This document shows, piece after piece, positions 1 to 64,000 of a DNA stretch of 64,000 nucleotides. The DNA is taken from assembly GCA_000690595.2 (NCBI GenBank), contig JHUT02000009.1:62001-126000 (forward strand), in the 5' to 3' direction. Origin of the DNA: Natrinema mahii (GTDB taxonomy: Archaea; Halobacteriota; Halobacteria; Halobacteriales; Natrialbaceae). The notes under the pieces were generated by a model. That model did no database searches. It was not told the origin of the DNA and worked only from the letters and a program-made list of their open reading frames with translations. Position 1 is the first letter of the stretch. Each line of letters begins with the position of its first letter. The position numbers and the translations under genes were made by a program.

Positions 1-230
1 GTGGACTGACTGCATGGACGGGGATCACTTCACTGGCGCGACACATAAACGAGTGTCCGTCTCGAGCGGGACACTCACGAGCAGTGACTGAAAGGCGGGC
101 TGGACGCCGCTCTCACGTCGGTTCGGGTGCCGACAGTCGGTACTCACGTTCGAACCGACAACGGAAATCGGTCGCGGGTCGGCTGCGAGACGAGCGTCGC
201 GAAGCCGACTGCGGAAGTCGACGTGCGATC
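1..230. other. Gene-free stretch downstream of bacteriorhodopsin with a stem-loop
   Basis: No convincing reading frame is seen here. An 8-bp inverted repeat (GAGTGTCC at 51-58 and GGACACTC at 69-76) can form a stem-loop about 155 nt beyond the bacteriorhodopsin stop codon on the minus strand. It may contribute to transcript ending, but no T-rich tract follows it, so this is only a possibility. Confidence 0.4.
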
Positions 231-956
231 TCAGGCCGGCGCAGCCGTCGGCGTCGTGACTCGCTCGAGGACGGCGCGGCTCCGGAGCAGGACCACGCCG
301 AATCCGACCTTCGCCGAGAGATCGAGTACCATGAACGCGGCGGTTTCCCAGTACAGCGGGAGGATGCCGAACGTCCCCTCCGTGCCGAGGATCCAGACCA
401 CCGGGTAGAGGAACCACAGCACGATAACCAGGTTGCGGAGTCGCCCGAACAGCGATGCGACCTCCGGGGACTGACTGCGTGCGTTCTCGGAGAGGGTCCC
501 GACGAGGACGTACAGCAGGGCGAGCAGAGCGCCGGTGCTGATCGCCCACCAGGCGATCCGGGTGCCCGTGGTGGACGCGAACGCCGCGATCATACCGGTC
601 CCGATCATGAAGACGTCGAGTCCGATCAGCGTCGCGGTCGTGTTTCGGTTCGCCCCGGCCAGCAGCGAGAGGTCGAGTAGCAACAGCGGCGTCGTGAACA
701 GCCAGTCGGCGTAGCGCGCCCAGTAGATCGTGAGCGCCTCGTCGCCGACCACGACTTCGGTGACGCCGAAGCCGGTCGCCATCGCGAAGTACATCGCAGC
801 GGCGATGGTCGTAATGAAGATCGTGATGATGTAGAACTCCTGCATCTTTCGGTCGCGAACGCCGCGTCCGCGCCCGACGAAATACAGGGTTCCGAGGGTC
901 ATTCCGATCGTGCCGATCCACAGCCAAATGGATTCTGGGCCAACTGTTGCGGCCAT
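231..956 (-). CDS. bop: Bacteriorhodopsin, light-driven proton pump
   Basis: This 241-residue seven-helix retinal protein pumps protons out of the cell in light. The key residues are all visible: Arg81, proton acceptor Asp84 (in RYADWLFTTP), Thr88, proton donor Asp95, counter-ion Asp212 and the retinal Schiff-base Lys216 (LDLSAK), together with Glu193 and Glu204, which match the proton-release pair of the Halobacterium protein. Asp at both the acceptor and donor positions marks a proton pump, not a chloride pump or sensor. The start MAATVG was chosen over an upstream in-frame ATG because a TATA-like box lies about 24 nt before it. No retinal-synthesis (brp/blh) or bat regulator gene is in the window. 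Confidence 0.95.
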   Translation of the reverse strand: MAATVGPESIWLWIGTIGMTLGTLYFVGRGRGVRDRKMQEFYIITIFITTIAAAMYFAMATGFGVTEVVVGDEALTIYWARYADWLFTTPLLLLDLSLLAGANRNTTATLIGLDVFMIGTGMIAAFASTTGTRIAWWAISTGALLALLYVLVGTLSENARSQSPEVASLFGRLRNLVIVLWFLYPVVWILGTEGTFGILPLYWETAAFMVLDLSAKVGFGVVLLRSRAVLERVTTPTAAPA

Positions 957-974
957 GGTAGTTGCTATGAAGGG

Positions 975-985
975 GCAATATATAC
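975..985 (-). promoter_or_regulatory. TATA-like box of the bacteriorhodopsin gene
   Basis: On the minus strand CGTATATATTG lies 19-29 nt before the ATG, so the transcript would begin at or very near the start codon. This fits the leaderless or near-leaderless mRNAs common in haloarchaea. Confidence 0.55.
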
Positions 986-1122
986 GACTTGAGCCTAACG
1001 AAAATAACACTCATTGTAGCGTGTATGTCCAGAAATATGACGTTGCGAGTGAAATCGCAGCGTATTTCGGGGCGTTCTGTGTTCAGTCGCATGACCCGAT
1101 CGCGAAACGCCCTCCACAACAG

Positions 1123-1725
1123 ATGACTTCGACTGATCCGAACGATCCGATCGCGGACGCACTCCTCGGCGAATCGACGTACGAACGGCTCAGAGTAGAG
1201 CGGTACGCGCTGATCAAGCGCCGCATTCCCCAAAAGCTCGTCTACCAGAGCGGCCTGCTGTTTGCGCTCGCGCTCGTCGTTCCGATCGTCGCCACCTATC
1301 CGTCGGCGGTGCAAGCGGCGTTTCCGGGCGGCGATCCACTGTGGTCGTCGCCGCTGGTCCTCTGGGTCGGAGTCTACGCCGGCGGCATTGAACTGGGGAC
1401 CGCAACCTGTCTCGTCGCGGTAGCGATCGCGCGTCGGCGATACGAACCCTCCCTCTCGGAGTCGCAGGTACACGCGCTGCTGAACGTCGAGGACGTCGCG
1501 TCGATGTTCGGCCTGGCGACCGGCGGCTTCGCGATTCTGATCACTGTCGGGTTCTTCCTGCTCGGCCACGCCGGCGTCGAGACCGTCAGCGCCGTCGTCG
1601 AATCCGCGCCGCGAAACCCCTACGGACGGACCGGCGTCCCGATACCCGTGACCGCCGTCGGTGCCGCGGCGGCGATCAGTTCCGGCATCGTCTACGCCGT
1701 CGGCAGATACCTCGCTCGAGTGTGA
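1123..1725 (+). CDS. Predicted membrane protein, four helices, unknown function
   Basis: This 200-residue protein is divergently transcribed from bacteriorhodopsin. A soluble, charged N-terminus of about 35 residues is followed by four hydrophobic segments at roughly 38-58, 70-100, 128-150 and 172-195. I recognise no catalytic or binding motif. The start MTSTDPND was chosen because the acidic, haloarchaeal-style sequence begins there and the upstream extension overlaps the bacteriorhodopsin promoter. Position next to bop invites a link to the photosystem, but nothing in the sequence supports it. Confidence 0.75.
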   Translation: MTSTDPNDPIADALLGESTYERLRVERYALIKRRIPQKLVYQSGLLFALALVVPIVATYPSAVQAAFPGGDPLWSSPLVLWVGVYAGGIELGTATCLVAVAIARRRYEPSLSESQVHALLNVEDVASMFGLATGGFAILITVGFFLLGHAGVETVSAVVESAPRNPYGRTGVPIPVTAVGAAAAISSGIVYAVGRYLARV

Positions 1726-1997
1726 GCGACGATCCGGCAAACGCCTCTCGCGGATCGCCGCGGCAAATTCGAGCGGTCGAGAGAGTGTGGTGACGATCGA
1801 GCCCGCCGACGGGAAGGCCGCAAACGTACGGAAGAACGGATTTTGCGCCACGAATATGGACATGTGGTCAATGAAATTCGCTGATCCTATATCGTGTGCA
1901 TCCGTTACACGGATAGAACAACTAGGTGTTTAAGGAGTAGCCTCATATACGAGACGAACATCCAGATGTCACATGAAGAACGGAGTGATTCCAACGT

Positions 1998-2888
1998 ATG
2001 AGTGTAGATAGGACGACGTTCGTTTTCTCGGACGCAGAGCGGACGAACGGAGGGTTCGTCACGGATCGCCGCTCGCTCGAGGCGATGCGAGAGCGGATCG
2101 TGGCCGACATCGAGACGAGAGTCGCCGACGCGGATGCAAGCGGCGTCGTCGTGGCGATGAGCGGCGGGATCGATTCGACGCTGACGACGGCGCTGGCGGT
2201 CGAAGCCGTCGGGGCCGAGAACGTCCTCGGACTGGGGCTGCCCTGTCACAAGACCGAAGCGACCGACGTCAGCGACGCCCGTACCCTCGCGGACGGGATG
2301 GGAATCGAGTTCGAGGAGATCCAGCTGCGGCCGCTGCTCGAGGCCTTCGAGGGAACGGTCGCGAGCGCCCTCGAGACCGACGACGAGGGGGACGACGACC
2401 GGCCCTACGACATCGGCAACGCCGTCGCACGGTTGCGGATGGTCACCGCTTACTACGCCGCGAACTGCCAGTCGCGGCTCGTGATCGGGACCGCGAACCG
2501 CTCGGAGCGGCTGCTGGGCTATTTCACCAAGTACGGCGACGGCGCGGCCGACGCCTATCCGCTGGGCGACTGCTACAAGACGGAGGTTCGTGCGCTCGCG
2601 AAACATCTCGGGCTCCCTCGCCGGATCGTCAGCAAGGAGCCGACGGCGGGCTTTTGGGCCACCCAGACCGACGCCGGCGAACTCGGCGCGAGCTACGACG
2701 TCATCGATCCCCTGCTCGCCCGGCTGGTCGACGAGGGCCGCCCGCTCGAGGAAGCGACCGAGGGGCTGCGGATCGACCGCGAGACCGCGACCGACATCGC
2801 GTCGCTGTACGCCACGAACGATCACAAGCGGACGACACCGCCGACGCCGGGGTTCGCCGGTCGCGGTGACGACCGCTCGGCTGGGTGA
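1998..2888 (+). CDS. nadE: NAD+ synthetase, ammonia-dependent
   Basis: This 296-residue enzyme amidates nicotinate adenine dinucleotide to NAD+, the last step of NAD synthesis, using ATP. The PP-loop SGGIDST at about residues 55-61 binds ATP pyrophosphate, and GTANRSE, LGYFTKYGDG and KEPTAGFW are family hallmarks. No glutaminase domain is attached, so it belongs to the ammonia-dependent class. It is monocistronic. GGAG at 1982-1985 lies 12 nt before the ATG, and a TATA-like CATATAC sits at 1944-1950, implying a short leader. The C-terminal 20 residues are low in complexity and haloarchaeal in style. Confidence 0.95.
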   Translation: MSVDRTTFVFSDAERTNGGFVTDRRSLEAMRERIVADIETRVADADASGVVVAMSGGIDSTLTTALAVEAVGAENVLGLGLPCHKTEATDVSDARTLADGMGIEFEEIQLRPLLEAFEGTVASALETDDEGDDDRPYDIGNAVARLRMVTAYYAANCQSRLVIGTANRSERLLGYFTKYGDGAADAYPLGDCYKTEVRALAKHLGLPRRIVSKEPTAGFWATQTDAGELGASYDVIDPLLARLVDEGRPLEEATEGLRIDRETATDIASLYATNDHKRTTPPTPGFAGRGDDRSAG

Positions 2889-2921
2889 TCGCGCTCGAGG
2901 ACCGGTGCACTCCGATGTGGG

Positions 2922-3335
2922 TCAGCGCTCGTCGTCGGCGCCGTAGAGGTCCGGGTTCCGCCACCAGAACAGCCCCCACGAGAGCAGGAAGCCGGCGGCC
3001 ATCGCGAGGACATCGAGCAGGAACGGCGGCAGCCCCCGATCGACCAGCGCCACGAGCGCGATCGCCGACCCGATCGCGGCCCCCGCGACGACATAGAGGG
3101 CGTCGCCGACGATCCGCGCCCGCGAGTGTCGCCAGTAGCCCTGCCGATCCTCGTCGTACCAGACGCCGACGTAGATCAACACCGGCGACATGGTCGTGAT
3201 GACCGTGATCGATCGGTACGCCTCGGGAAAGACGGTCGGGACCAACACGACGAGATTGAGCAGGTTGGCGACCAGCGCCGCGAGAAACAGGCCGATCAAC
3301 AGCCAGCCCCAGCGTGGGAGCCGCTCTTTGTCCAT
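2922..3335 (-). CDS. Small integral membrane protein, unknown function
   Basis: This 137-residue protein has about four predicted helices: residues 10-33 (after LPRWGW), 40-60, 78-97 and 103-123. The N-terminus MDKERLPRWGW is positively charged, and the C-terminus WWRNPDLYGADDER is acidic. I do not recognise the family. It faces nadE tail to tail with a gap of only 33 nt. The internal ATG at 3335 was preferred over one five codons earlier because the charged start MDKERLP is typical of related proteins; this choice is not decisive. Confidence 0.75.
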   Translation of the reverse strand: MDKERLPRWGWLLIGLFLAALVANLLNLVVLVPTVFPEAYRSITVITTMSPVLIYVGVWYDEDRQGYWRHSRARIVGDALYVVAGAAIGSAIALVALVDRGLPPFLLDVLAMAAGFLLSWGLFWWRNPDLYGADDER

Positions 3336-3380
3336 ACGGGGGACGGTCACGGCTGAAAAATAAGACTGCCGTTTGACCGA

Positions 3381-3674
3381 TTACTCCGCGCAGCAGGCGT
3401 CCTTTTTCGGGGACTCCTCGACGCCGTTGCCGTCGGCGGCGACCGGTTCCTCGAGCCGATAGAGGCTCTGTCGGGCGTCAGCGAAGTAGATGTCCTCGTC
3501 GACGATCCCGATCTCCTCGAGTCGCTCGAGCGCGTACCGTACCGTCCGGGCCGAGAGCATCGATTCCTCGACGATCTGTTTCTGCGTCAGCGGCCCGTCG
3601 TACTCGAGAACCTTGAAGACGAGTTTCGCGCTCGGTGGCAAGTCTTCGATCTCCTCCCCGTCGGTCTCTGCCAT
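3381..3674 (-). CDS. Small winged-helix transcriptional regulator (MarR/TrmB-like)
   Basis: This 97-residue DNA-binding protein consists of one winged helix-turn-helix. PPSAKLVFKVLEYDGPLT leads into the helix QKQIVEESMLSARTVRYAL and the wing LEEIGIVDEDIYFADARQ. The tail ends in a cysteine pair (DACCAE) that might bind metal or respond to redox state; this is inference. The start at MAETDGEE is fixed by a TATA-like TTTTATACT centred about 27 nt upstream, which predicts a leaderless mRNA. Its targets are unknown. It stands alone between a membrane protein and an acyl-CoA synthetase. Confidence 0.85.
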   Translation of the reverse strand: MAETDGEEIEDLPPSAKLVFKVLEYDGPLTQKQIVEESMLSARTVRYALERLEEIGIVDEDIYFADARQSLYRLEEPVAADGNGVEESPKKDACCAE

Positions 3675-3697
3675 ATTACGATTCGAAAGGCCCCAGC

Positions 3698-3707
3698 AGT
3701 ATAAAAG
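3698..3707 (-). promoter_or_regulatory. TATA-like box of the small wHTH regulator
   Basis: On the minus strand CTTTTATACT is centred about 28 nt before the ATG at 3674, placing the transcription start on the start codon. It is the main reason for choosing this start over longer frames. Confidence 0.55.
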
Positions 3708-3855
3708 TTGAGCCTTACCCCGGGCCGAACCACGATAGGTTTCTATATATATCGCCGAGTAAAGTGCCTCGTGAGTCGCTCCAGCGGATGATACTCGTAT
3801 CGTCGCCGCTCGATCGAAACGCGTCAAAAAAGACGGTAATCGACAGTGAGTGAAC

Positions 3856-5466
3856 TTATCCCTCGCCGATCATCCGGTCTTCGTCGGCCCACTCCTGCTG
3901 ACGGAGTTCGTACTTCTGGGTCTTGCCGGTCGCGGTCTTGGGGAGTTCCTTGACGTACTCGATCCGCCGGACGACCTTGTAGCTCGCGAGTTGCTCGCGG
4001 GTGAACTCGGTCAGTTCCTCGGCCGACACGGGCGGATCGGTCGGGTCGTCGTTCGACGGGACGACGAAGGCTTTGGGCGTCTCGCCCCACTCGTCGCTCG
4101 GTGCCGGGATCACCGCCGCGTCCGCGACCGCCTCGTGATCGAACAGCGTGTCCTCGAGTTCGATGCTCGAGATGTTCTCCCCGCCGGAGATGATGATATC
4201 CTTCTTCCGATCGCGAAGCGCGATCATGCCGTTCTCGTCGATCGTCGCGAGGTCGCCGGTGTGGTAGTAGCCCTCGACGCGATCGTTGAAGGCTTCCTCG
4301 GTGGCTTCGGGCTTGTTCCAGTAGCGGTCCATGATCTGGTTGCCCCGGACGACGACCTCGCCCAGCGTCTGATCGTCGCGGGGGACGTCGTTGCCGTCCT
4401 CGTCGACGACGCGGACGTCGGTGCCGAGTACGCCCATGCCCTGCCGTTTCTTGATCTCGAAGCGGTTCTCGTCGTCGATCAGCCGCTTCGCGTCGGAGAT
4501 GGTGATCAGCGGTCCGGTCTCAGTCGCCCCGTAGAGGTGCTTGAGATACCAGTCGAACCGGTCCTCGACGGCACGGATCGTCGCTTCCGGCGGCGCCGAC
4601 CCCGCGGTCGTGACCCGGACCCGATTCGCCCCCGACATCTCGGGTTCGTCTTCGGCCTCGTAGTAATCGATCAACTGATTGAGGACTGCCGGGGCCGCAC
4701 AGAGCAGGGAGACGTCCTCCTCGCGGATCGACGACACGACATCGTCGGCGTTGACCCCGCGCGTACAGACGTGGGTCGCGCCCATCCCGGTCACCGCGTA
4801 GATGTGTCCCCACCCGTTGACGTGGAACATCGGCAGCGTCCACAGGTAGGTGTCGTCGTCGGTGATCTCGTGGTAGATCGACATCAGGTAGGCGTGGATC
4901 GTCTCCGTTCGGTGGGTGCGACAGACCCCCTTCGGATCACCCGTCGTCCCCGACGTGTAGTTGATCGTGATGACCTCGTCTTCGCTCATCTCGGGGCGGT
5001 CATACTCCGGGTCCGCGTCCTCGAGGACGGCGTCGAAGCTCTCCCAGTCGCCAGCGACGGCGTCCGCGTCGTTCGTGATGAACGTCTCGGTCGGCACGTC
5101 GTCGCGGACCGCCTCGATCTTCTCGGCGTACTCGTAGTCGGCGTAGATAGCGTCGACCCCCGCGTCCGAGAGGATGTACTCGTAGTCGGCGGGCTCGAGT
5201 CGGTAGTTCAGCGGCGTATGCACGGCTCCGATCCCCATCGCTCCGTGGGCCGCCTCGAGATGGTAGCGGGTGTTTGGGTCCAGCACGGCCACGCGGTCGC
5301 CCTTCTCGATCCCCCGGTCCTGCAACGCCGCCGCAAAGCGGTCGACCCGCTCGCCGAACTCGGCGTAGGTGAACCGTTCGCCGTCGGTCCCGACGATTGC
5401 CTCCTCGTCCCCGTAGTGGGAACGGGCCTGGTCGAGAAAGTCCGTGACAATGAGTGGCGTCTCCAT
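3856..5466 (-). CDS. AMP-forming acyl-CoA synthetase (fatty-acid CoA ligase type)
   Basis: This 536-residue ANL-superfamily enzyme would activate a carboxylic acid to its acyl-CoA through an acyl-AMP. The P-loop-like motif YTSGTTGDPKGV lies near residues 171-182, YGATETGP is the A5 motif, GYYHTGDLATID is the A7 motif and GGENISSIELED follows it; the C-terminal KTATGKTQK holds the catalytic lysine. Length and motifs match medium/long-chain acyl-CoA synthetases. The substrate cannot be read from the sequence. It is monocistronic, with a TATA-like tract around 5490-5510 upstream on the minus strand. A second paralogue from another subgroup is at 20191. Confidence 0.9.
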   Translation of the reverse strand: METPLIVTDFLDQARSHYGDEEAIVGTDGERFTYAEFGERVDRFAAALQDRGIEKGDRVAVLDPNTRYHLEAAHGAMGIGAVHTPLNYRLEPADYEYILSDAGVDAIYADYEYAEKIEAVRDDVPTETFITNDADAVAGDWESFDAVLEDADPEYDRPEMSEDEVITINYTSGTTGDPKGVCRTHRTETIHAYLMSIYHEITDDDTYLWTLPMFHVNGWGHIYAVTGMGATHVCTRGVNADDVVSSIREEDVSLLCAAPAVLNQLIDYYEAEDEPEMSGANRVRVTTAGSAPPEATIRAVEDRFDWYLKHLYGATETGPLITISDAKRLIDDENRFEIKKRQGMGVLGTDVRVVDEDGNDVPRDDQTLGEVVVRGNQIMDRYWNKPEATEEAFNDRVEGYYHTGDLATIDENGMIALRDRKKDIIISGGENISSIELEDTLFDHEAVADAAVIPAPSDEWGETPKAFVVPSNDDPTDPPVSAEELTEFTREQLASYKVVRRIEYVKELPKTATGKTQKYELRQQEWADEDRMIGEG

Positions 5467-5649
5467 ACGAACGAAAATTTTGCAGAACGGTCATATATGG
5501 ATTTCGTTTATGATCAATAAGTAGGGATTCGGTTCTGATACAGAACAGGTAGCAAAACCGATCAGTTCGGTCCGTGAGTACCCGACGATCGGCCCGACGC
5601 GACGGCGAGGCGATCGCGGCGGCGAAGTCACGGCGAACCCGTGGGACTC

Positions 5650-6834
5650 TCAGAGCTGTTCCCAGACCTCTTCGTCGTCCTCGAACCCGTCCGGGTCGTC
5701 GGGTGCGGCGAACTCGTTGCTCGTGTCGAGGTCCGAGACGTCCGTGGTGGGGAGTTCACCGTCATCGTCGACGACGGGCGTCCCCTCGTCGAGATCCATC
5801 TCCGGCCACGCGGTTTCCTCCCAGAGCCCGCGGTCGCTGTAGTAGTAGACGACGCCGTCGTTGACGACCGCGAACAGTCCGCGCTGGGTGTCGTGGACGA
5901 CGCGCTCGTTGGTGTCGATCGCGACGTCGACGACGTCCTCGAGCGTATCGAGCGAGACGTGGTAGTCGCCGATCCACATCGGGATCGATCCCCGCGAGAT
6001 CCACTCGGCGTATCGCTGTTCGTGGAGCGCCCGGCGAGCGGCTTCGATATCGCCCGGCGAGCGGCGCACGACCAGTGCCGCGCCGGCGAGCGACAGCGTT
6101 CCCAGCACTGACAGGCCGCCGATCAGCGCCGGACTTCTGGACGTGGTCGTCCGGTCGGTCCCGCTGCGGTAGCGGTGTGGTGTCGACTCCGATAACTCGC
6201 CCTCGAGCCAGTAGGCCTCGTCGGTGATCTCCATCGGCGCGGTGGTCGTGAGCGTCCCCTGATGGGTGCCGGTGTCGTACTCGGTGTGAAGCACCACGGC
6301 CAGTTCGACCGTCCCGATCCCGCCGAGTTCGCGCTCGAGTTGCCGCTGTTGTCGGCGGTAGGAGTCGACGTCGATCGTCGCGTTCGACGTGGCGACGCCG
6401 TTCTCGACGGCCGGCGACTCGCGCAGTACCGTCGTGGTGTCGTTCCAGAAGGGGGACCCGTCGCGGGTCGCCTGAAAACGCATCGAAACCTCGTGGGTCA
6501 CGTCCCCGTCTTCGACGGGCGTCCCGCCGGTCTCGTTTCGCAACCGCGTTTCGGCCTCGACCGTCAGCTCCGGCGTCGCGTTCAGCAGGTAGACGGAACT
6601 GTCCGAGAGCCGCTGGCCCTCCGGCCAGAGCGTGCCGCTTTCGGTGACGACGGCACTGGTACTTCCCTCGGTCGTCACGCGTTCCTCGGTGTACTGCGGA
6701 GCCGTCGTCGTTTCCGGGTTGGCGACCGCCCACCCCGTCGCGGCGATCGACAGCACGCCGATCGCGATCAGTGCGATCACGATGGTCCGACCGCGCTTGG
6801 CCAACAGCAACTCGAGACGCGGGTTATCGCTCAT
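5650..6834 (-). CDS. DUF5305-type membrane protein, partner of signal peptidase
   Basis: This 394-residue protein has a membrane anchor at about residues 16-36, an extracytoplasmic region up to about 225 rich in Thr and beta-strand-like sequence, a second helix at about 240-258 (LIGGLSVLGTLSLAGAALVV) and a cytoplasmic tail of about 135 residues ending in a very acidic stretch. This layout and the position next to an ER-type signal peptidase match haloarchaeal DUF5305 proteins, whose role is not known. It is transcribed in the same direction as the signal peptidase after a 156-nt gap. The start MSDNPRLE was chosen as the first Met before a positively charged stretch and the first helix. Confidence 0.8.
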   Translation of the reverse strand: MSDNPRLELLLAKRGRTIVIALIAIGVLSIAATGWAVANPETTTAPQYTEERVTTEGSTSAVVTESGTLWPEGQRLSDSSVYLLNATPELTVEAETRLRNETGGTPVEDGDVTHEVSMRFQATRDGSPFWNDTTTVLRESPAVENGVATSNATIDVDSYRRQQRQLERELGGIGTVELAVVLHTEYDTGTHQGTLTTTAPMEITDEAYWLEGELSESTPHRYRSGTDRTTTSRSPALIGGLSVLGTLSLAGAALVVRRSPGDIEAARRALHEQRYAEWISRGSIPMWIGDYHVSLDTLEDVVDVAIDTNERVVHDTQRGLFAVVNDGVVYYYSDRGLWEETAWPEMDLDEGTPVVDDDGELPTTDVSDLDTSNEFAAPDDPDGFEDDEEVWEQL

Positions 6835-6942
6835 CCCTGTCCCCCCGGTGTCCCGACCCCTCACCCCTCGGCTCCGGACGAGCCGATCGGGGCCGAACTA
6901 GTTGGGATTCGGGACAATACATGTCTAAGTGAAAGAAACAGA

Positions 6943-6960
6943 CCACTATAAGGGTAGTGG
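6943..6960. promoter_or_regulatory. Inverted repeat between signal peptidase and DUF5305 genes
   Basis: CCACTA at 6943-6948 and TAGTGG at 6955-6960 form a 6-bp stem around TAAGGG in the 156-nt gap between two same-strand genes. It could end the upstream transcript or act as an operator; the centre also holds an AT-rich stretch. The sequence alone does not decide. Confidence 0.3.
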
Positions 6961-6990
6961 CTTTTCCGTGGTATTTGCGACAACGGAACG

Positions 6991-8169
6991 TTATTTCCGA
7001 TCACGGAACCAGCGCCGGGCGCGGCGCTTGAGGCGAGTCGACAGCGGGACGTGACTCCCCGCGGACCGGACCCGGATGTCGCCGCTGCCGAACAGCAGGA
7101 GGACGACCGCGACCGCGATCCCGACGATGACGGCGTTGACCGCCCCGATGGCAGCAAGCGGGTGGACGCCGTGGAGCCAGAGCAGAACCGACGGTGGCAA
7201 CACGGCGAGATACCGGTACTCGCCGAGATGGCGCGTGTACTCGCCGGTCTGCTCAGGAGCCGACAGCGTCACCGTCGCCTCCCCGCTGTCGCGAATCCCG
7301 ATCGTCTGGGACCGCGGCTCGACGCCGATCCCGCCGCTCTCGGGCTCGTGGGCGACCACGATCGGCAGATAGCCAGCGTTGTCGACTGTCCGTGTCAGTT
7401 CCGCCGTTTCGCCGGGCGCGACGATCTGGGGATCGTCGGTAGGCGACTCGGAACTGATGAGGCCGTACTCGGTGGTGCCCGACGGGACGACCATCGCCGC
7501 GGTCGCGAAGGTCACGAACACGAGCAAGACGAGCCCCAGCGCCGTCCAGAACGCGATCACGTTCTCCCGCGAACGGGACCGACTCGTCTCGCGGCGACCC
7601 GGCCCGAGTCGCTCGAGGAGGGTCCCGAACCCGAGCATCGCGACCCCGACCCCGACCAGCAAGGCACCGAGCCCGTTCGAGGAGCCGCTGGTCACGCCGA
7701 ACACCGACGTGACCGTCTCGACGCTTCCCTGCGCAACGCTTTGGAACCCCATGATCGCGGTGCCCAGATGCGGGATCGTCACGACCGCGCCGTTTATCTG
7801 CAGGGCCTCGGCGACGATCTGTCCCTCCGTGACGTGGGGTTCGCCGCCGTCCTGATCGGTAAAGGGGTTGGCGTCCCCTTTCGTGACGTACCCCTCTTCG
7901 GTCTCGTCGACGACGCGGTGGGTCGTCAGCCCGCCGCCGTTGAGATCCCGCGCCTGAAAGACCACCACGTCCCCCTCCTCGACCGGGCCAGTCGCGACGC
8001 TGGGTACGGCGACGAAGCCGTCGCCGGCGTCGATTTCCGGCTCCATGCTGCCGGTCGCGACGTAGCCGAGCAGAATCGGCTGGCCCAGCAGCTGGCCGAC
8101 CACCAGCAAGATTACGACCAGCGCGAGGAGTGCGCCGAGTCCCCGCGAGACGAGCGTCGCGTTTGTCAT
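6991..8169 (-). CDS. ER-type signal peptidase I with long C-terminal extension
   Basis: This 392-residue membrane protease removes signal peptides from secreted proteins on the outer face of the membrane. The catalytic Ser41 lies in TGSMEPEI, His84 in LTTHRVVD (archaeal/ER type, replacing the bacterial lysine), and Asp99 and Asp105 lie in KGDANPFTDQ. A helix at 8-30 anchors it. Archaeal homologues are often near 200 residues; here residues 165-392 add a helix pair (about 165-185 and 205-230), an outside domain of about 100 residues (PGETAELTRTVDNAG) and two further helices. The surrounding genes encode likely substrates, suggesting a dedicated peptidase in the manner of bacterial SipW (inference). 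Confidence 0.92.
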   Translation of the reverse strand: MTNATLVSRGLGALLALVVILLVVGQLLGQPILLGYVATGSMEPEIDAGDGFVAVPSVATGPVEEGDVVVFQARDLNGGGLTTHRVVDETEEGYVTKGDANPFTDQDGGEPHVTEGQIVAEALQINGAVVTIPHLGTAIMGFQSVAQGSVETVTSVFGVTSGSSNGLGALLVGVGVAMLGFGTLLERLGPGRRETSRSRSRENVIAFWTALGLVLLVFVTFATAAMVVPSGTTEYGLISSESPTDDPQIVAPGETAELTRTVDNAGYLPIVVAHEPESGGIGVEPRSQTIGIRDSGEATVTLSAPEQTGEYTRHLGEYRYLAVLPPSVLLWLHGVHPLAAIGAVNAVIVGIAVAVVLLLFGSGDIRVRSAGSHVPLSTRLKRRARRWFRDRK

Positions 8170-8266
8170 CAGTGAGTGTCCGTCATCGCCAACAGACGGT
8201 TCGCGTTTACTATGTGTCCGCCGAAGTATAAATCTCGCGAGAGCAGTTCGACGGGTCTCGCGGCGA

Positions 8267-8332
8267 CTCGAGCCCGGGACCTACCGGACGAACGACCAGC
8301 TCGAGCCCGGGACCTACCGGACGAACGACCAG
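8267..8332. repeat. Perfect 33-bp tandem duplication over a stop codon
   Basis: Positions 8267-8299 and 8300-8332 are identical 33-bp copies directly joined. The downstream-most copy for the minus strand lies beyond the stop of the gene that ends at 8314, while the other copy holds its last codons and stop. It looks like a recent slippage or unequal-exchange duplication; because 33 is a multiple of three, the protein end is unaffected. Confidence 0.9.
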
Positions 8333-9444
8333 CGCCGGTTCGCGGCGACCGCCAGAAACAGCAATCCGGCCGTCGCCGGCGGCGCGAGCGCCGCCGTCGT
8401 CATCGGCGACAGCTCGCGGTTCCGGATATCGAACCCGGCACGCTCCTCGACCGTCACCGTCCCCGCGTCGACACCGCTGACCGCGATTTCGTAGGTGCCC
8501 GGCTCGTCGAACGACCGCTGGAACGTCACCGTTCGCTCGCCGCCGGCCGGGATCGAGACGGTTCTGGTATCGACCACGATCCCGTCGACCGACAACTCGA
8601 GCGTGCGCTCGAGCGACCCATCGGACGGGTTCCGGACCGTCGTCTGTACGTCCGTTGTCTCCCCGGCGGTGATTGTGGTATCGGCAACGGCGGCGCTCGA
8701 GACCTCGACTTGCGGCCCCGCGACGGTCACCGACTGCTGCCCGATCCCCTCGATGCCGACCTCGTACGTGCCGGGCCACTCCATCCGGCGCTCGAAGCTG
8801 ACCGTCTGTTTTTCGCCCGGCGAGAGCGTGACCATCCGCTGGTCGACGACGGTCCCATCGACCGTCAGCCGGGCCGTCTCAGTGCCCCACCCGTCGCCGT
8901 CGTTTCGGTAGGTCGCGTTGACCGTGACCGTCTCGCCCGCCTCGACGGTCGTCGACGAGACGGACAGGCTCGAGCCGTCGATATTGGACTCGGTTTCGTC
9001 GCTCGTCTCGGTTTCGTCGTATTCGACGACGACGGTGAATGTCTCGGTGGTCGATTCGACAGCGTGGGTATCGACAGTAACATCGACGGTCTGTGAGTCG
9101 CCCGGCGACAGATCGAGCCGTGACTCCGGGGATACCTCGTTCCCATCCGCGTAGAAACGCACTCCGTCGACGTCGTGATCGATCCAGATGCCCGTGATAT
9201 CGTCGGCATCCGCACCGACTGTGATCGTGAACACGTCGGCAAACCTCGCCTCCGTATTATCGATGACACTGAGATCGAGTTCGAGTTTCCCGTCCTCGAT
9301 CGTCGCGTATCGGGCGTTCGTGGGCTCGAGGACGACGTCGTCGCTCGTCGGGTCCTCACCGATCGTCATCGCCGCAGTTGGCACAACGAGCGTGAGGAGA
9401 AAACAAGCGGCGGCGGCAGCGAACAGAGTCCTGCTTGATACCAT
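8314..9444 (-). CDS. Secreted, membrane-anchored protein with CARDB-like beta domains
   Basis: This 376-residue protein has a signal peptide (MVSSRTLFAAAAACFLL to about residue 25), an N-terminal beta-rich domain of about 115 residues similar in style to DUF1102-like haloarchaeal exoproteins, two tandem CARDB-like domains of about 90 residues each (both with a VEAGETVTV or ITAGETTDV strand and a SPGEKQTV or PAGGERTV turn), and a C-terminal helix followed by RRWSFVR. CARDB domains are adhesion-related Ig-like modules. It is therefore probably a surface protein held in the membrane at its C-terminus. It lies in the same block and on the same strand as the signal peptidase. Confidence 0.8.
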   Translation of the reverse strand: MVSSRTLFAAAAACFLLTLVVPTAAMTIGEDPTSDDVVLEPTNARYATIEDGKLELDLSVIDNTEARFADVFTITVGADADDITGIWIDHDVDGVRFYADGNEVSPESRLDLSPGDSQTVDVTVDTHAVESTTETFTVVVEYDETETSDETESNIDGSSLSVSSTTVEAGETVTVNATYRNDGDGWGTETARLTVDGTVVDQRMVTLSPGEKQTVSFERRMEWPGTYEVGIEGIGQQSVTVAGPQVEVSSAAVADTTITAGETTDVQTTVRNPSDGSLERTLELSVDGIVVDTRTVSIPAGGERTVTFQRSFDEPGTYEIAVSGVDAGTVTVEERAGFDIRNRELSPMTTAALAPPATAGLLFLAVAANRRWSFVR

Positions 9445-9505
9445 GTAATTGGTGAGTCACGGGTCGAACGTCGAATACGCCCCCGTATCGAGTTCAGCCG
9501 CTGAG

Positions 9506-10108
9506 TTAGGGCGATTCCTCGATGGTGATGACCAGAGTTCCTGTACTGGTCTCTCCGTCAGTGGTGACATCGACGTCGACGTCTTCACTGCTGTTGGAAT
9601 CGACCGTGAAATCCCCGTTGTCGACCCACTGGAAATCAACGTTCGGCGACGGGTCGCCACTCGAGTCTTCAACTGTGAACGAGACATCGAAATCTTGGGA
9701 AGTGTTGCCCTCCTCGTTCACGACGGTAATCAGCCCATCGTACCCGACGGTCGAGTTCGGTGGGAGTCCGTTGTCGGTCGGACCGAAGACGATCGTGACG
9801 TCATTTTGCATCAGACTGACATCGTTTGGGTCGGGCGTATAGTTGTTGTAGTCCCCTTCTGAGGTATCCGATGTCGGGAATAGAGCCGTGGCATCGGTAC
9901 CGGACCCATCATCGACTGCCAGCGTATCGGTAGTGCCGACATCGTTGAGAATGATGTCGACGAACTCCTCAGCGATCGCGGTATCGGTAACGACGTTGAC
10001 TTCGAGTTCACGGTTTGCATCCGCTGTACTGAAGGCGCCCGAACCGAGCGCCGCCCCACCGCTAGCAACGACCGTTCCCAAGCCGAGGAGGAGGTTACGT
10101 CGGTTCAT
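9506..10108 (-). CDS. Secreted DUF1102-like protein A (possible fibre or surface subunit)
   Basis: This 200-residue exoprotein starts MNRRNLLLGLG, an Arg-Arg signal peptide that could be Tat-type, followed by LGSGAFSTADANRELEV. The mature part is beta-rich, very acidic and without cysteine, with repeated strands such as TVGYDGLITVVNE and STGTLVITIEE, as expected for an extracellular beta-sandwich. Its ATG overlaps the stop of the upstream paralogue (ATGA), so the two are translationally coupled. The GAFS segment resembles the cleavage-site pattern of SipW-dependent signal peptides (inference). Base composition is more AT-rich than the surrounding genes. Confidence 0.8.
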   Translation of the reverse strand: MNRRNLLLGLGTVVASGGAALGSGAFSTADANRELEVNVVTDTAIAEEFVDIILNDVGTTDTLAVDDGSGTDATALFPTSDTSEGDYNNYTPDPNDVSLMQNDVTIVFGPTDNGLPPNSTVGYDGLITVVNEEGNTSQDFDVSFTVEDSSGDPSPNVDFQWVDNGDFTVDSNSSEDVDVDVTTDGETSTGTLVITIEESP

Positions 10109-10662
10109 TGTTGTTCTGCACGAATCGTGACATCAGTGGTTTGACCGTCCGAACCAGCCCCGTTGGAATTATCGCGCGTGTCGATGATAGCGCCCATTTT
10201 CGCAGTGTCACCATCTGACAGGTCTTGTGTTGACTTGGACCCTTCTGTTCCCCAGTAGAGAGTAACTTTGGCGACAGCGTTCTGGGAGTCAGATCCATCG
10301 CCGAATTCTATCTCGGTAGTAGATGTTAAACTATCACTCCCATCATCGAAGCCGACCGTAATACCGTTCCCATCCGCTGCGTTGTTAGTTGCCTCAACAA
10401 CACCTTCGACAACGGTCCTGGCATCTTCGTTAAACCCGTTGTCTCCCGCACCGAGATCGATCGTCAGCGTATCCGAACTGTCGTCTTCGACGTACTCGCC
10501 ATCGCCGTTCAGCGTGAGGAAAGCACTCCCGTCTCCTGCCGTATTGACAGTCACCTCACGATCGGCTTCCACGCTACTGAACGCACCCGTCCCGAGCGCA
10601 GCCCCACCGCCAGCGACAATCGTACCCAATCCGACCAGCACGTTGCGTCGATTCATTTTCAT
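10105..10662 (-). CDS. Secreted DUF1102-like protein B (possible fibre or surface subunit)
   Basis: This 185-residue paralogue of the next gene downstream begins MKMNRRNVLVGLG and continues LGTGAFSSVEADREVTV, the same signal-peptide pattern. The mature domain is acidic, beta-rich and lacks cysteine. The start at 10662 was chosen because GGAG lies about 9 nt before it; an alternative ATG two codons later would give MNRRN as in the paralogue. It is the first gene of a two-gene unit overlapping by 4 nt. The Arg-Arg signal could be used by Tat, but the motif is followed by no strict consensus, so the route is uncertain. Confidence 0.8.
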   Translation of the reverse strand: MKMNRRNVLVGLGTIVAGGGAALGTGAFSSVEADREVTVNTAGDGSAFLTLNGDGEYVEDDSSDTLTIDLGAGDNGFNEDARTVVEGVVEATNNAADGNGITVGFDDGSDSLTSTTEIEFGDGSDSQNAVAKVTLYWGTEGSKSTQDLSDGDTAKMGAIIDTRDNSNGAGSDGQTTDVTIRAEQQ

Positions 10663-11120
10663 GATTATGGTCTCCGTACTACGCCCGGTCCCCACCTCGG
10701 GTACCGGAACGCAGTTCCTACTCGTAGTCACAAACGCCACCCACTTTGTATTGAGTGGCCAGAACGGGCACAAGACCAGCCATACGATCGTTCAAGACTG
10801 TCTTGAACGTAGTTAGTAGCCACTCGAGGCACACGAGAGCGATCGGGAAGAGGTTGTAACATACTCGTGAGATTGTAGGTTCCCAACGATGATGCGTATT
10901 TTTGTAGATAGACACTCAAACTGGAGACCAAGACGCAGTGAACGGAAACCGACGAACTGATTCCAAGCACGGACTCCGTTGGTCGTGGCGTGAGCCTGCG
11001 CACTGGAACAGTTGCACTCGCACCCAGAAACGTGACGTTCAGCTTCGGCTGGAACGAAATCCGAACTTGTCGTTTCCCGGCACTCGACAGGAATGCGAGT
11101 GAGTTAAAACACGAGATATC
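10663..11120. other. 458-nt divergent intergenic region
   Basis: No reading frame here looks real. The region separates two divergent secreted-protein genes and is AT-richer than its surroundings. It holds the palindrome listed separately and, at about 10811-10850, a stretch starting TTAGTAGCCACT that weakly resembles the left end of the palindromic element family; I do not count it as a copy. Confidence 0.5.
10789..10809. promoter_or_regulatory. 21-bp near-perfect palindrome, candidate operator
   Basis: CGTTCAAGAC and GTCTTGAACG flank a single T, giving 10-bp arms with no mismatch. It lies 127 nt upstream of the DUF1102-like pair on the minus strand and about 310 nt upstream of the divergent exoprotein gene. 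A dimeric regulator could bind it, for example the wHTH protein encoded at 11778; this is inference. Confidence 0.45.
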
Positions 11121-11642
11121 ATGCGATTACCCACAGTCTTTGGCCTTGGATTAGTACTCGTCGGCGGACTCGTACTCGCCGCATCGAGCGGTGCGTTCGA
11201 TCTGACGAGTGCGGACCGGGAGGTGGGTATCGAAACCGCATCGGATAAAGACGCGCTCGTCGGGATCGAAAACGATCAAGTCACTCTGAACGAAGAGCAG
11301 GGTCGGATTCGCTGTGTTTTCTGCAGTGGAAACTACGAATATACCGACGTCGAACTCGTCACGATTACCGATCGAACTCCATCTTCCGACCTCGAGGTGA
11401 CGGATGCAGGACTCGATATATCCGGGGGGACGGCCGACTATCCGTCCCTCGAAAGCTACGAAATCCAGATGAACAACGACGAATACACCATCTATGGTAC
11501 ACTTCGGTGTGACGCGGAATTCAGCTGGTGGGATGGGCTCTACCAGCGAAGTGACAGCACGACGTTCACGATGGACCTCGAGACCAGCGACGGCACGATC
11601 ACCGTCGAACTCCAACGGGAGATTCCCGTCCAATGTGTGTGA
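11121..11642 (+). CDS. Secreted cysteine-containing exoprotein of the DUF1102-like group
   Basis: This 173-residue protein has an N-terminal hydrophobic segment (LPTVFGLGLVLVGGLVLAAS), then SSGAFDLTSADREVGIET, the same arrangement seen in the other exoproteins of this block. The mature part is beta-rich and holds four cysteines in two groups (CVFC near residue 65, then one near 130 and one at the C-terminus, PVQCV), which could form disulphides or bind metal. It stands alone on the plus strand. I see no enzyme motif. Its role is likely structural or surface-related by association, not by sequence. Confidence 0.75.
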   Translation: MRLPTVFGLGLVLVGGLVLAASSGAFDLTSADREVGIETASDKDALVGIENDQVTLNEEQGRIRCVFCSGNYEYTDVELVTITDRTPSSDLEVTDAGLDISGGTADYPSLESYEIQMNNDEYTIYGTLRCDAEFSWWDGLYQRSDSTTFTMDLETSDGTITVELQREIPVQCV

Positions 11643-11647
11643 GTGGA

Positions 11648-11692
11648 GTAGCCACTGTCAGTCACCGTGTACCCGATCACACGACAGCCATT
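11648..11692. repeat. Partial palindromic element (left end)
   Basis: A stretch starting AGTAGCCACTGTCAGTCAC and running through a CGATCACACGACAGC-like core matches the left half of the full elements at 26844, 33590 and 43362. The right half is not recognisable here; a matching right end lies at 12389, beyond the next gene. Confidence 0.55.
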
Positions 11693-11777
11693 GCGATTGC
11701 GACAGTGACAACGAGAGGATGCTGCTAGCAACAAGCGTTATGTATCAACACCGCTGATATTCACACTGTACAGGGGG

Positions 11778-12350
11778 ATGGCGACAACCAGCGAGAGTAA
11801 ACCGGATACAGCAGGGGTGACTGGTCAGGACGAGCAGTCCCGTGAAGGAGAAATTTTCGACCTCCTGAGCAACCGGCGCCGACGGTACACCATCCACTAC
11901 TGCAAACGCGAGGACGAACCCGTCCCGCTGGGCGATCTCGCCGAACACGTCGCCGCCTGGGAACTCGAGAAAGAGGTCGAGGAGATCACCTCCGCCGAGC
12001 GCAAGCGGGTCTACACCTCGTTACAGCAGACACACCTCCCGACGCTCGAGCGCGCGGATGTGATCGAGTTCGACGACCGGACGATCGAACTCACGGACGA
12101 GGCCGCCGAGTTGGACGTCTATCTGGACATCGTCCCGGGCGACTCGGTCCCGTGGGGCGTCTACTATCTCGGACTCTCCGTGGTCGGTAGCATCGTGATG
12201 GCTGGACTCTGGCTCGAGGTCGTGCCGACGGAACCGATCCCGGAACTGGGGTGGGCGACGCTGGTATTCGCGCTGTTTGCCGCGTCGGCAATCGTCCACG
12301 TGATACAGACGCGGCGGATGCGACTCGGAAAGATGGAGCGGCCGCCGTAA
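11778..12350 (+). CDS. Membrane-bound winged-helix regulator (DUF7344-like)
   Basis: This 190-residue protein opens with a haloarchaeal winged helix-turn-helix: EIFDLLSNRRRRYTIHYC at about 25-42, the recognition region EEITSAERKRVYTSLQQTHL and the wing ADVIEFDDRTIELT. Two hydrophobic segments at about 125-145 and 152-175 place the C-terminus in the membrane. The family is common in haloarchaea, and the usual reading is a membrane-tethered regulator. It lies between secreted-protein genes and is a plausible regulator for them. Partial palindromic elements flank the gene on both sides. Confidence 0.82.
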   Translation: MATTSESKPDTAGVTGQDEQSREGEIFDLLSNRRRRYTIHYCKREDEPVPLGDLAEHVAAWELEKEVEEITSAERKRVYTSLQQTHLPTLERADVIEFDDRTIELTDEAAELDVYLDIVPGDSVPWGVYYLGLSVVGSIVMAGLWLEVVPTEPIPELGWATLVFALFAASAIVHVIQTRRMRLGKMERPP

Positions 12351-12388
12351 GACACGCAGCATCACCGAGACCGAGATTCCAATGGAAG

Positions 12389-12418
12389 CGGTGTGTCAAT
12401 CGGTTCAGTGGGGACTAG
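12389..12418. repeat. Partial palindromic element (right end)
   Basis: CGGTGTGTCAATCGGTTCAG followed by TGGGGACTA matches the right half of the full element at 43362 (GGTGTGTAAATCGGTTCAAG then AGCTACTA). The left half is missing at this place. Together with 11648 it brackets the wHTH gene. Confidence 0.55.
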
Positions 12419-12584
12419 CGATCGAAGACGCGACGGACCACGGAGTTAGCAACGGAGATCTCGAATAATTATTGGGGCCGTGACACTCATTTTTAGAAAA
12501 CATTTTGTCCGTACACGTACTACAATTCAGCAGATATTCCGGAATCGATGACCAACGGATTCGGCATATCATAACGAAGACATC

Positions 12585-13691
12585 ATGTTCAGGGATATCG
12601 CTACCGGCTTCGGGGTTTTATTTATCATGGCCGGAGCGGTGCTACTCGCCGGTCCCGTCTACGGATTCACATCCATGGCTGCCGACCGCGGCGTCGGCAT
12701 GCAAACGGCAACCGGAGAGGACGCGTATCTCGGCGTCGTCCCGAGCGACAGTGCGATCGACGGGCCGGACGAGGAAGTCGACATCGCCACACTCACGAAC
12801 AATCTCGAGTCGGACGTCACCACTCTCGAGATTGATGTCGCCTTTTCGAGCGGGGGTGACGACCTCGAGACCACCGTTCCCGAAACGATCGGCACTGACG
12901 GCACCGAGTCGGTTCTCGTCACGTGTAACAACCGCGGCGGTTCACGGGGGTCCGAGACGACGACCGTCACCGTGGCCGTCGAAAAAGCGGTCGCCGACGG
13001 TGTGACGGTTACGGACGTCACGGTACAGAGTGAACTCACCTACGAGTGTAATCCCGGAGGGGGTGGCGGACCACCGGGTGGGGGCGGACCGGGGAACGGC
13101 GGAGCCACCATCGGTAGTGGCGAAGTCAGAAACGGCGACGTCAACAACGATGGAGACGTCGCTTCGGGATGGAACTCCGAGGTCACCGGCGATGTCGACG
13201 CGGGCGGTGACGTGTCGACGGGGTCCTCGAGTACCGTCGGTGGCGACATCGATGCAGACGGCACCGTGACCACGGGCTGGGACTCCGAGATCGGCGGCGA
13301 CGTGACGGCCGGCGATGACGTGTCGACGGGGAGTTCAAGTACCATCGGCGGCGACATCGATACGGACGGGTCCGTGACCACAGGCTGGAGTTCCGAGGTC
13401 GGCGGCGATATAACAGCCGGCGGGGACGTGACGACGGGAGGTTCGAGTACGGTCGACGGTGAAATCACCGCGGACGGAACCGTCGAAACCGGCTGGGACT
13501 CCGAGGTCGGAGACGACATCACTGCGGACGGCGACGTCGTTATCGGCGGGGATAGCACGATCGGCGGCGATATTACCGCCGAGGGGGACGTAGTGGTCGA
13601 ATGGGGGGCAGTGATTGAAGGTGATATCGACGCCGACGGCACGACTGCGATCTCGGATGGCGCAGTGGTTGAAGGCGACATCAACGGGTAA
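12585..13691 (+). CDS. Secreted bactofilin-like beta-helix protein with 18-residue repeats
   Basis: This 368-residue protein has an N-terminal hydrophobic segment (about 5-28), then GFTSMAADRGVGMQTATGED, echoing the ADR motif of the neighbouring exoproteins, and a beta-rich domain with one short cysteine pair up to about 155. A glycine/proline linker (GGGGGPPGGGGPG) joins it to about ten tandem 18-residue repeats from about 183 to the end. The repeats alternate between a tryptophan type (TTGWDSEIGGDVTAG) and a serine type (STGSSSTIGGDIDAD). GDI/GDV-rich repeats of this length fit a right-handed beta-helix as in bactofilins (DUF583), which polymerise without nucleotide. Bactofilins are normally cytosolic; here the protein appears exported. 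Confidence 0.82.
   Translation: MFRDIATGFGVLFIMAGAVLLAGPVYGFTSMAADRGVGMQTATGEDAYLGVVPSDSAIDGPDEEVDIATLTNNLESDVTTLEIDVAFSSGGDDLETTVPETIGTDGTESVLVTCNNRGGSRGSETTTVTVAVEKAVADGVTVTDVTVQSELTYECNPGGGGGPPGGGGPGNGGATIGSGEVRNGDVNNDGDVASGWNSEVTGDVDAGGDVSTGSSSTVGGDIDADGTVTTGWDSEIGGDVTAGDDVSTGSSSTIGGDIDTDGSVTTGWSSEVGGDITAGGDVTTGGSSTVDGEITADGTVETGWDSEVGDDITADGDVVIGGDSTIGGDITAEGDVVVEWGAVIEGDIDADGTTAISDGAVVEGDING
13128..13690 (+). repeat. 54-bp coding repeats of the bactofilin-like protein
   Basis: About ten units of 54 bp, encoding 18 residues each, alternate between two sequence types so that the strongest similarity recurs every 108 bp. The alternation suggests growth by duplication of a two-unit block. 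The last two units are the most divergent. Confidence 0.8.
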
Positions 13692-13883
13692 CTGTCGACG
13701 GTCGCGTCTCGAGTCAGACGGATTGCTGTTCCGATGTCCCCGGCGTACCCGCCGCCCGGGGCGCGGGTTCTTATAGTATTATTGACAGGAATCCATATCA
13801 GAACGGGTGTCGGATTCGACCAGCGGCGACGGCTGCCAAACGAACCCGAACGCCTTTTCACGCCCGACCGCGGACACCGACGT

Positions 13884-14201
13884 ATGTCGACCGAATCGAT
13901 CAGCGACCGACGCGAACACATTCGCTCGGTCAGCGTCACCGCGATGTCGGCGTTGCTGGGCGTCGGCGCGGCGCTTGCGTCTACTACCTGGGTCGGGACC
14001 ACCAGCGAGGCGGCTCAGAACACGCAGGCGCTCGCGTTCGTCCTCGGTGCGATCTTGCTCCAGTACGTCGTCATCAACGCTGCGGGAATCTACGGCGACG
14101 ACGAGTTCGGGGCGAAACACTACCTCTTCGTCGCGTTCATGACCTTCTCGCTGTGGTTCGTGACGTGGGGAATCCTGCTGACGGCGGAGGTCACGGGCTA
14201 A
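13884..14201 (+). CDS. EMC6-like membrane protein
   Basis: This 105-residue protein has three hydrophobic segments (about 19-40, 50-70 and 82-103), the size and layout of archaeal EMC6-like proteins, relatives of a subunit of the eukaryotic ER membrane protein insertion complex. It ends one nucleotide before the ATG of the ABCE1 gene, so the two are probably co-transcribed. An insertase-related role is inferred from the family, not from any motif here. The start MSTESISDRRE was chosen as the first Met after a non-coding-like stretch. Confidence 0.75.
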   Translation: MSTESISDRREHIRSVSVTAMSALLGVGAALASTTWVGTTSEAAQNTQALAFVLGAILLQYVVINAAGIYGDDEFGAKHYLFVAFMTFSLWFVTWGILLTAEVTG

Positions 14202-14202
14202 C

Positions 14203-16017
14203 ATGGCCGACGATAGCATCGCCGTCGTAGACCTCGATCGGTGCCAGCCCGATCGCTGTGGCTACGAGTGCAAGAACTACTGCCCGCCGAACCGCACGGG
14301 CAAGGAGTGTATCACGCTCCGTGGTGAGGAGGCCGCGGAGGGCCAGCCCGAGCAGATCCACATCTCCGAGGAGATCTGTCTGGGCGAGACCTGCGGTATC
14401 TGCGTCGAGAAGTGTCCCTTCGACGCCATCGAGATCATCAACCTGCCCCAGGAACTACAGGACGAGCCCGTTCACCGCTACGGCGAGAACGCCTTCTCGC
14501 TGTACGGCCTGCCCGCCCCACAGGAGGGACAGGTCACCGGCATCCTCGGCCCGAACGGGATCGGGAAGACCACGGCCGTCCGCATTCTGGCCGGCGAACT
14601 CGAGCCCAACCTCGGCCGTCACGAGGAGGAGCCGGGCTGGGACGAGGTACTCGAGGCCTACCGGGGGACCGAACTGCAGGACTACATCGCGGACGTCCGG
14701 GACGGCGACGTGACGATCTCGCGAAAGCCCCAGTACGTCGACCAGATCCCAGAGAGCTTCGACGGCAACACCCGCGAACTGCTCGAGCGGACCGACGAGC
14801 GCGACGCCCTGGATTCGCTGGTCGAGCGCCTCGAGATCGGCCCGGTCATGGACCAGTCGATCGACGACCTCTCGGGCGGGGAGCTCCAGCGGGTGGCCAT
14901 CGCGGCGACGCTGGCCCGAGATACGGACTTTTACTTCTTAGACGAGATCACGCCGTATCTGGACATCGGTCAGCGCGTGACCGCGGCGCGGCTGATCCGG
15001 GAACTCGCGGAGGAGGAAGACAAGTCGATGCTGGTCATCGAACACGACCTCGCGATCTTGGACCTGCTGGCCGACACGCTCCACGTCGCCTACGGTGAGC
15101 CCGGCGCGTACGGGGTCATCACCTCGCCGAAGTCGGTCCGCAACGGGATCAACGAGTACCTCTCGGGCTATCTCGACAACGAGAACATGCGGATCCGACC
15201 GAACCCGATCGAGTTCGAGGAACACGCACCACGGAGCGTAACCCGCGCGGACACGCTCGTGGAGTACCCCGACCTCACCAAGAGCTACGGCGACGGTGAG
15301 TTCACCCTCGAGGTCGAGGGCGGGGAGATCCGCGAAAACGAGGTGCTGGGTATCGTCGGTCCCAACGGGATCGGGAAGTCGACGTTCGCCAAACTGTTGA
15401 CCGGGAATCTCGAGCCCACCGAGGGCGACGCCGACCTCGATCTGGACATCTCGTACAAGCCCCAGTACGTCACCATCGACCAGCACATGCGGGTCGACGC
15501 CTTCCTCTCGTCGATCACCGATCAGTTCGGCTCCTCGTACTGGAACACCGAGATCGCCCAGCCCTTGCAGTTAGAGCGGATCATGGAGCAGAACCTCTCG
15601 GACCTCTCGGGCGGGGAGCGCCAGCGCGTGGCGATCGCCGCGTGTCTCTCCGATTCGGCCGACCTCTACCTGCTCGACGAACCCTCCGCCCACTTAGACG
15701 TCGAACAGCGGGTCCAGGCCACGAAGGCGATCCGGCGCTACGCCGAACAGCAGGACGCCACCGTGCTGGTCATCGACCACGACATCTACATGATGGACCT
15801 GCTCGCCGACCGGTTGATGGTTTTCGACGGCGAGCCCGCCGTCAAGGGCCGTGCCGGCCAGCCCCAGCCCATGCGCGACGGCATGAACGAGTTCCTCGCG
15901 AACCTTGAGGTCACGTTCCGCCGGGACGAGCGCACGTCCCGGCCGCGGATCAACAAGCCCGAGTCCCAACTGGACCGCCAGCAGAAAGACGACGGCGAGT
16001 ACTACTACGCGCCCTGA
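14203..16017 (+). CDS. ABCE1/RLI ribosome-recycling ATPase
   Basis: This 604-residue soluble ATPase splits ribosomes after termination. The N-terminal iron-sulphur region (about 1-80) carries eight cysteines in two ferredoxin-like clusters (CQPDRCGYECKNYC and CLGETCGICVEKC). Two ABC domains follow, with Walker A motifs GPNGIGKTT and GPNGIGKST, signature motifs LSGGELQRV and LSGGERQRV, and Walker B regions YFLDEITPYLD and YLLDEPSAHLD. All parts are full length. It follows the EMC6-like gene almost without a gap. Confidence 0.98.
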   Translation: MADDSIAVVDLDRCQPDRCGYECKNYCPPNRTGKECITLRGEEAAEGQPEQIHISEEICLGETCGICVEKCPFDAIEIINLPQELQDEPVHRYGENAFSLYGLPAPQEGQVTGILGPNGIGKTTAVRILAGELEPNLGRHEEEPGWDEVLEAYRGTELQDYIADVRDGDVTISRKPQYVDQIPESFDGNTRELLERTDERDALDSLVERLEIGPVMDQSIDDLSGGELQRVAIAATLARDTDFYFLDEITPYLDIGQRVTAARLIRELAEEEDKSMLVIEHDLAILDLLADTLHVAYGEPGAYGVITSPKSVRNGINEYLSGYLDNENMRIRPNPIEFEEHAPRSVTRADTLVEYPDLTKSYGDGEFTLEVEGGEIRENEVLGIVGPNGIGKSTFAKLLTGNLEPTEGDADLDLDISYKPQYVTIDQHMRVDAFLSSITDQFGSSYWNTEIAQPLQLERIMEQNLSDLSGGERQRVAIAACLSDSADLYLLDEPSAHLDVEQRVQATKAIRRYAEQQDATVLVIDHDIYMMDLLADRLMVFDGEPAVKGRAGQPQPMRDGMNEFLANLEVTFRRDERTSRPRINKPESQLDRQQKDDGEYYYAP

Positions 16018-16105
16018 CGCCGGGATTCGAAGTTCGGCCTCGAGCCGGCTGCCGGCCAAAGTGTTTATACTCCAACTATTTTGGCGGAAAGCGTGTCGAA
16101 CGGCT

Positions 16106-16372
16106 ATGGACAGGGCCCGACTCTATCGGCTCTCGATCGCCGTTACCGGCGGTCTCCTCACGTCGGTCGCGTTGCTACTGATCGCCAGACACGGGCGGAG
16201 TACCATCGCGGTAGTACTGTTGGTCAGCGGTGTCGGACAGACGCTGGGGGTCGCAGCCGAGTCCCTATGGACCGACGGCGCGGACCCCGAACCCGGTCCC
16301 GTCGCGTTCTGGACGGCGATGGCGTTTACCGGCATCGGGCTCGTCGGTGCGGTCCTGTTCGTCCTGTCGTGA
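16106..16372 (+). CDS. Small membrane protein, unknown
   Basis: This 88-residue protein has three predicted helices (about 10-28, 33-52 and 66-86). It starts at MDRARLYRL, preceded by a TATA-like GTTTATACTCC at about 16062-16072, roughly 40 nt upstream. No family is recognised. It lies between ABCE1 and a convergent archaemetzincin gene. Confidence 0.7.
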   Translation: MDRARLYRLSIAVTGGLLTSVALLLIARHGRSTIAVVLLVSGVGQTLGVAAESLWTDGADPEPGPVAFWTAMAFTGIGLVGAVLFVLS

Positions 16373-16420
16373 CAAGGGGGAGCCGATGCCCGGTATCGAG
16401 AAAACGGGGCGCGAGTCGAG

Positions 16421-16942
16421 TCAGCCCATCAGTCGCTGACAGCTGCCACAGAGGTTCTCCTCTTTGATGTCGACCTCGCGGACGGTCGGCGAGAAGTTCA
16501 TCACGCAGCGGTTGTTGTCACAGTGCTCGAGGCCGTAGGTGTGGCCGATCTCGTGGACGATCTCCTTGCGGACGCGGTCCTCGAAGATGTCGGCGGCGCT
16601 CTGATTCGAGAAGCCGCCGTCGCTCGAGGTCTGCAGCCGGTAGGTCGAAACGACGCTCCCGCTGCCGTCGAGGTAGGCGAGTCCGAAGACGTAGTTTCGC
16701 CGGCGATAGAAGAGGTCGTGGGGGGTGATCGCGATGTTCTTCTGGCCGCGACCGACCCGTTCGGCGAGTTGGATGAAGGTCTCGGCGGAGTACTGGTTCC
16801 GGTCGGAGTCGTAGGCACCGTTGGGGACCGACTGCGAGTCGTTGATCGACACGTCGCAGTCGTAGACCGATCGCAACGCGGCGGAGGCCGCCCGCTTGAC
16901 CTCGGCGGGGACGCTGCCGACCGGCACGATATCGACGAGCAT
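16421..16942 (-). CDS. amzA: Archaemetzincin zinc metalloprotease
   Basis: This 173-residue soluble peptidase carries the extended zinc motif HEIGHTYGLEHC, in which three histidines bind zinc and the Glu is catalytic, followed by the conserved NNRCVMNFS stretch and C-terminal CGSCQ; the cysteines form the second zinc site typical of archaemetzincins. The length matches the family. The start MLVDIVPVG is the usual family N-terminus. It is divergently transcribed from the UPF0146 gene 39 nt away. Confidence 0.95.
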   Translation of the reverse strand: MLVDIVPVGSVPAEVKRAASAALRSVYDCDVSINDSQSVPNGAYDSDRNQYSAETFIQLAERVGRGQKNIAITPHDLFYRRRNYVFGLAYLDGSGSVVSTYRLQTSSDGGFSNQSAADIFEDRVRKEIVHEIGHTYGLEHCDNNRCVMNFSPTVREVDIKEENLCGSCQRLMG

Positions 16943-16981
16943 AGCAAGGGCTATGGCCGCGGGTGGCATAAACGTCCCGCC

Positions 16982-17386
16982 GTGGCCCACTCTCGCCGGA
17001 ATCCCGACGCGTTGCTCGAGGTCCTCGCGGACTACGATCGCGTCGTCGAAGTCGGGATCGGCCGCCGGACCGACCTGGCTCGAGCGCTCGCCGACCGCGG
17101 GGTCGCCGTCACCGCGACGGACGTCCACGAGCGCGACGTGCCGGCAGGCGTGGCGTTCGTTCGCGACGACGTCGTCGACCCCGAGCCGTCGGTCTACGCG
17201 GACGCGGACGCGATCTACGCGCTGAACCTGCCGCCCGAACTGCATCGTCCGGCCCTCGAGGTCGCCCGCGGGGCCGACGCCGACTTTCTCTTCACGACGC
17301 TGGGCGGCGACCCGCCCACGGTGCCGGTCGAACGGAAAACGATCGAGACGGGGACGCTGTACGTCGCTCGAGCGCGCGGAGAGTAG
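16982..17386 (+). CDS. UPF0146 family protein
   Basis: This 134-residue protein has a Rossmann-like start (VVEVGIGRRTDLARALADRG) and the family pattern TATDVHE...VPAGVAFVRDDVVDP and AIYALNLPPELHRP. It resembles a short SAM-binding fold, but no activity has been shown for the family as far as I know. The GTG start at 16982 (VAHSRRNPDALLEV) was chosen because the sequence upstream overlaps the archaemetzincin gene and is not conserved in style. Confidence 0.85.
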   Translation: MAHSRRNPDALLEVLADYDRVVEVGIGRRTDLARALADRGVAVTATDVHERDVPAGVAFVRDDVVDPEPSVYADADAIYALNLPPELHRPALEVARGADADFLFTTLGGDPPTVPVERKTIETGTLYVARARGE

Positions 17387-17467
17387 ACGGTCGGATCGCG
17401 ATCGGCGCGACGATGCCGACAGTTCGGTTCGAATGAGTTATCACTTGATGGACCGTTCCGGGAAGCG

Positions 17468-18133
17468 ATGGCTATCGGAGTCGACCACGTCTTCGCGCTC
17501 GCGGTCGTGATCGTCGTACTCGCGTGGATCACCGGCACCGGTCACCTGGTGTCGCTCCCGTTTCGACTCGCAGCCGCGCCCGGGACTGTCGTTCACGAGT
17601 TCGCTCACAAACGGGCCTGCGATCTCGTCGGCGTGCCAGTCGTCGAGGTCGAATACTTCCGGCTCGGGTCTCCGGCGGGATACGTCCGCCACGGCCAGCC
17701 CGACCGGTATCGGGAGACGTTCGTCATCAGCGTCGCCCCGTTTCTCGTCAACACCGCCCTCTCGTTCGTCGCCTTTCTCGCCCTCGCCGCGGTCGCGACG
17801 ACGGCGGCCGACAGTCGGTCGTCGCTAGAGGCGTTGCTCGAACTGCTCGAGGTCCTCGGCGGCGCCTCGACGCCGACGCTCGCGCTGGCGATCGGCCTCG
17901 GCTGGATCGGTCTCGCCGTCGGCGCGAAGGCCTTCCCGAGTTTCGGCGACGCGAACACGCTGTGGACCCGTTCGCGGGCGGAGTGGCGGCGGTCACCGAT
18001 CGTCCTGCTCGGGATCCCGGTCGTCGTCGCTATCTACGTCGTCAACGTCCTGTCGTGGCTGTGGGCCGATCTGCTCTACGCCGTCGGCATCGCGATCGTC
18101 GCGTTCGCCGTCTTCGGCGCAGTCGGCCTCTGA
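17468..18133 (+). CDS. Membrane zinc metalloprotease-like protein (M50/DUF3267 type)
   Basis: This 221-residue membrane protein has about five helices. The first loop holds [18 protein letters not shown], an HExxH zinc site placed close to a helix as in site-2-protease-like families, and [15 protein letters not shown] follows. A distant NPD/D metal ligand is not clear; FGDANTLW at about 160 is a candidate. Proteolysis at the membrane is thus possible but not certain. It lies 40 nt before an HAD gene on the same strand. Confidence 0.75.
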
Positions 18134-18173
18134 AATCGGTCCCCTTTATTTCCGCGGGCCCGTCGGGACGGGT

Positions 18174-19052
18174 ATGAACGCAGACGCCGTCGTCCTGGAC
18201 ATTGACGGGGTACTCGTCGACGTCGCCGACTCCTACCGCCGGGCGATCGTCGAGTCCGTCGAGGCAGTCTACGATCGGACGATCCGCAAGGCAGACATCC
18301 AGCGGTTCAAGGACGCGGGCGGGTTCAACAACGACTGGGAACTAACGTACGCCGCCGCGCTGTACATCCTCGCGACCGAGGAGGGGTACGACGAGTCACT
18401 CGAGACCTTCACCGACGGGATCGCCGCGAACTGCGGCGGCCTCGAGGCGGCCGAGAGCGTCGTTCGCGAGGGGATCGGCGCGCGGGCGACCCAGCGCGTG
18501 ACCGGCCGCTGGGACCGCAAGCGGCTGCGGGACGTCTTCCAGCAGCTGTATCTCGGCGACGAACTCTACCGCGGGCTCGAGGGCGGCGAGCCCGACCTCG
18601 AGCGGGAGACGCCCGGGTTCATCCACGACGAGCCGGTGTTGCTCGAACCCGAGACGCGGGATCGGCTGCTCGCGTCCTGGGACGTCGGCGTGCTGACCGG
18701 CCGCCCGGCGGCCGAGGCCGAGATCGCCCTCGAGCGGGTGGGTCTCGACGACGCGGTGTCGCTCGAGCATCGCTTCACGATGGATGACTGGGAGGAGGGC
18801 AAGCCACATCCCCGTGCGCTGACGACGCTGGCCGAGCGGTTCGACGCCGACACGGTCGCGTTCGTCGGCGACACGCTGGACGACGTTCGGACGGCGGGCA
18901 ACGCGAGCGACGCCGATCCGAACCGTACGTACCACGGAATCGGCGTCCTCACCGGCGGCCTGACCGGCGACGAGGGGCGACGGAAGTACGAGGACGAGGG
19001 CGCGGCGGCGGTCGCCGAGTCGATCAACGCCGTCCCGAACCTGCTCGAGTAG
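18174..19052 (+). CDS. HAD-superfamily phosphatase (TIGR01548-like)
   Basis: This 292-residue hydrolase has the HAD motif I DIDGVLVD (residues 9-16; nucleophile Asp9 and acid Asp11), motif II LTGRP, motif III lysine in EGKPHP and motif [10 protein letters not shown] large helical cap lies between motifs I and II. The pattern fits the TIGR01548 subgroup seen in haloarchaea, cyanobacteria and plants; its substrate is not known to me. The C-terminus holds a loop-rich [16 protein letters not shown]. Confidence 0.88.
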
Positions 19053-19181
19053 GCGCCTCGAGGGCGAGAGAGCCGTCAGGTGCCGTCGCCGGGTACCCGG
19101 ACAACGGCAACCGGGGTTCGCGGTCGTGCTCGATCACGGATCGTTGCTCGGTTACGGACCGCGTTCGGCCGGCTTCGAGCG

Positions 19182-19721
19182 TTACTCGAGCGGCTCGTCG
19201 AGCCGTCGGCAGGAATCGAACCGGTCGTCGGTCAGGTAGACATCGCCGTCGCGAACGGTAACGGCGATCCCCTCGAGGGCGTCGCCCCGACAGGGACCGG
19301 CCGTACAGACGCCGTCGTCGGGCTCGAAGCGCGCGCCGTGTTCGTGACAGACCAGATGGTCGTCCCTGACGATCGCGCCGGGGCCGGGATCGAGTCGGAC
19401 CTCGGGCCTGTGTGGACAGGAGTTGCGCCACGCGAGAACGTCGTCGCCGCGTCGTCGAAGGATCAGTTCGGTCCCGCGGCGGTCGCTGCGGGCCTCACAC
19501 CGAAGCGTGCCGTCGGTCGGGACGGCCGACAGCGGCGCGACGTAGCGCGACTCCTCGCCGTCGGCTTCGGTCGCCGTCGGTTCCTCGCCGCCGCGCGAGT
19601 CGCCGTCGACGCTGAACCGAAACGTCGCGCCGTCGGTCGAGACATCGCCCTCGTCGTCGTAGACCTGGACCGAGGTCGCGTCGTCGTCGTCCGCGAGGGT
19701 CACCCGGACGGAATCGGTCAT
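19182..19721 (-). CDS. Rieske-type [2Fe-2S] protein
   Basis: This 179-residue soluble protein has in its C-terminal half the two cluster-binding motifs CPHRPEV and CHEHGARF, which supply two cysteines and two histidines. The N-terminal 75 residues are acidic and include a Gly/Glu-rich loop. No membrane helix is present, so it is a ferredoxin-like Rieske protein, as found in small oxygenase-linked electron carriers or nitrite-reductase small subunits, not a bc1 subunit. No oxygenase lies nearby. A TATA-like AAAATATCT sits at 19745-19753 upstream on the minus strand. Confidence 0.88.
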   Translation of the reverse strand: MTDSVRVTLADDDDATSVQVYDDEGDVSTDGATFRFSVDGDSRGGEEPTATEADGEESRYVAPLSAVPTDGTLRCEARSDRRGTELILRRRGDDVLAWRNSCPHRPEVRLDPGPGAIVRDDHLVCHEHGARFEPDDGVCTAGPCRGDALEGIAVTVRDGDVYLTDDRFDSCRRLDEPLE

Positions 19722-19832
19722 ACCCCCTCTTTTCGGCCAGCCTAAAAATATCTTCCGGGCCGGCGACGACGGGCGTGCTCGTGTCTCGAAAACGCGCGGT
19801 ACCACTTTAAGGGATCCGGGCGAAGCGGGCAT

Positions 19833-20102
19833 ATGGACGACGCCGAAGTCACCGTCGACGTCGAGGTCGAAGTCGAAGTGGATTCGAACGAACTCGAGAT
19901 CGAGGTCGGCGACGAACGCGAGTTCGAGGGCGAACTCGAGGCCGACGGACTCTCGATCGAGGTCGAAGCGGAGATCGAAGTCGAAGGCGAAGACGAGGAA
20001 ACGACGGCCGACGAGGAAGAAGCGTCCGAAGCGGACGAGGAATCCGAGGCGAGCAACGACGAAAAAGAATCCGAGGCGGACGGGGAAAGCGAAGAAGACT
20101 GA
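19833..20102 (+). CDS. Small, extremely acidic repetitive protein
   Basis: This 89-residue protein is made mostly of Glu, Asp, Val, Ala and Ser, with only four basic residues. The first half alternates Val and Glu (VDVEVEVEV, IEVEAEIEVE), as in beta-strands; the second half is Glu/Ser-rich and probably disordered. A TATA-like CTTTAA at 19804-19809 lies about 27 nt before the ATG, supporting a leaderless gene. I recognise no family. Confidence 0.6.
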   Translation: MDDAEVTVDVEVEVEVDSNELEIEVGDEREFEGELEADGLSIEVEAEIEVEGEDEETTADEEEASEADEESEASNDEKESEADGESEED

Positions 20103-20190
20103 TTCGGCCCCGTGGTCGCCGGCCCGTCGACCACCACTCATTTTCGCGCGTGTCGAAAGAGGCTATGTGCTGGCCTCGGTATCACGAGCC

Positions 20191-21900
20191 ATGAGCTGGA
20201 CGGTCATGCCCGAGTTCACGTCGTACGAACGGGCCTGCGACTCGTTCTCGTGGGACCTCCCCGACGAGTACAACCCCGCCGTCGACTTCCTCCGGAAACA
20301 CGAGGACACGAGTGAAACGGCGCTGCGATACGAGGCCCCCGAGGGCGGCCTCGAGACCTACTCCTTTGCCGACCTCGACGAGCGGTCGGATCGGCTCGCC
20401 GCGGCGCTTGCCGACCTCGGCGTCGGGGCGGGCGATCGGGTCGGCGTCGTGATCCCGCAGAAGCCCCAGAACCCGATCACGCACCTCGCGAACTGGAAGC
20501 TCGGCGCGGTGTCGGTGCCGCTGACGGTCCTGTTCGGGCGCGACGCCTTACGGTACCGGCTCGCGGACAGCGAGGCGAAAGCGGTCGTCGTCGATCCGAG
20601 CGTCCGCGAGACCGTCGACGAGATTCGCGGCGAGTGTCCCGCCCTCGAGGCCGTGATCGAACTCGACGACGGCGACGCGATCCGGGGCGACGCCCACGCC
20701 TTCGATGACCTCCTCGCGGCCCACGAGCCGGGGATCGACGTCTACGAGTCGACGTCCGAAACGCCGTCGGCGATCATGTACACCAGCGGGTCGACGGGGC
20801 CGCCGAAGGGCGTCCGCCACAGCCACGCGCTCTGGCTCGGGCGGGCCGCCGCGGCCGCCAACTACTTCGACGGCGGGCTGGCCGACGGCGAGGCCACCCT
20901 CTGGACGCCGGCCGACTGGGCGTGGGGCGCGGCGCTTGGCGGCACGCTGTTCGCGGCCTGGCACCACGGCTGCTCGGTCGTCGGCTGGCCCCGCGACGAG
21001 TTCGATCCCGACGACGTCTACGCCCTGCTCGAGCGCCACGACGTGACCGAGGCGTTCATGCCCCCGACGGCGCTCCGGCTGCTGATGGGCGTCGACGACC
21101 CCGAAGATCGGTACGACCTCTCGATCAGGACGTTCGCGTCGGCCGGTGAGCCGCTCACGTCGGAGGTCGTCGACTGGGTCGGGTCGACGTTCGACGACGT
21201 CGCGATCAACGAGTTCTACGGCCAGACCGAACTCAACCTCGTCGTCGGGAACGTCTCGCGGTGGTTCGACACCCGCCCCGGCAGCATGGGCAAGCCCCTG
21301 CCCGGCTACGAGATCGCAGTGGTAGACCCCGAGACGGGCGAGCACCTCGAGCGCGGCGAGGTCGGCGAACTCGCGGTCAGACCGGGCGACCGGCGGGTCT
21401 TCTTCGACGAGTACCACGGGCTGCCCGAGAAGACGGCGAACAAGCGGACCGAAGACGTCCCCGCGAGCGGAGCGAGCGGGGAGTCGGAAGAGCAACGGTC
21501 TTCCGGAAGGTGGTTCCTGACCGACGATCTGGTCGAGCGCGACGCGGACGGCTACGTCTGGTTCCACTCGCGGGCCGACGACGTGATCCTCACCAGCGGC
21601 TACCGCGTCGGGCCGACGGAGGTCGAGGACGCGGTCCTCGCTCACGAGGCCGTCGAACAGGCCGGCGTCGTCGGCGTTCCCGACGAGACCCGCGGCGAGG
21701 CGATCAAGGCGTTCGTCAAGCCGGCCGTCGACGACTACGACCCCGAGGGACTCCGCGCGGAGATCCGCGACCTGGTCCGGGACCGCCTCGCCGAGTACGA
21801 GTATCCGAAACATATCGAGTTCGTCGAGCGGCTGCCGACGACGACGACCGGCAAGATCCGTCGCCGGTCCCTGCGCGAGGGCGAGGGAGCCGACGAGTAA
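20191..21900 (+). CDS. AMP-forming acyl-CoA synthetase (medium-chain type)
   Basis: This 569-residue ANL-superfamily enzyme activates an organic acid to acyl-CoA. Motifs are [12 protein letters not shown] near 195-206, [10 protein letters not shown] (A5), [13 protein letters not shown] (A7) and a C-terminal [13 protein letters not shown] with the catalytic lysine. The sequence fits the AcsM-like group more than the 3856 paralogue. Between residues about 423 and 440 a Ser/Gly/Glu-rich insert is encoded by a palindrome-containing stretch (see findings). MSWTVMPEF was taken as the start; MPEF at 20206 is an alternative. Confidence 0.9.
21459..21509. repeat. In-frame palindromic insert in an acyl-CoA synthetase gene
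   Basis: CCGCGAGCGGAGCGAGCGG is followed by a perfect 7-bp stem (CGGAAGA at 21485-21491, TCTTCCG at 21499-21505). Such GC-rich GAGCGAGCGG tracts are more typical of haloarchaeal intergenic DNA. The insert adds about 16 residues in frame between the conserved acyl-CoA synthetase segments KRTEDVP and GRWFLTDDL. Confidence 0.5.
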
Positions 21901-21979
21901 CCCTCGAGCGCGGTCGAACCCCTCCGGCGCGGTGACAGTCACGGCCGGTTTTATTGTTGCCGAATGCCAACCACTGCGC

Positions 21980-22402
21980 ATGTACCGCGTGCTGATGCCC
22001 GTCGATGCCAGCGAGGACCGCGCAGTCGAGCAGGCCGAGTACGTCGCGTCGCTGCCCGACGCGGCGGAGTCGGTCGAAGCGTACATCCTCTTCGTCTTCA
22101 CCGAGAACAGCGAGAAGCTCCCGAAGGAGTTCGAGAAGTTCAAGTCCGCCTCCCGGATCGGTTCGGTCCGGCGCGCGACGGAACGCCTCGAGGAGGCCGG
22201 CGTCGACGTGACCCTGATCGAGGACAGCGGCGACACGGAAGACGACATCATCGAGGAGGCCACGGAGTACGACGTCGACTCGATCGTCCTCGGCGGGCGG
22301 AAGCGCTCGCCCGTCGGCAAGGCAATCTTCGGCAGCACCACGCAGGGCGTGATCCTCAGGTCCGACCGGCCGGTCGTCGTCACCGGCGGCGGCGAGGAGT
22401 GA
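21980..22402 (+). CDS. Universal stress protein (UspA family)
   Basis: This 140-residue protein has the UspA fold and ATP-binding pattern [21 protein letters not shown] near its C-terminus, and opens [18 protein letters not shown]. It probably binds ATP and dimerises. It starts 79 nt after the acyl-CoA synthetase. A TATA-like GTTTTATTG at 21949-21957 is about 27 nt before the ATG, favouring this start and a leaderless mRNA. Confidence 0.92.
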
Positions 22403-22476
22403 CGTGGCCGGGCGCTCGTAACGTCGGCTGTTCCTGCCGGCATCCATCTTATCCGGGTCGGCGGCGACTACCCACT

Positions 22477-23313
22477 ATGGAGATACGGGAGCCGGAACCG
22501 GCCGAGAGCGAGCGGATCCGGGACGTCGTGGAGAGTTCGATGACGACCTCGTTCAGGCTCAGCCCGGGCCAGATCGACGGGATCGCCGACGAGGAGTTCG
22601 CCGACGACGCCGTCGCCGCGAAGATCGACGACGAGGAGACGCTGCTGCGCGTCGTCGAGACCGGCGAGGGGATCGAGGAGACGACCATCGCCGGCGTCGT
22701 CGAGGGACGGCTCGCGGACGAGTGGGGCGAGGTCGACTGGCTGTTCGTCGATCCGGAACACCGCGGGCGGGGGATCGGCACGGAACTGTACGAGACGGTG
22801 ACCGAGCGCCTCCGCGATCGCGGGACCGACCACGTCCGCGTGACCGTCCTCGAGGAGAACACCGAGGGTCACGGGTTCGTCGAACGGTTCGACCTCGAAC
22901 ACGACGGCGATCGGGAGGTCGTCGTCGCCGGCGAGTCGCTCGTGAAGTACGTCTACACCGAGCCCGACGTCGACGTGTCCCTCCCGACGGACTCGCGCGC
23001 AGACGACACGACGGCCACCGCCGATACGGCCGACGAGGACCTTCCCGGCACGGAGACGGCCGACGGCAGCCTGACCGCGACCGACGACGGAACGACGGTC
23101 TATCTCGCCCGCGACGAGGCCGAGTCCGGCACCGCGGCACCGTTTTTTCCGACCTACGAGGACGATGCCCTCGAGCAGCAGTACGGCTACTACTGTGCGA
23201 ACTGCGGCTCGCTCGAGGTCTCGATGGACAACATGGAACGGCTCGCGTGTCCCGACTGCGGGAACGACCACGCCGAGCGGTCCAAGGAGTCGTACGACGA
23301 CTCGCGCCTCTAA
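22477..23313 (+). CDS. GNAT acetyltransferase with C-terminal zinc ribbon
   Basis: This 278-residue protein has a GNAT domain (about 1-165) with the acetyl-CoA loop VDPEHRGRGIGTELYE, then an acidic Thr/Asp-rich linker, and a C-terminal zinc ribbon with CANCGSLE and CPDCGND pairs (about 238-265) like the haloarchaeal DUF5816 tail. The substrate is unknown. It overlaps the convergent DUF2391-like gene by 4 nt at its stop. Confidence 0.85.
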   Translation: MEIREPEPAESERIRDVVESSMTTSFRLSPGQIDGIADEEFADDAVAAKIDDEETLLRVVETGEGIEETTIAGVVEGRLADEWGEVDWLFVDPEHRGRGIGTELYETVTERLRDRGTDHVRVTVLEENTEGHGFVERFDLEHDGDREVVVAGESLVKYVYTEPDVDVSLPTDSRADDTTATADTADEDLPGTETADGSLTATDDGTTVYLARDEAESGTAAPFFPTYEDDALEQQYGYYCANCGSLEVSMDNMERLACPDCGNDHAERSKESYDDSRL

Positions 23314-23762
23314 CCGTTCTTCGAGAAGATGCTGTCGGCCGTCGCCGCGCCGACGACGCTGAACACCGAGCCGACGCTGATGGCCTTGAACGTCGTCTGT
23401 GCGACTTCGCCGGTCGTCTCGGCGTCCTCGAGGAACGTGTCGGGGGCGTCGAGCAGAAGTGCGAGTACCGTCACCGCGCCGAAGGAGACGATCATCAGCG
23501 AGATAAACCGCAGCGGAATGCCGGCGACTTCCTGTTCGTCGTCCGCGTCGCGGGTCGTGTCCGCGGTATAGAGCGCGCCGTACCCGATCCCGAACACGAC
23601 GATCACGGTCCCGACCGCCTGAAAGAAGTTCATGCTCGCCGCGAGCGTCCAGACCTCCTCGGTGACGACGAACGGGCCGGCGAGCAGGAACCCGCCGACG
23701 ATCTGCTGGGCCGAGTCCGCGGGCCGGAAGTCCCGCGGCCGGCGCGGCCGTCGAAGTTTCAT
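23310..23762 (-). CDS. DUF2391-type integral membrane protein
   Basis: This 150-residue protein has four predicted helices (about 20-37, 44-66, 83-105 and 125-145) and the pattern RPADSAQQIVGGFLLAGPFVVTEEVW typical of the DUF2391/TIGR02587 family of unknown function. The Arg-rich N-terminus is likely cytoplasmic. It ends convergently against the GNAT gene. Confidence 0.8.
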   Translation of the reverse strand: MKLRRPRRPRDFRPADSAQQIVGGFLLAGPFVVTEEVWTLAASMNFFQAVGTVIVVFGIGYGALYTADTTRDADDEQEVAGIPLRFISLMIVSFGAVTVLALLLDAPDTFLEDAETTGEVAQTTFKAISVGSVFSVVGAATADSIFSKNG

Positions 23763-23839
23763 AGGGAGCGATTACGGCGGAGCGGTAAAACGCTCCCGCT
23801 CGACCGACTCGGGGACCGACGGTCCCCGCGGGGCGGCCG

Positions 23840-24505
23840 TCACTGCTGTGGCGACTGCTCCTCGTAGGGCTGGACCACGACGAACCCCTCGGACCCGGTG
23901 AACTCGAGCTGGTAGGTCTCGCCGGAGGACTGCCCGATCATGTTCGAGAACGCCTTGTCGACGTGACTGCCGGGCGTCGTCCCGCTCCAGGCGACGGTCG
24001 CGCTGGGGTCGGTTCTGACCGGCGGTCGCAGGACCAGCGGGTCCCCGTGGGTCGTGATGGCGACGGTCCCCGGCCCCTCGAGGAAGACGTTGGTCAGCCC
24101 GCCGGCCGAGAAGCCGGCGATGCTCTCGACGGTCCTGATCTCGTAATCGACGCTCGGCTCGAACGCGAGGACGTCGTTGCCGTTGACCGAGATCGACTGG
24201 CCGGCGTCGAGTTCCAGCAGTTGGATCTTCTTTTCCTGATCGGCGAGATAGAGGTGACCGGTGCCGGTCGCCTCCATGACCGGCGTCCCCTCCCCGGTCG
24301 CCTTCTCCTTGAGGAAGCCGGTGATACCGCCCTCGGCCGAGGAAATCCCCTCGAAGGAGAGGTCCCCGTCGTAGGCGATCATCGAGCCCGCCTTTGCGAT
24401 CACGGAGCCGTCGACGGCGACGTCGAGCAGCTTGCTGTTCTCGAGTTGGAAGGCCTCGCCGCCGGCTTTCGGTTCGTTTTCGGTGACGAAGTCGTCGATA
24501 TCCAT
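23840..24505 (-). CDS. AIM24 family protein
   Basis: This 221-residue protein consists of one AIM24 domain, a beta-sandwich related to the TRAP/double-psi type fold, with typical patterns VIAKAGSMIAYDGDLSFEG, GTGHLYLAD, SVNGNDVLAFEPSVDYEIRT and EGPGTVAITTHGDPLVL. The family is named after a mitochondrial inner-membrane protein; its biochemical role in archaea is not known. The start MDIDDFV was chosen over an upstream Met eight codons earlier because the family N-terminus fits there. Confidence 0.88.
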   Translation of the reverse strand: MDIDDFVTENEPKAGGEAFQLENSKLLDVAVDGSVIAKAGSMIAYDGDLSFEGISSAEGGITGFLKEKATGEGTPVMEATGTGHLYLADQEKKIQLLELDAGQSISVNGNDVLAFEPSVDYEIRTVESIAGFSAGGLTNVFLEGPGTVAITTHGDPLVLRPPVRTDPSATVAWSGTTPGSHVDKAFSNMIGQSSGETYQLEFTGSEGFVVVQPYEEQSPQQ

Positions 24506-24598
24506 AGTCGTTCGAGGGTTTTGCATGGACGGTCAAATAGTTACCTCTCTATCAGTTCTGCGCCGCGAGACGACGCCGGCGGCGCTCGAGCGCACCGG

Positions 24599-26191
24599 TC
24601 AGCCGTCGGTTCGAACGAGGTCGGCCGCCTTCTCCGCGATCATGGTCGTCGGCGCGTCCGTGTTGCCGCTCGTGATCGTCGGCATCACCGAGGCGTCGAC
24701 TACGCGCAGTCCCTCGACGCCGCGGACCCGGAGTCGGTCGTCGACGACCGCCAGCTCGTCGTCGCCCATCTTGCAGGTGCCGACGGGGTGATACAGCGTC
24801 TCGGCGGTCTCACGGACGTACTCGAGCAGCGCCTCGTCGCTTCGGACGTCTGCCCCGGGCAGCACCTCCTCGCCGCGGTACTCGTCGAGCGGTGCGGCCC
24901 GCAGGATCTCCCGGACCAGCTTGAGCCCCTCGAGCAGGACCTCGAGGTCGTCGCCCTCGGTCAGGTACTGCGGGTCGATAGCCGGGTCGTCGAAGGGGTC
25001 GGCCGACCGGAGCGTGATCCGGCCGCGGCTGTCGGGTCGCAGGCGAAGTGCGCCGAGCGAGAAGCCGTGGCCGTCGGGGTTGTCGAACCCGTGTTCGACG
25101 AAGTACGACGGGGCGAAATGGAACTGGATCTCGGGGCGGTCGGCGTCGTCGGTGACGGTCGCGAAGCCGCCGGCCTCGGCGACGTTCGAGGTCAGCGGCC
25201 CCCGTTTCAGGAGGAAGAACGTCGCGAGGTTCACCAGCGAGTCCGCGTCGGCGAGGCTGATCGGTTTCTCGCACTCGTAGTTGACCCCGGCCTGCAGGTG
25301 GTCCTGCAGGTTCCGGCCGACGCCGGGCCGGTCCGCGACGACGTCGATGTCGTGGCGCTCGAGGTGGTCGGCCGGACCGACGCCCGACAGCATGAGCAAC
25401 TGCGGCGAGTCGATCGCGCCGGCCGAAATGATCACCTCCTCGTTCGCGTCGACGGTCGCGGGGCTGCCGTCGCCGTCGTCGCGGGCGTACTCGACGCCGA
25501 CGGCCGTCTCGCCGTCGAACCGGACCCGCGTCACCCGGGCCCCCGTCACGGCGGTCAGATTGGGGCGATCGAGGACGGGTTTCAGGTAGGCGTCGGCGGC
25601 GCTGTGGCGGCGGCCGTCCCGCTGGGTCACCTGATAAAAGCCGACCCCCGTCTGCTCGCCGGCGTTGAAGTCCTCGTTGTGGGACAGGCCGACCGCCTGC
25701 CCCGCTTTCACGAAGGCCTCGCTGAGTTCGTTCGGCGACCGAATATCGTCGACGTGTCGCGGGCCGCCGACTCCGTGGGAGGTCGACGGGCCGCGGGCGT
25801 TGTCCTCGGCCCGCTTGAAGTACGGCAACACGTCCTCGTACCCCCAGCCCTCGTTGCCCAGTTCCGCCCAGCGGTCGTAGTCCGCGGACTGACCCCGAAC
25901 GTAGATCATCGCGTTGATCGAACTCGAGCCGCCCAGCGTCTTCCCGCGGGGCCAGTAGAGTTCCCGATCGTCGAGTTCCGACTGGGGCTCAGTGTGGTAG
26001 TTCCAGTCGACATCGGACTGAAAGAGGTCCGAAAACGCCACCGGGATCGAGATTTCGCGTTGCTCGTCGGGCTCGCCCGCCTCGAGCAGCAGTACCTCGT
26101 CGCCGTCGGCCGACAGCCGGTTCGCGAGTACACAGCCTGCGGGCCCCGCGCCGACGATCACGTAGTCGTAGCCGTCCCCGCTTCCAGTCAT
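24599..26191 (-). CDS. GMC-family FAD oxidoreductase (choline dehydrogenase-like)
   Basis: This 530-residue flavoenzyme would oxidise an alcohol substrate. The dinucleotide-binding motif VIVGAGPAGCVLANRL begins near residue 10, GGSSSINAMIYVRGQ is GMC signature 1, GAIDSPQLLMLSGVGP is signature 2, and the C-terminal YHPVGTCKMG holds the catalytic histidine with GNTDAPTTMIAEKAAD after it. Glucose/methanol/choline oxidoreductases share this layout, and the substrate cannot be told here. A second in-frame ATG lies five codons upstream (26206); MTGSGDGYDYV was preferred. Confidence 0.92.
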   Translation of the reverse strand: MTGSGDGYDYVIVGAGPAGCVLANRLSADGDEVLLLEAGEPDEQREISIPVAFSDLFQSDVDWNYHTEPQSELDDRELYWPRGKTLGGSSSINAMIYVRGQSADYDRWAELGNEGWGYEDVLPYFKRAEDNARGPSTSHGVGGPRHVDDIRSPNELSEAFVKAGQAVGLSHNEDFNAGEQTGVGFYQVTQRDGRRHSAADAYLKPVLDRPNLTAVTGARVTRVRFDGETAVGVEYARDDGDGSPATVDANEEVIISAGAIDSPQLLMLSGVGPADHLERHDIDVVADRPGVGRNLQDHLQAGVNYECEKPISLADADSLVNLATFFLLKRGPLTSNVAEAGGFATVTDDADRPEIQFHFAPSYFVEHGFDNPDGHGFSLGALRLRPDSRGRITLRSADPFDDPAIDPQYLTEGDDLEVLLEGLKLVREILRAAPLDEYRGEEVLPGADVRSDEALLEYVRETAETLYHPVGTCKMGDDELAVVDDRLRVRGVEGLRVVDASVMPTITSGNTDAPTTMIAEKAADLVRTDG

Positions 26192-26381
26192 GCTACCACA
26201 CACCATATAACGGGGACCTAATAGTAGTATCCCCGGCGGCGGACCACGACGTGAGACGGCGGGCTCGGTCTCTCGAGCCGTTCCTGGCGGCCCTCGAGGA
26301 CGGCCCCGACGCACTCGAGTGACGACCCGAGTCGAACAGCGGGGTCGAGCTTTTTCAGTCTGCTCTCCGAAGCGGTTCCGT

Positions 26382-26858
26382 ATGACCGAGTTCCGCGGCG
26401 CGTGGGACGAAGACGACGTCGAAGCGTTCCTTCAGGAGGCGACCATCCCGATCCGGCTCGCGACCCACAGGCCCGACGGGTCGCTGTGGCCGGTCGCGCT
26501 ATGGTATCGTTACCGCGACGGTGCCCTCGAGTGTGCGACGGGTGCGAACGCCGACGTCGTTCGGTTCCTCCGCCGCGAGCCGGCGGTCGGCTTCGATATC
26601 TCGACGAACGACGTTCCCTACCGCGGGATCAGGGGAACCGGCACCGTCGAGATCGCGCCCGACGAGGACAAGGCCGTCCTCCGGTCGCTGATCGAGCGGT
26701 ATCTCGACGATACGGACTCGCCGCTGGCGACGAAACTGCTCGACGACGACCGCGAGGAGGTCCGCGTTCGGATCGAGCCCCGGGAGATCTACAGCTGGGA
26801 CTACAGCGCGCGGATGGGGCGGGGAGCGGGAGAAGACACGGCCAATAGTCGCCGCTGA
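26382..26858 (+). CDS. Pyridoxamine 5'-phosphate oxidase-fold protein
   Basis: This 158-residue protein has the split beta-barrel of flavin/F420-binding PPOX proteins: IPIRLATHRPDGSLWPVALWYRY, YRGIRGTGTVEI and VRIEPREIYSWDYS. Such proteins bind FMN or F420. The last residues ANSRR and the stop codon come from a palindromic mobile element that starts at 26844, so the natural end may be lost. The start MTEFRGAW fits a coding pattern preceded by GC-poor sequence. Confidence 0.85.
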   Translation: MTEFRGAWDEDDVEAFLQEATIPIRLATHRPDGSLWPVALWYRYRDGALECATGANADVVRFLRREPAVGFDISTNDVPYRGIRGTGTVEIAPDEDKAVLRSLIERYLDDTDSPLATKLLDDDREEVRVRIEPREIYSWDYSARMGRGAGEDTANSRR

Positions 26859-26927
26859 CAGTCATTGCACACCTGATCGCACGACAGTGTTTCGATTAGG
26901 GTGTGAATCGTTTCAGCGACTTCGATA
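26844..26927. mobile_element. Palindromic MITE-like element, degenerate copy 1
   Basis: An 84-bp element with imperfect terminal inverted repeats (AATAGTCGCCGCTGA at the left, TTTCAGCGACTTCGATA at the right) and the family core (CATTGCACACCTGATCGCAC ... GGTGTGAATCG). The two halves are roughly inverted copies of each other. It has no coding capacity. It runs into the 3' end of the PPOX gene. Confidence 0.7.
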
Positions 26928-27024
26928 CGCGGGCTCGCGGCCGATCGTCGATCGGGGAAAACGGCGCTCGAGTCGCCTCGAACCCACCTCGAACTGGGTC
27001 GCGTCGATTCGAGGGCGCGGCGGC

Positions 27025-28407
27025 TCAGTCGTCGGCGTCGGGCGCGGCGACCTTCTTGCCCGCGGCGTCGTCGCCGCGCGGGAAGTTGTCGATCGTCGCC
27101 TCGCGGAACGCTTCCTCGTCGAACTCGTAGTCGCCCTCGAGGAAGTCAAGCAGCGTGTGGGTGTCCCGCATGGCGTTCTTGAGACAGGTCGAGGCACCCG
27201 GCGAGGGCGTAATGTTGAAGATGACGTCGTCGCCGACGATCTTGGCCTCGCCCATGTCCAGGGACTTGTTCTTCGTGTCGACGATCTGGGGCCGGACGCC
27301 GCCATAGCCTTTCGCGCGCTCGATGTCCTCGAGTTCGACGCTCGGGACGACCTTCTGGACGTGGGGCAGGAACTGCTTCCGGCCGACGTTCGGGAGGTCG
27401 TAGACGAGGTTCTGGAGGACGTAGGGCAGCAGGATCCTGTCCGAGAGGATGTTCGCGTAGCTGAGGAAGGCGGCCGCGTTCAGCCCGAAGACGTCGAGGA
27501 AGTCCTTGACCGTCGAGATGCGACCGCGCTCGAGGGCGGGGACGAGCTTGGCGGTCGGGCCGAACCGGGTGATCGAGGCGTCGTGGACGTCGGCGTCGCC
27601 GTGGACGGCCGCGAAGGGCAGTTTCTTCATCTGGAGCGTGTAGACCTTCCCGTTCAGGAGGTCGTCGGCGAGGAAGAAACTCCCCGCGATGGGCAGCAAG
27701 ACCTTGTCCTGGCCGTAGCCGAGTTCCTTGGCCATCTGGAGGCTGTGGGAGCCGGCGGCGACGACCGTCGCGTCACAGTCGAACCGACCCGCGTCGGTCT
27801 CGATCGTGTAGCCGTCAAGCGTCGGCGTGATGTCCGTGACCTCGGTCCCGGTGAAGATGTCGACGTTGGTCTCTGCCTCGGCCTCTTCGACGAAGGACTT
27901 GGTCGTCCGACCGTAGTCGACGACGTAGCCGTCCGGGGTCTGCAACGCGAGCATGTCCTTCGAGGGGTCCCGTCCCTCGACGACCTTGGGTTCGATCTCG
28001 CCGATCTCCTCGCGGTCGATCGGGCGGAGCTTCGGGAAGAGGTCGCCAAAGCCCTCCTCGTGGTACCGCTCCTCGAGTTCGGCGACTTCGTCCTCGCCGA
28101 CGCCGAGTACCATCTTGCTGCGCTTGTCGTGCATCTCCCGATCGGGGTCGTAGTTCTCGAGGTAGCCGGCGAGTAGCTCCGCACCCTCCTTGACCTCCTC
28201 GGCCTTCTCGAGCGTGTAGTTGGTCTCGATGTCCCCGAAGTGTAGCGTCTGGGAGTTGTTCGTGTGATGCGAGTTGATCGCCGCGACCTCCGACTCCTTC
28301 TCGATCAGGGCGATCGAGTCGATGTCAGTGAACTTCGCGGTCGTGTAGAGCAGCGATGCGCCACTGATACCCCCACCGACGATGACGAGATCGTATTTAC
28401 CAGACAT
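27025..28407 (-). CDS. Malate:quinone oxidoreductase-like FAD enzyme
   Basis: This 460-residue flavoprotein has the FAD-binding start YDLVIVGGGISGASLLY, then the family hallmark SHHTNNSQTLHFGDIETNYT, and a C-terminal block NITPSPGASTCLKNA. These fit the malate:quinone oxidoreductase family, which passes electrons from malate to the membrane quinone pool; a related 2-hydroxyacid substrate is possible. A TATA-like GTTATACG at 28453-28460 (minus strand) lies about 48 nt before the ATG, suggesting a short leader. It is monocistronic. Confidence 0.85.
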   Translation of the reverse strand: MSGKYDLVIVGGGISGASLLYTTAKFTDIDSIALIEKESEVAAINSHHTNNSQTLHFGDIETNYTLEKAEEVKEGAELLAGYLENYDPDREMHDKRSKMVLGVGEDEVAELEERYHEEGFGDLFPKLRPIDREEIGEIEPKVVEGRDPSKDMLALQTPDGYVVDYGRTTKSFVEEAEAETNVDIFTGTEVTDITPTLDGYTIETDAGRFDCDATVVAAGSHSLQMAKELGYGQDKVLLPIAGSFFLADDLLNGKVYTLQMKKLPFAAVHGDADVHDASITRFGPTAKLVPALERGRISTVKDFLDVFGLNAAAFLSYANILSDRILLPYVLQNLVYDLPNVGRKQFLPHVQKVVPSVELEDIERAKGYGGVRPQIVDTKNKSLDMGEAKIVGDDVIFNITPSPGASTCLKNAMRDTHTLLDFLEGDYEFDEEAFREATIDNFPRGDDAAGKKVAAPDADD

Positions 28408-28884
28408 TATTGAATCGTGTGAGTCCGTATTGCATCCCCTCGACTCCAGACGTATAACTCATATTTTTTCGATCTGGGTTTCGACAGTCGTCGATTCCCG
28501 TATCGACGGTCGAAGGCACGGGACCGGCCGACGGCCGAGAGATCGGGCGGACCGGGTCTTTGATCCCCGATACCGGAGAATTCGTCGGGTAACTGTGTTC
28601 CGTTCGGTCGGCTGAATCCCACCGTTCCGGTCATGCCGATCCCGCCGTTCGGTCGTAAATGCCCGCATCGCCTATCGACAGACGACGTACCGACTCGGCA
28701 CGGCGACCCGAGGTCCTGGCCCGTCAGTCAGACCGCGATGTACCGAGACTCGAGTCACGTCGTTGGGGCGATAGAAAACCCTCGAGAAGTTTCGATCCCG
28801 GCAAGCGGCGAACAGCCGGCAGTCCCGGATCGTATCGAACCGCCGGGAGACCGGCTCTGGGAACGGACGACCGATCGCCGATCG
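28408..28884. other. 477-nt region without a recognised gene
   Basis: The region holds the promoter of the malate:quinone oxidoreductase-like gene at its left end (minus strand). Open frames across the rest show no coding-like sequence or shared motif. I see no RNA gene or repeat in it. Confidence 0.5.
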
Positions 28885-29322
28885 TTATCGTCCCAGCAAA
28901 CTCCCGTCGGCGAACTTCGCTTCGTACTCCTCGTCGTCGGCGATCAGGATGAGTATGCCCTCGACGAGACCGAGTACTGCGGGGATACCGGTCCAGAAGA
29001 AACAGAGGTAGACCACGCCGAGTTTCATGTTCCCCTGATAGAACTTGTGGGCCCCGAGTCCGCCGAGCAGGAGCGCCAGCACGCCGGCCGCGACCTTGTC
29101 CGTGTCTGTCGATCCGCTATCGTGAGACGGTTGTTCCACGCCACACGCCGGACAGAGTTCCGCCTGCTTGTTGATGAGTTCTCCGCAGTCGACGCAGTAC
29201 TTTTCGTTCGTGGATCGGTCGCCGTGACCTCCCTCGAGTGACGTCGTCTGATTGACGCCGCAGTCGGGACAGACAGACGCGTCGTCGGCGATCTCGGCAC
29301 CACAATTAATACAGTGTTTCAT
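28885..29322 (-). CDS. TM2-domain protein with two N-terminal zinc ribbons
   Basis: This 145-residue protein starts with two zinc-ribbon motifs (CINCGAEI...CPDCGV and CVDCGELI...CPACGV), each with paired cysteines. The C-terminal half is a TM2 domain with two helices: KVAAGVLALLLGGLGAHKFYQG and LGVVYLCFFWTGIPAVLGLVEGILIL, ending DEEYEAKF. Zinc-ribbon/TM2 fusions are common in archaea; a role in sensing or membrane assembly is only guessed. The start MKHCINCGAEI is unambiguous. Confidence 0.88.
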   Translation of the reverse strand: MKHCINCGAEIADDASVCPDCGVNQTTSLEGGHGDRSTNEKYCVDCGELINKQAELCPACGVEQPSHDSGSTDTDKVAAGVLALLLGGLGAHKFYQGNMKLGVVYLCFFWTGIPAVLGLVEGILILIADDEEYEAKFADGSLLGR

Positions 29323-29381
29323 ATCGAGTTCTCGGATAGTTCTCACAACCGACGTAAGTACCTAATTGTTTTGCTCACCGA

Positions 29382-29813
29382 TCACCACGAATAATACAAC
29401 AAGCAGCCGGAGATGGTCGCATAGAGGGCACCGATACCCAGGACTTGAACGGACGATCCACCTGCCAGAAGCGCGAGGCCGAGCCCGTAGCCACAGCCGA
29501 GCAGAAAACCGGTGACGGTCCGAACGGGGTTGGAGCCGCGGCGTGCGGAAAACGTCGTGACGGTCCAATCGAACAGCGCCGGGGCGGGAAGCACGGCGAC
29601 GGCGAGCAGCCCTGCGCCGTTCCAGACGAAAGACGCCAGTAGACCCGCAGCGATGCCTGGATAGACGCCGAGACAGCGGGCACAGAGATGGAGCCGGCGG
29701 CCGAACACTGTCACCGCGTAGCACCGGTCGAACTCGGCCGGCAGATGATGTGCGAGCAAGAACGTTCGCGTCTCGGCGAGCCCCTTCCGGAGTTCCGCCC
29801 GATCGATCCGCAT
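29382..29813 (-). CDS. DUF2085 membrane protein
   Basis: This 143-residue protein carries the family motif LHLCARCLGVYPGI near residue 42, preceded by HHLPAEFDRCYAV, and has about three helices (50-75, 95-115 and 120-140). DUF2085 proteins are short membrane proteins of unknown function with conserved cysteines that may bind metal. It lies 59 nt beyond the TM2 gene on the same strand, upstream of it in transcription. Confidence 0.85.
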   Translation of the reverse strand: MRIDRAELRKGLAETRTFLLAHHLPAEFDRCYAVTVFGRRLHLCARCLGVYPGIAAGLLASFVWNGAGLLAVAVLPAPALFDWTVTTFSARRGSNPVRTVTGFLLGCGYGLGLALLAGGSSVQVLGIGALYATISGCLLYYSW

Positions 29814-30079
29814 AGTACGGCAACGGAGGAGGGAACGAATGAAAGTACTGGACGATCCGCCGGCCGCTCCGAACGGGAACGCCGCGCCCGATCGGTCGAC
29901 TCCGACCCCAGCAGGTCGTCCGGTTGCAGCGGCGTCGTTGACGCGGGGCTCGAGCCATCAGACGACGGCGATCGCGGCCGCTCGAGCCTGCGCTTGCGGG
30001 CACTACTGACAAACGACCGTTCGGTGAACGTCGCGACGGACCGAATGACCCGATACCGTCTCGCACGGGACGATAGGCC

Positions 30080-30940
30080 GTGTCCGGGCCGATCTCGGAA
30101 TCGACGGTCGACGCCGGGGCGACGCCGCCGGCGCCGACGAACCGACCGGCAGCTCCGTCCGGGGGTGAGCGACTCGTGGCGGCCGATCGCCAGCACGTAA
30201 CGAACGCGGAGCCGCAGGCGCCGGCATCGGGACCGTCGGGGCGGTCACTGGGCCGGGGCGGCCGGCTCGCCGCAACGACCGCCGGCGGCACCCTGCTGGT
30301 ACTGGGGCTCAGGCGACGATCGCTCGGCGGCGTCACGGCGGCGGTCGCCGGCGGCTGGCTGCTCTATCGGGGACTCGTCAGCAGCCGAGCCGACAGCGAC
30401 GCCGAGGGGACGCGTCCGGCCGGCGAGGCCGATCAGGCGGACGCGGCAGGCAGGGTGGAAACGACCCGTTCCGTCACGGTCGGTGCGCCGCCCGAGACGG
30501 TCTCCGAGCGCTGGCGCGATCCCGAGACGATGGCGCGGCTGTACGGCGGTCTGCTCGAGGTCAGCGCACGAAGCGAGGATCGCTGGCACTGGACCGCGAG
30601 CGGCCCGCTCGGGACGAGCGTCTCGTGGGACACGCGGGTCGTCGAGGACCGCCCCGGCGAGCGCCTGCGCTGGGAGTCGCTCGGGAACGCGCCCGTCGAC
30701 AGCGCGGGCTCGGTCCGCTTCCGCGAGGCACCGGCCGGCCGCGGGACGGAAGTGACCTTCCGATTCCGCTTCGAGCCGCCGGGCGGGGCCGTCGGTGCCG
30801 CGGTGACCGACCGACTCGGGGTCGTCCCCGAGTCGCTCGCGGGCGTCGTCCTCGATCGGTTCAAGAGCCTCGTCGAGACCGGCGAGATCCCCTCGCTCGA
30901 GTCGAACCCCTCCGCCCGCGGCGCGGGTGATGCCCTATGA
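30080..30940 (+). CDS. SRPBCC (START/cyclase-like) membrane-associated protein
   Basis: This 286-residue protein has a Pro/Ala-rich N-terminus, two short hydrophobic segments at about 65-78 and 85-97, and a C-terminal SRPBCC ligand-binding domain from about 120 ([20 protein letters not shown]) to 270. Such domains bind hydrophobic ligands. The stop codon overlaps the ATG of the next gene by four bases (ATGA), so it is coupled to the zinc alcohol dehydrogenase. GTG at 30080 was taken as start; the exact N-terminus is uncertain because the first 50 residues are low in complexity. Confidence 0.8.
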
Positions 30941-32106
30941 GGGCGCTGTGCTGGCACGGCGAGGGGGACATCCGGGTCGACGAAGTGCCCGCCCCCGAGA
31001 TCGCCAACCCCCACGACGCGATCGTCGAGATCACCGCGACGGCGATCTGTGGCTCCGACCTGCACCTCTATGGCGGGCACGTCCCCTCGATGCGGGAAGG
31101 CGACATCGTCGGCCACGAGCCGATGGGCGAGGTCGTCGCGGTCGGCGAGGACGTCGAGACCCTAGAAGAGGGCGACCGGGTGGTCGTCCCGTTCACGATC
31201 AGCTGTGGCTCCTGTTGGTTCTGCGAGCAGGACATGTACTCGCTGTGTGACAACTCGAACCCCAACGCCGAGCTGGCCCGGAAGGTGATGGGCCAGTCGC
31301 CGGCCGGACTCTTTGGCTACTCGCACATGCTGGGCGGTTACGCCGGCGCACAGGCGGAGTACCTGCGGGTTCCCTTCGCCGACGTCGGCCCGATCACGGT
31401 CGACGCGGATCTCCCCGACGAGCAGGTGCTGCTGCTCTCGGACGTGTTCCCGACGGGCTACATGGCCGCCGAGAACGCCGAGATCGACGAGGACGACACC
31501 GTCGCGGTCTGGGGCTGTGGCCCCGTCGGCCAGTTCGCCATCCAGAGTGCCTGGCTGTTCGACGCCGGCCGCGTCATCGCGATCGACCGCGTCCCCGAGC
31601 GGCTCGCGATGGCCCGCGAACACGGGGACGCCGAGACGATCCACTTCGAGGAAGAGGACGTCTATGACCGGCTGATGGCCATGACCGGCGGCCGCGGCCC
31701 GGATCGCTGTATCGACGCGGTCGGCACCGAGGCCCACGGGACCGGTCTCATGGGCCTCACGGACAAGGCCAAACAACAGGTGAACCTCGAGGCCGACCGG
31801 CCCCACGTCCTCCGGCAGGCGATCAAGTGCTGTCGGAAGGGCGGGACGCTCTCGATCCCCGGCGTCTACGTCGGCCACGCGGACAACGTCCCCGTCGGCC
31901 CGCTGATGAACAAGGCGCTGGCCGTCAATACGGGACAAACGCACGTCCAGCGGTATCTCGACCCGCTCCTCGAGAAAATAGAGGACGGCGAGATCGACCC
32001 CTCGTTCGTCGTCACGCATCGGGAACCGCTCGAGAAGGGGCCCGAAATGTACGAGACCTTCCGCGACAAGGAGGACGGCTGTATCAAGGTCGTGCTGGAT
32101 CCCTGA
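30937..32106 (+). CDS. Zinc-dependent alcohol dehydrogenase (formaldehyde dehydrogenase-like)
   Basis: This 389-residue MDR enzyme has catalytic zinc ligands in [14 protein letters not shown] (Cys) and GHEPMGEVV (His, Glu), the four-cysteine structural zinc site around [16 protein letters not shown], and the NAD-binding motif [14 protein letters not shown]. An insert of about 30 residues before the substrate domain ([24 protein letters not shown]) marks the glutathione-independent formaldehyde dehydrogenase-like group. It is coupled to the SRPBCC gene by ATGA. The real substrate is unknown. Confidence 0.92.
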
Positions 32107-32426
32107 CTGGGGGCGGAGTCGGCGACCGCTCGGGACGTGCGACGAGACGGTGGGGCCGTTTCTCACCGATCGCGTCGCGCTTGGACTCCCCCGCCGGATC
32201 GGCTCGTTTCTCGACGACAGCCGCCGGAAGGGCCACGGCCTGTTCAGCAACTGATGGGAGAGGGGTGTCGTCAGCGGCATCGCCGACCGCCGCCGGCCGG
32301 TGATACCCCAGCGGCCAAGACGTATCAGTTCGGATCGAATGCAACTTATGTTCCTGTTCGATGGAGGACTGACCCATGTTCGGGTCGACGAGGAACGAGA
32401 GCCGAGAGACCGGAGGCGAATCGTAG
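32107..32426. other. 320-nt intergenic region with a possible 34-codon frame
   Basis: From a GTG at 32150 to a TGA at 32254 a short frame encodes a sequence ending SRRKGHGLFSN. It looks more protein-like than the other frames but has no start signal that I trust; it may be the remnant of a lost gene. The rest is non-coding and includes the promoter of the next gene. Confidence 0.3.
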
Positions 32427-33422
32427 ATGTGTACGCGACTGGTGTATCTCGGCCCCGAAGACATCGTCCTCACCGGCCGGTCGATGGACTGGCACGGCGA
32501 AATCGGGACCAACATCTGGGTCTTCCCGCGCGGCATGGAGCGAACGGGTGAAGTCGGTCCATCATCGATGGAGTGGACCGCCGAGTACGGCAGTGTCGTC
32601 GCCTCCGCGTACGATATCGCGACGACTGATGGGATGAACGAAGCCGGGCTGGTCGCGAACGTCCTGTGGCTCACCGAGTCCGACTACCCCGAGTGGGACG
32701 GCGAGACACCCGGACTGTCGATCTCGCTGTGGGCACAGTACGTCCTCGATAACTTCGCGACGGTCGCGGAGGCGGTCGCAAACCACCGGAACGAGGAGTT
32801 CACCGTCGTATCCGACGAGATCCCGGACGAGGGCCGGTTCGCAACCCTGCATCTGTCCATCTCGGACGCCACGGGAGACAGCGCCATCCTCGAGTACGTC
32901 GACGGCGAGCTAACGATCCATCACGATCGAGAATATCAGGTGCTGACGAACTCCCCGCCGTTCGACCAGCAACTCGCACTCGACGCGTACTGGTCGGCGA
33001 TCGGTGGCACGGCCATGTTACCGGGGACGAATCGCCCGGCCGACCGGTTCGCTCGTGCGAGTTTCTACGTGGATGCGATCCCACAGACAGAGGACCGTCG
33101 AACCGCAACGGCGAGCGTCTTCGGCGCGATCCGCAACGTCTCCGTGCCGTACGGGATCAGTACGCCGGACGAACCGCATATCTCCTCGACGCGCTGGCGC
33201 ACGGTGGCCGATCATCGGGACCGACGCTACTACTTCGAGTCAGCGCTCTCACCGACCGTCTTCTGGCTGGACCTCGACGAGGTCGAGTTCGAGACCGATG
33301 CCGGCGTTCGATCGCTGTCGCTCGGTGAGAACCAGACGACCGTCTTCGCCGGCGACGTCGCCGACGACCTCGTCGAGACCGACCCGTTCGATTTTCTCGG
33401 CGTCCCCGCACCCTCGAGCTAA
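32427..33422 (+). CDS. Linear amide C-N hydrolase (penicillin V acylase/bile salt hydrolase family)
   Basis: This 331-residue Ntn-hydrolase begins MCTR, so Cys2 becomes the catalytic N-terminal nucleophile after Met removal. Further family positions are GRSMDWHG (Arg, Asp), DGMNEAGLVANVLWL, and YQVLTNSPPFDQQ with the conserved Asn, followed by ATASVFGAIRNVSVPYG. No signal peptide is present, so the enzyme should be cytoplasmic. In archaea such proteins may act on N-acyl-homoserine lactones or other amides; bile salts are an unlikely natural substrate. Confidence 0.9.
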   Translation: MCTRLVYLGPEDIVLTGRSMDWHGEIGTNIWVFPRGMERTGEVGPSSMEWTAEYGSVVASAYDIATTDGMNEAGLVANVLWLTESDYPEWDGETPGLSISLWAQYVLDNFATVAEAVANHRNEEFTVVSDEIPDEGRFATLHLSISDATGDSAILEYVDGELTIHHDREYQVLTNSPPFDQQLALDAYWSAIGGTAMLPGTNRPADRFARASFYVDAIPQTEDRRTATASVFGAIRNVSVPYGISTPDEPHISSTRWRTVADHRDRRYYFESALSPTVFWLDLDEVEFETDAGVRSLSLGENQTTVFAGDVADDLVETDPFDFLGVPAPSS

Positions 33423-33589
33423 TCCCGATTTCCAGTGCGTTGGAGGCGGGGCCGTCGACAGTCACTCGCGGAGACGATCGACCGTCGCCAGTGGGAGACT
33501 CACTCGAGGGGATAGCAGTACCACGACGGTCTCGAAGAAGTCACGCGTACTCGACTGACCCACCGTTTGGGTCGTCACGTCCGACGTAC

Positions 33590-33672
33590 TATAGTAGCCA
33601 CTGAAACGATTCACACACTGATCGCAACGCTGTCGTGCGATTCGGTGTGCAATGACGTTCAGTGGCTACTAT
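33590..33672. mobile_element. Palindromic MITE-like element, copy 2
   Basis: An 83-bp palindrome bounded by ATAGTAGCCACTGAA and TTCAGTGGCTACTAT (perfect 15-bp terminal repeats), with the core GATTCACACACTGATCGCA and its roughly inverted partner TGCGATTCGGTGTGCAATGA. A TA flanks the left end; the right flank is TC, so the duplicated site has changed. No coding capacity is present. Confidence 0.8.
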
Positions 33673-33677
33673 CGGAG

Positions 33678-33841
33678 ATGGACGCCGAGCGCTGGTGGCC
33701 CCCCTTCGTCGAGATCGTGGCCCTCGCGTGGATCGCCCTGTTCGTCGTCGACATCGCGACCGGCTTCGATCTCCTCGTCGTCTCCGACTCGTTCGCGGCG
33801 ACGGTTCGCGGCGTCCTCCATCGTTTCAGCGGCTACTATAG
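33678..33841 (+). pseudogene. Truncated membrane-protein gene cut off by a palindromic element end
   Basis: A frame starting MDAERWWPPFVEIVALAWIA encodes one clear helix (about 10-30) and 50 plausible residues, then runs into the right-end sequence of a palindromic element (TCGTTTCAGC GGCTACTATAG at 33821-33841), after which the frame is no longer protein-like. The sequence resembles the first helix of channel-like membrane proteins, but too little remains to name it. It was probably shortened when the elements arrived or recombined. Confidence 0.45.
33821..33841. repeat. Solo right end of a palindromic element
   Basis: TCGTTTCAGC and GGCTACTATAG match the right ends of the full elements, with no left half nearby other than copy 2 at 33590. 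It may be the scar of a deletion between two copies. Confidence 0.6.
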
Positions 33842-33846
33842 TCGCG

Positions 33847-34017
33847 ATGGCCGGACTCCGCCAACGCACCGCGGCGGGAATCGACAGCCTCTCCAGATCG
33901 GTCTGGGACGACTCGAGTACGCTCGAGAAGGCGATCGTCGCCGTCGTCCTCATCGCGACGGGGTTGGTGATCCCGGTCCTGCCGATCGTCCTCTTGGCTC
34001 GATACATCGCCAACTGA
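33847..34017 (+). CDS. Small single-helix membrane protein, unknown
   Basis: This 56-residue protein begins MAGLRQRTAAGIDS, just 5 nt after the element end, and has one helix (AIVAVVLIATGLVIPVLPIVLLARYI). The amphipathic N-terminus is positively charged. Whether it is still expressed is unclear because its promoter region has been replaced by element sequence. Confidence 0.5.
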   Translation: MAGLRQRTAAGIDSLSRSVWDDSSTLEKAIVAVVLIATGLVIPVLPIVLLARYIAN

Positions 34018-34251
34018 GTGTGGACGCCGTTGGGATGGACTGTCCGCAGAGACGTGGTCTCGACACTCGAACAGAAACGGCGGACGAGCGTCACTGACGC
34101 AGAACCGCCTCGAAATCGACGTTGAACTGCTCGAGACGGGCCCTCTCAGTTCTGGCGGCGAGTGATCGATAGTAGCAGCCCCCAGTCGAGGTGACCAGTC
34201 TCCGGACACCGCCCCCGCATTTTTATTGAGTTACGTTACCAAAAATCACAC

Positions 34252-34401
34252 ATGAACCGGAGGCGCTTTCTCACGACATCCGTGACCGCTACAACGGTTG
34301 TCGTCGCTGGATGTAGTAATCCGGACGACGATGACGATGGTGGCGGTGGCGGATACGACCTCGATGAGCCGAAGCAGTTTCGCTCTCGGGATCACTCCTG
34401 A
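34252..34401 (+). pseudogene. Truncated twin-arginine lipoprotein
   Basis: The frame encodes MNRRRFLTTSVTATTVVVAG and then the lipobox cysteine with an Asp/Gly-rich linker, the classic start of a haloarchaeal Tat lipoprotein, but it stops after 49 residues, with no folded domain. A TATA-like TTTTTATT about 28 nt upstream supports a leaderless gene. The loss of the body, 50 nt before the insertion element, suggests a gene cut short by rearrangement; a very short lipoprotein is the alternative. Confidence 0.65.
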
Positions 34402-34449
34402 GTCTCGAGGAGACAGGCACCCGCGACGCGCCCCTAGTTGCTCCCCTCG

Positions 34450-35507
34450 TATAGTAGACGTTAGAAATAATTGCTCACATTTGGCACAGAGATCTGATCA
34501 ATAGCTGTATCGATCGCTGTTGTGAGGTCGTTGAGTGAGTCAAAGAAACGATTGCTGAGTGCCGCTTGGAGCTGTCTCCAGCACTCTTCGACGGGATTGA
34601 GCTCTGGCGAGTACGCCGGCAATGTCACGAAGGCGAGATCGTCACGGGACGCTAGGTCCGTGACGGTCGACGCCCGAAAATACGGCGCTCCATCCAACAC
34701 AATAATCAAGTCATCTTCGAGCTCTTTGCATAATGCGAGAATGAAATGTCTTGCGTGATCGGCGGTAACGTACTCTTCAAACCGAGCGAAAAAGCGATCA
34801 CCGTTCTCGGTGATCGTGCCTAAGAGACACGTCCAGTCGCGTTGTCCGGACAGTTCAACAGACGGTTGCGTGCCGCGCGGAAACCACGCGGCACGCGGCT
34901 CAACTTGGACGGATTTCTTGGTTTGATCGATACAGACTACTGTGGCGTCCATTTCCCGTCGCTTTTTTTGAGTTCTTCGCGGAACGCTTCTTGTTCCTCA
35001 GCCTCGGATTCGGCGGCTGTACGGCGTGGTTTTTGATAGCTCAATCCCGCTTCTTTGAGCAACCGCCGGCAACTCGGATAGGAGTACTCGACGCCGTAGG
35101 TTTCGTCGAGGTACTGCTGGACGAGCGCCGACGTCCACGCCGGCGCGTCGATCCCGACTTTCTCGGGAGGTTCGTGAACGGTTTGTTCGAACTCTTCTTG
35201 CTGTCTTTCTGAGAGCTTTCGTTTTCTCCCGGATCGATGAGCATCAGAAACGGCTTGCTCAAGCGGTTCGTCCGTATCGAGTCGCATGAGCCAACTGTAG
35301 ATTGTTCTTCGACCAGTGTCGTGTCATTCTGCAAGTTCGGTCTGAGTCACGCCGTTCTTGTACGCAATCGCCGCTAACAACCGTTGTGTCGGCTTAGCTC
35401 CCTCAACCCTGGCAAGGGCGTCTTGGAGTTCTTCGACGGAGGTTTTGTCGAGATGGTCCATTGTCTACAGCAACAATCTACGGGCGGAAATTCTAATGGT
35501 TACTATA
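34450..35507 (-). mobile_element. IS630-family insertion sequence
   Basis: The element spans imperfect inverted ends (TATAGTAGACGTTAGAAA at the left; TTCTAATGGTTACTATA at the right, about 15 of 19 positions matching) and is flanked by TA, the usual target of the IS630/Tc1 group. It holds one transposase gene on the minus strand in two frames. The outer octamer TATAGTAG is shared with the palindromic elements in this window. Confidence 0.82.
34461..35461 (-). pseudogene. IS630-family transposase, interrupted by a stop codon and a frame change
   Basis: The gene starts ATG at 35461 (MDHLDKTSVEELQDALARVE) and encodes a helix-turn-helix (QTELAE, then HDTGRRTIYSWLMRL), but a TGA at 35324-35326 stands where the family has tryptophan (TGG). 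The second part reads on to 34937 in the same frame; the DDE part (34461-34952) lies in the -1 frame, with Asp in VVCIDQTK, Asp in IIVLDGAPYF and Glu in NPVEECW. A run of seven A on the coding strand (34963-34969) lies in the overlap, a likely slippage site as in many IS630 members. The stop codon means this copy is probably inactive. Confidence 0.85.
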
Positions 35508-35699
35508 GCTGTGACTTCTCGAAGTGTCTTAGACACCGTGAAAGTGGAGGAATCGTACGGTAAATCGATGGCCTCGGCACTCATAGGGCTCGTCACCACC
35601 GGGTGCCGAGTCCGGTTCGGAGCGAGTGGATCGTCATCGGCCACGCATTCCTACACCCGTCGCTCCAAAGACGGTTTGGATTAGGGTTCGCTCGAGCGA

Positions 35700-35906
35700 T
35701 TACGCCGCTTCCTCGGCCTCGGCGTTGGCAAAGGCCGAGTTCCACTCGTCGATCAGGTTCTCGAGTCGGCCCTGATCGCGGTGGGAGAACGTCCGCGGGG
35801 CGCGGTCGGTCGCGGTCCGGGGGTCCTCAAGCGTACTCGAGGGTGTGGGTCGGGTGCGGTTGGGCGTCGGTTCGGCGTCGGGTTGGGTGAGGTGTTGGGT
35901 ACTCAT
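35700..35906 (-). CDS. Small hydrophilic protein, unknown
   Basis: This 68-residue protein is Pro/Thr/Arg-rich in the first 40 residues and ends in a helix-forming FSHRDQGRLENLIDEWNSAFANAEAEEAA. A TATA-like TTTTATAAC at 36014-36022 (minus strand) lies about 110 nt upstream, rather far. No family is recognised. The coding bias of the second half supports a real gene. Confidence 0.5.
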   Translation of the reverse strand: MSTQHLTQPDAEPTPNRTRPTPSSTLEDPRTATDRAPRTFSHRDQGRLENLIDEWNSAFANAEAEEAA

Positions 35907-36155
35907 GTCGGTCGGGTTTGGATGTCGTCGAAAATCGGTACTCGTCGGCAGCGACTGATTCAGGCGCGTACGTGTACGACCGACATTGCTTACTCCACCG
36001 TACCAACTCCAGGGTTATAAAAGTTCATGATAGACCTGGTCTCCGGGAGTCGGGGGACGAAATCAACTCTTGCGGGTCGTGTTGTCACGGCTCTCGCGGG
36101 GCGGTCGGACTCCGATAGCTTGAGAAGTCACCCAAGAGAGGGCTCGAGTAAGACG

Positions 36156-36836
36156 ATGACGAGCGCTGGAGGCGACGACGCGGTCGACGTGAGTTTCGTA
36201 GTACCGGCGCGAAACGAGGGCGACTACCTTCGGGGGGCCCTCGCGAGTCTGGCCGCGCTGGACACGGCCTACGAGTACGAGGTCCTGGTCGTCGACGGCG
36301 ACTCGAGCGACGACACCCGAGAGATCGCCCGCGAGTACGATGCGGCGGTGCTACAGGAGGGCGGCCACAGCATCGCCGCGGCCCGGAACCTCGGGGCCGA
36401 GCGCGCCGCCGGCGAGTGGCTGGCCTTTATCGACGCCGACACGCGTGTCCGGGCGACGTATCTGACCGAACTGCTCGGGTTCGCCGAGCGTGAGGGACTG
36501 GCGGCGGCCAGTTCCTACTGCCGGATCACCGGCCCGCGACGGGCGAAGCTCGTGGAAGCGACGATCAATCACGTCTTCTCGCGGCTCGAGCGACCGATCC
36601 TCCCCGGATTCAGCTGTCTGGTCCACCGGCGAGCGTTCGCGGACGTCGGCGGGTTTCCCGACGTCCCAAACGAGGACACGGCGTTCAGCCGGCTGCTGGC
36701 CGCCCGCTATCCGACTGGCTACCGGCGGACGGTGCTGGTCGAGAACTCCGGCCGCCGGATCGCCGAGCTGGGGCTGACGGGGGCGCTTGGCCACTATCTG
36801 CGACTCGACCTCGAGCGACTACGAGCGGCGTACTGA
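36156..36836 (+). CDS. Glycosyltransferase family 2
   Basis: This 226-residue enzyme has the GT2 (GT-A fold) pattern: [37 protein letters not shown], and the metal-binding DADTR in [12 protein letters not shown] second conserved region, [33 protein letters not shown], carries the acceptor-side ED motif. No membrane segment is present, so it works on the cytoplasmic face. Sugar donor and acceptor are unknown; no other polysaccharide genes are near. MTSAGGDD at 36156 was chosen as start over an ATG 43 codons upstream. Confidence 0.88.
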
Positions 36837-36862
36837 ACCGGCCGCCGGCCCGCCCTGCCGTC

Positions 36863-37296
36863 TCAACTCGAGTCGCCGTAGCGCGGCGCATCGACGCCGG
36901 TGATCTCGAAGCGCGCGCCGACCGACTCGCCGTCGGTCGCCACGAGCGTCGGCGACCCGTTTGACGATTCCGAGCCCGAACCCGGTTCCCTCCTCGGCGG
37001 TGGGAAAGCCGATGTCGAAGACCGAGTCCCGGTCCTCGGCGGGGATGCCACACCCGGTGTCGGCGACGTAGAAGCCGCCCGCACAGCCGCCGACGATCAC
37101 GGTCGGGTCGGCGCTGGTACCCCCGGTCGGGCACCCCGTGATCGAGCGCGTTCCGAAAGCGGTTCTCGAGCAGTTGCTGGAGTCGCTCGAGGGCCGTCGG
37201 GACCACGGTGGCCGTCGGCTCCGGGTCGACGTAGCGGACGGCGATCTCGTCGGTCGCTGACGCCGCCTCGACCGCGGCGGCGGTCGGTCGGGTCAT
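36863..37296 (-). pseudogene. Degenerate histidine-kinase ATPase domain
   Basis: Three reading frames together spell a HATPase domain: frame 1 from 37296 ([19 protein letters not shown], the N box), frame 2 ([21 protein letters not shown] and [15 protein letters not shown], the G boxes) and frame 3 ([20 protein letters not shown]). The shifts lie near 37130-37150 and near 36955. No dimerisation or sensor domain remains. The gene is a truncated, frameshifted remnant. Confidence 0.8.
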
Positions 37297-37427
37297 GGCA
37301 GGGACTCCCGAATACGTACTGACGAGAGACGAGGAGCTAATGAGCGGTGTGGCAGTCGAGGACAGAGCGGAGCGTGACCGGCACGATCATGTGGGTCGCT
37401 TATGTCGTCTCCGTGGGTACTGCGAGC

Positions 37428-37835
37428 GTGTCCACCGTTCCACCCGAAGCCGAGCGACTGCTCGAGAGCGAGCCGTTGATGGCCCACTTCGGGACCTGTG
37501 TCGACGGGAGACCACACGTCGCGCCGGTCTGGTACCGCTACCTCGCCGACGAGGAAGTCATCGAAGTCGTCACGACGGGGCGGAAGCTGGCGAACGTCAG
37601 GGAGAACCCGCGGGTCGCGCTCTCGATCCAGCAAGACGAGGGCGGCCACGCGCAGTGGATGGTGTCGCTGCTGGGGACGGCGACGGTCGTCGACGACGAG
37701 GGCGACGCCGACGCGGCCCGCCGCCGAATCAACGCGAAGTACGACGCCGACCACGACGCCTACGCCGACAATCGGCTGGTCCGAATCGACATCGGATCGG
37801 CGACCTATCGGACCTACGCCGACGATCTCGAGTGA
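37428..37835 (+). CDS. PPOX-fold (flavin or F420-binding) protein
   Basis: This 135-residue protein has the PPOX pattern PLMAHFGTCVDGRPHVAPVWYRYL, VTTGRKLANVRENPRVALSI and VRIDIGSATYRTY. The GTG start at 37428 (VSTVPPEAERLLE) is favoured because a TATA-like CTTATG lies about 26 nt upstream; ATG at 37389 would add 13 residues. Related proteins use F420 or FMN to reduce small molecules. F420 enzymes encoded elsewhere in the window fit, but the cofactor is not fixed by the sequence. Confidence 0.82.
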   Translation: MSTVPPEAERLLESEPLMAHFGTCVDGRPHVAPVWYRYLADEEVIEVVTTGRKLANVRENPRVALSIQQDEGGHAQWMVSLLGTATVVDDEGDADAARRRINAKYDADHDAYADNRLVRIDIGSATYRTYADDLE

Positions 37836-37881
37836 GCGCCGGCGTCGATCGCCCTCGAGCCGACCACCGACGGGCCGACGC

Positions 37882-38649
37882 CTACAGCCCCGTCGGGACC
37901 TCGAGATAGGTCGTCTCGAGGCCCCACTCCCCGACGAGTTCCTGCAGCGATCGCACGCCGAAGGTTTCGGTCGCGTAGTGGCCCGCGAGGAAGACGTGGA
38001 CGCCGGCCTCTCGGGCCTCGTGGTAGACCGCCTGTTTCCCCTCACCGGTCACGAGCGCGTCCGCGCCCGCCTCGACGGCTTCGTCGAGCCAGTCGGTGCC
38101 ACTGCCAGTGACGATCGCCACGTCCGCGATCTCGTCGGGGCCGAAGTCGAGGTGCTGGACCGGCTGGCCGCCGGTCTCGAGGGCGCGCTCGAGGCGGTCG
38201 CGCAGGTCGGCGGGCGCGTAGGGGTCGGCGGCCGTCCCGCGCTGGCCGACGTGTTCGGGGCCGTGGTCGCCGAAGGGCGCGCGGTTCTCGAGGGCGAGCA
38301 GGTCGGCGACGCCGGCGGCGTTGCCAAGTTCCGGGTGGCCGTCCAGCGGGAGATGGGAGACGTACAGCGCGAGGTCGTTCTCGATCAGCGGCGCGATCCG
38401 ATCGTAGGTCCGGCCGGTCACGCGGTCGAAGCCGCCCCACGAGAGTCCGTGGTGGACGACCAGCAGGTCGGCGTCGGCCTCGATCGCCCGGTCGACCGTC
38501 TCGCGGACGCCGTCGACGGCGAACGCGACCCGGTCGATCTCGGCCTCGTCGGGCCCGACCTGCAGGCCGTTGGCGCTGGCGTCGACGTCGGCGTAGTCGG
38601 CGGTTCGCAGTTCCTCGTCGAGTCGATCGACGACGCTCGAGAGTTGCAT
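37882..38649 (-). CDS. Nif3-like dinuclear metal-centre protein
   Basis: This 255-residue protein of the NIF3/GTP-cyclohydrolase-I type 2 family opens MQLSSVVDRLDEEL and contains the metal ligands LLVVHHGLSWGG near 65-75 and HVFLAGHYATETFG near the C-terminus, plus YVSHLPLDGHPELGNA. Family members are hexamers with two metals per subunit; the activity in archaea is unsettled. MQLSS is the natural start, consistent with family length. Confidence 0.9.
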   Translation of the reverse strand: MQLSSVVDRLDEELRTADYADVDASANGLQVGPDEAEIDRVAFAVDGVRETVDRAIEADADLLVVHHGLSWGGFDRVTGRTYDRIAPLIENDLALYVSHLPLDGHPELGNAAGVADLLALENRAPFGDHGPEHVGQRGTAADPYAPADLRDRLERALETGGQPVQHLDFGPDEIADVAIVTGSGTDWLDEAVEAGADALVTGEGKQAVYHEAREAGVHVFLAGHYATETFGVRSLQELVGEWGLETTYLEVPTGL

Positions 38650-38788
38650 ACGGTCACGTAGGGTCGAGACCGACTTGTATCCGACTGATCTACTGGACGG
38701 AACACGGTCGTCCTTCGCGCTGACGCTTGGCCGGAGTGGTGATTCGTTCTGGCAGTACACTGATTACGGGCGCACACCAAGTACGCCC

Positions 38789-39163
38789 ATGCCGGTGAGT
38801 ATCGACGACTTCGAATCCGGAAACCTTCCGAACAGGGCAAGCGTCCCGGAACGGGTAGTCAGGTACCTCTCCGATCGGCGGGACAAGGCGTTCACCCGGT
38901 CGGAAATCGCGACTGCCATCGACGAAGATCCGAACACCGTCGGGACGGCGCTCTCACGGTTGAAAGATCGCGATCTGGTTCGACACAAGGGAGAGTACTG
39001 GGCGATCGTGGCGGATCGCGATCGAGTGGCCGCCGCGTACGACCTCCACACTGCGACGGATCGACTCGACGAAGCGGACGGCGGCATCGATCCCGACGAG
39101 TGGCAGGCCGCCGCTCCGGAGACGCCCCATCCGAGCGAACGAAACGACGGGGAGGACGGTTGA
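38789..39163 (+). CDS. Winged-helix protein, likely partner of the MazF-like toxin
   Basis: This 124-residue protein has one winged helix: NRASVPERVVRYLSDRRDKAFTRSEIATAIDEDPNTVGTALSRLKDRDLVRHKGEYWAI, and a C-terminal acidic tail from about residue 85. It ends three bases before the ATG of the toxin-like gene, so the two are one unit. In ordinary MazEF pairs the antitoxin binds DNA with an AbrB or RHH domain; a wHTH antitoxin would be unusual. The acidic tail could wrap the toxin (inference). Confidence 0.8.
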   Translation: MPVSIDDFESGNLPNRASVPERVVRYLSDRRDKAFTRSEIATAIDEDPNTVGTALSRLKDRDLVRHKGEYWAIVADRDRVAAAYDLHTATDRLDEADGGIDPDEWQAAAPETPHPSERNDGEDG

Positions 39164-39166
39164 TCG

Positions 39167-39478
39167 ATGGAACCGGAACGGGGTGACGTCGTTCGGAGCC
39201 ACGACCCGTTCAAACTCGGGACGGAGAAGCAGCGACCGTGGCTGATAGTGAGCAATGAAACGCATCCGTTCGACGGTGAACAGTTCCTCGCGGTCGCCGT
39301 CTCCACCAAGCAGTACGATCGTTCGCTCCCTCTTCGTTCCGACGTCTGGGAGGTCGGCGGCGTTCCGTGCGAGTCGTTCGTCTCCCCGTGGGCAGTTCAC
39401 TCCCCCCGCCGAGAGGACCTGATCGCGTGGCAAGGCCGAGTCACGGAGTCGTTCATTGAGCGGTCATCGACGAACTGA
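39167..39478 (+). CDS. MazF/PemK-like toxin (endoribonuclease family)
   Basis: This 103-residue protein shows the PemK/MazF pattern: RGDVVRSHDPFKLGTEKQRPWLIVSNE, then QFLAVAVSTKQYDRSLPL, and SFVSPWAVHSPRREDLIAWQGRV. Family toxins cut mRNA at short sequences. The N-terminal RGDVV and the PWLIVSN strand are typical. It follows the wHTH gene by three bases. No toxicity data can be read from sequence; related haloarchaeal proteins are often annotated only as PemK-like. Confidence 0.8.
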   Translation: MEPERGDVVRSHDPFKLGTEKQRPWLIVSNETHPFDGEQFLAVAVSTKQYDRSLPLRSDVWEVGGVPCESFVSPWAVHSPRREDLIAWQGRVTESFIERSSTN

Positions 39479-39551
39479 AACGCTATCTCGGGTGAAACGA
39501 AGCGTTCGCCGCCGGTCGATAGTGGACGAGGGACGAAAGCAGTCCGGCCGC

Positions 39552-42020
39552 CTACAGCAGATAGAAGATCGGGAACAGGAACACCCAGACGATGTCGACG
39601 AAGTGCCAGTAGAGCCCGAAGTACTCGACCGGCCGGTGATCCGTGAGATAGGCGTTGACCGAGAGGGTCCGATAGATCATGAACCCGGCGATGAGCAGCC
39701 CGAGGATGACGTGGAAAGCGTGCAGCCCCGTCGTCACGAAATACAGCGAGTACTCGAGGTCGGTGAACCAGTAGATCCCGTGGGAGAACTCGTAGTTCCA
39801 CTCGTAGCCCTTGATGCCGAGAAACAGGAAGCCAAGCACGAGCGTGGCCCCCATCGAGGCCAGCAGGCCGCGCTTGTTTTCGCGTTCGGCCATCACCAGT
39901 GCCAGCACGACCGTGAAACTCGAGGTCAGCAGGACGTAGGTGTTGAGCAGGCCGATCGTCGACGACGGCGGGACGGTCTCGAAGCTGCCCCAGCCGTTGT
40001 TGATCCGCATGAACAGATACGCACCGATGACGGCACCGAAGACGACCACGTCCGAGGCGAGGAAGAACCAGACCCCGGTCTTGGTCGTTCCGACGCCCTC
40101 GAACGGCCAGCGCTCGGCGATCGCCATCTCGGGGGCGTCGAACCGCTCGCGGCCGTACTCGAAGAGCGAGTAGCCGAGGACCGCGACGCCGATCACCGAG
40201 ATCGCGGGATAGATGACGGTTGCCGAGCCGGCGACCGAGCCGGGAAAGTCCGCCCCGCGTGCGGCCGCGAACGATGCCACGTACGGCGTCAGTCCGGACA
40301 GCCCCAGGAACGTGATGAACATTCCGACGCCGATCCCGAACGGCCAGATGCTCGCGTGGTCCTCGTGATCCCCCTCGAGCGCGTCCGCCTGCCCCGTTCG
40401 TTCGTGGGCGACCGCCCCGCCGTCGGCCGCCGTCGCGTCGTCGACGAACTCGAGTGTGCCGGAGGCGTAGCTGGGCCGGTCGGGCCAGTTCTCGAGCGGC
40501 GGCGGCGAGGTCGTCGCCCACTCGGCGGTCCGGGCGTACGCCCACGGGTTATCGGGCGCGTCGGGCCCTGAAACGAGACTCTTCCCGAGCGTGAGAAAGA
40601 CCAGCAGGAACGAGGCGCCGAGGACGAACGCGCCGACGGTCGCCAGTTGGTGATAGAGCTGGGCGCCCTCGCCGTAGTGGAAGACACGCCGGGGCGTCTC
40701 CCAGGCGATGAACATCGGGAAGTACAGCAGGTTGAACCCGACGAAGTAGGCGCCGAAGCTGAGCTTTCCGAGCCGCTCGGAGTACATCTTCCCGGTCATC
40801 TTGGGCCACCAGTAGTAGAGGCCGGCGATCAGCGCCGTGACCCCGGCGACCATCACGTAGTGGAAGTGGGCGACGACCCAGTAGGTGCCCCGGAACTCGT
40901 AGTCGAGCACGACGGCCCCGAGGAAGACCCCGGTGATGCCGCCGATGATGAACAACACGAGCGCGCCCATCGTGAACAGGAACGGCGTCGTAAAGCGGAC
41001 CCGGCCCTTGACCATGGTGTAGATTATCGCGAAGACCATCAAGTCGAAGGGCAACGAGATCCCGATCGTCGTCGCCATGAACAGGGTCTTGATCGGGAGG
41101 TTGATCGTCGTCAGGAACATGTGATGCATCCAGACCAAAAAGGACTGGACGGCCACCAGCACCATCGCGATGATGACCCACTTCCGGCCGACGAGTCGCC
41201 GCCCGGTGAACGTCTGGACGGTCTCGAACATGATCCCCAACGCGGGGAAGAAGACGATGTACACCTCCGGATGGCCGAAGAACCAGAACAGATGGCCCCA
41301 CAGCAGGCTCGAGCCCTGATCGGTGCCGAAGTACTGGGTCAGCAGGAGCCGGTCGGTCAACAGCAGGATCATCGCGGCCAGCAGCGCCGCGAACGCAAAG
41401 AGCATCATCCAGACCGTCAGCAGCGTTCCCCACGTGAACAGCGGCATGTTCCAGAGACCGAGCCCCTCGGCGCGACGAGTGTGGATCGTCGTCAGGAAGT
41501 TCACCGTGCTGAGGGTGGTCGACATGACGAACAGCGTCAGGGCGAGGATGGTCGTGTTCCCGCCCATCGTCAGCGCGTAGCCGGGGTTGTAGATCGGGAC
41601 GTTCAGCGGGGCGTACATATACCAGCCGTTGGCCCACGTCGTCCCCTGGAAGAACGAGAACAGGACGAGAAGCCCCGAGAACAGGTAAAACCAGTAGCTC
41701 AACGCATTCAACCGGGGAAACGCCAGATCGTTCGCGCCGATCTGTAATGGGACGAGGTAGTTCGCGAACGCGAAGCCGAGCGGCGAGATGAACCAGAACA
41801 CCATCAGGAGGCCGTGAATCGAGACCGACTGATTGTACTGGGTGTTCGTCAGGAGACCGGTGCCGCCGGCTTGCCACAGGTGCGCGCGGAACAGCAACGC
41901 GAGGATCCCGCCGGCCAGGAGGAAGAAAATCGCCGTCACCAGATAGAGGATGCCGACGTCCTTGTGATTGGTCGTGACGAGCCACCGCTTGACCGTCGTT
42001 CGCGGCGGGAAATCGCTCAT
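39552..42020 (-). CDS. Cytochrome c/quinol oxidase, fused subunits I and III
   Basis: This 822-residue heme-copper oxidase has subunit I in residues about 1-500: haem ligands in NQSVSIHGLLMVFW and HFHYVMVAG, the CuB site in FFGHPEVYIVFFP (His and cross-linked Tyr) and WMHHMF (His pair). After an acidic, soluble linker (about 520-560) a subunit III region of seven helices follows (EGVGTTKTGVWFFLASDVVVF, FHVILGLLIAGF, HFVDIVWVFLFPIFY). I+III fusion is common in archaeal terminal oxidases. The enzyme reduces oxygen to water and pumps protons. A 35-codon frame overlaps its start. Subunit II is not in this window. Confidence 0.95.
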   Translation of the reverse strand: MSDFPPRTTVKRWLVTTNHKDVGILYLVTAIFFLLAGGILALLFRAHLWQAGGTGLLTNTQYNQSVSIHGLLMVFWFISPLGFAFANYLVPLQIGANDLAFPRLNALSYWFYLFSGLLVLFSFFQGTTWANGWYMYAPLNVPIYNPGYALTMGGNTTILALTLFVMSTTLSTVNFLTTIHTRRAEGLGLWNMPLFTWGTLLTVWMMLFAFAALLAAMILLLTDRLLLTQYFGTDQGSSLLWGHLFWFFGHPEVYIVFFPALGIMFETVQTFTGRRLVGRKWVIIAMVLVAVQSFLVWMHHMFLTTINLPIKTLFMATTIGISLPFDLMVFAIIYTMVKGRVRFTTPFLFTMGALVLFIIGGITGVFLGAVVLDYEFRGTYWVVAHFHYVMVAGVTALIAGLYYWWPKMTGKMYSERLGKLSFGAYFVGFNLLYFPMFIAWETPRRVFHYGEGAQLYHQLATVGAFVLGASFLLVFLTLGKSLVSGPDAPDNPWAYARTAEWATTSPPPLENWPDRPSYASGTLEFVDDATAADGGAVAHERTGQADALEGDHEDHASIWPFGIGVGMFITFLGLSGLTPYVASFAAARGADFPGSVAGSATVIYPAISVIGVAVLGYSLFEYGRERFDAPEMAIAERWPFEGVGTTKTGVWFFLASDVVVFGAVIGAYLFMRINNGWGSFETVPPSSTIGLLNTYVLLTSSFTVVLALVMAERENKRGLLASMGATLVLGFLFLGIKGYEWNYEFSHGIYWFTDLEYSLYFVTTGLHAFHVILGLLIAGFMIYRTLSVNAYLTDHRPVEYFGLYWHFVDIVWVFLFPIFYLL

Positions 42021-42124
42021 CGACTCACCCCCCGATCGATCCGTCGATCGTCGTCACCGGCGGTGACGTGATCGGAATCGGTCGCGACGTGCCGGCAAAA
42101 CGGCGAGGACGCGACGGAGACCAT
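42017..42124 (-). CDS. 35-codon frame coupled to the oxidase gene
   Basis: A frame starting MVSVASSPFCRHVATDSDHV ends with TGA inside the ATG of the oxidase gene (ATGA overlap). It lacks hydrophobic segments. It may be a leader peptide or an upstream frame that sets translation of the oxidase; it could also be chance. Low confidence. Confidence 0.35.
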   Translation of the reverse strand: MVSVASSPFCRHVATDSDHVTAGDDDRRIDRGVSR

Positions 42125-42218
42125 ACCGCTACCTCAGTACGATTCGTCGTATCAAAGTGTCCGGTGCGCCTGCAGGCGATACTTGTAGCGGCCGGCGGCC
42201 GTTCGCGGGACGACGGCG

Positions 42219-43049
42219 CTATCGGTCGTCGGCGGCCGGTTCCAACCCCGGAAAGTCGGCGATGATCCCGTCGACGCCGGCGGCCGCGAGCCGGTCGAAC
42301 TGGACCCAGTTTCGCACCGTCCAGACGTTGACCGCCCGCCCCGCCTCGTGGGCCCGCTCGAGGAGGTCGATCCCGGAGCCGTCGTTCGCGTCCCCGATCG
42401 TCGCCGTCCCGTCCGGCTCGGGGCCGAGGATCGCGGTTCGGGGTGGATGAACCGCCTCGCAGTCGTACCGGTCCGCGATCTCGAGGCCGGCCGCGAGGTC
42501 CGCGCCGACCAGCGGGGCGGCGGCGTAGTCGGCGACCTCGCGCAGCGCCGCGATCGCCCCCTCGCAAAAGGAGGAAAACAGCAGGTCGCCGCCGAAGGCC
42601 TCGCAGTCGGCGACGACGCGCTCGACGAACGGCCGCCAGACCGCGCGCCGGTGATCGCGGTCGTCTGTGGGCAGCGCCTCGCCGACCCGGAGGTCGGCGG
42701 TCCCGGGGCTCTTGAGTTCGACGTTGACCCCGACCGATTCGGGGACGGCCTCGAGCAGGGCGGCGAGGGAGGGGATCGTCGCGTCGGTCCCCAGCACGCG
42801 CGTCGCCTGCAGCTCTTCAAGGGGCGTCTCGCGAACGAGTCCAGTCGCGTCGGTCAGGGGGCGGCCGTCGCGAGTCCCGTCGAGGCGCTCGTCGTGGACG
42901 ACCACCGGGGTGCCGCAGGCGGCCGGTCGGACGTCGATCTCGATCATGGCGGTCTCGTCGCGGGCGGCGGCGCGTTCGGCCGCGGCGATCGTGTTCTCGG
43001 GCGCGACCCCGGCGTAGCCGCGATGGGCGATGACGGCAGGGCGGACCAT
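42219..43049 (-). CDS. Glycerophosphodiester phosphodiesterase
   Basis: This 276-residue soluble enzyme hydrolyses glycerophosphodiesters. The GDPD hallmarks are AHRGYAGVAPENTIAA near the N-terminus (His and Glu), EIDVRPA, VVVHDERLDGT (metal and acid-base residues) and GVNVELKSPG. The C-terminal VNVWTVRNWVQFDRLAAAGVDGIIADFP is the usual end. No signal peptide is present. It is 198 nt from the oxidase gene on the same strand. Confidence 0.92.
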   Translation of the reverse strand: MVRPAVIAHRGYAGVAPENTIAAAERAAARDETAMIEIDVRPAACGTPVVVHDERLDGTRDGRPLTDATGLVRETPLEELQATRVLGTDATIPSLAALLEAVPESVGVNVELKSPGTADLRVGEALPTDDRDHRRAVWRPFVERVVADCEAFGGDLLFSSFCEGAIAALREVADYAAAPLVGADLAAGLEIADRYDCEAVHPPRTAILGPEPDGTATIGDANDGSGIDLLERAHEAGRAVNVWTVRNWVQFDRLAAAGVDGIIADFPGLEPAADDR

Positions 43050-43146
43050 ATCGGACCGACGACCGGCCGGCTAATGTAAACTGCGCTACCGGACGACGTG
43101 GCAGTTCCCGGCCCGCCGTTGATGCGTGTGCCCCCCGACCGCGAGT

Positions 43147-43361
43147 GTGACCGAAACCACGCTCGCCGACGTCGAACGCGCGCTGGAGCGCGCCGCCGAC
43201 CGCGAGACCAAGGAGGCCGTTTCAGTCCTGCGGACCGCCCGGCAGGACGGTCGGGACCCGGCGACCGACGCCGACGTCGACGAGGATCGCGAACGGACCT
43301 CGAGCACCGCCTCGAACGGCGGATCCGCGACGTGCGAGCGCGCGACGCCGACGACGGCGGG
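43147..43361 (+). pseudogene. Small hydrophilic gene with a frameshift and an element insertion
   Basis: From GTG at 43147 the frame encodes TETTLADVERALERAADRETKEAVSVL and runs to about codon 50, where the frame shifts; the next frame gives TDLEHRLERRIRDVRARDADDGGL. The palindromic element then interrupts it at 43362, and the sequence after the element reads GAAMNP, which would continue the same protein. I infer a small cytoplasmic protein broken first by a frameshift near 43290 and then by the element, or the reverse. Confidence 0.6.
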
Positions 43362-43447
43362 CTATAGTAGCTCTTGAAAGTCACTGCACACCCGACCGCA
43401 GGACAGCGTTGTGATCGGTGTGTAAATCGGTTCAAGAGCTACTATAG
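43362..43447. mobile_element. Palindromic MITE-like element, copy 3 (best preserved)
   Basis: An 86-bp element with perfect 17-bp terminal repeats (CTATAGTAGCTCTTGAA and TTCAAGAGCTACTATAG). The core (CACTGCACACCCGACCGCAG ... TGATCGGTGTGTAAATCGG) is roughly inverted as in the other copies. TA flanks both sides, as expected for a TA target duplication. It is inserted in the broken gene at 43147. Confidence 0.85.
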
Positions 43448-43586
43448 GGGCGGCGATGAACCCGGCAGCGGGCGACACACCGTCGCGGGGTTCACCGTCG
43501 TCGGCCGAGTTCGAGGGCGTCCGAGAACCCGGCGAGATCGGCCGCGCTCCGGCCCTTTTATTCGGGTGCCGTCCGGAGACGGAGGT

Positions 43587-44255
43587 ATGCGAATTGCACT
43601 ACTCGGCGGCACCGGCGACATCGGCGAAGGACTCGCGTTGCGCGTTGCACGCGATACGAACCACGAGATCCTCATCGGCTCGCGCGACCCCGAGAAGGCC
43701 CGTGACGCGGTCGCGGACTACGAGGCGGAACTCGAGGCCCGCGGCGCCGACGCCGATCTGAAGGGGTTCGACAACGAGATGGCGGCCGACCGCGCCGATA
43801 TCGTCATTGTCAGCGTCCCGCCGTACTACGTCGGCGACACCGTCGAGGCGGTCGCGGACAGCCTCGATTCCGACTCGGTCCTCGTGACCCCCGCGGTCGG
43901 GATGCAGGGCGACGAGGACGGCCTACACTACCACCCGCCCGAGGCCGGTAGCGTCACCGAACTCGTCGCGCAGCGAGCGCCCGACGAGGTGCCGGTCGTC
44001 GGTGCCTTCCACAACCTCGCGGCCGACGCCCTCTCGAATCTCGACAACGAGCTGGACCTCGATACGCTCGTCGTCGCCGACGACGACGACGCCAAAGCAA
44101 CCGTCCTGACGGTCGCCAACGAGATCGACGGCCTGCGCGCGCTCGAGGCCGGGCCGCTGGCCAACGCCGCGGAGGTCGAGAGCGTCACGCCGCTCGTGAT
44201 CAATATCGCGAAGTACAACGAGGACATGCACGACGTCGGCGTCAAGTGGATCTGA
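43587..44255 (+). CDS. npdG: F420-dependent NADP reductase
   Basis: This 222-residue enzyme moves hydride between reduced F420 and NADP. The NADP-binding motif LLGGTGDIGEGLALR and GSRDPEKARD near the N-terminus, VSVPPYYVGDTV and VTPAVGMQGDEDGLHY, and GAFHNLAADALSN in the middle are the family blocks. Length and layout match archaeal Fno/NpdG. GGAG lies 4 nt before the ATG at 43587. Confidence 0.93.
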   Translation: MRIALLGGTGDIGEGLALRVARDTNHEILIGSRDPEKARDAVADYEAELEARGADADLKGFDNEMAADRADIVIVSVPPYYVGDTVEAVADSLDSDSVLVTPAVGMQGDEDGLHYHPPEAGSVTELVAQRAPDEVPVVGAFHNLAADALSNLDNELDLDTLVVADDDDAKATVLTVANEIDGLRALEAGPLANAAEVESVTPLVINIAKYNEDMHDVGVKWI

Positions 44256-44376
44256 GCCGAACCGACGGCGGCTCGGTGTGACTCCTCGGTTCGACCGATC
44301 GCGCGACCGAGACCTCGAGGCGAGCGGAAAGTCGGGACTATCGACGGTCGAAACCGCGAGAAACCGGTGATCGTCC

Positions 44377-44646
44377 CTACGCGCCGGCCGACTCGAGGGC
44401 GTCCTCGATGTCGTCGCGCTGGGTGACGCCGACGAAGCGCTCGACGATGCCGTCGTCGTTCTCGATGATCAGGGTCGGGAGCGAGCGAACCTGGTACTCG
44501 TTGGCGACGTCCTGTTGTTCGTCGACGTTTACCTTCTCGACTTCGAATCGGCCCTCCCAGTCGTCCTCGAGCTCCTCGAGGATCGGGTCCTGGGTCTTGC
44601 AGGGGCCACACCAGTCCGCGTAGAAATCCTTCAGTGTGACAGTCAT
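44377..44646 (-). CDS. Thioredoxin-like protein
   Basis: This 89-residue protein has the active site FYADWCGPCKTQDP and the cis-proline turn VRSLPTLIIEN, with the C-terminal helix THR-type end DDIEDALESAGA. It is a short soluble thioredoxin. MTVTLKDF was taken as start; an upstream ATG would add 15 residues of poor fit. Confidence 0.92.
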   Translation of the reverse strand: MTVTLKDFYADWCGPCKTQDPILEELEDDWEGRFEVEKVNVDEQQDVANEYQVRSLPTLIIENDDGIVERFVGVTQRDDIEDALESAGA

Positions 44647-44855
44647 GCGGTCATCGCTAGTTGCCACGCGCCGCGCATAAGGGTTTCCCACCGACAGCCG
44701 ATTGCCGGGATCGGTGACGCGGGCGAGGACGACACCGGCCGGAACCGGAGCAGGCAGCCGCCGAGAGACGGAATCCCTCCCTCGAGCGAACCCGCCCGAA
44801 AGCGCGGGCCGGAGTCGGTCGAAAGGTTTAGTTCCGGGGGGACATAGGAACGGGT

Positions 44856-45017
44856 ATGGACAAAGGACAGAACACCGGCGGGCTGATGTCCAGTGCCGGA
44901 TTGGTCCGGTACTTCGACTCCGAGGACTCGAACGCCATCCGAATCGACCCGAAGACGGTCATCGCCTTCGGCGTCATGCTGGGCGTCGTGGTCCAGCTGC
45001 TGACGCTGGTCTCGTAA
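44856..45017 (+). CDS. secG: Preprotein translocase subunit Sec61 beta
   Basis: This 53-residue protein ([20 protein letters not shown]) has a short cytoplasmic N-terminus with the conserved [13 protein letters not shown] pattern and one C-terminal helix ([20 protein letters not shown]). It is the small beta subunit of the archaeal Sec translocon. A TATA-like GGTTTAG at 44825-44831 is 25-30 nt before the ATG, predicting a leaderless gene. Too short for many gene finders. Confidence 0.9.
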
Positions 45018-45131
45018 CGCCGCCGCTTTCTTTCAGCACCGCCTCGAGTAGCCACAGCGCTGTCGGAACCCCTCGCGGACGGGACGCGATCGGCCACGGT
45101 GGCCACGCTGGGATCGGCAGCCGGGCGATCG

Positions 45132-46202
45132 CTACCGCTGGGAGTCGCGGAGGATCAGCGGTTCGATGGCGAGCGTTCGCTTGGCGACGGTCACGATTCG
45201 GATGACGTAGGCCGCGAACAGCAGAAACGGCACGAGCGTCACCGTAAACGCCGCGCCGATCGCCCACGTGACGTTCGCCACGCCGAGCGTTCTCCCGGGG
45301 AACGTGCCCGCGTCGACGACGGTAAGCATGACGCCGGCGACGACCAGCGCCGGAACCGCCGCGTAGAGGATCATCTGTGAGAGCGTGACGAGTTCCCACT
45401 CGAAGTACAGCGTCTTGACGTGTTCTCGCGCCGGCCCGAACAGGCTGAGCGACGTCTTCAGCTCCTCCAGATCGGACAGCGATTCGTCGCTCAGGCTGTC
45501 TTCGAACTCGTTGGTGATCCGTTCGACCTGGAAAATTTTCCAGCCGTAGTTGAAGTTCAGCGCGGCGAACAGGACGTCGAAGCTCCCGAACTTTGCGTCC
45601 TCGAGCTGATCGATGACCAGTTCGGCGTTGCCCACGAGGCTGTCGGTGAACTCGTCGACCTCCGCGCGGAGTCGATCGTCGTCGGTGTCGGCGACACTGT
45701 CGCGAAGCGTCTTCGCCCGCAGTTCGGCCACGAAGACGAGCTGGCGGAGGAACTCCGACGGATCCGCCGGACTGGGCGACCCGATGAGTTCCTCGGTGTA
45801 ATCGCGGAAGTCCATCGCGTTCTCCATCCGGTCGCGCTGGTCGCCGAGCGGACCGTTCTCCTGGGAGAGGACCAGCTGGCCGATAGTGACGACAAGCGTG
45901 GTCCCGGTGATGATCGCCCCGATCATCGTCGAGAACATCGTCTCGATGGTGTCGCCGGTCTGCAGCTGTGGGTACAGGGGCGACGGCGTGAGGGTGACAA
46001 ACGCCACGAAGGAGACGAACACGCCGAGCGCCAGGACGGCGGTCACCTGCAGCCGAGAGGCACCGAGCAGGAGCCAGAGTTTGAGCCGACTTTCGCCGGC
46101 GCGTTCGCGCATCGTGTTCGCCGTTCCGATGTCGGAGTCGCCGGCCGTCTCGACGTCGGAGTCGTCGGCCATTCCGTTGTCGGCGTCATCGGTGCCGGTC
46201 AC
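45132..46202 (-). CDS. Predicted four-helix membrane protein, unknown
   Basis: This protein of 356 residues (or 346 if ATG at 46172 is used) has an acidic N-terminus, helices at about 53-72, 88-112, 272-292 and 305-330, and a long extramembrane loop between about 115 and 270 rich in Asp/Glu. I recognise no family. GTG at 46202 is 7 nt after the stop of the DUF4177 gene on the same strand, so the two are probably co-transcribed. Confidence 0.78.
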   Translation of the reverse strand: MTGTDDADNGMADDSDVETAGDSDIGTANTMRERAGESRLKLWLLLGASRLQVTAVLALGVFVSFVAFVTLTPSPLYPQLQTGDTIETMFSTMIGAIITGTTLVVTIGQLVLSQENGPLGDQRDRMENAMDFRDYTEELIGSPSPADPSEFLRQLVFVAELRAKTLRDSVADTDDDRLRAEVDEFTDSLVGNAELVIDQLEDAKFGSFDVLFAALNFNYGWKIFQVERITNEFEDSLSDESLSDLEELKTSLSLFGPAREHVKTLYFEWELVTLSQMILYAAVPALVVAGVMLTVVDAGTFPGRTLGVANVTWAIGAAFTVTLVPFLLFAAYVIRIVTVAKRTLAIEPLILRDSQR

Positions 46203-46208
46203 GGCGAC

Positions 46209-46424
46209 TCACCCGTCATCGGCACCGGTAGTCGTCTCGGCGGGGCGTTTGAATACCAGATACTTGGTCCCGCCACCCGTATAGTCGATCGTCTCGACGA
46301 GTTCCCAGCCGTCAGCGCCGTACTCGTTCAGCGCCGCTTGCGGGTCCTCGGCCTCCTTTTTCGTTTCGCCGCGGGGCGGCCTGAGCGTCCTGTACTCCCA
46401 TCGACGCGCGTCGGATCGGCTCAT
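46209..46424 (-). CDS. DUF4177 domain protein
   Basis: This 71-residue protein consists of one DUF4177 domain: RRWEYRTLRPPRG, then ALNEYGADGWELVETIDY and KYLVFKR. The domain is found in small bacterial and archaeal proteins with no known function. MSRSDARRWEY is the start; an upstream Met would add 16 residues of weak fit. It precedes the membrane-protein gene. Confidence 0.85.
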   Translation of the reverse strand: MSRSDARRWEYRTLRPPRGETKKEAEDPQAALNEYGADGWELVETIDYTGGGTKYLVFKRPAETTTGADDG

Positions 46425-46547
46425 CTCCGGTTCGTCACACGTGTCCGAGGGCAGTAAGGATGTGGCAGACATGTCACGATCGATCGAAGCCGACGCCGCC
46501 GAGTCGGTGGCGCGACGTTTTTGACGCCCCCCTCCGTAGCCGCGGCT

Positions 46548-47165
46548 ATGTCACTGACTGCGGGCGTCGTCGCGGTCCAGGGCGACGTCGAGGAACACGC
46601 GGCTGCCATCGAGCGCGCCGCCGCGGCCCGCGACCGCGAGGTCGCGGTCCGCGAGATTCGTGAGTCGGGGCTCGTCCCCGACTGCGACCTGCTGGCGATG
46701 CCCGGCGGCGAATCGACCACGATATCACGGCTGATCCGCGACGAGGGGATCGCCCCCGAGATCCGGAACCACGTCGCCGCCGGCAAACCGCTACTGGCGA
46801 CCTGTGCCGGCCTGATCGTCGCCTCGAGCGACCCCAACGACGACCGGGTCGACCAGCTCGACCTGCTCGACGTGGGCGTCGAGCGCAACGCCTTCGGCCG
46901 GCAGAAAGACAGCTTCGAAGCGCCCCTCGAGGTCGACGGGCTCGACGATCCCTACCCGGCGGTGTTCATCCGCGCGCCGGCCATCGATTCGGTCGGCGAC
47001 GCCGAGGTCCTGGCCACGTGGGACGACCGGCCGGTCGCCGTCAGACAGGGGTCGGTCGTCGGCACGTCGTTCCATCCGGAACTGACCCCCGACAGTCGGA
47101 TTCACGGGCTGGCCTTCTTCGAGAACGAGGCCGCGGCGGTGCCGGACGTCGAGAGTTCGCGGTAG
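46548..47165 (+). CDS. pdxT: Pyridoxal 5'-phosphate synthase glutaminase subunit
   Basis: This 205-residue class I glutaminase supplies ammonia to PdxS for vitamin B6 synthesis. The nucleophile Cys lies in LLATCAGLIV, GVVAVQGDVEEH is the N-terminal block, MPGGESTTI is the substrate loop, and GTSFHPEL holds the catalytic His-Glu. PdxS is not in the window. MSLTAGVVAVQG is the family start. Confidence 0.95.
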   Translation: MSLTAGVVAVQGDVEEHAAAIERAAAARDREVAVREIRESGLVPDCDLLAMPGGESTTISRLIRDEGIAPEIRNHVAAGKPLLATCAGLIVASSDPNDDRVDQLDLLDVGVERNAFGRQKDSFEAPLEVDGLDDPYPAVFIRAPAIDSVGDAEVLATWDDRPVAVRQGSVVGTSFHPELTPDSRIHGLAFFENEAAAVPDVESSR

Positions 47166-47264
47166 CCCCCGAGTTCCGGTCGCGCACCTGTCCGCCGTCG
47201 ACGGTCCCGCGTGCATGCATTCGCGACCGGACCTGTTTTCTCCCTCCTGCCCGAGGGTAGGGGT

Positions 47265-47732
47265 ATGCAGGCATCTATCGACGCGGTTCGGGTCGCGGGG
47301 ACCCCCGAGGGACCGGTCCCGGTCGTCGTCCTCGCCGTCGAGGGCGAAGACGACGTCGTCCCGATCTTCATCGGGTTCAACGAGGCGACCAGCATCGCCC
47401 GCGGGCTCGAGGCCGAGGACATCGGGCGGCCGCTGACCCACGACCTCCTGTTGGACGTCATGGAGGAACTGGGCAGCCGGATCGACCGCGTCGTCGTCAC
47501 CGAGATCGAACAACGCGAGAGCGGGCGGGGCGGGACCTACATCGCCGACCTCCACCTCGAGACACCACGGGGGGAGACGGTCGTCGATGCCCGGCCGAGC
47601 GACTCGCTTGCGCTTGCGGCCCGGACCGACGCCGGCATCGAGATCACCGAGGACGTGTTCGCGGACAGCCGAGACGACAGGGCAAAGTTCGCCGACCTCG
47701 AAGACATCCGCAACGTGTCGGGTGAATTCTAG
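47265..47732 (+). CDS. Bifunctional-nuclease (BFN) domain protein
   Basis: This 155-residue protein consists of one BFN domain: VVVLAVEGEDDVVPIFIGFNEATSIARGLE, RPLTHDLLLDVMEELG and DARPSDSLALAARTDAGIEI. The domain was named for nuclease activity in plants; its action in archaea is unproven. It is followed with no gap by hisE (stop TAG, then ATG), so the two are one transcript. Confidence 0.9.
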   Translation: MQASIDAVRVAGTPEGPVPVVVLAVEGEDDVVPIFIGFNEATSIARGLEAEDIGRPLTHDLLLDVMEELGSRIDRVVVTEIEQRESGRGGTYIADLHLETPRGETVVDARPSDSLALAARTDAGIEITEDVFADSRDDRAKFADLEDIRNVSGEF

Positions 47733-48017
47733 ATGGACGACGTACTCGAGGAGCTGTTCGCCGTGATCGAAGACCGGAAAGAGACGCTGCCCGAGGACTC
47801 CTACACCGCCTCGCTGTTTACCCACGAGAAGGGCGAGAACGCGGTCCTGGAGAAACTCGGCGAGGAGACGACCGAACTCGTGTTGGCCGCGAAAGACGAC
47901 GATCACGAGGAAATCGCCCACGAGAGCGCCGATATCGTCTATCACCTGCTGGTCCTGCTGGCGATGAAGGACGTGGAACTGTCGGACCTCGAGGCCGAAC
48001 TCGAGGCGCGTCGCTGA
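47733..48017 (+). CDS. hisE: Phosphoribosyl-ATP diphosphatase
   Basis: This 94-residue enzyme hydrolyses phosphoribosyl-ATP to phosphoribosyl-AMP, the second step of histidine synthesis. The MazG-like helical pattern GEETTELVLAAKDDDHEEIAHESADIVYHLLVLL carries the metal-binding acids. Size is typical of a stand-alone HisE. Its ATG directly follows the stop of the BFN gene. Other his genes are not in the window. Confidence 0.93.
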   Translation: MDDVLEELFAVIEDRKETLPEDSYTASLFTHEKGENAVLEKLGEETTELVLAAKDDDHEEIAHESADIVYHLLVLLAMKDVELSDLEAELEARR

Positions 48018-48103
48018 CCGCGTAGCGTCGGTCCCGACGGCTGTGGGACTGCTTGCAGTCGCCGAACACAAATTCTTCCATCCGCGTGGCGTCCGTCCCG
48101 GTG

Positions 48104-48457
48104 ATGGCGCTTCAACAACTCCGAAACGCGCACTCGGACGATCAGATGCAGGCGTGTATCGACCACTGCCTCGAGGCCGCGCAGGTCTGTGAGTGGTGTG
48201 CCGACGCCTGTGCAGGCGAGGGCGAGGACATGGCCCGCTGTATCCGGCTCTGCCGGGACGTGGCCGACATCGCCTCGCTGCACGCCCGGTTTATGGCCCG
48301 CAACTCCGGCTACCACGGAGAGCTGGGCGAGCTCTGTGCGGACCTCTGTGAGGAGTGTGCCAAGGAGTGCGAACAGCACGACCACGACCACTGTCAGGCC
48401 TGTGCGGAAATCCTGCCGGAGTGTGCCGAGAGCTGCCGAGAGATGGCCGCGGCCTGA
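48104..48457 (+). CDS. Cysteine-rich four-helix copper-storage-like protein
   Basis: This 117-residue protein has about 15 cysteines, most in helical CxxxC or CxxC spacing: MQACIDHCLEAAQVCEWCADAC, CIRLCRDV, CADLCEECAKECEQH and CQACAEILPECAESC. This is the pattern of DUF326/Csp proteins, whose four-helix bundle binds many Cu(I) ions. No signal peptide is present, so it would act in the cytoplasm. Confidence 0.88.
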   Translation: MALQQLRNAHSDDQMQACIDHCLEAAQVCEWCADACAGEGEDMARCIRLCRDVADIASLHARFMARNSGYHGELGELCADLCEECAKECEQHDHDHCQACAEILPECAESCREMAAA

Positions 48458-48477
48458 CGGAGACTCGAGACGGGTTT

Positions 48478-48849
48478 TTATGTCCTGACCGCGGCTCCGA
48501 CGACGCCGGCGATCGCGCTCTCGATGGCCATCACGAGCGAGACGGCGACGGCCAGCGCGAAGATGCCGATCCCGGCCGCACCGGAGATCGCGCCGCCGAC
48601 GGGGCCAAGCGCCAACCCGGCGATGCCGACGGCGACGCCGATCAACAGGCCGCCGATGATCCCGCCCAGCGCGCCGGCAAGCAGCCCGTGCCAGAAGCCG
48701 CTGCCGAGCCCGCCACCGGCCATGTAGCCGGCGACGAACCCGCCGGCCAGCCCCGCGGCGATCTGGCCGACCCCCGGCACCACGAGACCGACGATTCCAA
48801 CCACCGTCGCGACGACGAATCCGACGAACACGGCGCGCCAATCAGTCAT
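48478..48849 (-). CDS. DUF5518 membrane protein
   Basis: This 123-residue glycine- and alanine-rich protein has three or four helices (about 5-27, 32-55, 60-85 and 95-118), with the pattern MTDWRAVFVGFVVATVVG and VAGYMAGGGLGSGFWHGLLAG of the haloarchaeal DUF5518 family. Its function is unknown. It is convergent with the Csp-like gene. Confidence 0.82.
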   Translation of the reverse strand: MTDWRAVFVGFVVATVVGIVGLVVPGVGQIAAGLAGGFVAGYMAGGGLGSGFWHGLLAGALGGIIGGLLIGVAVGIAGLALGPVGGAISGAAGIGIFALAVAVSLVMAIESAIAGVVGAAVRT

Positions 48850-48931
48850 GGCTCCCCGTAGGCGGGCGGCAGGGATAAGCTGACGGCGGCCAACGAACGC
48901 CCTTTTATGGTCGCGGCTCCTACTGCTGCCC

Positions 48932-49918
48932 ATGATTTTCGAAGACCTTCCGACGACGCCCACGTCGGAAGAGTTGATCGACAAGGCGTTCTCGCGGGCG
49001 GCGCGGGCCGGCAAGGCCAAGGGCGGCCTCGAGGCCCAGCAGTCGATGCTCCAGACGGCGGCGAACATCATCTCGGACAACTTAGAGAACGTGGTGACCG
49101 CGTGGCCGGACTTCGAGTACGACGCTCACCCGTTCTACTACGAGCTGGCGGACGCGATCGTCGACGTCGACCGGCTCCGGCAGGCGCTGTCGGAAGTGAT
49201 GTGGGCCAGCCGGAAGGCCCGCAAGATCCACGAGGAGTACCAGCCGCGGCTGCGCAAGACCGACGTTGACACCGCGCGCAAGCACCGGAAACAGGCCTTC
49301 GCCCGGCTGGCCGACATCGTCGAGCAGGTCGAGGACCACCTGCTCTACATCAACGAGTCGCGCAATGACCTGCGGGACCTGCCCGAGATCAACCCCGACG
49401 AGCCGACGATCGTCGTCGCCGGCTACCCCAACGTCGGCAAGTCCTCGTTCGTCAACGACGTCACCAGCGCCCGCGGCGAGACCGCCTCCTACCCGTTCAC
49501 GACGAAGGGGATCGGTGTTGGCCACTTCGAACGGGACCACATCCGCTACCAGATCGTCGACACGCCCGGCCTGCTCGACCGGCCGCCGGAAGAACGCAAC
49601 GAGATCGAGTCCCAGGCGGTCAGCGCCATCGAACACCTCGCGGACTGCATGCTCGTCATGCTCGATCCCTCGGGGGAGTGTGGCTACCCGATCGGCTCGC
49701 AACTCGAGCTACGGGACGCGATCGCGGCCCGATTCGAGGAGATCCCCGTCCTCACGATCGCGAACAAGATCGACCGGAAAGAGGTCTGGAACGCGTCGCT
49801 CGAGGACCTCGGCGCCGACTACACCATGAGCGTCGAGACCGGCGACGACGTCGAGACGGTACTCGACGCCGCCGTCGCGGCCATCGATTACGAGCCCGAA
49901 CTGCCGTTCGACGAGTAA
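48932..49918 (+). CDS. Nog1-family GTPase, ribosome-assembly factor
   Basis: This 328-residue GTPase has an N-terminal helical region (1-155) typical of Nog1, then G1 GYPNVGKSSFVN, G3 DTPGLLDRP, G4 NKID and G5 region SVETGD. The Nog1 helical domain binds the large ribosomal subunit during maturation. It is monocistronic, with a TATA-like TTTTATGG at 48903-48910. Confidence 0.95.
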   Translation: MIFEDLPTTPTSEELIDKAFSRAARAGKAKGGLEAQQSMLQTAANIISDNLENVVTAWPDFEYDAHPFYYELADAIVDVDRLRQALSEVMWASRKARKIHEEYQPRLRKTDVDTARKHRKQAFARLADIVEQVEDHLLYINESRNDLRDLPEINPDEPTIVVAGYPNVGKSSFVNDVTSARGETASYPFTTKGIGVGHFERDHIRYQIVDTPGLLDRPPEERNEIESQAVSAIEHLADCMLVMLDPSGECGYPIGSQLELRDAIAARFEEIPVLTIANKIDRKEVWNASLEDLGADYTMSVETGDDVETVLDAAVAAIDYEPELPFDE

Positions 49919-49975
49919 CGCGAAAACCGTTTTTCGGCCGCCCGACTCCCGATTCGAGGGGCGCAAGCGAGGTGT

Positions 49976-51277
49976 TCAGCCGGTGCCGCGCTCGGTGACC
50001 TCGACGTACCTGATCTCGAGGCCCACGGAGCCGTCGGCGTGGTCGTTGATCCGCTCGTGGAGGGTATCGGCCAATGCGGGCGCGGACTCGCCGGGCGGCC
50101 CGCCGATCGTGACGATCACCCGCTCGGGGTTCCGGAACGGGTAATTATCGTCCATCACGACTTCGAACTCGAGGAGGTGATAGTCCTCGTACTGGGACTG
50201 CGAGAGGGCCTGCTCGACTTCGTCGCGGGCGTCCTCTTCGAAGTTCCCCGACTCGTAGGAGGCGTAGGTGATGCCCCCGAGAAAGACGGCGAAGACGAGG
50301 ACGATGACGACGAGCCCGGCGATCCGTTTGCGGAGGCGCTGTTCGGTCTCGCCGAGCGAGAACAGGCTCTCGGGACGGTAGCCGGCATACCACAGCGTCA
50401 CCAGCCCGGCGAGATTGACCGACAGCAGATTGACCAACACGAGTACCGTCGCGCCGATCGCGGAGGTCGGCTGGCCCCAGGCGATGGCGATGCCCGCGAC
50501 GCCAGCCGGCGGGATCAACGCCGCCGCGATCATCACGCCGACCAGCGCGACCGCGGTCCCCGTCGCGATGCTGACGACGCCCGCGACGCCGGCTCCGAGC
50601 GCGATCGCCAGCGACAGCAGGTCCGGCGCGAGCCGCTCGGAGATCTCGCCGACGCTCGAGAGGACGAGATCCGGCGGCACGATGTTCAGCGACCGCACGA
50701 CCAGCGCGAAGATCGCCGCGGCCACGATCGCGACGACGACGCCGATGAACTGGTAGGTGACGCTCTCGACGAACATGTCCTCGTCGTCGATCACCGTGCC
50801 GACGCTCGCGCCGAGCGCCGGTCCGATCAGGGGCGCGATCACCATCGAGCCGACGACGACCGCCGGCGAGTCGAGCAAGAGCCCGGCGGTCGCGACGACG
50901 GCGCTGATGATCGTCATCACCACGTAGACGGGAAAGCTCGGCGTCAGATCGTCGGCTTCGGCCTGCAGCTCCTGGCGGGAGATGCGGTCCGAACCGACGT
51001 CGCCGTTCTCGTACTCGTCACGCAGCGCCTGAAACCGCCTCGAAACGACCGTCTCGGCGTCGACGACGACGGTGTAGGCGTCATCGTCGATCCCCGCGTC
51101 CTGAATCTCGTCTAACACCGGCTCGACGGCCGCGTCCGGCAGCGGGAAGTACATGACCCCAGTGTACGACCGGCTGCTGGTCTCGTCGGTCACGACGTAG
51201 TCGATCCCCCGCTCGTCGAGGATCGCGAGGATCGTCTCCCGCTTGCCCGTCGGAATCGTCAACTGTACGAGCCGCAC
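49976..51277 (-). CDS. DUF389/TIGR00341 membrane protein
   Basis: This 433-residue protein has an N-terminal soluble part of about 135 residues ([20 protein letters not shown] start), then about six helices with the family pattern [23 protein letters not shown] and [22 protein letters not shown], and a C-terminal soluble domain ([16 protein letters not shown]). The family is of unknown function. GTG at 51277 was chosen because the family begins VRLVQLTIP; the upstream extension is alanine-rich and not conserved. Confidence 0.85.
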
Positions 51278-51405
51278 GGGAGGTCCTGACGAACCCCGGG
51301 CCCATAACTCCGGGGCATTCCGTCCCATTCCGTCGGTCGGATCGGGCGCGAGCGACGCCGCGATCGCCGCGAAAGACTGTTGTAGGACAGCCAACAACTG
51401 CCCGT

Positions 51406-51879
51406 ATGAAGCGACGAACGGCCCTCCCGCTCGGCATCGTCATGCTCGGGCTGGGCAGTGCGTATCTCGCTGCGTTCGGGCCGCAAGTTCTCACCGGACC
51501 GTTCACCGGGGCTCTCTTGGCCGGCTTCGTCCTCGCGGCGATTCTCATGATCGTCGGTGGGCTCGTCGGCTCGGTTCCGGTTGGCGACCGAACGATTCCG
51601 TGGAACGCCTTCGTCGGCATCGGCGACGTCCTCCTCGCGGCCGTCGTCACGCTCTCGGCGATCCGATCCGCAATCGTCGTCGGCGACACGGTATCGTGGG
51701 TCTTCGCCGCGGCGATGCTTGTCGGGGGATCGTCGATCGCCTGGTTCGGCGTCCAGACCGTCCGCGACAGCCGCCACGTCGACCTCGAGGCGACCCCCTC
51801 GAGCCGGCGCGTCGTCGCGATCGCCGCCCTCGTCGCCGTCTCGGTCGCCGTCGGTGCGCTCGTGGCGACGGGCCCGTAG
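51406..51879 (+). CDS. Five-helix membrane protein, unknown
   Basis: This 157-residue protein has hydrophobic segments at about 8-28, 33-55, 67-85, 95-115 and 135-153. It begins [10 protein letters not shown]. No family is recognised. It is divergently transcribed from the DUF389 gene 128 nt away and lies just before engB on the same strand. Confidence 0.72.
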
Positions 51880-51974
51880 GTCCCGCGCTCGAGGGGGCCG
51901 TGACGGCAGCCAGCACGCGAGCGGCCGGGCCCAGTTACAACGCGTATAAAGGTCCCACCGCCCTACCGAACCGT

Positions 51975-52598
51975 ATGATCGACTTCGATACGCGACCGAA
52001 CCGGGACGCCGAGGTGGCCCTCGTCGGTCGCTCGAACGTGGGCAAGTCAACGCTCATGCGCGAGCTGACCGGCCACAGCTTCGACACCGGCGGCAAGCCC
52101 GGCGTCACCCGCTCGCCCAACCACTACGACTGGGCCCCCGAGGACTTCGTCATCACCGACCTCCCCGGCTTCGGCTTCATGAGCGGCGTCGACGAGGACC
52201 TCCGCGAGGAGATCAAAACCGAGATCGTCCACTACTTAGAGGAGTACGCCGACAACATCCTCGTCGCCGTGCTGGTCGTCGACGGCAAGAGCGTCATCGA
52301 CATCATCGACCGCCACTCCGGCCCCGACGAGATCCCCTACGACGTCGAGATGTTTCACTTCCTGCGCGAGCTCGATATCCCCACCGTCGTCGCCGTCAAC
52401 AAGATGGACAAGGTCGACGACGATGACGAGCGCCTCGACGCCCTCTGTGACCGGCTCGGGCTCTACCCGCCGTGGAAACAGTGGCAGGAGACCATCGCCC
52501 CCATCAGCGCGAAGAAGGGCCAGCTCGAGCCGCTCAACGAGGCCGTCCGGAGCCAGCTCCACGAGCAACAACGGGACGATCTGTTCAAGTTCTTCTAA
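51975..52598 (+). CDS. engB: EngB-type GTP-binding protein
   Basis: This 207-residue TRAFAC GTPase has G1 [10 protein letters not shown]3 DLPGFGFM and G4 NKMD with a C-terminal [11 protein letters not shown]. EngB/YsxC proteins help ribosome assembly in bacteria; archaeal members are common. TATA-like GTATAAAGG at 51946-51954 lies 25 nt before the ATG, predicting a leaderless mRNA. A strong hairpin follows the stop codon. Confidence 0.93.
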
Positions 52599-52675
52599 CG
52601 AAATTTTGCTCTGCGTTCTGAGCGGACGGATGCGCCGACAGCGCATCCGTCCGCTCGTCACTCGGCAAAATTTCG
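52599..52675. terminator. Nested inverted repeats after engB
   Basis: A perfect 16-bp stem (52620-52635 with 52641-52656, loop CGACA) lies inside an 11-bp outer repeat (CGAAATTTTGC at 52599-52609 and GCAAAATTTCG at 52665-52675). This directly follows the engB stop. It could end transcripts from engB and the opposite-strand dehydrogenase, or be a mobile repeat; no T-tract is present. Confidence 0.55.
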
Positions 52676-52856
52676 ATCAAAAGCACTCCTCCTTCCCCGC
52701 CAGCCGCGCAAGCGCGGCTTCTGGGTCAGTCGTCGGCCCGCTCGCTCCCTTCGGTCGCTCGCGGTGAGTGTCGGGTAAGCGCCTGCCCTCCCCCGGATCA
52801 CGCGACTCTCGCAGTCGCTCGAGTCGCGCTCTCGGACATCGACCTCGTAATCGCGA

Positions 52857-53786
52857 TCAGACCACGCGGTTGTGGAATTCCTCGCCGGTCTCGAGCCGAT
52901 CGACGTTCTCGCGGACGATGTCGCCGGTGTCCCGGAAGTAGTCGCGGGTGTAGGCGGCACAGTGGGGCGAGACGATGACCTCGTCCATCCCCCACAGCGG
53001 TGAGTCCTCGGGCAGGGGCTCCTCCTCGAAGACGTCCAGGGCGGCTCCCGCGAGTGACTCGGCCTCGAGCGCGTCAATCAGGGCCGGTTCGTCCACGACC
53101 GACCCGCGGGCCACGTTCACGAAATAGGCGTCGTCGCGCATAGCGTCGAACGCCGCGGCGTCGAAGAGGTGACGCGTCTCGTCGGTCAGCGGCACGGTAA
53201 CGATCACGAACTCGACGTCCGCGATCGCCTCGAGCAGGCGGTCGTTGGCGTAAACCTCGTCGAAGCCGGGGACCGGATCGCCCGAGCGCCGGACCCCCCG
53301 CAGGTCCACGCCGAGCGCACCCAGCGTCTCCGCGACGCCCCGCCCGAGGGTGCCGGTCCCGACGACGCAGGCCGTCGAACCCGGCAGGGTAAACGCCGCG
53401 TCCCACTCGGGGCGGTCCCACCGCCGTTCTTGCTGGTTGGCGACGTGGTCGTGGAGCCGTCGCGAAAACGAGAGCAGATAGCCCGCGACCGTCTCGCCGA
53501 CGGTCCGATCGTGGATTCCCGTGCTGTTCGTCAGGACAACACCCGCGTCCCCGAGGGCGTCGAACGGAAACCGATCGACCCCCGCCTGAATCGAGTGGAC
53601 CCAGTCGACCTCGAGGAGGGCCGCGTGGTACTCTAAGGTGACGACCGCGTCGCAGGCGGCGATCCCGTCGTCGTCGATCACCGAGACCGCGACCGGCAGG
53701 TCAGCGAGGTAGTCGGCCAGTTCAGCCGGCGGAAAGACGTCGTCGACGGACTCGTGGATCCCGAGTCGCTCGAGTTCGAGTTCCAT
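52857..53786 (-). CDS. D-2-hydroxyacid dehydrogenase
   Basis: This 309-residue NAD-dependent dehydrogenase has the NAD motif VVGTGTLGRGVAETLG, catalytic Arg in VNVARGSVVDE, Glu in FEEEPLPED and His in VSPHCAAYT. An N-terminal substrate domain with HSIQAGVDRFPFD is typical. The substrate cannot be named (glyoxylate, phosphoglycerate or other). It is preceded by a 327-nt gene-free stretch. Confidence 0.92.
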   Translation of the reverse strand: MELELERLGIHESVDDVFPPAELADYLADLPVAVSVIDDDGIAACDAVVTLEYHAALLEVDWVHSIQAGVDRFPFDALGDAGVVLTNSTGIHDRTVGETVAGYLLSFSRRLHDHVANQQERRWDRPEWDAAFTLPGSTACVVGTGTLGRGVAETLGALGVDLRGVRRSGDPVPGFDEVYANDRLLEAIADVEFVIVTVPLTDETRHLFDAAAFDAMRDDAYFVNVARGSVVDEPALIDALEAESLAGAALDVFEEEPLPEDSPLWGMDEVIVSPHCAAYTRDYFRDTGDIVRENVDRLETGEEFHNRVV

Positions 53787-54113
53787 GGGGCGATCTACGA
53801 ACGAATCCGAATTGAAGGTTTGTACCTCTCCTCAGTAAACGGGGCTCAGTTGGGTTGACTTCTACCTTATACGGTTGTATAAGGATCCGCTGCGTGGTTC
53901 AAGCCCAAGCGATAGGAAATGATGCTCCGCGGAACGAGGTCTACAGATGTATCTATGGTGGTGGAACGATGGTGGCTCAGTGAAAGATTTCATCACAAAG
54001 GGCTAAGCGGGGGTAACTTTCGTCATCGCCACCTAGCGGTCGTAGACCAGCCGTCCGCAAAAACCTCACGGACGAGGGTCCGACGACCGACCGTCACAGC
54101 GAGAACTGACTGA
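53787..54113. other. 327-nt region with no gene recognised
   Basis: The region contains an inverted repeat (CCTTATAC at 53865-53872, GTATAAGG at 53877-53884) about 80 nt upstream of the dehydrogenase start on the minus strand, which may be its promoter or an operator. A 64-codon frame at 53919-54113 does not look like a protein. The middle (53895-54100) has short repeated GGTGG tracts but no tRNA fold that I can see. Confidence 0.4.
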
Positions 54114-55433
54114 CTACCACGCCTCGAGAGCGCGCAGTTCGTCCGCGACGGCCTCGATTTCGGCGGGCTCGAGTACCCCACGCTCGGTGACGATCTCGGT
54201 CACGCAGTCGGCCGGCGTCACGTCGAAGGTCGGGTTCAGGGCGTCGATCGCGGCGTCGCCGTCGTACACCGCGGCTCGGTCGCCGGACTCGAGGTTGACG
54301 GCCTCGCTGGTCGAGACCTTGGCCGTGGCGGCGACGACCGATACCGGAATCCCCCCGCGGGCGGCGGCGACCGCGAGCGTGCGGGTCCCGGTCTTGTTCA
54401 CCACCGAGCCGTCGGGGAGGACGGTGTCGGCCCCGACGACGACCCGGTCGACGTCCTCGCGCGCGAGGACGGTCGCGACGGCCGCGTCGGTGTGGACCGT
54501 CACGGTGCAGTCGGTCGTCGCCCCCAGCCGCTTGGCGACGCCGATCCCCTCGCGGGCGGGACGGGACTCCGCGACGAAGATTCGGGACGGCTCGCCCGCC
54601 TCGAGCGCCTCGAGGACGGTCCCCGACCGCGAGAGGGTCGCGACGCTCCCGCCGAGCCGATCGGCGGCGATCGCCGCGGCCTCGGTGTCGGCCGCGAGGG
54701 CACGGTCGATGGTCGACAGCGCCGACTCGAGGACGGCGGGCGCGCCCCAGTCGTCGCGGTCGGCCTCGGCAGCGCCGGCCATCGCCCGGTTGACCCGGTT
54801 CCGGAGGACGGCCATCGACGGGCGGGCCTCGAGCAACCGGCCGGCGAGTTCCGCGAGTTCGTCCCGCTCGCCCGCGGGATCCGCTCCGGATTCCTCCCGT
54901 TCCGCGACGAGCAGCCCCGCGCGATCGCGCAGCACCTCGAGCCCGCGCACCGAGAGGGTCGCGGCCCCGTGTTCGTCGTCGGCCGCGATCGACCGGACCG
55001 TCGGCGCGACCCGCTCGTAGGCGGTCCACAGCTTCGGGACCGTCTCGCGGTCGTCCTCGAGGATCGCGGTCGGCGGGACCCACTCGGCGGCGTCGTGTTC
55101 CTCGCTCAACTCGACCTCGCGGGTGCCACAGTCGAACAGGTACGGGTGGACGACCCACTCGCGCTCGAGATCGGAATCCTCGAACGCGACCGGACGACCG
55201 GAGCGAACGAGCGAAACCGTCTCGCCGGGCTCGAGGGCGGTCTCCTCGCGGATCTCCGTGCGGACCTGTTCGTTGGGGTCGCCCTCCGCGAACCCGGAGA
55301 CGCCGCCCCACTGGCCACGGTAGGTGCCGACGGCGTCGCTGCGGCGCAAGCAAAGAACGTCACTCCGATGGCGGAGGAACGCGGTGACGACGTGAGCCGA
55401 ATCCCCGCTCGTGGTGTCGGTGTCCGGGCACAT
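54114..55433 (-). CDS. Nudix hydrolase fused to an eIF2B-type isomerase domain
   Basis: This 439-residue protein has an N-terminal Nudix-like domain (about 1-130) with the box GGVSGFAEGDPNEQVRTEI and REETALEP, in which the expected Arg and Gly positions read Thr and Ala, so catalysis is uncertain. The C-terminal 300 residues are an eIF2B/ribose-1,5-bisphosphate-isomerase-like domain: MAVLRNRVNRAM, VATLSRSGTVLEAL, VFVAESRPAREG-type, VVGADTVLPDGSVVNKTGT and PTFDVTPADCVTEIVTE. It may recycle nucleotides or sugar phosphates, as in AMP salvage (inference). Confidence 0.85.
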   Translation of the reverse strand: MCPDTDTTSGDSAHVVTAFLRHRSDVLCLRRSDAVGTYRGQWGGVSGFAEGDPNEQVRTEIREETALEPGETVSLVRSGRPVAFEDSDLEREWVVHPYLFDCGTREVELSEEHDAAEWVPPTAILEDDRETVPKLWTAYERVAPTVRSIAADDEHGAATLSVRGLEVLRDRAGLLVAEREESGADPAGERDELAELAGRLLEARPSMAVLRNRVNRAMAGAAEADRDDWGAPAVLESALSTIDRALAADTEAAAIAADRLGGSVATLSRSGTVLEALEAGEPSRIFVAESRPAREGIGVAKRLGATTDCTVTVHTDAAVATVLAREDVDRVVVGADTVLPDGSVVNKTGTRTLAVAAARGGIPVSVVAATAKVSTSEAVNLESGDRAAVYDGDAAIDALNPTFDVTPADCVTEIVTERGVLEPAEIEAVADELRALEAW

Positions 55434-55609
55434 ACGATGGCCCACGGCGACCGGGAAGGTGTCGCTTTCGAACGCCCCACTGGGACCGCGAGGCACTCGC
55501 CCCGAACCCGTCCGCGAGGTGAGCGGCGACTCAGCACGACTCGAGCGAGAGACGACCGGGGATCGGCCGCTGACGAACGCTTTTCCAGACTGCCGACGAA
55601 CGCACGGCC

Positions 55610-56143
55610 ATGACACGTATCGCGATCGTTTCCGACACCCACGTACCCACTCGAGAGCCGGCGCTTCCCGCGTGGGTCGTCACCGAGATCGAGGCGGCCG
55701 ATCACACCATCCACGCGGGCGACTTCGAGTCGTTCGGGGCCTACGAGCGGGTCGTCGACCTCACTGGTGGCGAGTTGACCGCCGTGTTGGGAAACGTGGA
55801 TCCGGCGACGCTCGACGTGCCGCGGACGGCCACGCTCGAGGTCGACGGCGTACGGTTCGTCGTCACTCACGGCGACGGATCGTCAGGCGACTGGCGGGAG
55901 CGAGTCGTCGAAACGGCCCGCGAGAACGCGGGCGCGACGGCCGACACGAACCTCGTCGCCGTCGCCGGGCACACCCACGCGGTGGTCGACGAAACCGTCG
56001 CGTTCGACGAGGGCCGCGCAGCCGGTCGCGTCCGGGTACTCAATCCGGGAAGCGCCACGGGCGCTGCGCCCACGACTCGCGAGACGATGTTCGTCGCCAC
56101 CGTGACCGACGGCACCCTCACGGTCGATCGTCGAACCGGATAA
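55610..56143 (+). CDS. Metallophosphoesterase (MJ0936/YfcE-like)
   Basis: This 177-residue phosphoesterase has the metal-binding pattern SDTHVPT, HAGDFES, LGNVD, VVTHGDG and AGHTHAVV, with LNPGSATG near the end, as in small archaeal phosphodiesterases. The substrate is unknown. It is divergent from the Nudix-eIF2B gene and 84 nt before the hydantoinase gene. Confidence 0.92.
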   Translation: MTRIAIVSDTHVPTREPALPAWVVTEIEAADHTIHAGDFESFGAYERVVDLTGGELTAVLGNVDPATLDVPRTATLEVDGVRFVVTHGDGSSGDWRERVVETARENAGATADTNLVAVAGHTHAVVDETVAFDEGRAAGRVRVLNPGSATGAAPTTRETMFVATVTDGTLTVDRRTG

Positions 56144-56227
56144 ACCCGACCCGGGGAACGAAGGCGCGGATCTCGACCGGGAGACGACGGAGTATAAATC
56201 GACGGCCGCACAATCCGACGCGTATCG

Positions 56228-58264
56228 ATGGGACCTCCCGAACGAACAGCCGCCGATTCCGGATCGAACGCCCGAATCGGCGTCGACGTCGGCGGTACCT
56301 TCACCGACGTGGCGCTCTCGCTCGACGACCGGCTCGTCACCGCCAAAGTGCCCTCGACCGATCCCCAGCACGTCGGCGTCCTCGAGGGGATCGAGAAGGC
56401 CTGCGACGACGCCGGCATCGAGCCCGGCGAGATCGACGGCTTCGCCCACGCGATGACCGTCTCGGTCAACGCCCTCCTCGAGCGCGGCGGTGCGGAGACG
56501 GCGCTGGTGACCACCGAGGGGTTCCGGGACGTCCTCGAGATCGGCCGGCAGGACCGGCCCGATCTGTACGATCTCGAGGCCGAGAAGCCGGAGCCGCTGG
56601 TGCCCCGGGACCGGCGGTTCGAGATCGACGAACGGACGACCGCCGATGGCCTCGAGCGACCGGTCGACGAGAGCGACGTTCGCGAGCTGGCGGCGACGCT
56701 GCGCGAGCGCGACGTCGAGGCGGTCGCGGTCTGTCTGCTGCACTCCTACGCCGATCCCGACAACGAGCGGATCGTCGCCGAGACGCTGCGGGAGGAACTC
56801 GACGTGCCCGTTTCGGCCTCCCACGAGGTCCTCGCGGAGTTCCGCGAGTTCGAGCGGACGTCGACGACCGCGGTCGATGCCTACGTCCGCCCGGCGATCG
56901 ATACCTACGTCGGCCAGCTGGTCGACGAGGCCGGCGACGCCGGCATCCCCGCACCGCGGATCATGCAGGCCAACGGTGGGATCGCCGATCCCGAAACCGT
57001 GTGCGAACATGCCGTCACGACGACGCTATCAGGCCCCGCCGCCGGCGTCGTCGGTGCCGCGGCGACCGTCGACGACGACGTCGGGGGGCTCGTGACCTTC
57101 GACATGGGCGGCACCTCGAGCGACGTGAGCCTCGTCCGGGACGGTCGGGCAGAACGGACGACCGATGCCGAAATCGACGGACTGCCGATCCGGACGCCCA
57201 TGGTCGACGTCAACACCGTCGGCGCGGGCGGCGGCTCGATCGCGTGGGTCGATTCGGGCGGCGCGCTCCGTGTCGGCCCGGAATCGTCGGGCTCCCAGCC
57301 CGGCCCCGCCTGCTACGGCCGTGGCGGGACTGAACCGACCGTCACGGACGCCAACGTGGTACTTGGTTACATCGGCCCCGAGACCGCACTGGGCGGCGAG
57401 ATGACCCTCGACGTCGAGGCAGCCCGCAATGCGCTCGGCCGACTGGCCGACGAAGCGGGCCTCGAGGGGCCCCTCGAGGCGGCACAGGGCGTCTACCGGG
57501 TGGCGAACGCGACGATGACGCGGACGATCCGCTCGGTGACCGTCGAGCGCGGCCACGACCCCCGCGAGTTCGCGCTCGTGGCCTTCGGTGGTGCGGGACC
57601 GATGCACGCCGCGGCACTGGCCGATTCGCTGTCGGTCGATCGCGTCGTCGTTCCGCGACCGGGCGGGGTGCTGTCGGCCTTTGGCCTGCTCGCGGCCGAC
57701 GAAAGTTACGACGCCGTCCGAACGGTCGGCGTCGACCTCGAGGGCGCGGACCCGACGACGCTCGAGGCCGTCTACGACGACCTCGTGGCCGACGTCCTCG
57801 CGGACGCGTCCGATCGGGACGCGGCACGAGTCGAGCGGGCCGCCGACTGCCGGTATGCGGGCCAGAGCTTCGAGTTAACGGTCCCCGTCGGCGAGACGTT
57901 CGACGCGGCGGCGGTCGCAGACCGCTTCCACGAGGCCCACGAGCGGACCTACGGCTACGCGATGGACGAATCGATCGAGGTCGTTACCCTCCGCACGACG
58001 GCAACGATTCCGGGGACCGAACCGGGGATCAGCCACGAGGGCAGCGGTGCTGCCGTCGTCGGCACCCGGGAGGCACACTTCCCCGAGACCGGCGCACGCG
58101 AGACGACGGTGTACGACTGGGAGCGACTCGAGACCGGCGCGTCGGTCCCGGGGCCGGCAGTACTCGAGCAGGCGGAGAGTACGACGGTCGTCCCCCCGAA
58201 CTGGGACGGCGAGATCCTCGCCGACGGAACGCTCGTCATGACAAGCGGAGGTGAGTCGCGATGA
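56228..58264 (+). CDS. hyuA: Hydantoinase/oxoprolinase subunit A
   Basis: This 678-residue ATP-dependent enzyme subunit has the ASKHA-like start RIGVDVGGTFTDVAL, then VTTEGFRDVLEIGRQ, NGGIADPE, SGPAAGVVGAA, FDMGGTSSDVSLV and GAGGGSIAWVD, and VAFGGAGPMHAAALA near the end. The family includes N-methylhydantoinase A, 5-oxoprolinase and acetone carboxylase alpha; the exact ring amide is not known. It overlaps subunit B by four bases (ATGA). TATA-like AGTATAAATCG at 56190-56200 is 28 nt upstream. Confidence 0.93.
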   Translation: MGPPERTAADSGSNARIGVDVGGTFTDVALSLDDRLVTAKVPSTDPQHVGVLEGIEKACDDAGIEPGEIDGFAHAMTVSVNALLERGGAETALVTTEGFRDVLEIGRQDRPDLYDLEAEKPEPLVPRDRRFEIDERTTADGLERPVDESDVRELAATLRERDVEAVAVCLLHSYADPDNERIVAETLREELDVPVSASHEVLAEFREFERTSTTAVDAYVRPAIDTYVGQLVDEAGDAGIPAPRIMQANGGIADPETVCEHAVTTTLSGPAAGVVGAAATVDDDVGGLVTFDMGGTSSDVSLVRDGRAERTTDAEIDGLPIRTPMVDVNTVGAGGGSIAWVDSGGALRVGPESSGSQPGPACYGRGGTEPTVTDANVVLGYIGPETALGGEMTLDVEAARNALGRLADEAGLEGPLEAAQGVYRVANATMTRTIRSVTVERGHDPREFALVAFGGAGPMHAAALADSLSVDRVVVPRPGGVLSAFGLLAADESYDAVRTVGVDLEGADPTTLEAVYDDLVADVLADASDRDAARVERAADCRYAGQSFELTVPVGETFDAAAVADRFHEAHERTYGYAMDESIEVVTLRTTATIPGTEPGISHEGSGAAVVGTREAHFPETGARETTVYDWERLETGASVPGPAVLEQAESTTVVPPNWDGEILADGTLVMTSGGESR

Positions 58265-59931
58265 CGGACGCGAGCGGGGGTATCGATCCGGTGACCCTCG
58301 AGGTCCTGCGGAACCAACTCGAGAGCGTCGCCGAGGAGATGGGCCAGACGCTGATCCGGGGCGCATATTCGCCGAACATCAAGGAGCGACGGGACTGCTC
58401 GACGGCGCTGTTCGACGCCGACGGACGGATGGTCGCACAGGCCGAGCACATCCCGGTCCATCTGGGCGCGATGCCGGCCGCCGTCGCGGCCGTTCGCGAA
58501 CACGACCCACAGCCCGGGGACGTGTTCGTCCTCAACGATCCCTTCACCGGCGGCACACACCTGCCGGACGTGACGATGGTTTCGCCGATTGCCCCCGGTC
58601 GGGACGAAGCCGGTTCCGAGGGCGAGAACGGCGACGGGGATCGGGAGATCGTCGGCTACGCCGTCTCTCGAGCCCACCACGCCGACGTGGGCGGGATGAC
58701 TCCCGGGAGCATGCCCGCGGGCGCGGAGGAGATCTACCAGGAGGGACTGCGGCTCCCGCCGACCCGGCTCGTCGCGGGCGGCGAGCCCCAGACTGAAGTC
58801 CGCTCGCTCGTTCTCGCGAACGTCCGCAACCCCGACGAGCGCCGGGCTGACCTGCGTGCCCAGCAGGCCGCCAACGAACGCGCGGAGAAGCGACTCGCCG
58901 ACCTCTTCGACGACCACGGCCGCGAAACGGTCCTCGCGGGGTTCGACGCCGTGATCGACTACTCGCGCGAGCGGCTCACCGACGAGATCGCAGCCCTGCC
59001 CGACGGGACCTACGAGGCAACCGACGTCCTCGAGGGCGACGGCGTGACCGACGAGGACGTCGAGATCGCGGTCGCGGTGACGATCGACGGCGAGTCGATC
59101 GACGTCGATTTCTCGGGGACGGCCGCGCAGGTCGCGGGTAACCTCAACGCACCGCTTGCGGTCGCGACGAGCGCCGTCTATTTCGTGGTGCGCTGTCTCA
59201 CTGACCCCGAGATCCCGCCGAACCACGGCTGTTACGAGCCGGTGTGCGTCAGCGCGCCCGAGGGATCGCTGCTCAATCCGACCGCGCCCGCCGCCGTGGT
59301 CGGCGGCAACGTCGAGACCAGCCAGCGCGTCACCGACGTCGTCTTCACCGCGCTGGCCGCGGCCGCGCCCGACCGCGTCCCCGCACAGGGTCAGGGGACG
59401 ATGAACAACCTCACCATCGGCGCGCGCGACGGCTCGTTCGCCTACTACGAGACGATCGGCGGCGGCTTCGGCGCGCGCGCCGAGCGCGACGGCATGGACG
59501 GCGTCCAGGTCGGCATGACCAACACGCTCAACACGCCCGTCGAGTCCCTCGAGACGGAGTACCCGCTCCGGGTCGAGCGCTACGCGCTCCGCGAGGGCAG
59601 CGGCGGCCGCGGCCGCCATCGCGGGGGTGAGGGCCTCGAGCGCGCGGTGACCGTCGAGACGCCGGCGACGGTGTCGCTGCTGACCGAACGTCGCCGCCAC
59701 GCGCCGAAAGGCGTCGCCGGCGGCGGGGACGGCGCGACCGGCGAGAACCTGATCGACGGCGAGACGGTGCCCGCGAAGACGACGGTCGACGTCGACGCCG
59801 GGGCGACCGTCACCGTGCGGACCCCCGGCGGCGGCGGGCACGGCGATCCGGGCGAGCGGAACGCGGAGTCGGTCGAGACCGACCGGGCCGCCGGAACGCA
59901 CGGCGAGTCGATCGACCGAAACGGACAGTAA
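58261..59931 (+). CDS. hyuB: Hydantoinase/oxoprolinase subunit B
   Basis: This 556-residue subunit has the family start DPVTLEVLRNQLESVAEEMGQ, then RRDCSTALFD, LGAMPAAV, PFTGGTHLPDV, RAHHADVGG and GNVETSQRV. It forms the functional partner of subunit A for ATP-driven hydrolysis of cyclic amides. The C-terminal GGGGHGDPGER tail is typical. Coupled to the A subunit by ATGA. Confidence 0.93.
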   Translation: MTDASGGIDPVTLEVLRNQLESVAEEMGQTLIRGAYSPNIKERRDCSTALFDADGRMVAQAEHIPVHLGAMPAAVAAVREHDPQPGDVFVLNDPFTGGTHLPDVTMVSPIAPGRDEAGSEGENGDGDREIVGYAVSRAHHADVGGMTPGSMPAGAEEIYQEGLRLPPTRLVAGGEPQTEVRSLVLANVRNPDERRADLRAQQAANERAEKRLADLFDDHGRETVLAGFDAVIDYSRERLTDEIAALPDGTYEATDVLEGDGVTDEDVEIAVAVTIDGESIDVDFSGTAAQVAGNLNAPLAVATSAVYFVVRCLTDPEIPPNHGCYEPVCVSAPEGSLLNPTAPAAVVGGNVETSQRVTDVVFTALAAAAPDRVPAQGQGTMNNLTIGARDGSFAYYETIGGGFGARAERDGMDGVQVGMTNTLNTPVESLETEYPLRVERYALREGSGGRGRHRGGEGLERAVTVETPATVSLLTERRRHAPKGVAGGGDGATGENLIDGETVPAKTTVDVDAGATVTVRTPGGGGHGDPGERNAESVETDRAAGTHGESIDRNGQ

Positions 59932-60023
59932 CCGACACGTAGCAGGGTATTAACTGCATATTCAGCCATAGATTCCGAACGGCGGGAACGTTTTAGAGGG
60001 AACACACCGTGCCTAGTGGTAGC

Positions 60024-60545
60024 ATGGAAAAACGGAGTATCGACGACGTCGAGAACGTCCCCCATTTCATGGGCATCAACAGTCACCGCAAACCGCTCTC
60101 GCGAGCCATCGAGGAGATGGGCTTTGCGATGGTCCACTTCGAACTCGAGCCCGGCGAGTCGTTCTCCGGCGGCCACCATACGCACCACGATCAAGAGGAG
60201 TTGTTCTACGTGATCGATGGGACGGCCACGTTCGAGGTGAAATCGGGGCCGGGTGCCGAGCCCGAAACCCACGAGGTCGGCCCCGGCGAAGTCATCCACT
60301 TCGAGCGCGGCGGTTCCTATCAGACCGGCGGCAACGAAGGCGACGAACGAGTCGTCGCCGTGGCGCTCGGCGTCGGGGAGCCCCGCCACGGATGGACGGA
60401 CACGAAGGTGCTGTTCGACTGTGCGGACTGTGGAAGAGAAACGGTCCACGACGTCGAAGCGGTCAGTCCGGAAGACGAGCGGATGCCCGAACCCGACGAG
60501 ATGGTCATCTCCTGTCAGGAGTGTGCAACCGTCGCGAAGCTATAG
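60024..60545 (+). CDS. Cupin protein with C-terminal zinc-ribbon
   Basis: This 173-residue protein has a cupin barrel with metal-binding GGHHTHHDQEELFYVIDGTATFEV and GEVIHFERGG. The last 50 residues hold two cysteine pairs (CADCGRE and CQECATV), a zinc-ribbon-like tail. It may bind a small ligand or act as an oxidoreductase; the sequence does not tell. MEKRSIDDVENV was preferred over an ATG-like start 15 nt earlier. Confidence 0.85.
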   Translation: MEKRSIDDVENVPHFMGINSHRKPLSRAIEEMGFAMVHFELEPGESFSGGHHTHHDQEELFYVIDGTATFEVKSGPGAEPETHEVGPGEVIHFERGGSYQTGGNEGDERVVAVALGVGEPRHGWTDTKVLFDCADCGRETVHDVEAVSPEDERMPEPDEMVISCQECATVAKL

Positions 60546-60612
60546 CCCGTCCATCAGTGACTCCATTCTCCGGTGACGGTGCCCTTTTGACGCCGCTTCC
60601 CCACCCATCGGT

Positions 60613-61383
60613 ATGGAACTCAACGGCGTGGCGGACCTGCCAGAGGTCCGCCCCGGCGACGACATCGCCGCCCTCGTCGCGGACCGGGCCGCCCTCGAGC
60701 CCGGCGACGTGCTCACGGTCGCGAGTACGATCGTCTCGAAGGCCGAGGGACGGACGGCGGATCTCGAGGAGTATCCCGTCAGCGGGCGGGCCGAGGAGAT
60801 CGCCGATCGGATCGAGTCGGTCGCGGGCGAGGAGAAGGACCCGCGGTTCGCACAGGCGGTCATAGAGGAGAGTTCGGAGCTGCTGATCGACTGTCCGTTC
60901 CTGCTGGCCGAGACGCGCTTTGGCCACATCGCGCCGAACGCGGGGATCGACCGCTCGAACGTGCCCGGTCACGACATCCTCCTGCTGCCGCGAAAACCCA
61001 GCGAGAGCGCCGAGCGGATCCGCTCGGGACTCGCGGCGCGGGGCCACGAGGACGTCGGCGTCGTGGTAACCGACACCTGCGGGCGACCGTTCCGACACGG
61101 CCAGACCGGCGTCGCGATCGGCTGGGCCGGGCTGCCCGCCAGCCGGGACTGGCGCGGCGAACGGGACCGGGACGGCCACGAACTCGGCGTCACCGTCCAG
61201 TCGGTGATCGACGAACTCGCCGCCGCCGCGAACCTCGTGACCGGCGAGGGCGCGGGCGGGACCCCGGCCGTCGTCGTCCGCGACTGGGAGTTCGGCGACC
61301 ACGAGGGCAGCGACGAACTGTTCCGGTCGGTCGACGACGACCTGATTCGACAGGCGCTGCGGGAGTGGAGGGTCGATGCATGA
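60613..61383 (+). CDS. cofE: Coenzyme F420-0:L-glutamate ligase
   Basis: This 256-residue enzyme adds glutamate residues to F420-0, using GTP. The family blocks are GDVLTVASTIVSKAEGR, FGHIAPNAGIDRSNVPG, VVVTDTCGRPFRHGQTGVAIG and VRDWEFGDHEGSDELFR. The stop overlaps the ATG of the next F420-dependent oxidoreductase by four bases. TATA-like TTTTGACG is about 28 nt upstream of the ATG. Confidence 0.94.
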   Translation: MELNGVADLPEVRPGDDIAALVADRAALEPGDVLTVASTIVSKAEGRTADLEEYPVSGRAEEIADRIESVAGEEKDPRFAQAVIEESSELLIDCPFLLAETRFGHIAPNAGIDRSNVPGHDILLLPRKPSESAERIRSGLAARGHEDVGVVVTDTCGRPFRHGQTGVAIGWAGLPASRDWRGERDRDGHELGVTVQSVIDELAAAANLVTGEGAGGTPAVVVRDWEFGDHEGSDELFRSVDDDLIRQALREWRVDA

Positions 61384-62390
61384 GCGACGACTCGAGCCAG
61401 CCGACCTGGGGGATCGAACTCACGCCCGAACACCCGCCCGAGCGGATCGCCGACCTGGCCGCGCTCGCGGAGGACGAGGGGTTCGACATCGCGTTTGCGA
61501 GCGGCCACTACTTCAACCGCGACCCCTTCGTCGTTTGCTCCCGGATGGCCGACGCCACCGACGACCTGCAGCTTGGCCCGGGCGTCGTCAACCCCTACGA
61601 GACTCACCCGGTGAAACTCGCCTCCCAGACGGCGACGATCGACGAGATCAGTGACGGCCGGGCGGTCTTCGGCGTCGGCGCCGGCGATCGCTCCTCGCTG
61701 TCGACCCTCGGCATCGAGCGCGACAGCCCACTCCGGCGCGTCCTCGAGACGTTCGACGTCGCTCGCGATCTCTGGAACGGCGAGACGGTTACCCACGAGG
61801 GGACCTTCACCGCGCGGGACGCCTCGCTGAACCTCGAGCCGGCCGGGGAGATCCCGGTCTACGTCGGCGCGCAAGGCCCGCACATGCTTCGGATGAGCGC
61901 GAAACACGCCGACGGCGTGCTGATAAACGCCGCGCATCCGCGGGACCTCGAGTGGTCGGCGGAACAGATCGCGCAGGGACTGGCCGAGCGGCCCGACGAG
62001 CGCGGCGCGTTCGAGTCGCTGGCCTTCGCCAGCGTCAGCGTCGCCGCCGACGAGAGCGAGGCCCGGGAGGCGGCCCGGCCGCCCGTCGCCTTCATCGTCG
62101 GCGGGGCCGCCGAGCCGGTCCTCGAGCGCCACGACATCGATCGGGAGGCGGCGACGGCGGTGAGCGAGGCCCTCGAGCAGGGGGACCTGCCCGAGGCGTT
62201 CGGCCGCGTCACGCCGGCGATGATCGACGCCTTCTGTATCGCCGGGACGACCGAGACGGTCGCCGATCGGTTCGCGGCGGCGCTTTCCCACGTCGACGGA
62301 ATCGTCGTCGGCTCGCCGCTGGGACCGGCCCTCGAGGACGCGGTCGAGCGAGCGAGCGAGGCGCTGGCGCGCGCGAGCGACGGGCGCTGA
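61380..62390 (+). CDS. F420-dependent oxidoreductase (Mer/LLM family)
   Basis: This 336-residue luciferase-like monooxygenase-family protein resembles methylene-tetrahydromethanopterin reductase (Mer): WGIELTPEHPPERIADLAALAEDEGFDIAFASGHYFNRDP, LGPGVVNPYETHPVKLASQTATIDE and FGVGAGDRSSLSTLGIER. The coupling to cofE by ATGA supports an F420-dependent enzyme. In haloarchaea Mer-like proteins may act in folate C1 metabolism; the substrate is inferred, not proven. Confidence 0.88.
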   Translation: MSDDSSQPTWGIELTPEHPPERIADLAALAEDEGFDIAFASGHYFNRDPFVVCSRMADATDDLQLGPGVVNPYETHPVKLASQTATIDEISDGRAVFGVGAGDRSSLSTLGIERDSPLRRVLETFDVARDLWNGETVTHEGTFTARDASLNLEPAGEIPVYVGAQGPHMLRMSAKHADGVLINAAHPRDLEWSAEQIAQGLAERPDERGAFESLAFASVSVAADESEAREAARPPVAFIVGGAAEPVLERHDIDREAATAVSEALEQGDLPEAFGRVTPAMIDAFCIAGTTETVADRFAAALSHVDGIVVGSPLGPALEDAVERASEALARASDGR

Positions 62391-62403
62391 AAACGAGAGG
62401 GAG

Positions 62404-62598
62404 TCAGTTCGCAGTAAAGAGGTTGCCGACCGCGCCGAGGGTGAGCGCACCGAAGACGACCATCGCGAAGACCACGAGGAGGCCGCCGATCAGGACCAGC
62501 AACGGCGCGAGGCCGTCCCCGGCAGCGACGTCACTGAAGAGTTCGATCATCTCGGAGAGGTTGTCCACGACGATGTTCGACGGTGTGATGGTATCCAT
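62404..62598 (-). CDS. Small single-helix membrane protein, unknown
   Basis: This 64-residue protein has a hydrophilic N-terminus (MDTITPSNIVVDNLSEMIEL) and one long hydrophobic segment (LAPLLVLIGGLLVVFAMVVFG) followed by a second short one. It is convergent with the F420 oxidoreductase gene. No family is known to me. Confidence 0.6.
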   Translation of the reverse strand: MDTITPSNIVVDNLSEMIELFSDVAAGDGLAPLLVLIGGLLVVFAMVVFGALTLGAVGNLFTAN

Positions 62599-62706
62599 AT
62601 GCGGGGGTTGTTATCGGGACTACTTGTCCGTGCCGGTCCCGCCCCGTCGATCGACCACACGACCCTCGTCGGAGCGATTAAGCCGCTCCCGTTCTAACAC
62701 CGGCCC

Positions 62707-62946
62707 GTGACTGAGGACGCGACGCTCTCGGCGTTCGACGACGACGGGACGGCCACCGAATCGGACGGCGACGGATCCGTCGCCGAGACCGACTCGGCGA
62801 GCGGCGACTCGACGCCCAGCGACGGGGAGACCGCCCGCTCGACGTACGCGTGGGGAACGTACACGTGCAGCCGCTGTGAGACCGCGGTCGACCGGGTCTG
62901 GCGCGCGGACGGCGACCTCGTCTGTCCGGACTGCAAATCCTGGTAA
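62707..62946 (+). CDS. Acidic protein with C-terminal zinc ribbon
   Basis: This 79-residue protein, with GTG start, has an acidic Asp/Ser/Thr-rich first 45 residues and a zinc ribbon CSRCETAVDRVWRADGDLVCPDCKSW at the end. Haloarchaea often have such small zinc-ribbon proteins; partner and role are unknown. It is 97 nt before the cold-shock gene on the same strand. Confidence 0.65.
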   Translation: MTEDATLSAFDDDGTATESDGDGSVAETDSASGDSTPSDGETARSTYAWGTYTCSRCETAVDRVWRADGDLVCPDCKSW

Positions 62947-63008
62947 TCGGTGACTGCCGGCGGTAACGACCGGCTTCTCGAGGGTGTCCTGCGGGCGGGC
63001 TCCCGAAG

Positions 63009-63017
63009 TTTTATATC
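63009..63017 (+). promoter_or_regulatory. TATA-like box of the cold-shock gene
   Basis: GTTTTATATC is centred about 30 nt before the ATG at 63043, giving a leader of at most a few bases. A 5-bp TTATA tract and a purine-rich upstream stretch fit a haloarchaeal promoter. Confidence 0.55.
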
Positions 63018-63042
63018 TTCGTCGCGGCTTTGTACACTTGCA

Positions 63043-63237
63043 ATGGCGAAAGGTACGGTCGACTTCTTCAACGACACTGGCGGCTACGGATTCATCGAGA
63101 CTGACGACGCGGACGAGGACGTGTTCTTCCACATGGAGGACATCGGCGGTCCTGACCTCGAGGAGGGGCAGGAGCTGGAGTTCGACATCGAGGAGGCCGA
63201 AAAGGGGCCACGCGCGACTAACGTCGAGCGGCTCTAG
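63043..63237 (+). CDS. cspA: Cold-shock protein
   Basis: This 64-residue OB-fold protein binds single-stranded nucleic acid. It has RNP1-like GGYGFIE and RNP2-like DVFFHMEDI, and a beta-barrel end TNVERL. Length and sequence match the haloarchaeal CspA family. The strong TATA-like box just upstream suggests high expression. Confidence 0.95.
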   Translation: MAKGTVDFFNDTGGYGFIETDDADEDVFFHMEDIGGPDLEEGQELEFDIEEAEKGPRATNVERL

Positions 63238-63444
63238 GCCGTCCCGCACGGAGGTATCGTTTTCCGACTGCAAACCGGGTAGCCGCGGCACCGTCGGCGA
63301 CAGCCACGAACGACGGACGGCCGACCGGCCACCGATACGTCCCACGGGAGTGGTAATTCCCGTGACACAAAACATATGTCTCGGAGCGCCGGATAGCGTA
63401 GTATCGGCCGCGTCGTCCGGGTCCCCGCGGCCAGTGACGAGAGT

Positions 63445-64000
63445 ATGACCGATGCCAATCCGCCGCCGGACGCGAGTACCGACCCCCCGACCGACGGCGA
63501 CCCCCTCCGAATCGACGCCGTCGAACGGCTCTGTGACGACATCGAGCGAAACGTCGCCGACGTCATCGTCGGGCACGGCGACGTGATCGAACACGTCATC
63601 ACCGCCTTACTCGGACGCGGCCACGTCCTGCTCGAGGACGTGCCCGGGGTCGGCAAGACCATGCTCGCCCGCTCGATCGCCAGATCCGTCGACTGTTCGT
63701 TCAGTCGGGTCCAGTTTACCCCCGATCTCCTCCCGACCGACGTGACCGGCGTCAACGTCTTCAACCAGCAGACCCGCGAGTTCGAATTTCAGCCCGGCCC
63801 CGTCTTCGGCAACATCGTCCTCGGCGACGAGATCAATCGCGCGCCGCCGAAGACGCAGGCGGCCCTGCTCGAGGCCATGGAGGAGAGACAGGTCACGACC
63901 GACGGCGAGACTCGCGAGTTGCCGACGCCCTTTACCGTGATCGCCACCCAGAACGCCGTCGAGCCCAACCGGACCTACGAGTTGCCCTTCGCCGAAGTCG
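63445..64000 (+). CDS. MoxR-family AAA+ ATPase, partial (runs off the window)
   Basis: The first 185 residues are visible: an acidic N-terminus, then [39 protein letters not shown] with Walker [22 protein letters not shown], and Walker B region [31 protein letters not shown]. MoxR ATPases act as chaperones, often in operons with VWA and transglutaminase-like proteins, which may lie beyond the window. The C-terminus is not included. Confidence 0.93.

Follow-up and report, generated by a model that had tools for sequence, protein, structure and literature searches.

A short palindromic element, probably an IS630-type MITE, interrupts a decayed 85-codon gene beside npdG in Natrinema mahii

The DNA analyzed here (the window) is a stretch of 64,000 nucleotides from Natrinema mahii, comprising bases 62001 to 126000 of contig 9 in a draft genome of 24 contigs and 3.79 Mb. 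A palindrome at 43362-43447 is flanked by a glycerophosphodiester phosphodiesterase-like gene on one side and npdG on the other, and the two parts of a small protein gene adjoin it directly (Table 1). An earlier note on this DNA had placed the palindrome, 86 bp long, inside that small gene, had observed that the parts before and after it continue in the same sense, and had proposed looking for the intact gene in close relatives.

TABLE 1 Features of the locus and related features elsewhere in the window (window coordinates; ".", no strand assigned)
Feature	Position	Strand	Remarks
Gene resembling glycerophosphodiester phosphodiesterase	42219-43049	minus	Match below family cut-off
5' part of small conserved gene, 73 codons up to leucine	43147-43361	+	GTG start, one-base frameshift near 43292
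86-bp palindrome, including flanking C..G and both TA copies	43362-43447	.	Probable MITE family copy
Left TA of target duplication	43363-43364	.	By analogy with empty sites L046, L056
80-bp mobile unit proper (TAGTAGC ... GCTACTA)	43365-43444	.	Limits taken from the empty CTAG sites at L046 and L056
Right TA of target duplication	43445-43446	.	By analogy with empty sites L046, L056
3' part of gene (GAAMNPAAGDTP)	43448-43483	+	Relatives' stop codon missing
npdG, NADPH-dependent F420 reductase	43587-44255		E 6.6e-78
IS630-family transposon, same terminal bases	34450-35507	minus	Candidate transposase source or source's relative; from ends, NF033545, PF13358, frames
Another probable MITE copy	33589-33674	minus	
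Older, diverged probable MITE copy	26843-26928	+	
Possible MITE remnant	11643-11729	+	Weak match, 18.9 bits

We searched 61 genomes (the own genome included) with positions 43147-43480. Among the matches listed were 25 loci in other genomes at which the match spans the gene to about the start of the element. Translation after orientation gave an uninterrupted 85-amino-acid protein across the insertion point at 24 of these 25 orthologous loci; the 25th (L028, in genome G017) has a frameshift of its own in the gene. The element was absent from leucine 73 at all 25 loci, as determined by comparison of the flanks at 22 of them and from the uninterrupted translations at the remaining ones (L012, L013, and L018). 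Thus, the intact gene exists in the relatives and joins at the insertion point, and the two parts are one gene, as the earlier note had supposed. That they belong to different genes, or that misassembly at a repeat produced their join, is extremely improbable. The draft state of the genome, in 24 contigs, and the repetitive nature of the element would be compatible with a misassembly, but one open frame runs over the point in 24 of 25 cases and the flanks align at the same place in the relatives.

The insertion point is leucine codon 73 of the 85-codon gene, and in the original gene frame the insertion creates a stop (CTA TAG) directly after the leucine. The window copy of the gene also differs from its relatives in other ways: at about 43292 it lacks one base that the aligned relatives have, in accord with the frameshift previously noticed near 43290; it starts with GTG, versus ATG in the relatives; and the relatives' stop is missing, the frame remaining open on to 43761. 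As indicated by the frameshift, the GTG start, and the missing stop, the window copy is a decayed gene, in which the element is not the sole lesion. In the first 48 codons, the differences at the first, second, and third codon positions numbered 5, 4, and 10 between the window copy and L009, and 4, 2, and 10 between L009 and L010, numbers small for a judgment on whether selection on the gene had already relaxed. A search of the own genome gave no intact second copy, only the two broken pieces of the gene itself and two matches with E values of 0.25 and 0.45; taken with the frameshift and the lost stop, this result implies that the host probably lacks the protein. Given the separate frameshift at L028, loss of this gene may have occurred repeatedly. 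No family model matched the gene above its cut-off, the sole match being to PF24430 (E 0.064, below its cut-off), and a search for the gene in viral contigs yielded 17 pattern matches, of which none was a relative. At L013 (genome G021), a longer variant of the element, of about 120 bp, lies directly after the stop of the intact orthologous gene.

The arms of the palindrome (43362-43378 and 43431-43447) form a perfect inverted repeat, complementary at 17 of 17 positions. The arm 17-mer, with up to 3 mismatches allowed, occurs 4 times in the window versus 0 times in 100 dinucleotide shuffles. The element is non-coding and, with 80 bp between the TAs, is too small for a transposase. In the own genome, a search with the 90-bp element region found at least 40 places with the element, at 77 to 100% identity. 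With 2 mismatches or fewer, its end pattern occurred 114 times per strand, versus 21 and 26 times for the reversed control; this excess suggests that the genome carries an estimated 90 or so elements. Alignment A2 contains 43 of the 52 element rows collected. It omits L039 and L057, each identical to an included row; the shorter or diverged rows L043 1285-1370, L049, L067, L042 358-443, and those at 26843-26928 and 11643-11729 of the window; and an L004 row truncated at the edge of the locus. Mean pairwise identity among the 43 aligned copies was 87%, and the six nearest copies were 95 to 99% identical to the window element. Subfamilies differ at three adjacent positions of the ends that pair across the palindrome: TCT/AGA, CGC/ACG or GCG, and CAC/GTG. 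A solo right element end lies at 33820-33841 of the window, 146 bp past the full copy at 33589-33674, and is perhaps the remnant of a deletion or rearrangement.

Among the plasmid matches to the element, 40 of 41 were listed, and all were haloarchaeal, including plasmids of Natrinema, Haloterrigena, Haloarcula, and Natronorubrum. Under an incomplete gene table, 30 of these 40 listed matches fell under no listed feature, and 4 were in unannotated records. Phage records gave no match to the element, and a search of viral contigs with one exact pattern gave 0. The element family is spread over the Halobacteria and has apparently been active recently.

At four places, related genomes differed in whether the element was there: the 43362 site, L046, L056, and, for one of two tandem members, L069. 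It is therefore mobile and, with its many copies, belongs to a mobile repeat family. We consider it highly improbable that the element is a non-mobile or domesticated structure (a REP-like palindrome, an RNA hairpin, or a terminator) kept for its hairpin function. Its strand does fold better than 200 shuffles (z of -5.7 as DNA, -8.3 and -6.4 as RNA), and the arms covary between subfamilies. The paired columns of A2 covaried above shuffles on 3 of 5 measures; 62 cells were changed on both sides versus 28 in shuffles, and the covariation score was 0.145 versus 0.087, with 0 of 500 shuffles as high. However, the other 2 measures fell within the shuffle range (49 and 80 of 500), and the Rfam models gave 0 matches to positions 42000-45000 at E values up to 1. 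The covariation means that the arms change together; it is no proof of RNA function, because both arms of a subfamily may descend from one symmetrical parent, in which case covariation is expected. Mobility, which the presence or absence at the same sites demonstrates, argues against this reading, but a hairpin function at some sites may be compatible with mobility.

Two sites revealed the target. At L046, the own genome reads C-TA-element-TA-G, versus an empty CTAG in G006 and CTAA in G026; at L056, the sequence is TCTAGG in G004 and CCCCCTAGC in G006. The empty CTAG sites of G006 (at L046) and G004 (at L056) confirm a 2-bp target duplication of TA. Because the examined relatives read CTG, CTC, or TTG at the 43362 site, not CTA, the duplication there is assigned by analogy with L046 and L056. 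The first letter was C in 41 of the 43 element copies, the last was G in 37, and both ends were exactly CTATAG in 29. At L069:1002-1167, a head-to-tail pair of elements shares one CTATAG, and G006 has a single copy there, as expected if the second copy entered the TA that ends the first. The matches listed for G006 included other stretches, each about 170 bp long, that contain two elements (C5, C48, and C49). At the position of the L046:1501-1586 element, where the own genome has a copy of the young subfamily and G006 and G026 have none, G004 carries a very diverged element (L103). Independent insertions at one target and the replacement of one copy by another are candidate readings of this position.

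A candidate source of the transposase lies in the same window. The own genome contains 2 matches to PF13358 (DDE_3), one of them in the window within the transposon at 34450-35507. The candidate transposon matches PF13358, PF13592, and PF13565, that is, a DDE transposase and a two-part helix-turn-helix; in its match to NF033545, the second half scored above the cut-off, whereas the first half alone scored below it. We compared transposon ends at the 83 of 111 loci at which both ends were recognized. The length was 1,059 bp at 61 of the 83, and the flanks were C..G at 57 of the 83, as in the element. The transposon ends read TATAGTA(G/A)NCGTTAGAA, and the consensus of their 3'-side ends, TATAGTAgncgTTAGAAaTAaTTgCTCAC, resembles TATAGTAGCCGCTGAAAGTCATTGCACAC of the element. 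The first 8 bases of element and transposon ends are identical, and the likeness extends over about 30 bp.

We scored this likeness at positions 10 to 30 against shuffles. The majority left and right arms of the element matched the 3'-side ends of the transposons at 12.6 and 12.8 of 21 positions, versus about 5.2 and 5.7 for shuffles, of which 0 and 1 of 5000 reached the scores of the majority arms. Against the 5'-side ends, the same arms scored 10.0 and 11.6 (16 and 0 of 5000 shuffles). The arms of the window copy gave weaker values than the majority arms, 11.5 and 10.1 of 21 against the 3'-side ends (1 and 33 of 5000) and 9.2 and 8.8 of 21 against the 5'-side ends (71 and 128 of 5000). We found no transposon that would yield the element by simple internal deletion.

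In the window transposon, the N-terminal frame contains a stop, and two frames overlap in an A-rich stretch. Another copy (L078), on contig 2, has two open overlapping frames, as in other members of the family. These frames may be joined by frameshift; if they are, L078 looks like the sole usable copy. G004 has many element copies and no PF13358 match; there, either the transposase has been lost or another transposase serves.

We put the probability at about 0.9 that the element is an IS630/Tc1-mariner-type MITE that was moved by the transposase of such a transposon and landed at leucine codon 73. By analogy with ISY100, the most likely source of movement would be a transposase of the IS630 group found here, acting in trans. 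Such a transposase would bind the ends of the element, cut it out, and paste it at a TA; one copy so moved would have landed in the conserved 85-codon gene beside npdG. Reportedly, by the title of a 1991 paper by Tenzen and Ohtsubo, there is a preference for TA in CTAG. ISY100, an element of the IS630 family, needs no protein but its transposase for excision and insertion, and it inserts almost exclusively at TA, which is duplicated (PMC2170065).

Among known systems, IS630/Tc1-mariner MITEs are alike in being short and non-coding, in sharing terminal inverted repeats with an IS630-family transposon, and in having a TA duplication and a CTAG-type target; unlike them, the element measures a mere 80 bp, and almost all of it is palindromic. 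Of the features tested, we found it to be small and non-coding, with terminal inverted repeats, dispersed copies, insertion polymorphism, and ends shared with a transposon, which are those of MITEs. The features tested for IS630-type insertion, namely TA duplication and, in the candidate transposon, a DDE transposase with a two-part helix-turn-helix, also fitted, and those tested for SMRs and PATEs did not. It is very unlikely that the element is instead a "small mobile repeat" (SMR) of the Haloquadratum kind, which would move by an unknown route, with no target duplication and no transposon with similar ends. Compared by description only, it resembles SMRs in size, in its inverted ends, and in its high copy number, and one type of SMR is 80 bp long. 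The SMR-A and SMR-B repeats of Haloquadratum walsbyi are likewise haloarchaeal, 80 to 110 bp long, with prominent inverted ends and many copies, but they are described as producing no target duplication and as lacking a transposon with similar ends (PMC3119063). The element has both: TA is duplicated at two sites, and the ends are like those of an IS630 transposon. The PATEs of Haloquadratum are also palindrome-bearing repeats without a transposase; however, they have no terminal inverted repeats and are of IS605-type kin, whereas the element is an inverted repeat from end to end and is related to IS630 (PMC3119063).

IS630-type MITEs are a known kind. MITEs are reported from archaea including Halobacterium and Haloquadratum (2024 review, PMC10969869), and Haloquadratum MITEs without a functional partner have been reported (PMC3119063). 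We found no description of the 80-bp element family in the literature searched; the family may already be known in supplementary tables, subscription journals, or ISfinder. The insertion event is ordinary in kind, a MITE in a decayed gene. On the MITE reading, it explains the broken gene and links a tiny repeat family of the Halobacteria to a definite transposon. Very small copies of this sort stay unannotated. Paired with its matched transposase, so small an element (80 bp) could be used to test the minimal size of a mariner-type element that moves.

A further possibility, which we consider unlikely, is that the ends of the element and of its IS630 partner are shaped to make a favorite target harmless. 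CTAG is depleted in the window (14 observed versus about 60 expected from trinucleotides), and its TAG can be a stop codon preceded by C. An insertion read from such a stop gives TAT AGT AGN NNN followed by a stop, which adds only 4 residues to the protein. The fifth codon was a stop in 43 of 43 left arms and 41 of 43 right arms of the element; for the transposon ends, the counts were 83 of 83 and 79 of 83, though with a different stop word (TGA versus TAG). At L046:1501-1586, the element is inserted in the TAG stop of a gene, which ends four codons later at a TGA of the element; in G006, the gene ends at the TAG that was the target. Where a long frame enters the insertion, it did so in the relevant frame in 3 of 4 element cases and 0 of 2 transposon cases. 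Because insertions entered by a long frame are so few, the constraint of transposase binding alone may explain the stops in the ends; the cases bearing on an insertion preference for stop codons were likewise few. These counts are rough, since the gene-calling rule (an acidic protein and GC-rich third positions) overlooked at least the gene at L046.

Elsewhere in the window, at 13133-13537, a 189-nt stretch occurs three times at a spacing of 108 bp and with 70 to 75% identity. It is probably a repeated protein domain.

Follow-up and report, generated by a model that had tools for sequence, protein, structure and literature searches.

The window, as we call the whole 64-kb stretch of Natrinema mahii DNA that was analysed, has a GC content of 66% and carries, beside an IS630-family element whose relatives are annotated as ISNpe3 and ISNma7, three full-length and three partial copies of a short palindromic MITE (Table 1). 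These were called by reading the sequence and with a covariance model of 31 copies, applied to the whole window with no filters. A sequence-only reading had placed copies near 26844, 33590 and 43362, all of which the model recovered at full length, and partial copies near 11648, 12389 and 33821, which are backed by blastn at E values of 1.8e-6 to 0.001. The 43362 copy is built as C + TA + 80-bp core + TA + G, and its TA duplication can be seen; at one end of the 33589 copy CGATAG replaces CTATAG, and the earlier description of the family as TA-flanked fails for the decayed copy at 26843, the outer ends of which are CAATAGTCG and TTCGATAC.

Table 1. Features of the MITE family and of the IS630 element in the window
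Feature	Position	Strand	Evidence
Partial MITE (left part)	11647..11697	+	blastn 78% over 51 bp, E 1.8e-6
Partial MITE (right end)	12391..12417	+	blastn 85% over 27 bp, E 0.001
Full-length MITE copy, decayed and with mutated ends	26843..26928	+	covariance model 70.1 bits, E 2.6e-15
Full MITE copy, CCA/TGG arm type	33589..33674	-	covariance model 94.8 bits, E 1.3e-21
Partial MITE (right end)	33820..33841	+	blastn 22/22, E 5e-5
IS630-family element, ISNpe3/ISNma7 group, 1058 bp	34450..35507	-	ends, length; DDE_3 E 1.3e-38, HTH_33
IS630 transposase ORF B (DDE_3 domain)	34461..34952	-	ORF and domain match
IS630 transposase ORF A (winged-helix part), broken	34937..35461	-	stop codon at 35324-35326
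Full MITE copy, CTC/GAG arm type	43362..43447	+	covariance model 102 bits, E 2e-23; relatives without insert
Duplicated TA, left copy	43363..43364	.	insert-free relatives and nine further sites in the genome
Duplicated TA, right copy	43445..43446	.	insert-free relatives and nine further sites in the genome

The two best copies of the window measure 84 bp from TATA to TATA and have arms of 15–17 bp; the terminal repeats are indeed perfect over 17 bp at 43362, as had been claimed, and the arms of the 33590 copy are near-perfect. An inner stem lies around CACACC-GATCGCA / TGCGATC-GTGTG, and the whole element folds as one long hairpin, with z values against shuffles of -8.3, -8.6 and -3.1 for the three full copies of the window (plus strand). 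The consensus is an 80-bp core, TAGTAGCNN(C/T)TGAAA ... TTTCA(A/G)NNGCTACTA, forming a long imperfect hairpin, in which each arm consists of a terminal TATAGTA, variable positions 10-12 and an inner (C/T)TGAAA motif, the MITE-type ends being TATAGTAGCNNCTGAAA. The element is thus a MITE in being short, non-coding and bounded by 17-bp terminal inverted repeats. Outside Natrinema the left end is TATAGTAGCCACT and the right end TATAGTAACAACT in 27 of 43 MITEs, and the copies of Haloarcula and Halomicrobium have the same G/A asymmetry, with ATTGAAA replacing ACTGAAA.

The weak matches of the covariance model in the window are GC-rich hairpins and not MITE copies. Positions 52599-52675 hold a nested inverted repeat of another kind (CGAAATTTTGC ... 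GCAAAATTTCG), which matches the MITE model weakly, and positions 13133-13537 three direct repeats in register, 70-75% alike at a spacing of 108 bp. The MITE matches no family in an Rfam scan of the window, where the sole above-threshold match, lying elsewhere, is the box C/D RNA sR-tMet (71.6 bits, 35570-35642, minus strand), at a distance of ~60 bp from where the IS630 element ends.

Target sites, abundance and spread

At the 43362 locus G075, a relative, has GGGCTGGGGTCGGCG in place of the window's GGGCTA, 80-bp core and TAGGGGCGGCG; the matches of a second relative, G064, are likewise contiguous without the insert. A conserved coding stretch (GGCGATGAACCC..., on to a stop) spans the site in these relatives, so that the copy, judged by this reading frame, appears to occupy the 3' end of a gene. 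When the joined flanks of other copies in the same genome (G000) were used as queries against G064, G065 and G075, nine more loci (L002, L004, L006, L008, L014, L016, L018, L023 and L025) aligned across the junction with a single TA, except for L004, which has CA in its place. In total, ten loci compared with insert-free relatives differ by one clean 80-bp insertion with the TA duplicated, which bears out the duplication that the sequence-only reading had expected from aligned flanks. Because of these clean insertions at ten sites, the MITE is a true mobile element, multi-copy and target-duplicating.

The target is more specific than TA itself. CTAG stands at six of the nine further insert-free sites in at least one relative, and 174 of 252 distinct MITE insertions are flanked by C and G, when only 1.2% of the TA steps of the window fall in CTAG. 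This tetranucleotide occurs 14 times in the 64 kb, against the ~60 expected from trinucleotides; its targeting therefore means that the MITE lands on a tetranucleotide avoided by this genome. At one further locus (L038 ~1908-1993; contig C14, 60907-60992) the MITE sits exactly at the TA (CTA AAT) of an IS630 transposase relic, the upstream part of which is missing.

The genome-wide count that the same reading had proposed comes to at least 128 distinct sites for this genome (31-copy covariance model, E <= 0.1), and blast with one MITE copy as query finds at least ~40. Contig C14 is enriched, with 15 sites in 79.6 kb where 2.7 are expected. Across the family the MITE occurs in 106 of 125 genomes, belonging to 26 of 29 genera, when the best candidates, up to 35 per genome, are scored, with Natrinema, Natronorubrum, Natrialba, Natronococcus, Haloterrigena and Halostella among the carriers; it is also present in the Haloarculaceae, on Haloarcula and Halomicrobium plasmids. 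No match was found in the phage records and viral contigs searched. It is, then, a very abundant mobile element of Natrialbaceae, of which no description was found in the literature searched. Of 20 copies sampled in N. ejinorense (G060), with a bias towards high-scoring ones, 10 have one and the same 84-bp sequence.

Draft scaffolds need some care in such counts. In seven of them (L313, L322, L353, L334, L096, L098 and L115) the same MITE or IS end stands on either side of an N, so that copy counts would be inflated; the apparent tandem MITEs in the N. thermotolerans and Natrialba hulunbeirensis records and the nested IS ends in L096, L098 and L115 are scaffolding duplicates of this kind. Three true tandem dimers of different copies (L276, L277 and L278) have one shared CTATAG or CGATCG at their junction. 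Simple TA insertion, one copy after the other, predicts a further TA there, and this counts against the preferred reading set out below.

The IS630 element and the candidate transposase

The stop in ORF A of the IS630 element is absent from another copy in the same genome (contig C2), which is apparently intact; the copy of the window therefore looks dead. Its ends are TATAGTAG at one side and TATAGTAA at the other, so that the outer octamer, earlier said to be the same as that of the MITE, is shared at one end only. In 32 copies of the ISNpe3/ISNma7 group the ends are invariant at positions 1-4, 7 and 12-16, nearly so at 5 and 6, and variable at 8-11, and this pattern (conserved 1-7 and 12-16, variable 8-11) is much like the MITE arm with its variable positions 10-12. 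The TA target claimed for the element also holds, with C and G flanks (CTAG) in 28 of the 32 copies. The 3' end TATAGTAG and the 5' end TATAGTAAC differ by the same G/A as the ends of the MITEs outside Natrinema. The inner end motif, on the other hand, is TTAGAA in all 32 copies examined, none of which has an inner motif of the (C/T)TGAAA type. Other IS630 groups (those of G049, G034 and G064, and the relatives of the G060 relic) were considered as a source of the ends and rejected, their ends being unrelated or not recognisable.

An IS630-type transposase acting in trans most likely mobilises the MITE, the best evidence, circumstantial as it is, being the likeness of the ends, their asymmetry and the CTAG target. 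The proposal that the IS630 transposase group moves these elements can thus be retained as regards the similar ends, TA and CTAG, whereas the copy of the window and its close group are poor candidates for the current mobiliser: against the window copy stand its TTAGAA in place of (C/T)TGAAA, its nonsense codon and the existence of MITE-rich genomes free of DDE_3. The comparison of the ends is likewise divided, TATAGTA, the asymmetry and the target being shared, the inner motif differing. Pfam searches for DDE_3 found nothing in the MITE-rich G051, G052, G061 (one contig), G063, G065, G075 and G097, each with at least 34 or at least 35 MITE matches, and N. ejinorense (three contigs), likewise rich in MITEs, has a single DDE_3 relic of another subgroup; the IS-rich G055 has 29 IS matches against five MITEs.

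We consider it probable that the MITE, a non-autonomous DNA transposon, was moved in trans by an ISNpe3/ISNma7-type transposase that has since been lost in several genomes, and that its arms are copied on the hairpin. A DDE transposase of this type would recognise both ends of the MITE, its signal being the terminal TATAGTA together with the inner motif, with a tolerated variable spacer in between, and would insert the element at TA, preferably inside CTAG, giving CTA[core]TAG with the TA duplicated. In genomes free of the transposase, the copies may have been spread by an enzyme since lost or visiting on plasmids.

In another reading, a resident unrelated enzyme, some other transposase or a domesticated one retained by the MITE-rich genomes, moves the MITE, and the likeness of its ends to IS630 is convergent. 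The expansion looks recent where there is no intact DDE_3 gene, 22 genomes with at least 20 MITE matches have none to this IS group at E 1e-10, and the inner end motifs differ. Such convergence would, however, have to account at once for the terminal heptamer, the left/right asymmetry and the unusual CTAG target common to the MITE and the IS630 group, and no other gene was found between such ends in G060 or G065, which makes this unlikely. A longer element with MITE ends was sought in these two genomes and none was found: the perfect ends (52 in G060 and 61 in G065) all belong to ~84-bp units, decayed forms or remnants, and around one solo end in G065 there is no transposase. There is a small chance, too, that in Natrinema the MITE owes its spread to an unrecognised resident enzyme and not to IS630, with its arms actively homogenised on the hairpin; if so, its ends would drift and yet stay palindromic, evolving as one unit, independent of the source transposon.

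Co-variation of the arms

Among 68 aligned copies, 94.2% of the pair cells are standard pairs and 11 of 31 pairs have double changes, counts that are inflated by kinship among the copies and are not a number of independent events. The observed values are not reached in any of 500 shuffles, and sliding the partner by 1–3 columns lowers every measure. The arms are identical at positions 7-13 in 92 of 142 unique Natrinema copies, in several types, of which CCA/TGG, CCG/CGG, CAA/TTG and CTC/GAG are dominant, and position 4 of the terminal octamer has gone from an A-T to a C-G pair in eight unique copies. Arms and inner stem of the MITE thus vary in concert. The arms of the IS elements, by contrast, lie 1 kb apart and are identical at positions 8-11 in only 2 of 32 copies.

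A possible cause is that the MITE arms, only ~50 bp apart in the hairpin, pass their changes on to each other by copying, whether through template switching or hairpin repair, or through exchange between inverted copies. Such copying or exchange would explain the co-variation without selection on structure. Were the hairpin instead kept for a function, as an RNA hairpin, a terminator or a protein-binding cruciform, with mobility secondary, the double changes in both outer and inner stems, the paired replacement of A-T by C-G within the terminal octamer of eight unique copies and the very stable fold would all be expected of structural selection. The insertions are nevertheless scattered and missing from orthologous sites, one of them coincides with a reading frame's 3' end, mismatched arm positions are kept in the form common outside Natrinema, and no Rfam family is matched, so that we regard selection for such a function as very unlikely. 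Palindromes arisen by chance, or common descent of intergenic DNA, with no inserted element at all, would accommodate the decayed state of some copies and nothing more; in the face of E values down to 2e-23, at least 128 sites and ten insert-free orthologous sites, this has next to no probability. The family provides a clean archaeal example of a MITE that has expanded in the absence of its transposase. It also lends itself to a natural test between selection and copying as what maintains the likeness of inverted-repeat arms ~50 bp from each other.

Comparison with known systems

A literature search on the MITE family, on ISNpe3 and on haloarchaeal IS630 MITEs found nothing specific, the main archaeal insertion-sequence review lying outside its coverage. 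Identity with PATE or IS605-type elements, which have no terminal inverted repeats, is excluded by the 17-bp repeats of the MITE. Like the MITEs and SMRs of Haloquadratum walsbyi, the element is transposase-free, short, abundant and bounded by terminal inverted repeats, and some of the MITEs of that archaeon have moved though no functional transposase remains (PMC3119063). SMRs, however, leave their target unduplicated, and their ends resemble those of no transposon, so that the duplicated TA and the IS630-like ends exclude identity with them. ERIC and Correia elements are also short, with terminal inverted repeats, TA ends and target duplication (PMC2229807), but are bacterial and of other sequences. 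The ISNpe3/ISNma7 group itself shares the terminal TATAGTA, the left/right asymmetry of the ends and the CTAG/TA target, and differs as a 1058-bp autonomous element with a TTAGAA inner motif and arms unmatched at positions 8-11.

The closest system in kind is RUP of Streptococcus pneumoniae, which is thought to be moved by IS630-Spn1 (PMC2229807, PMC3049150). The likeness lies in a non-coding element of ~100 bp in ~100 copies, with IS630-like terminal inverted repeats and a TA target, often found near IS elements (PMC2229807, PMC3049150). Unlike RUP, the MITE resides in an archaeal host, has an 80-bp core and a strong CTAG target, and shows arms and inner stem that co-vary, and its nearest IS630 element differs in the inner motif and is absent from many of the genomes that carry it.
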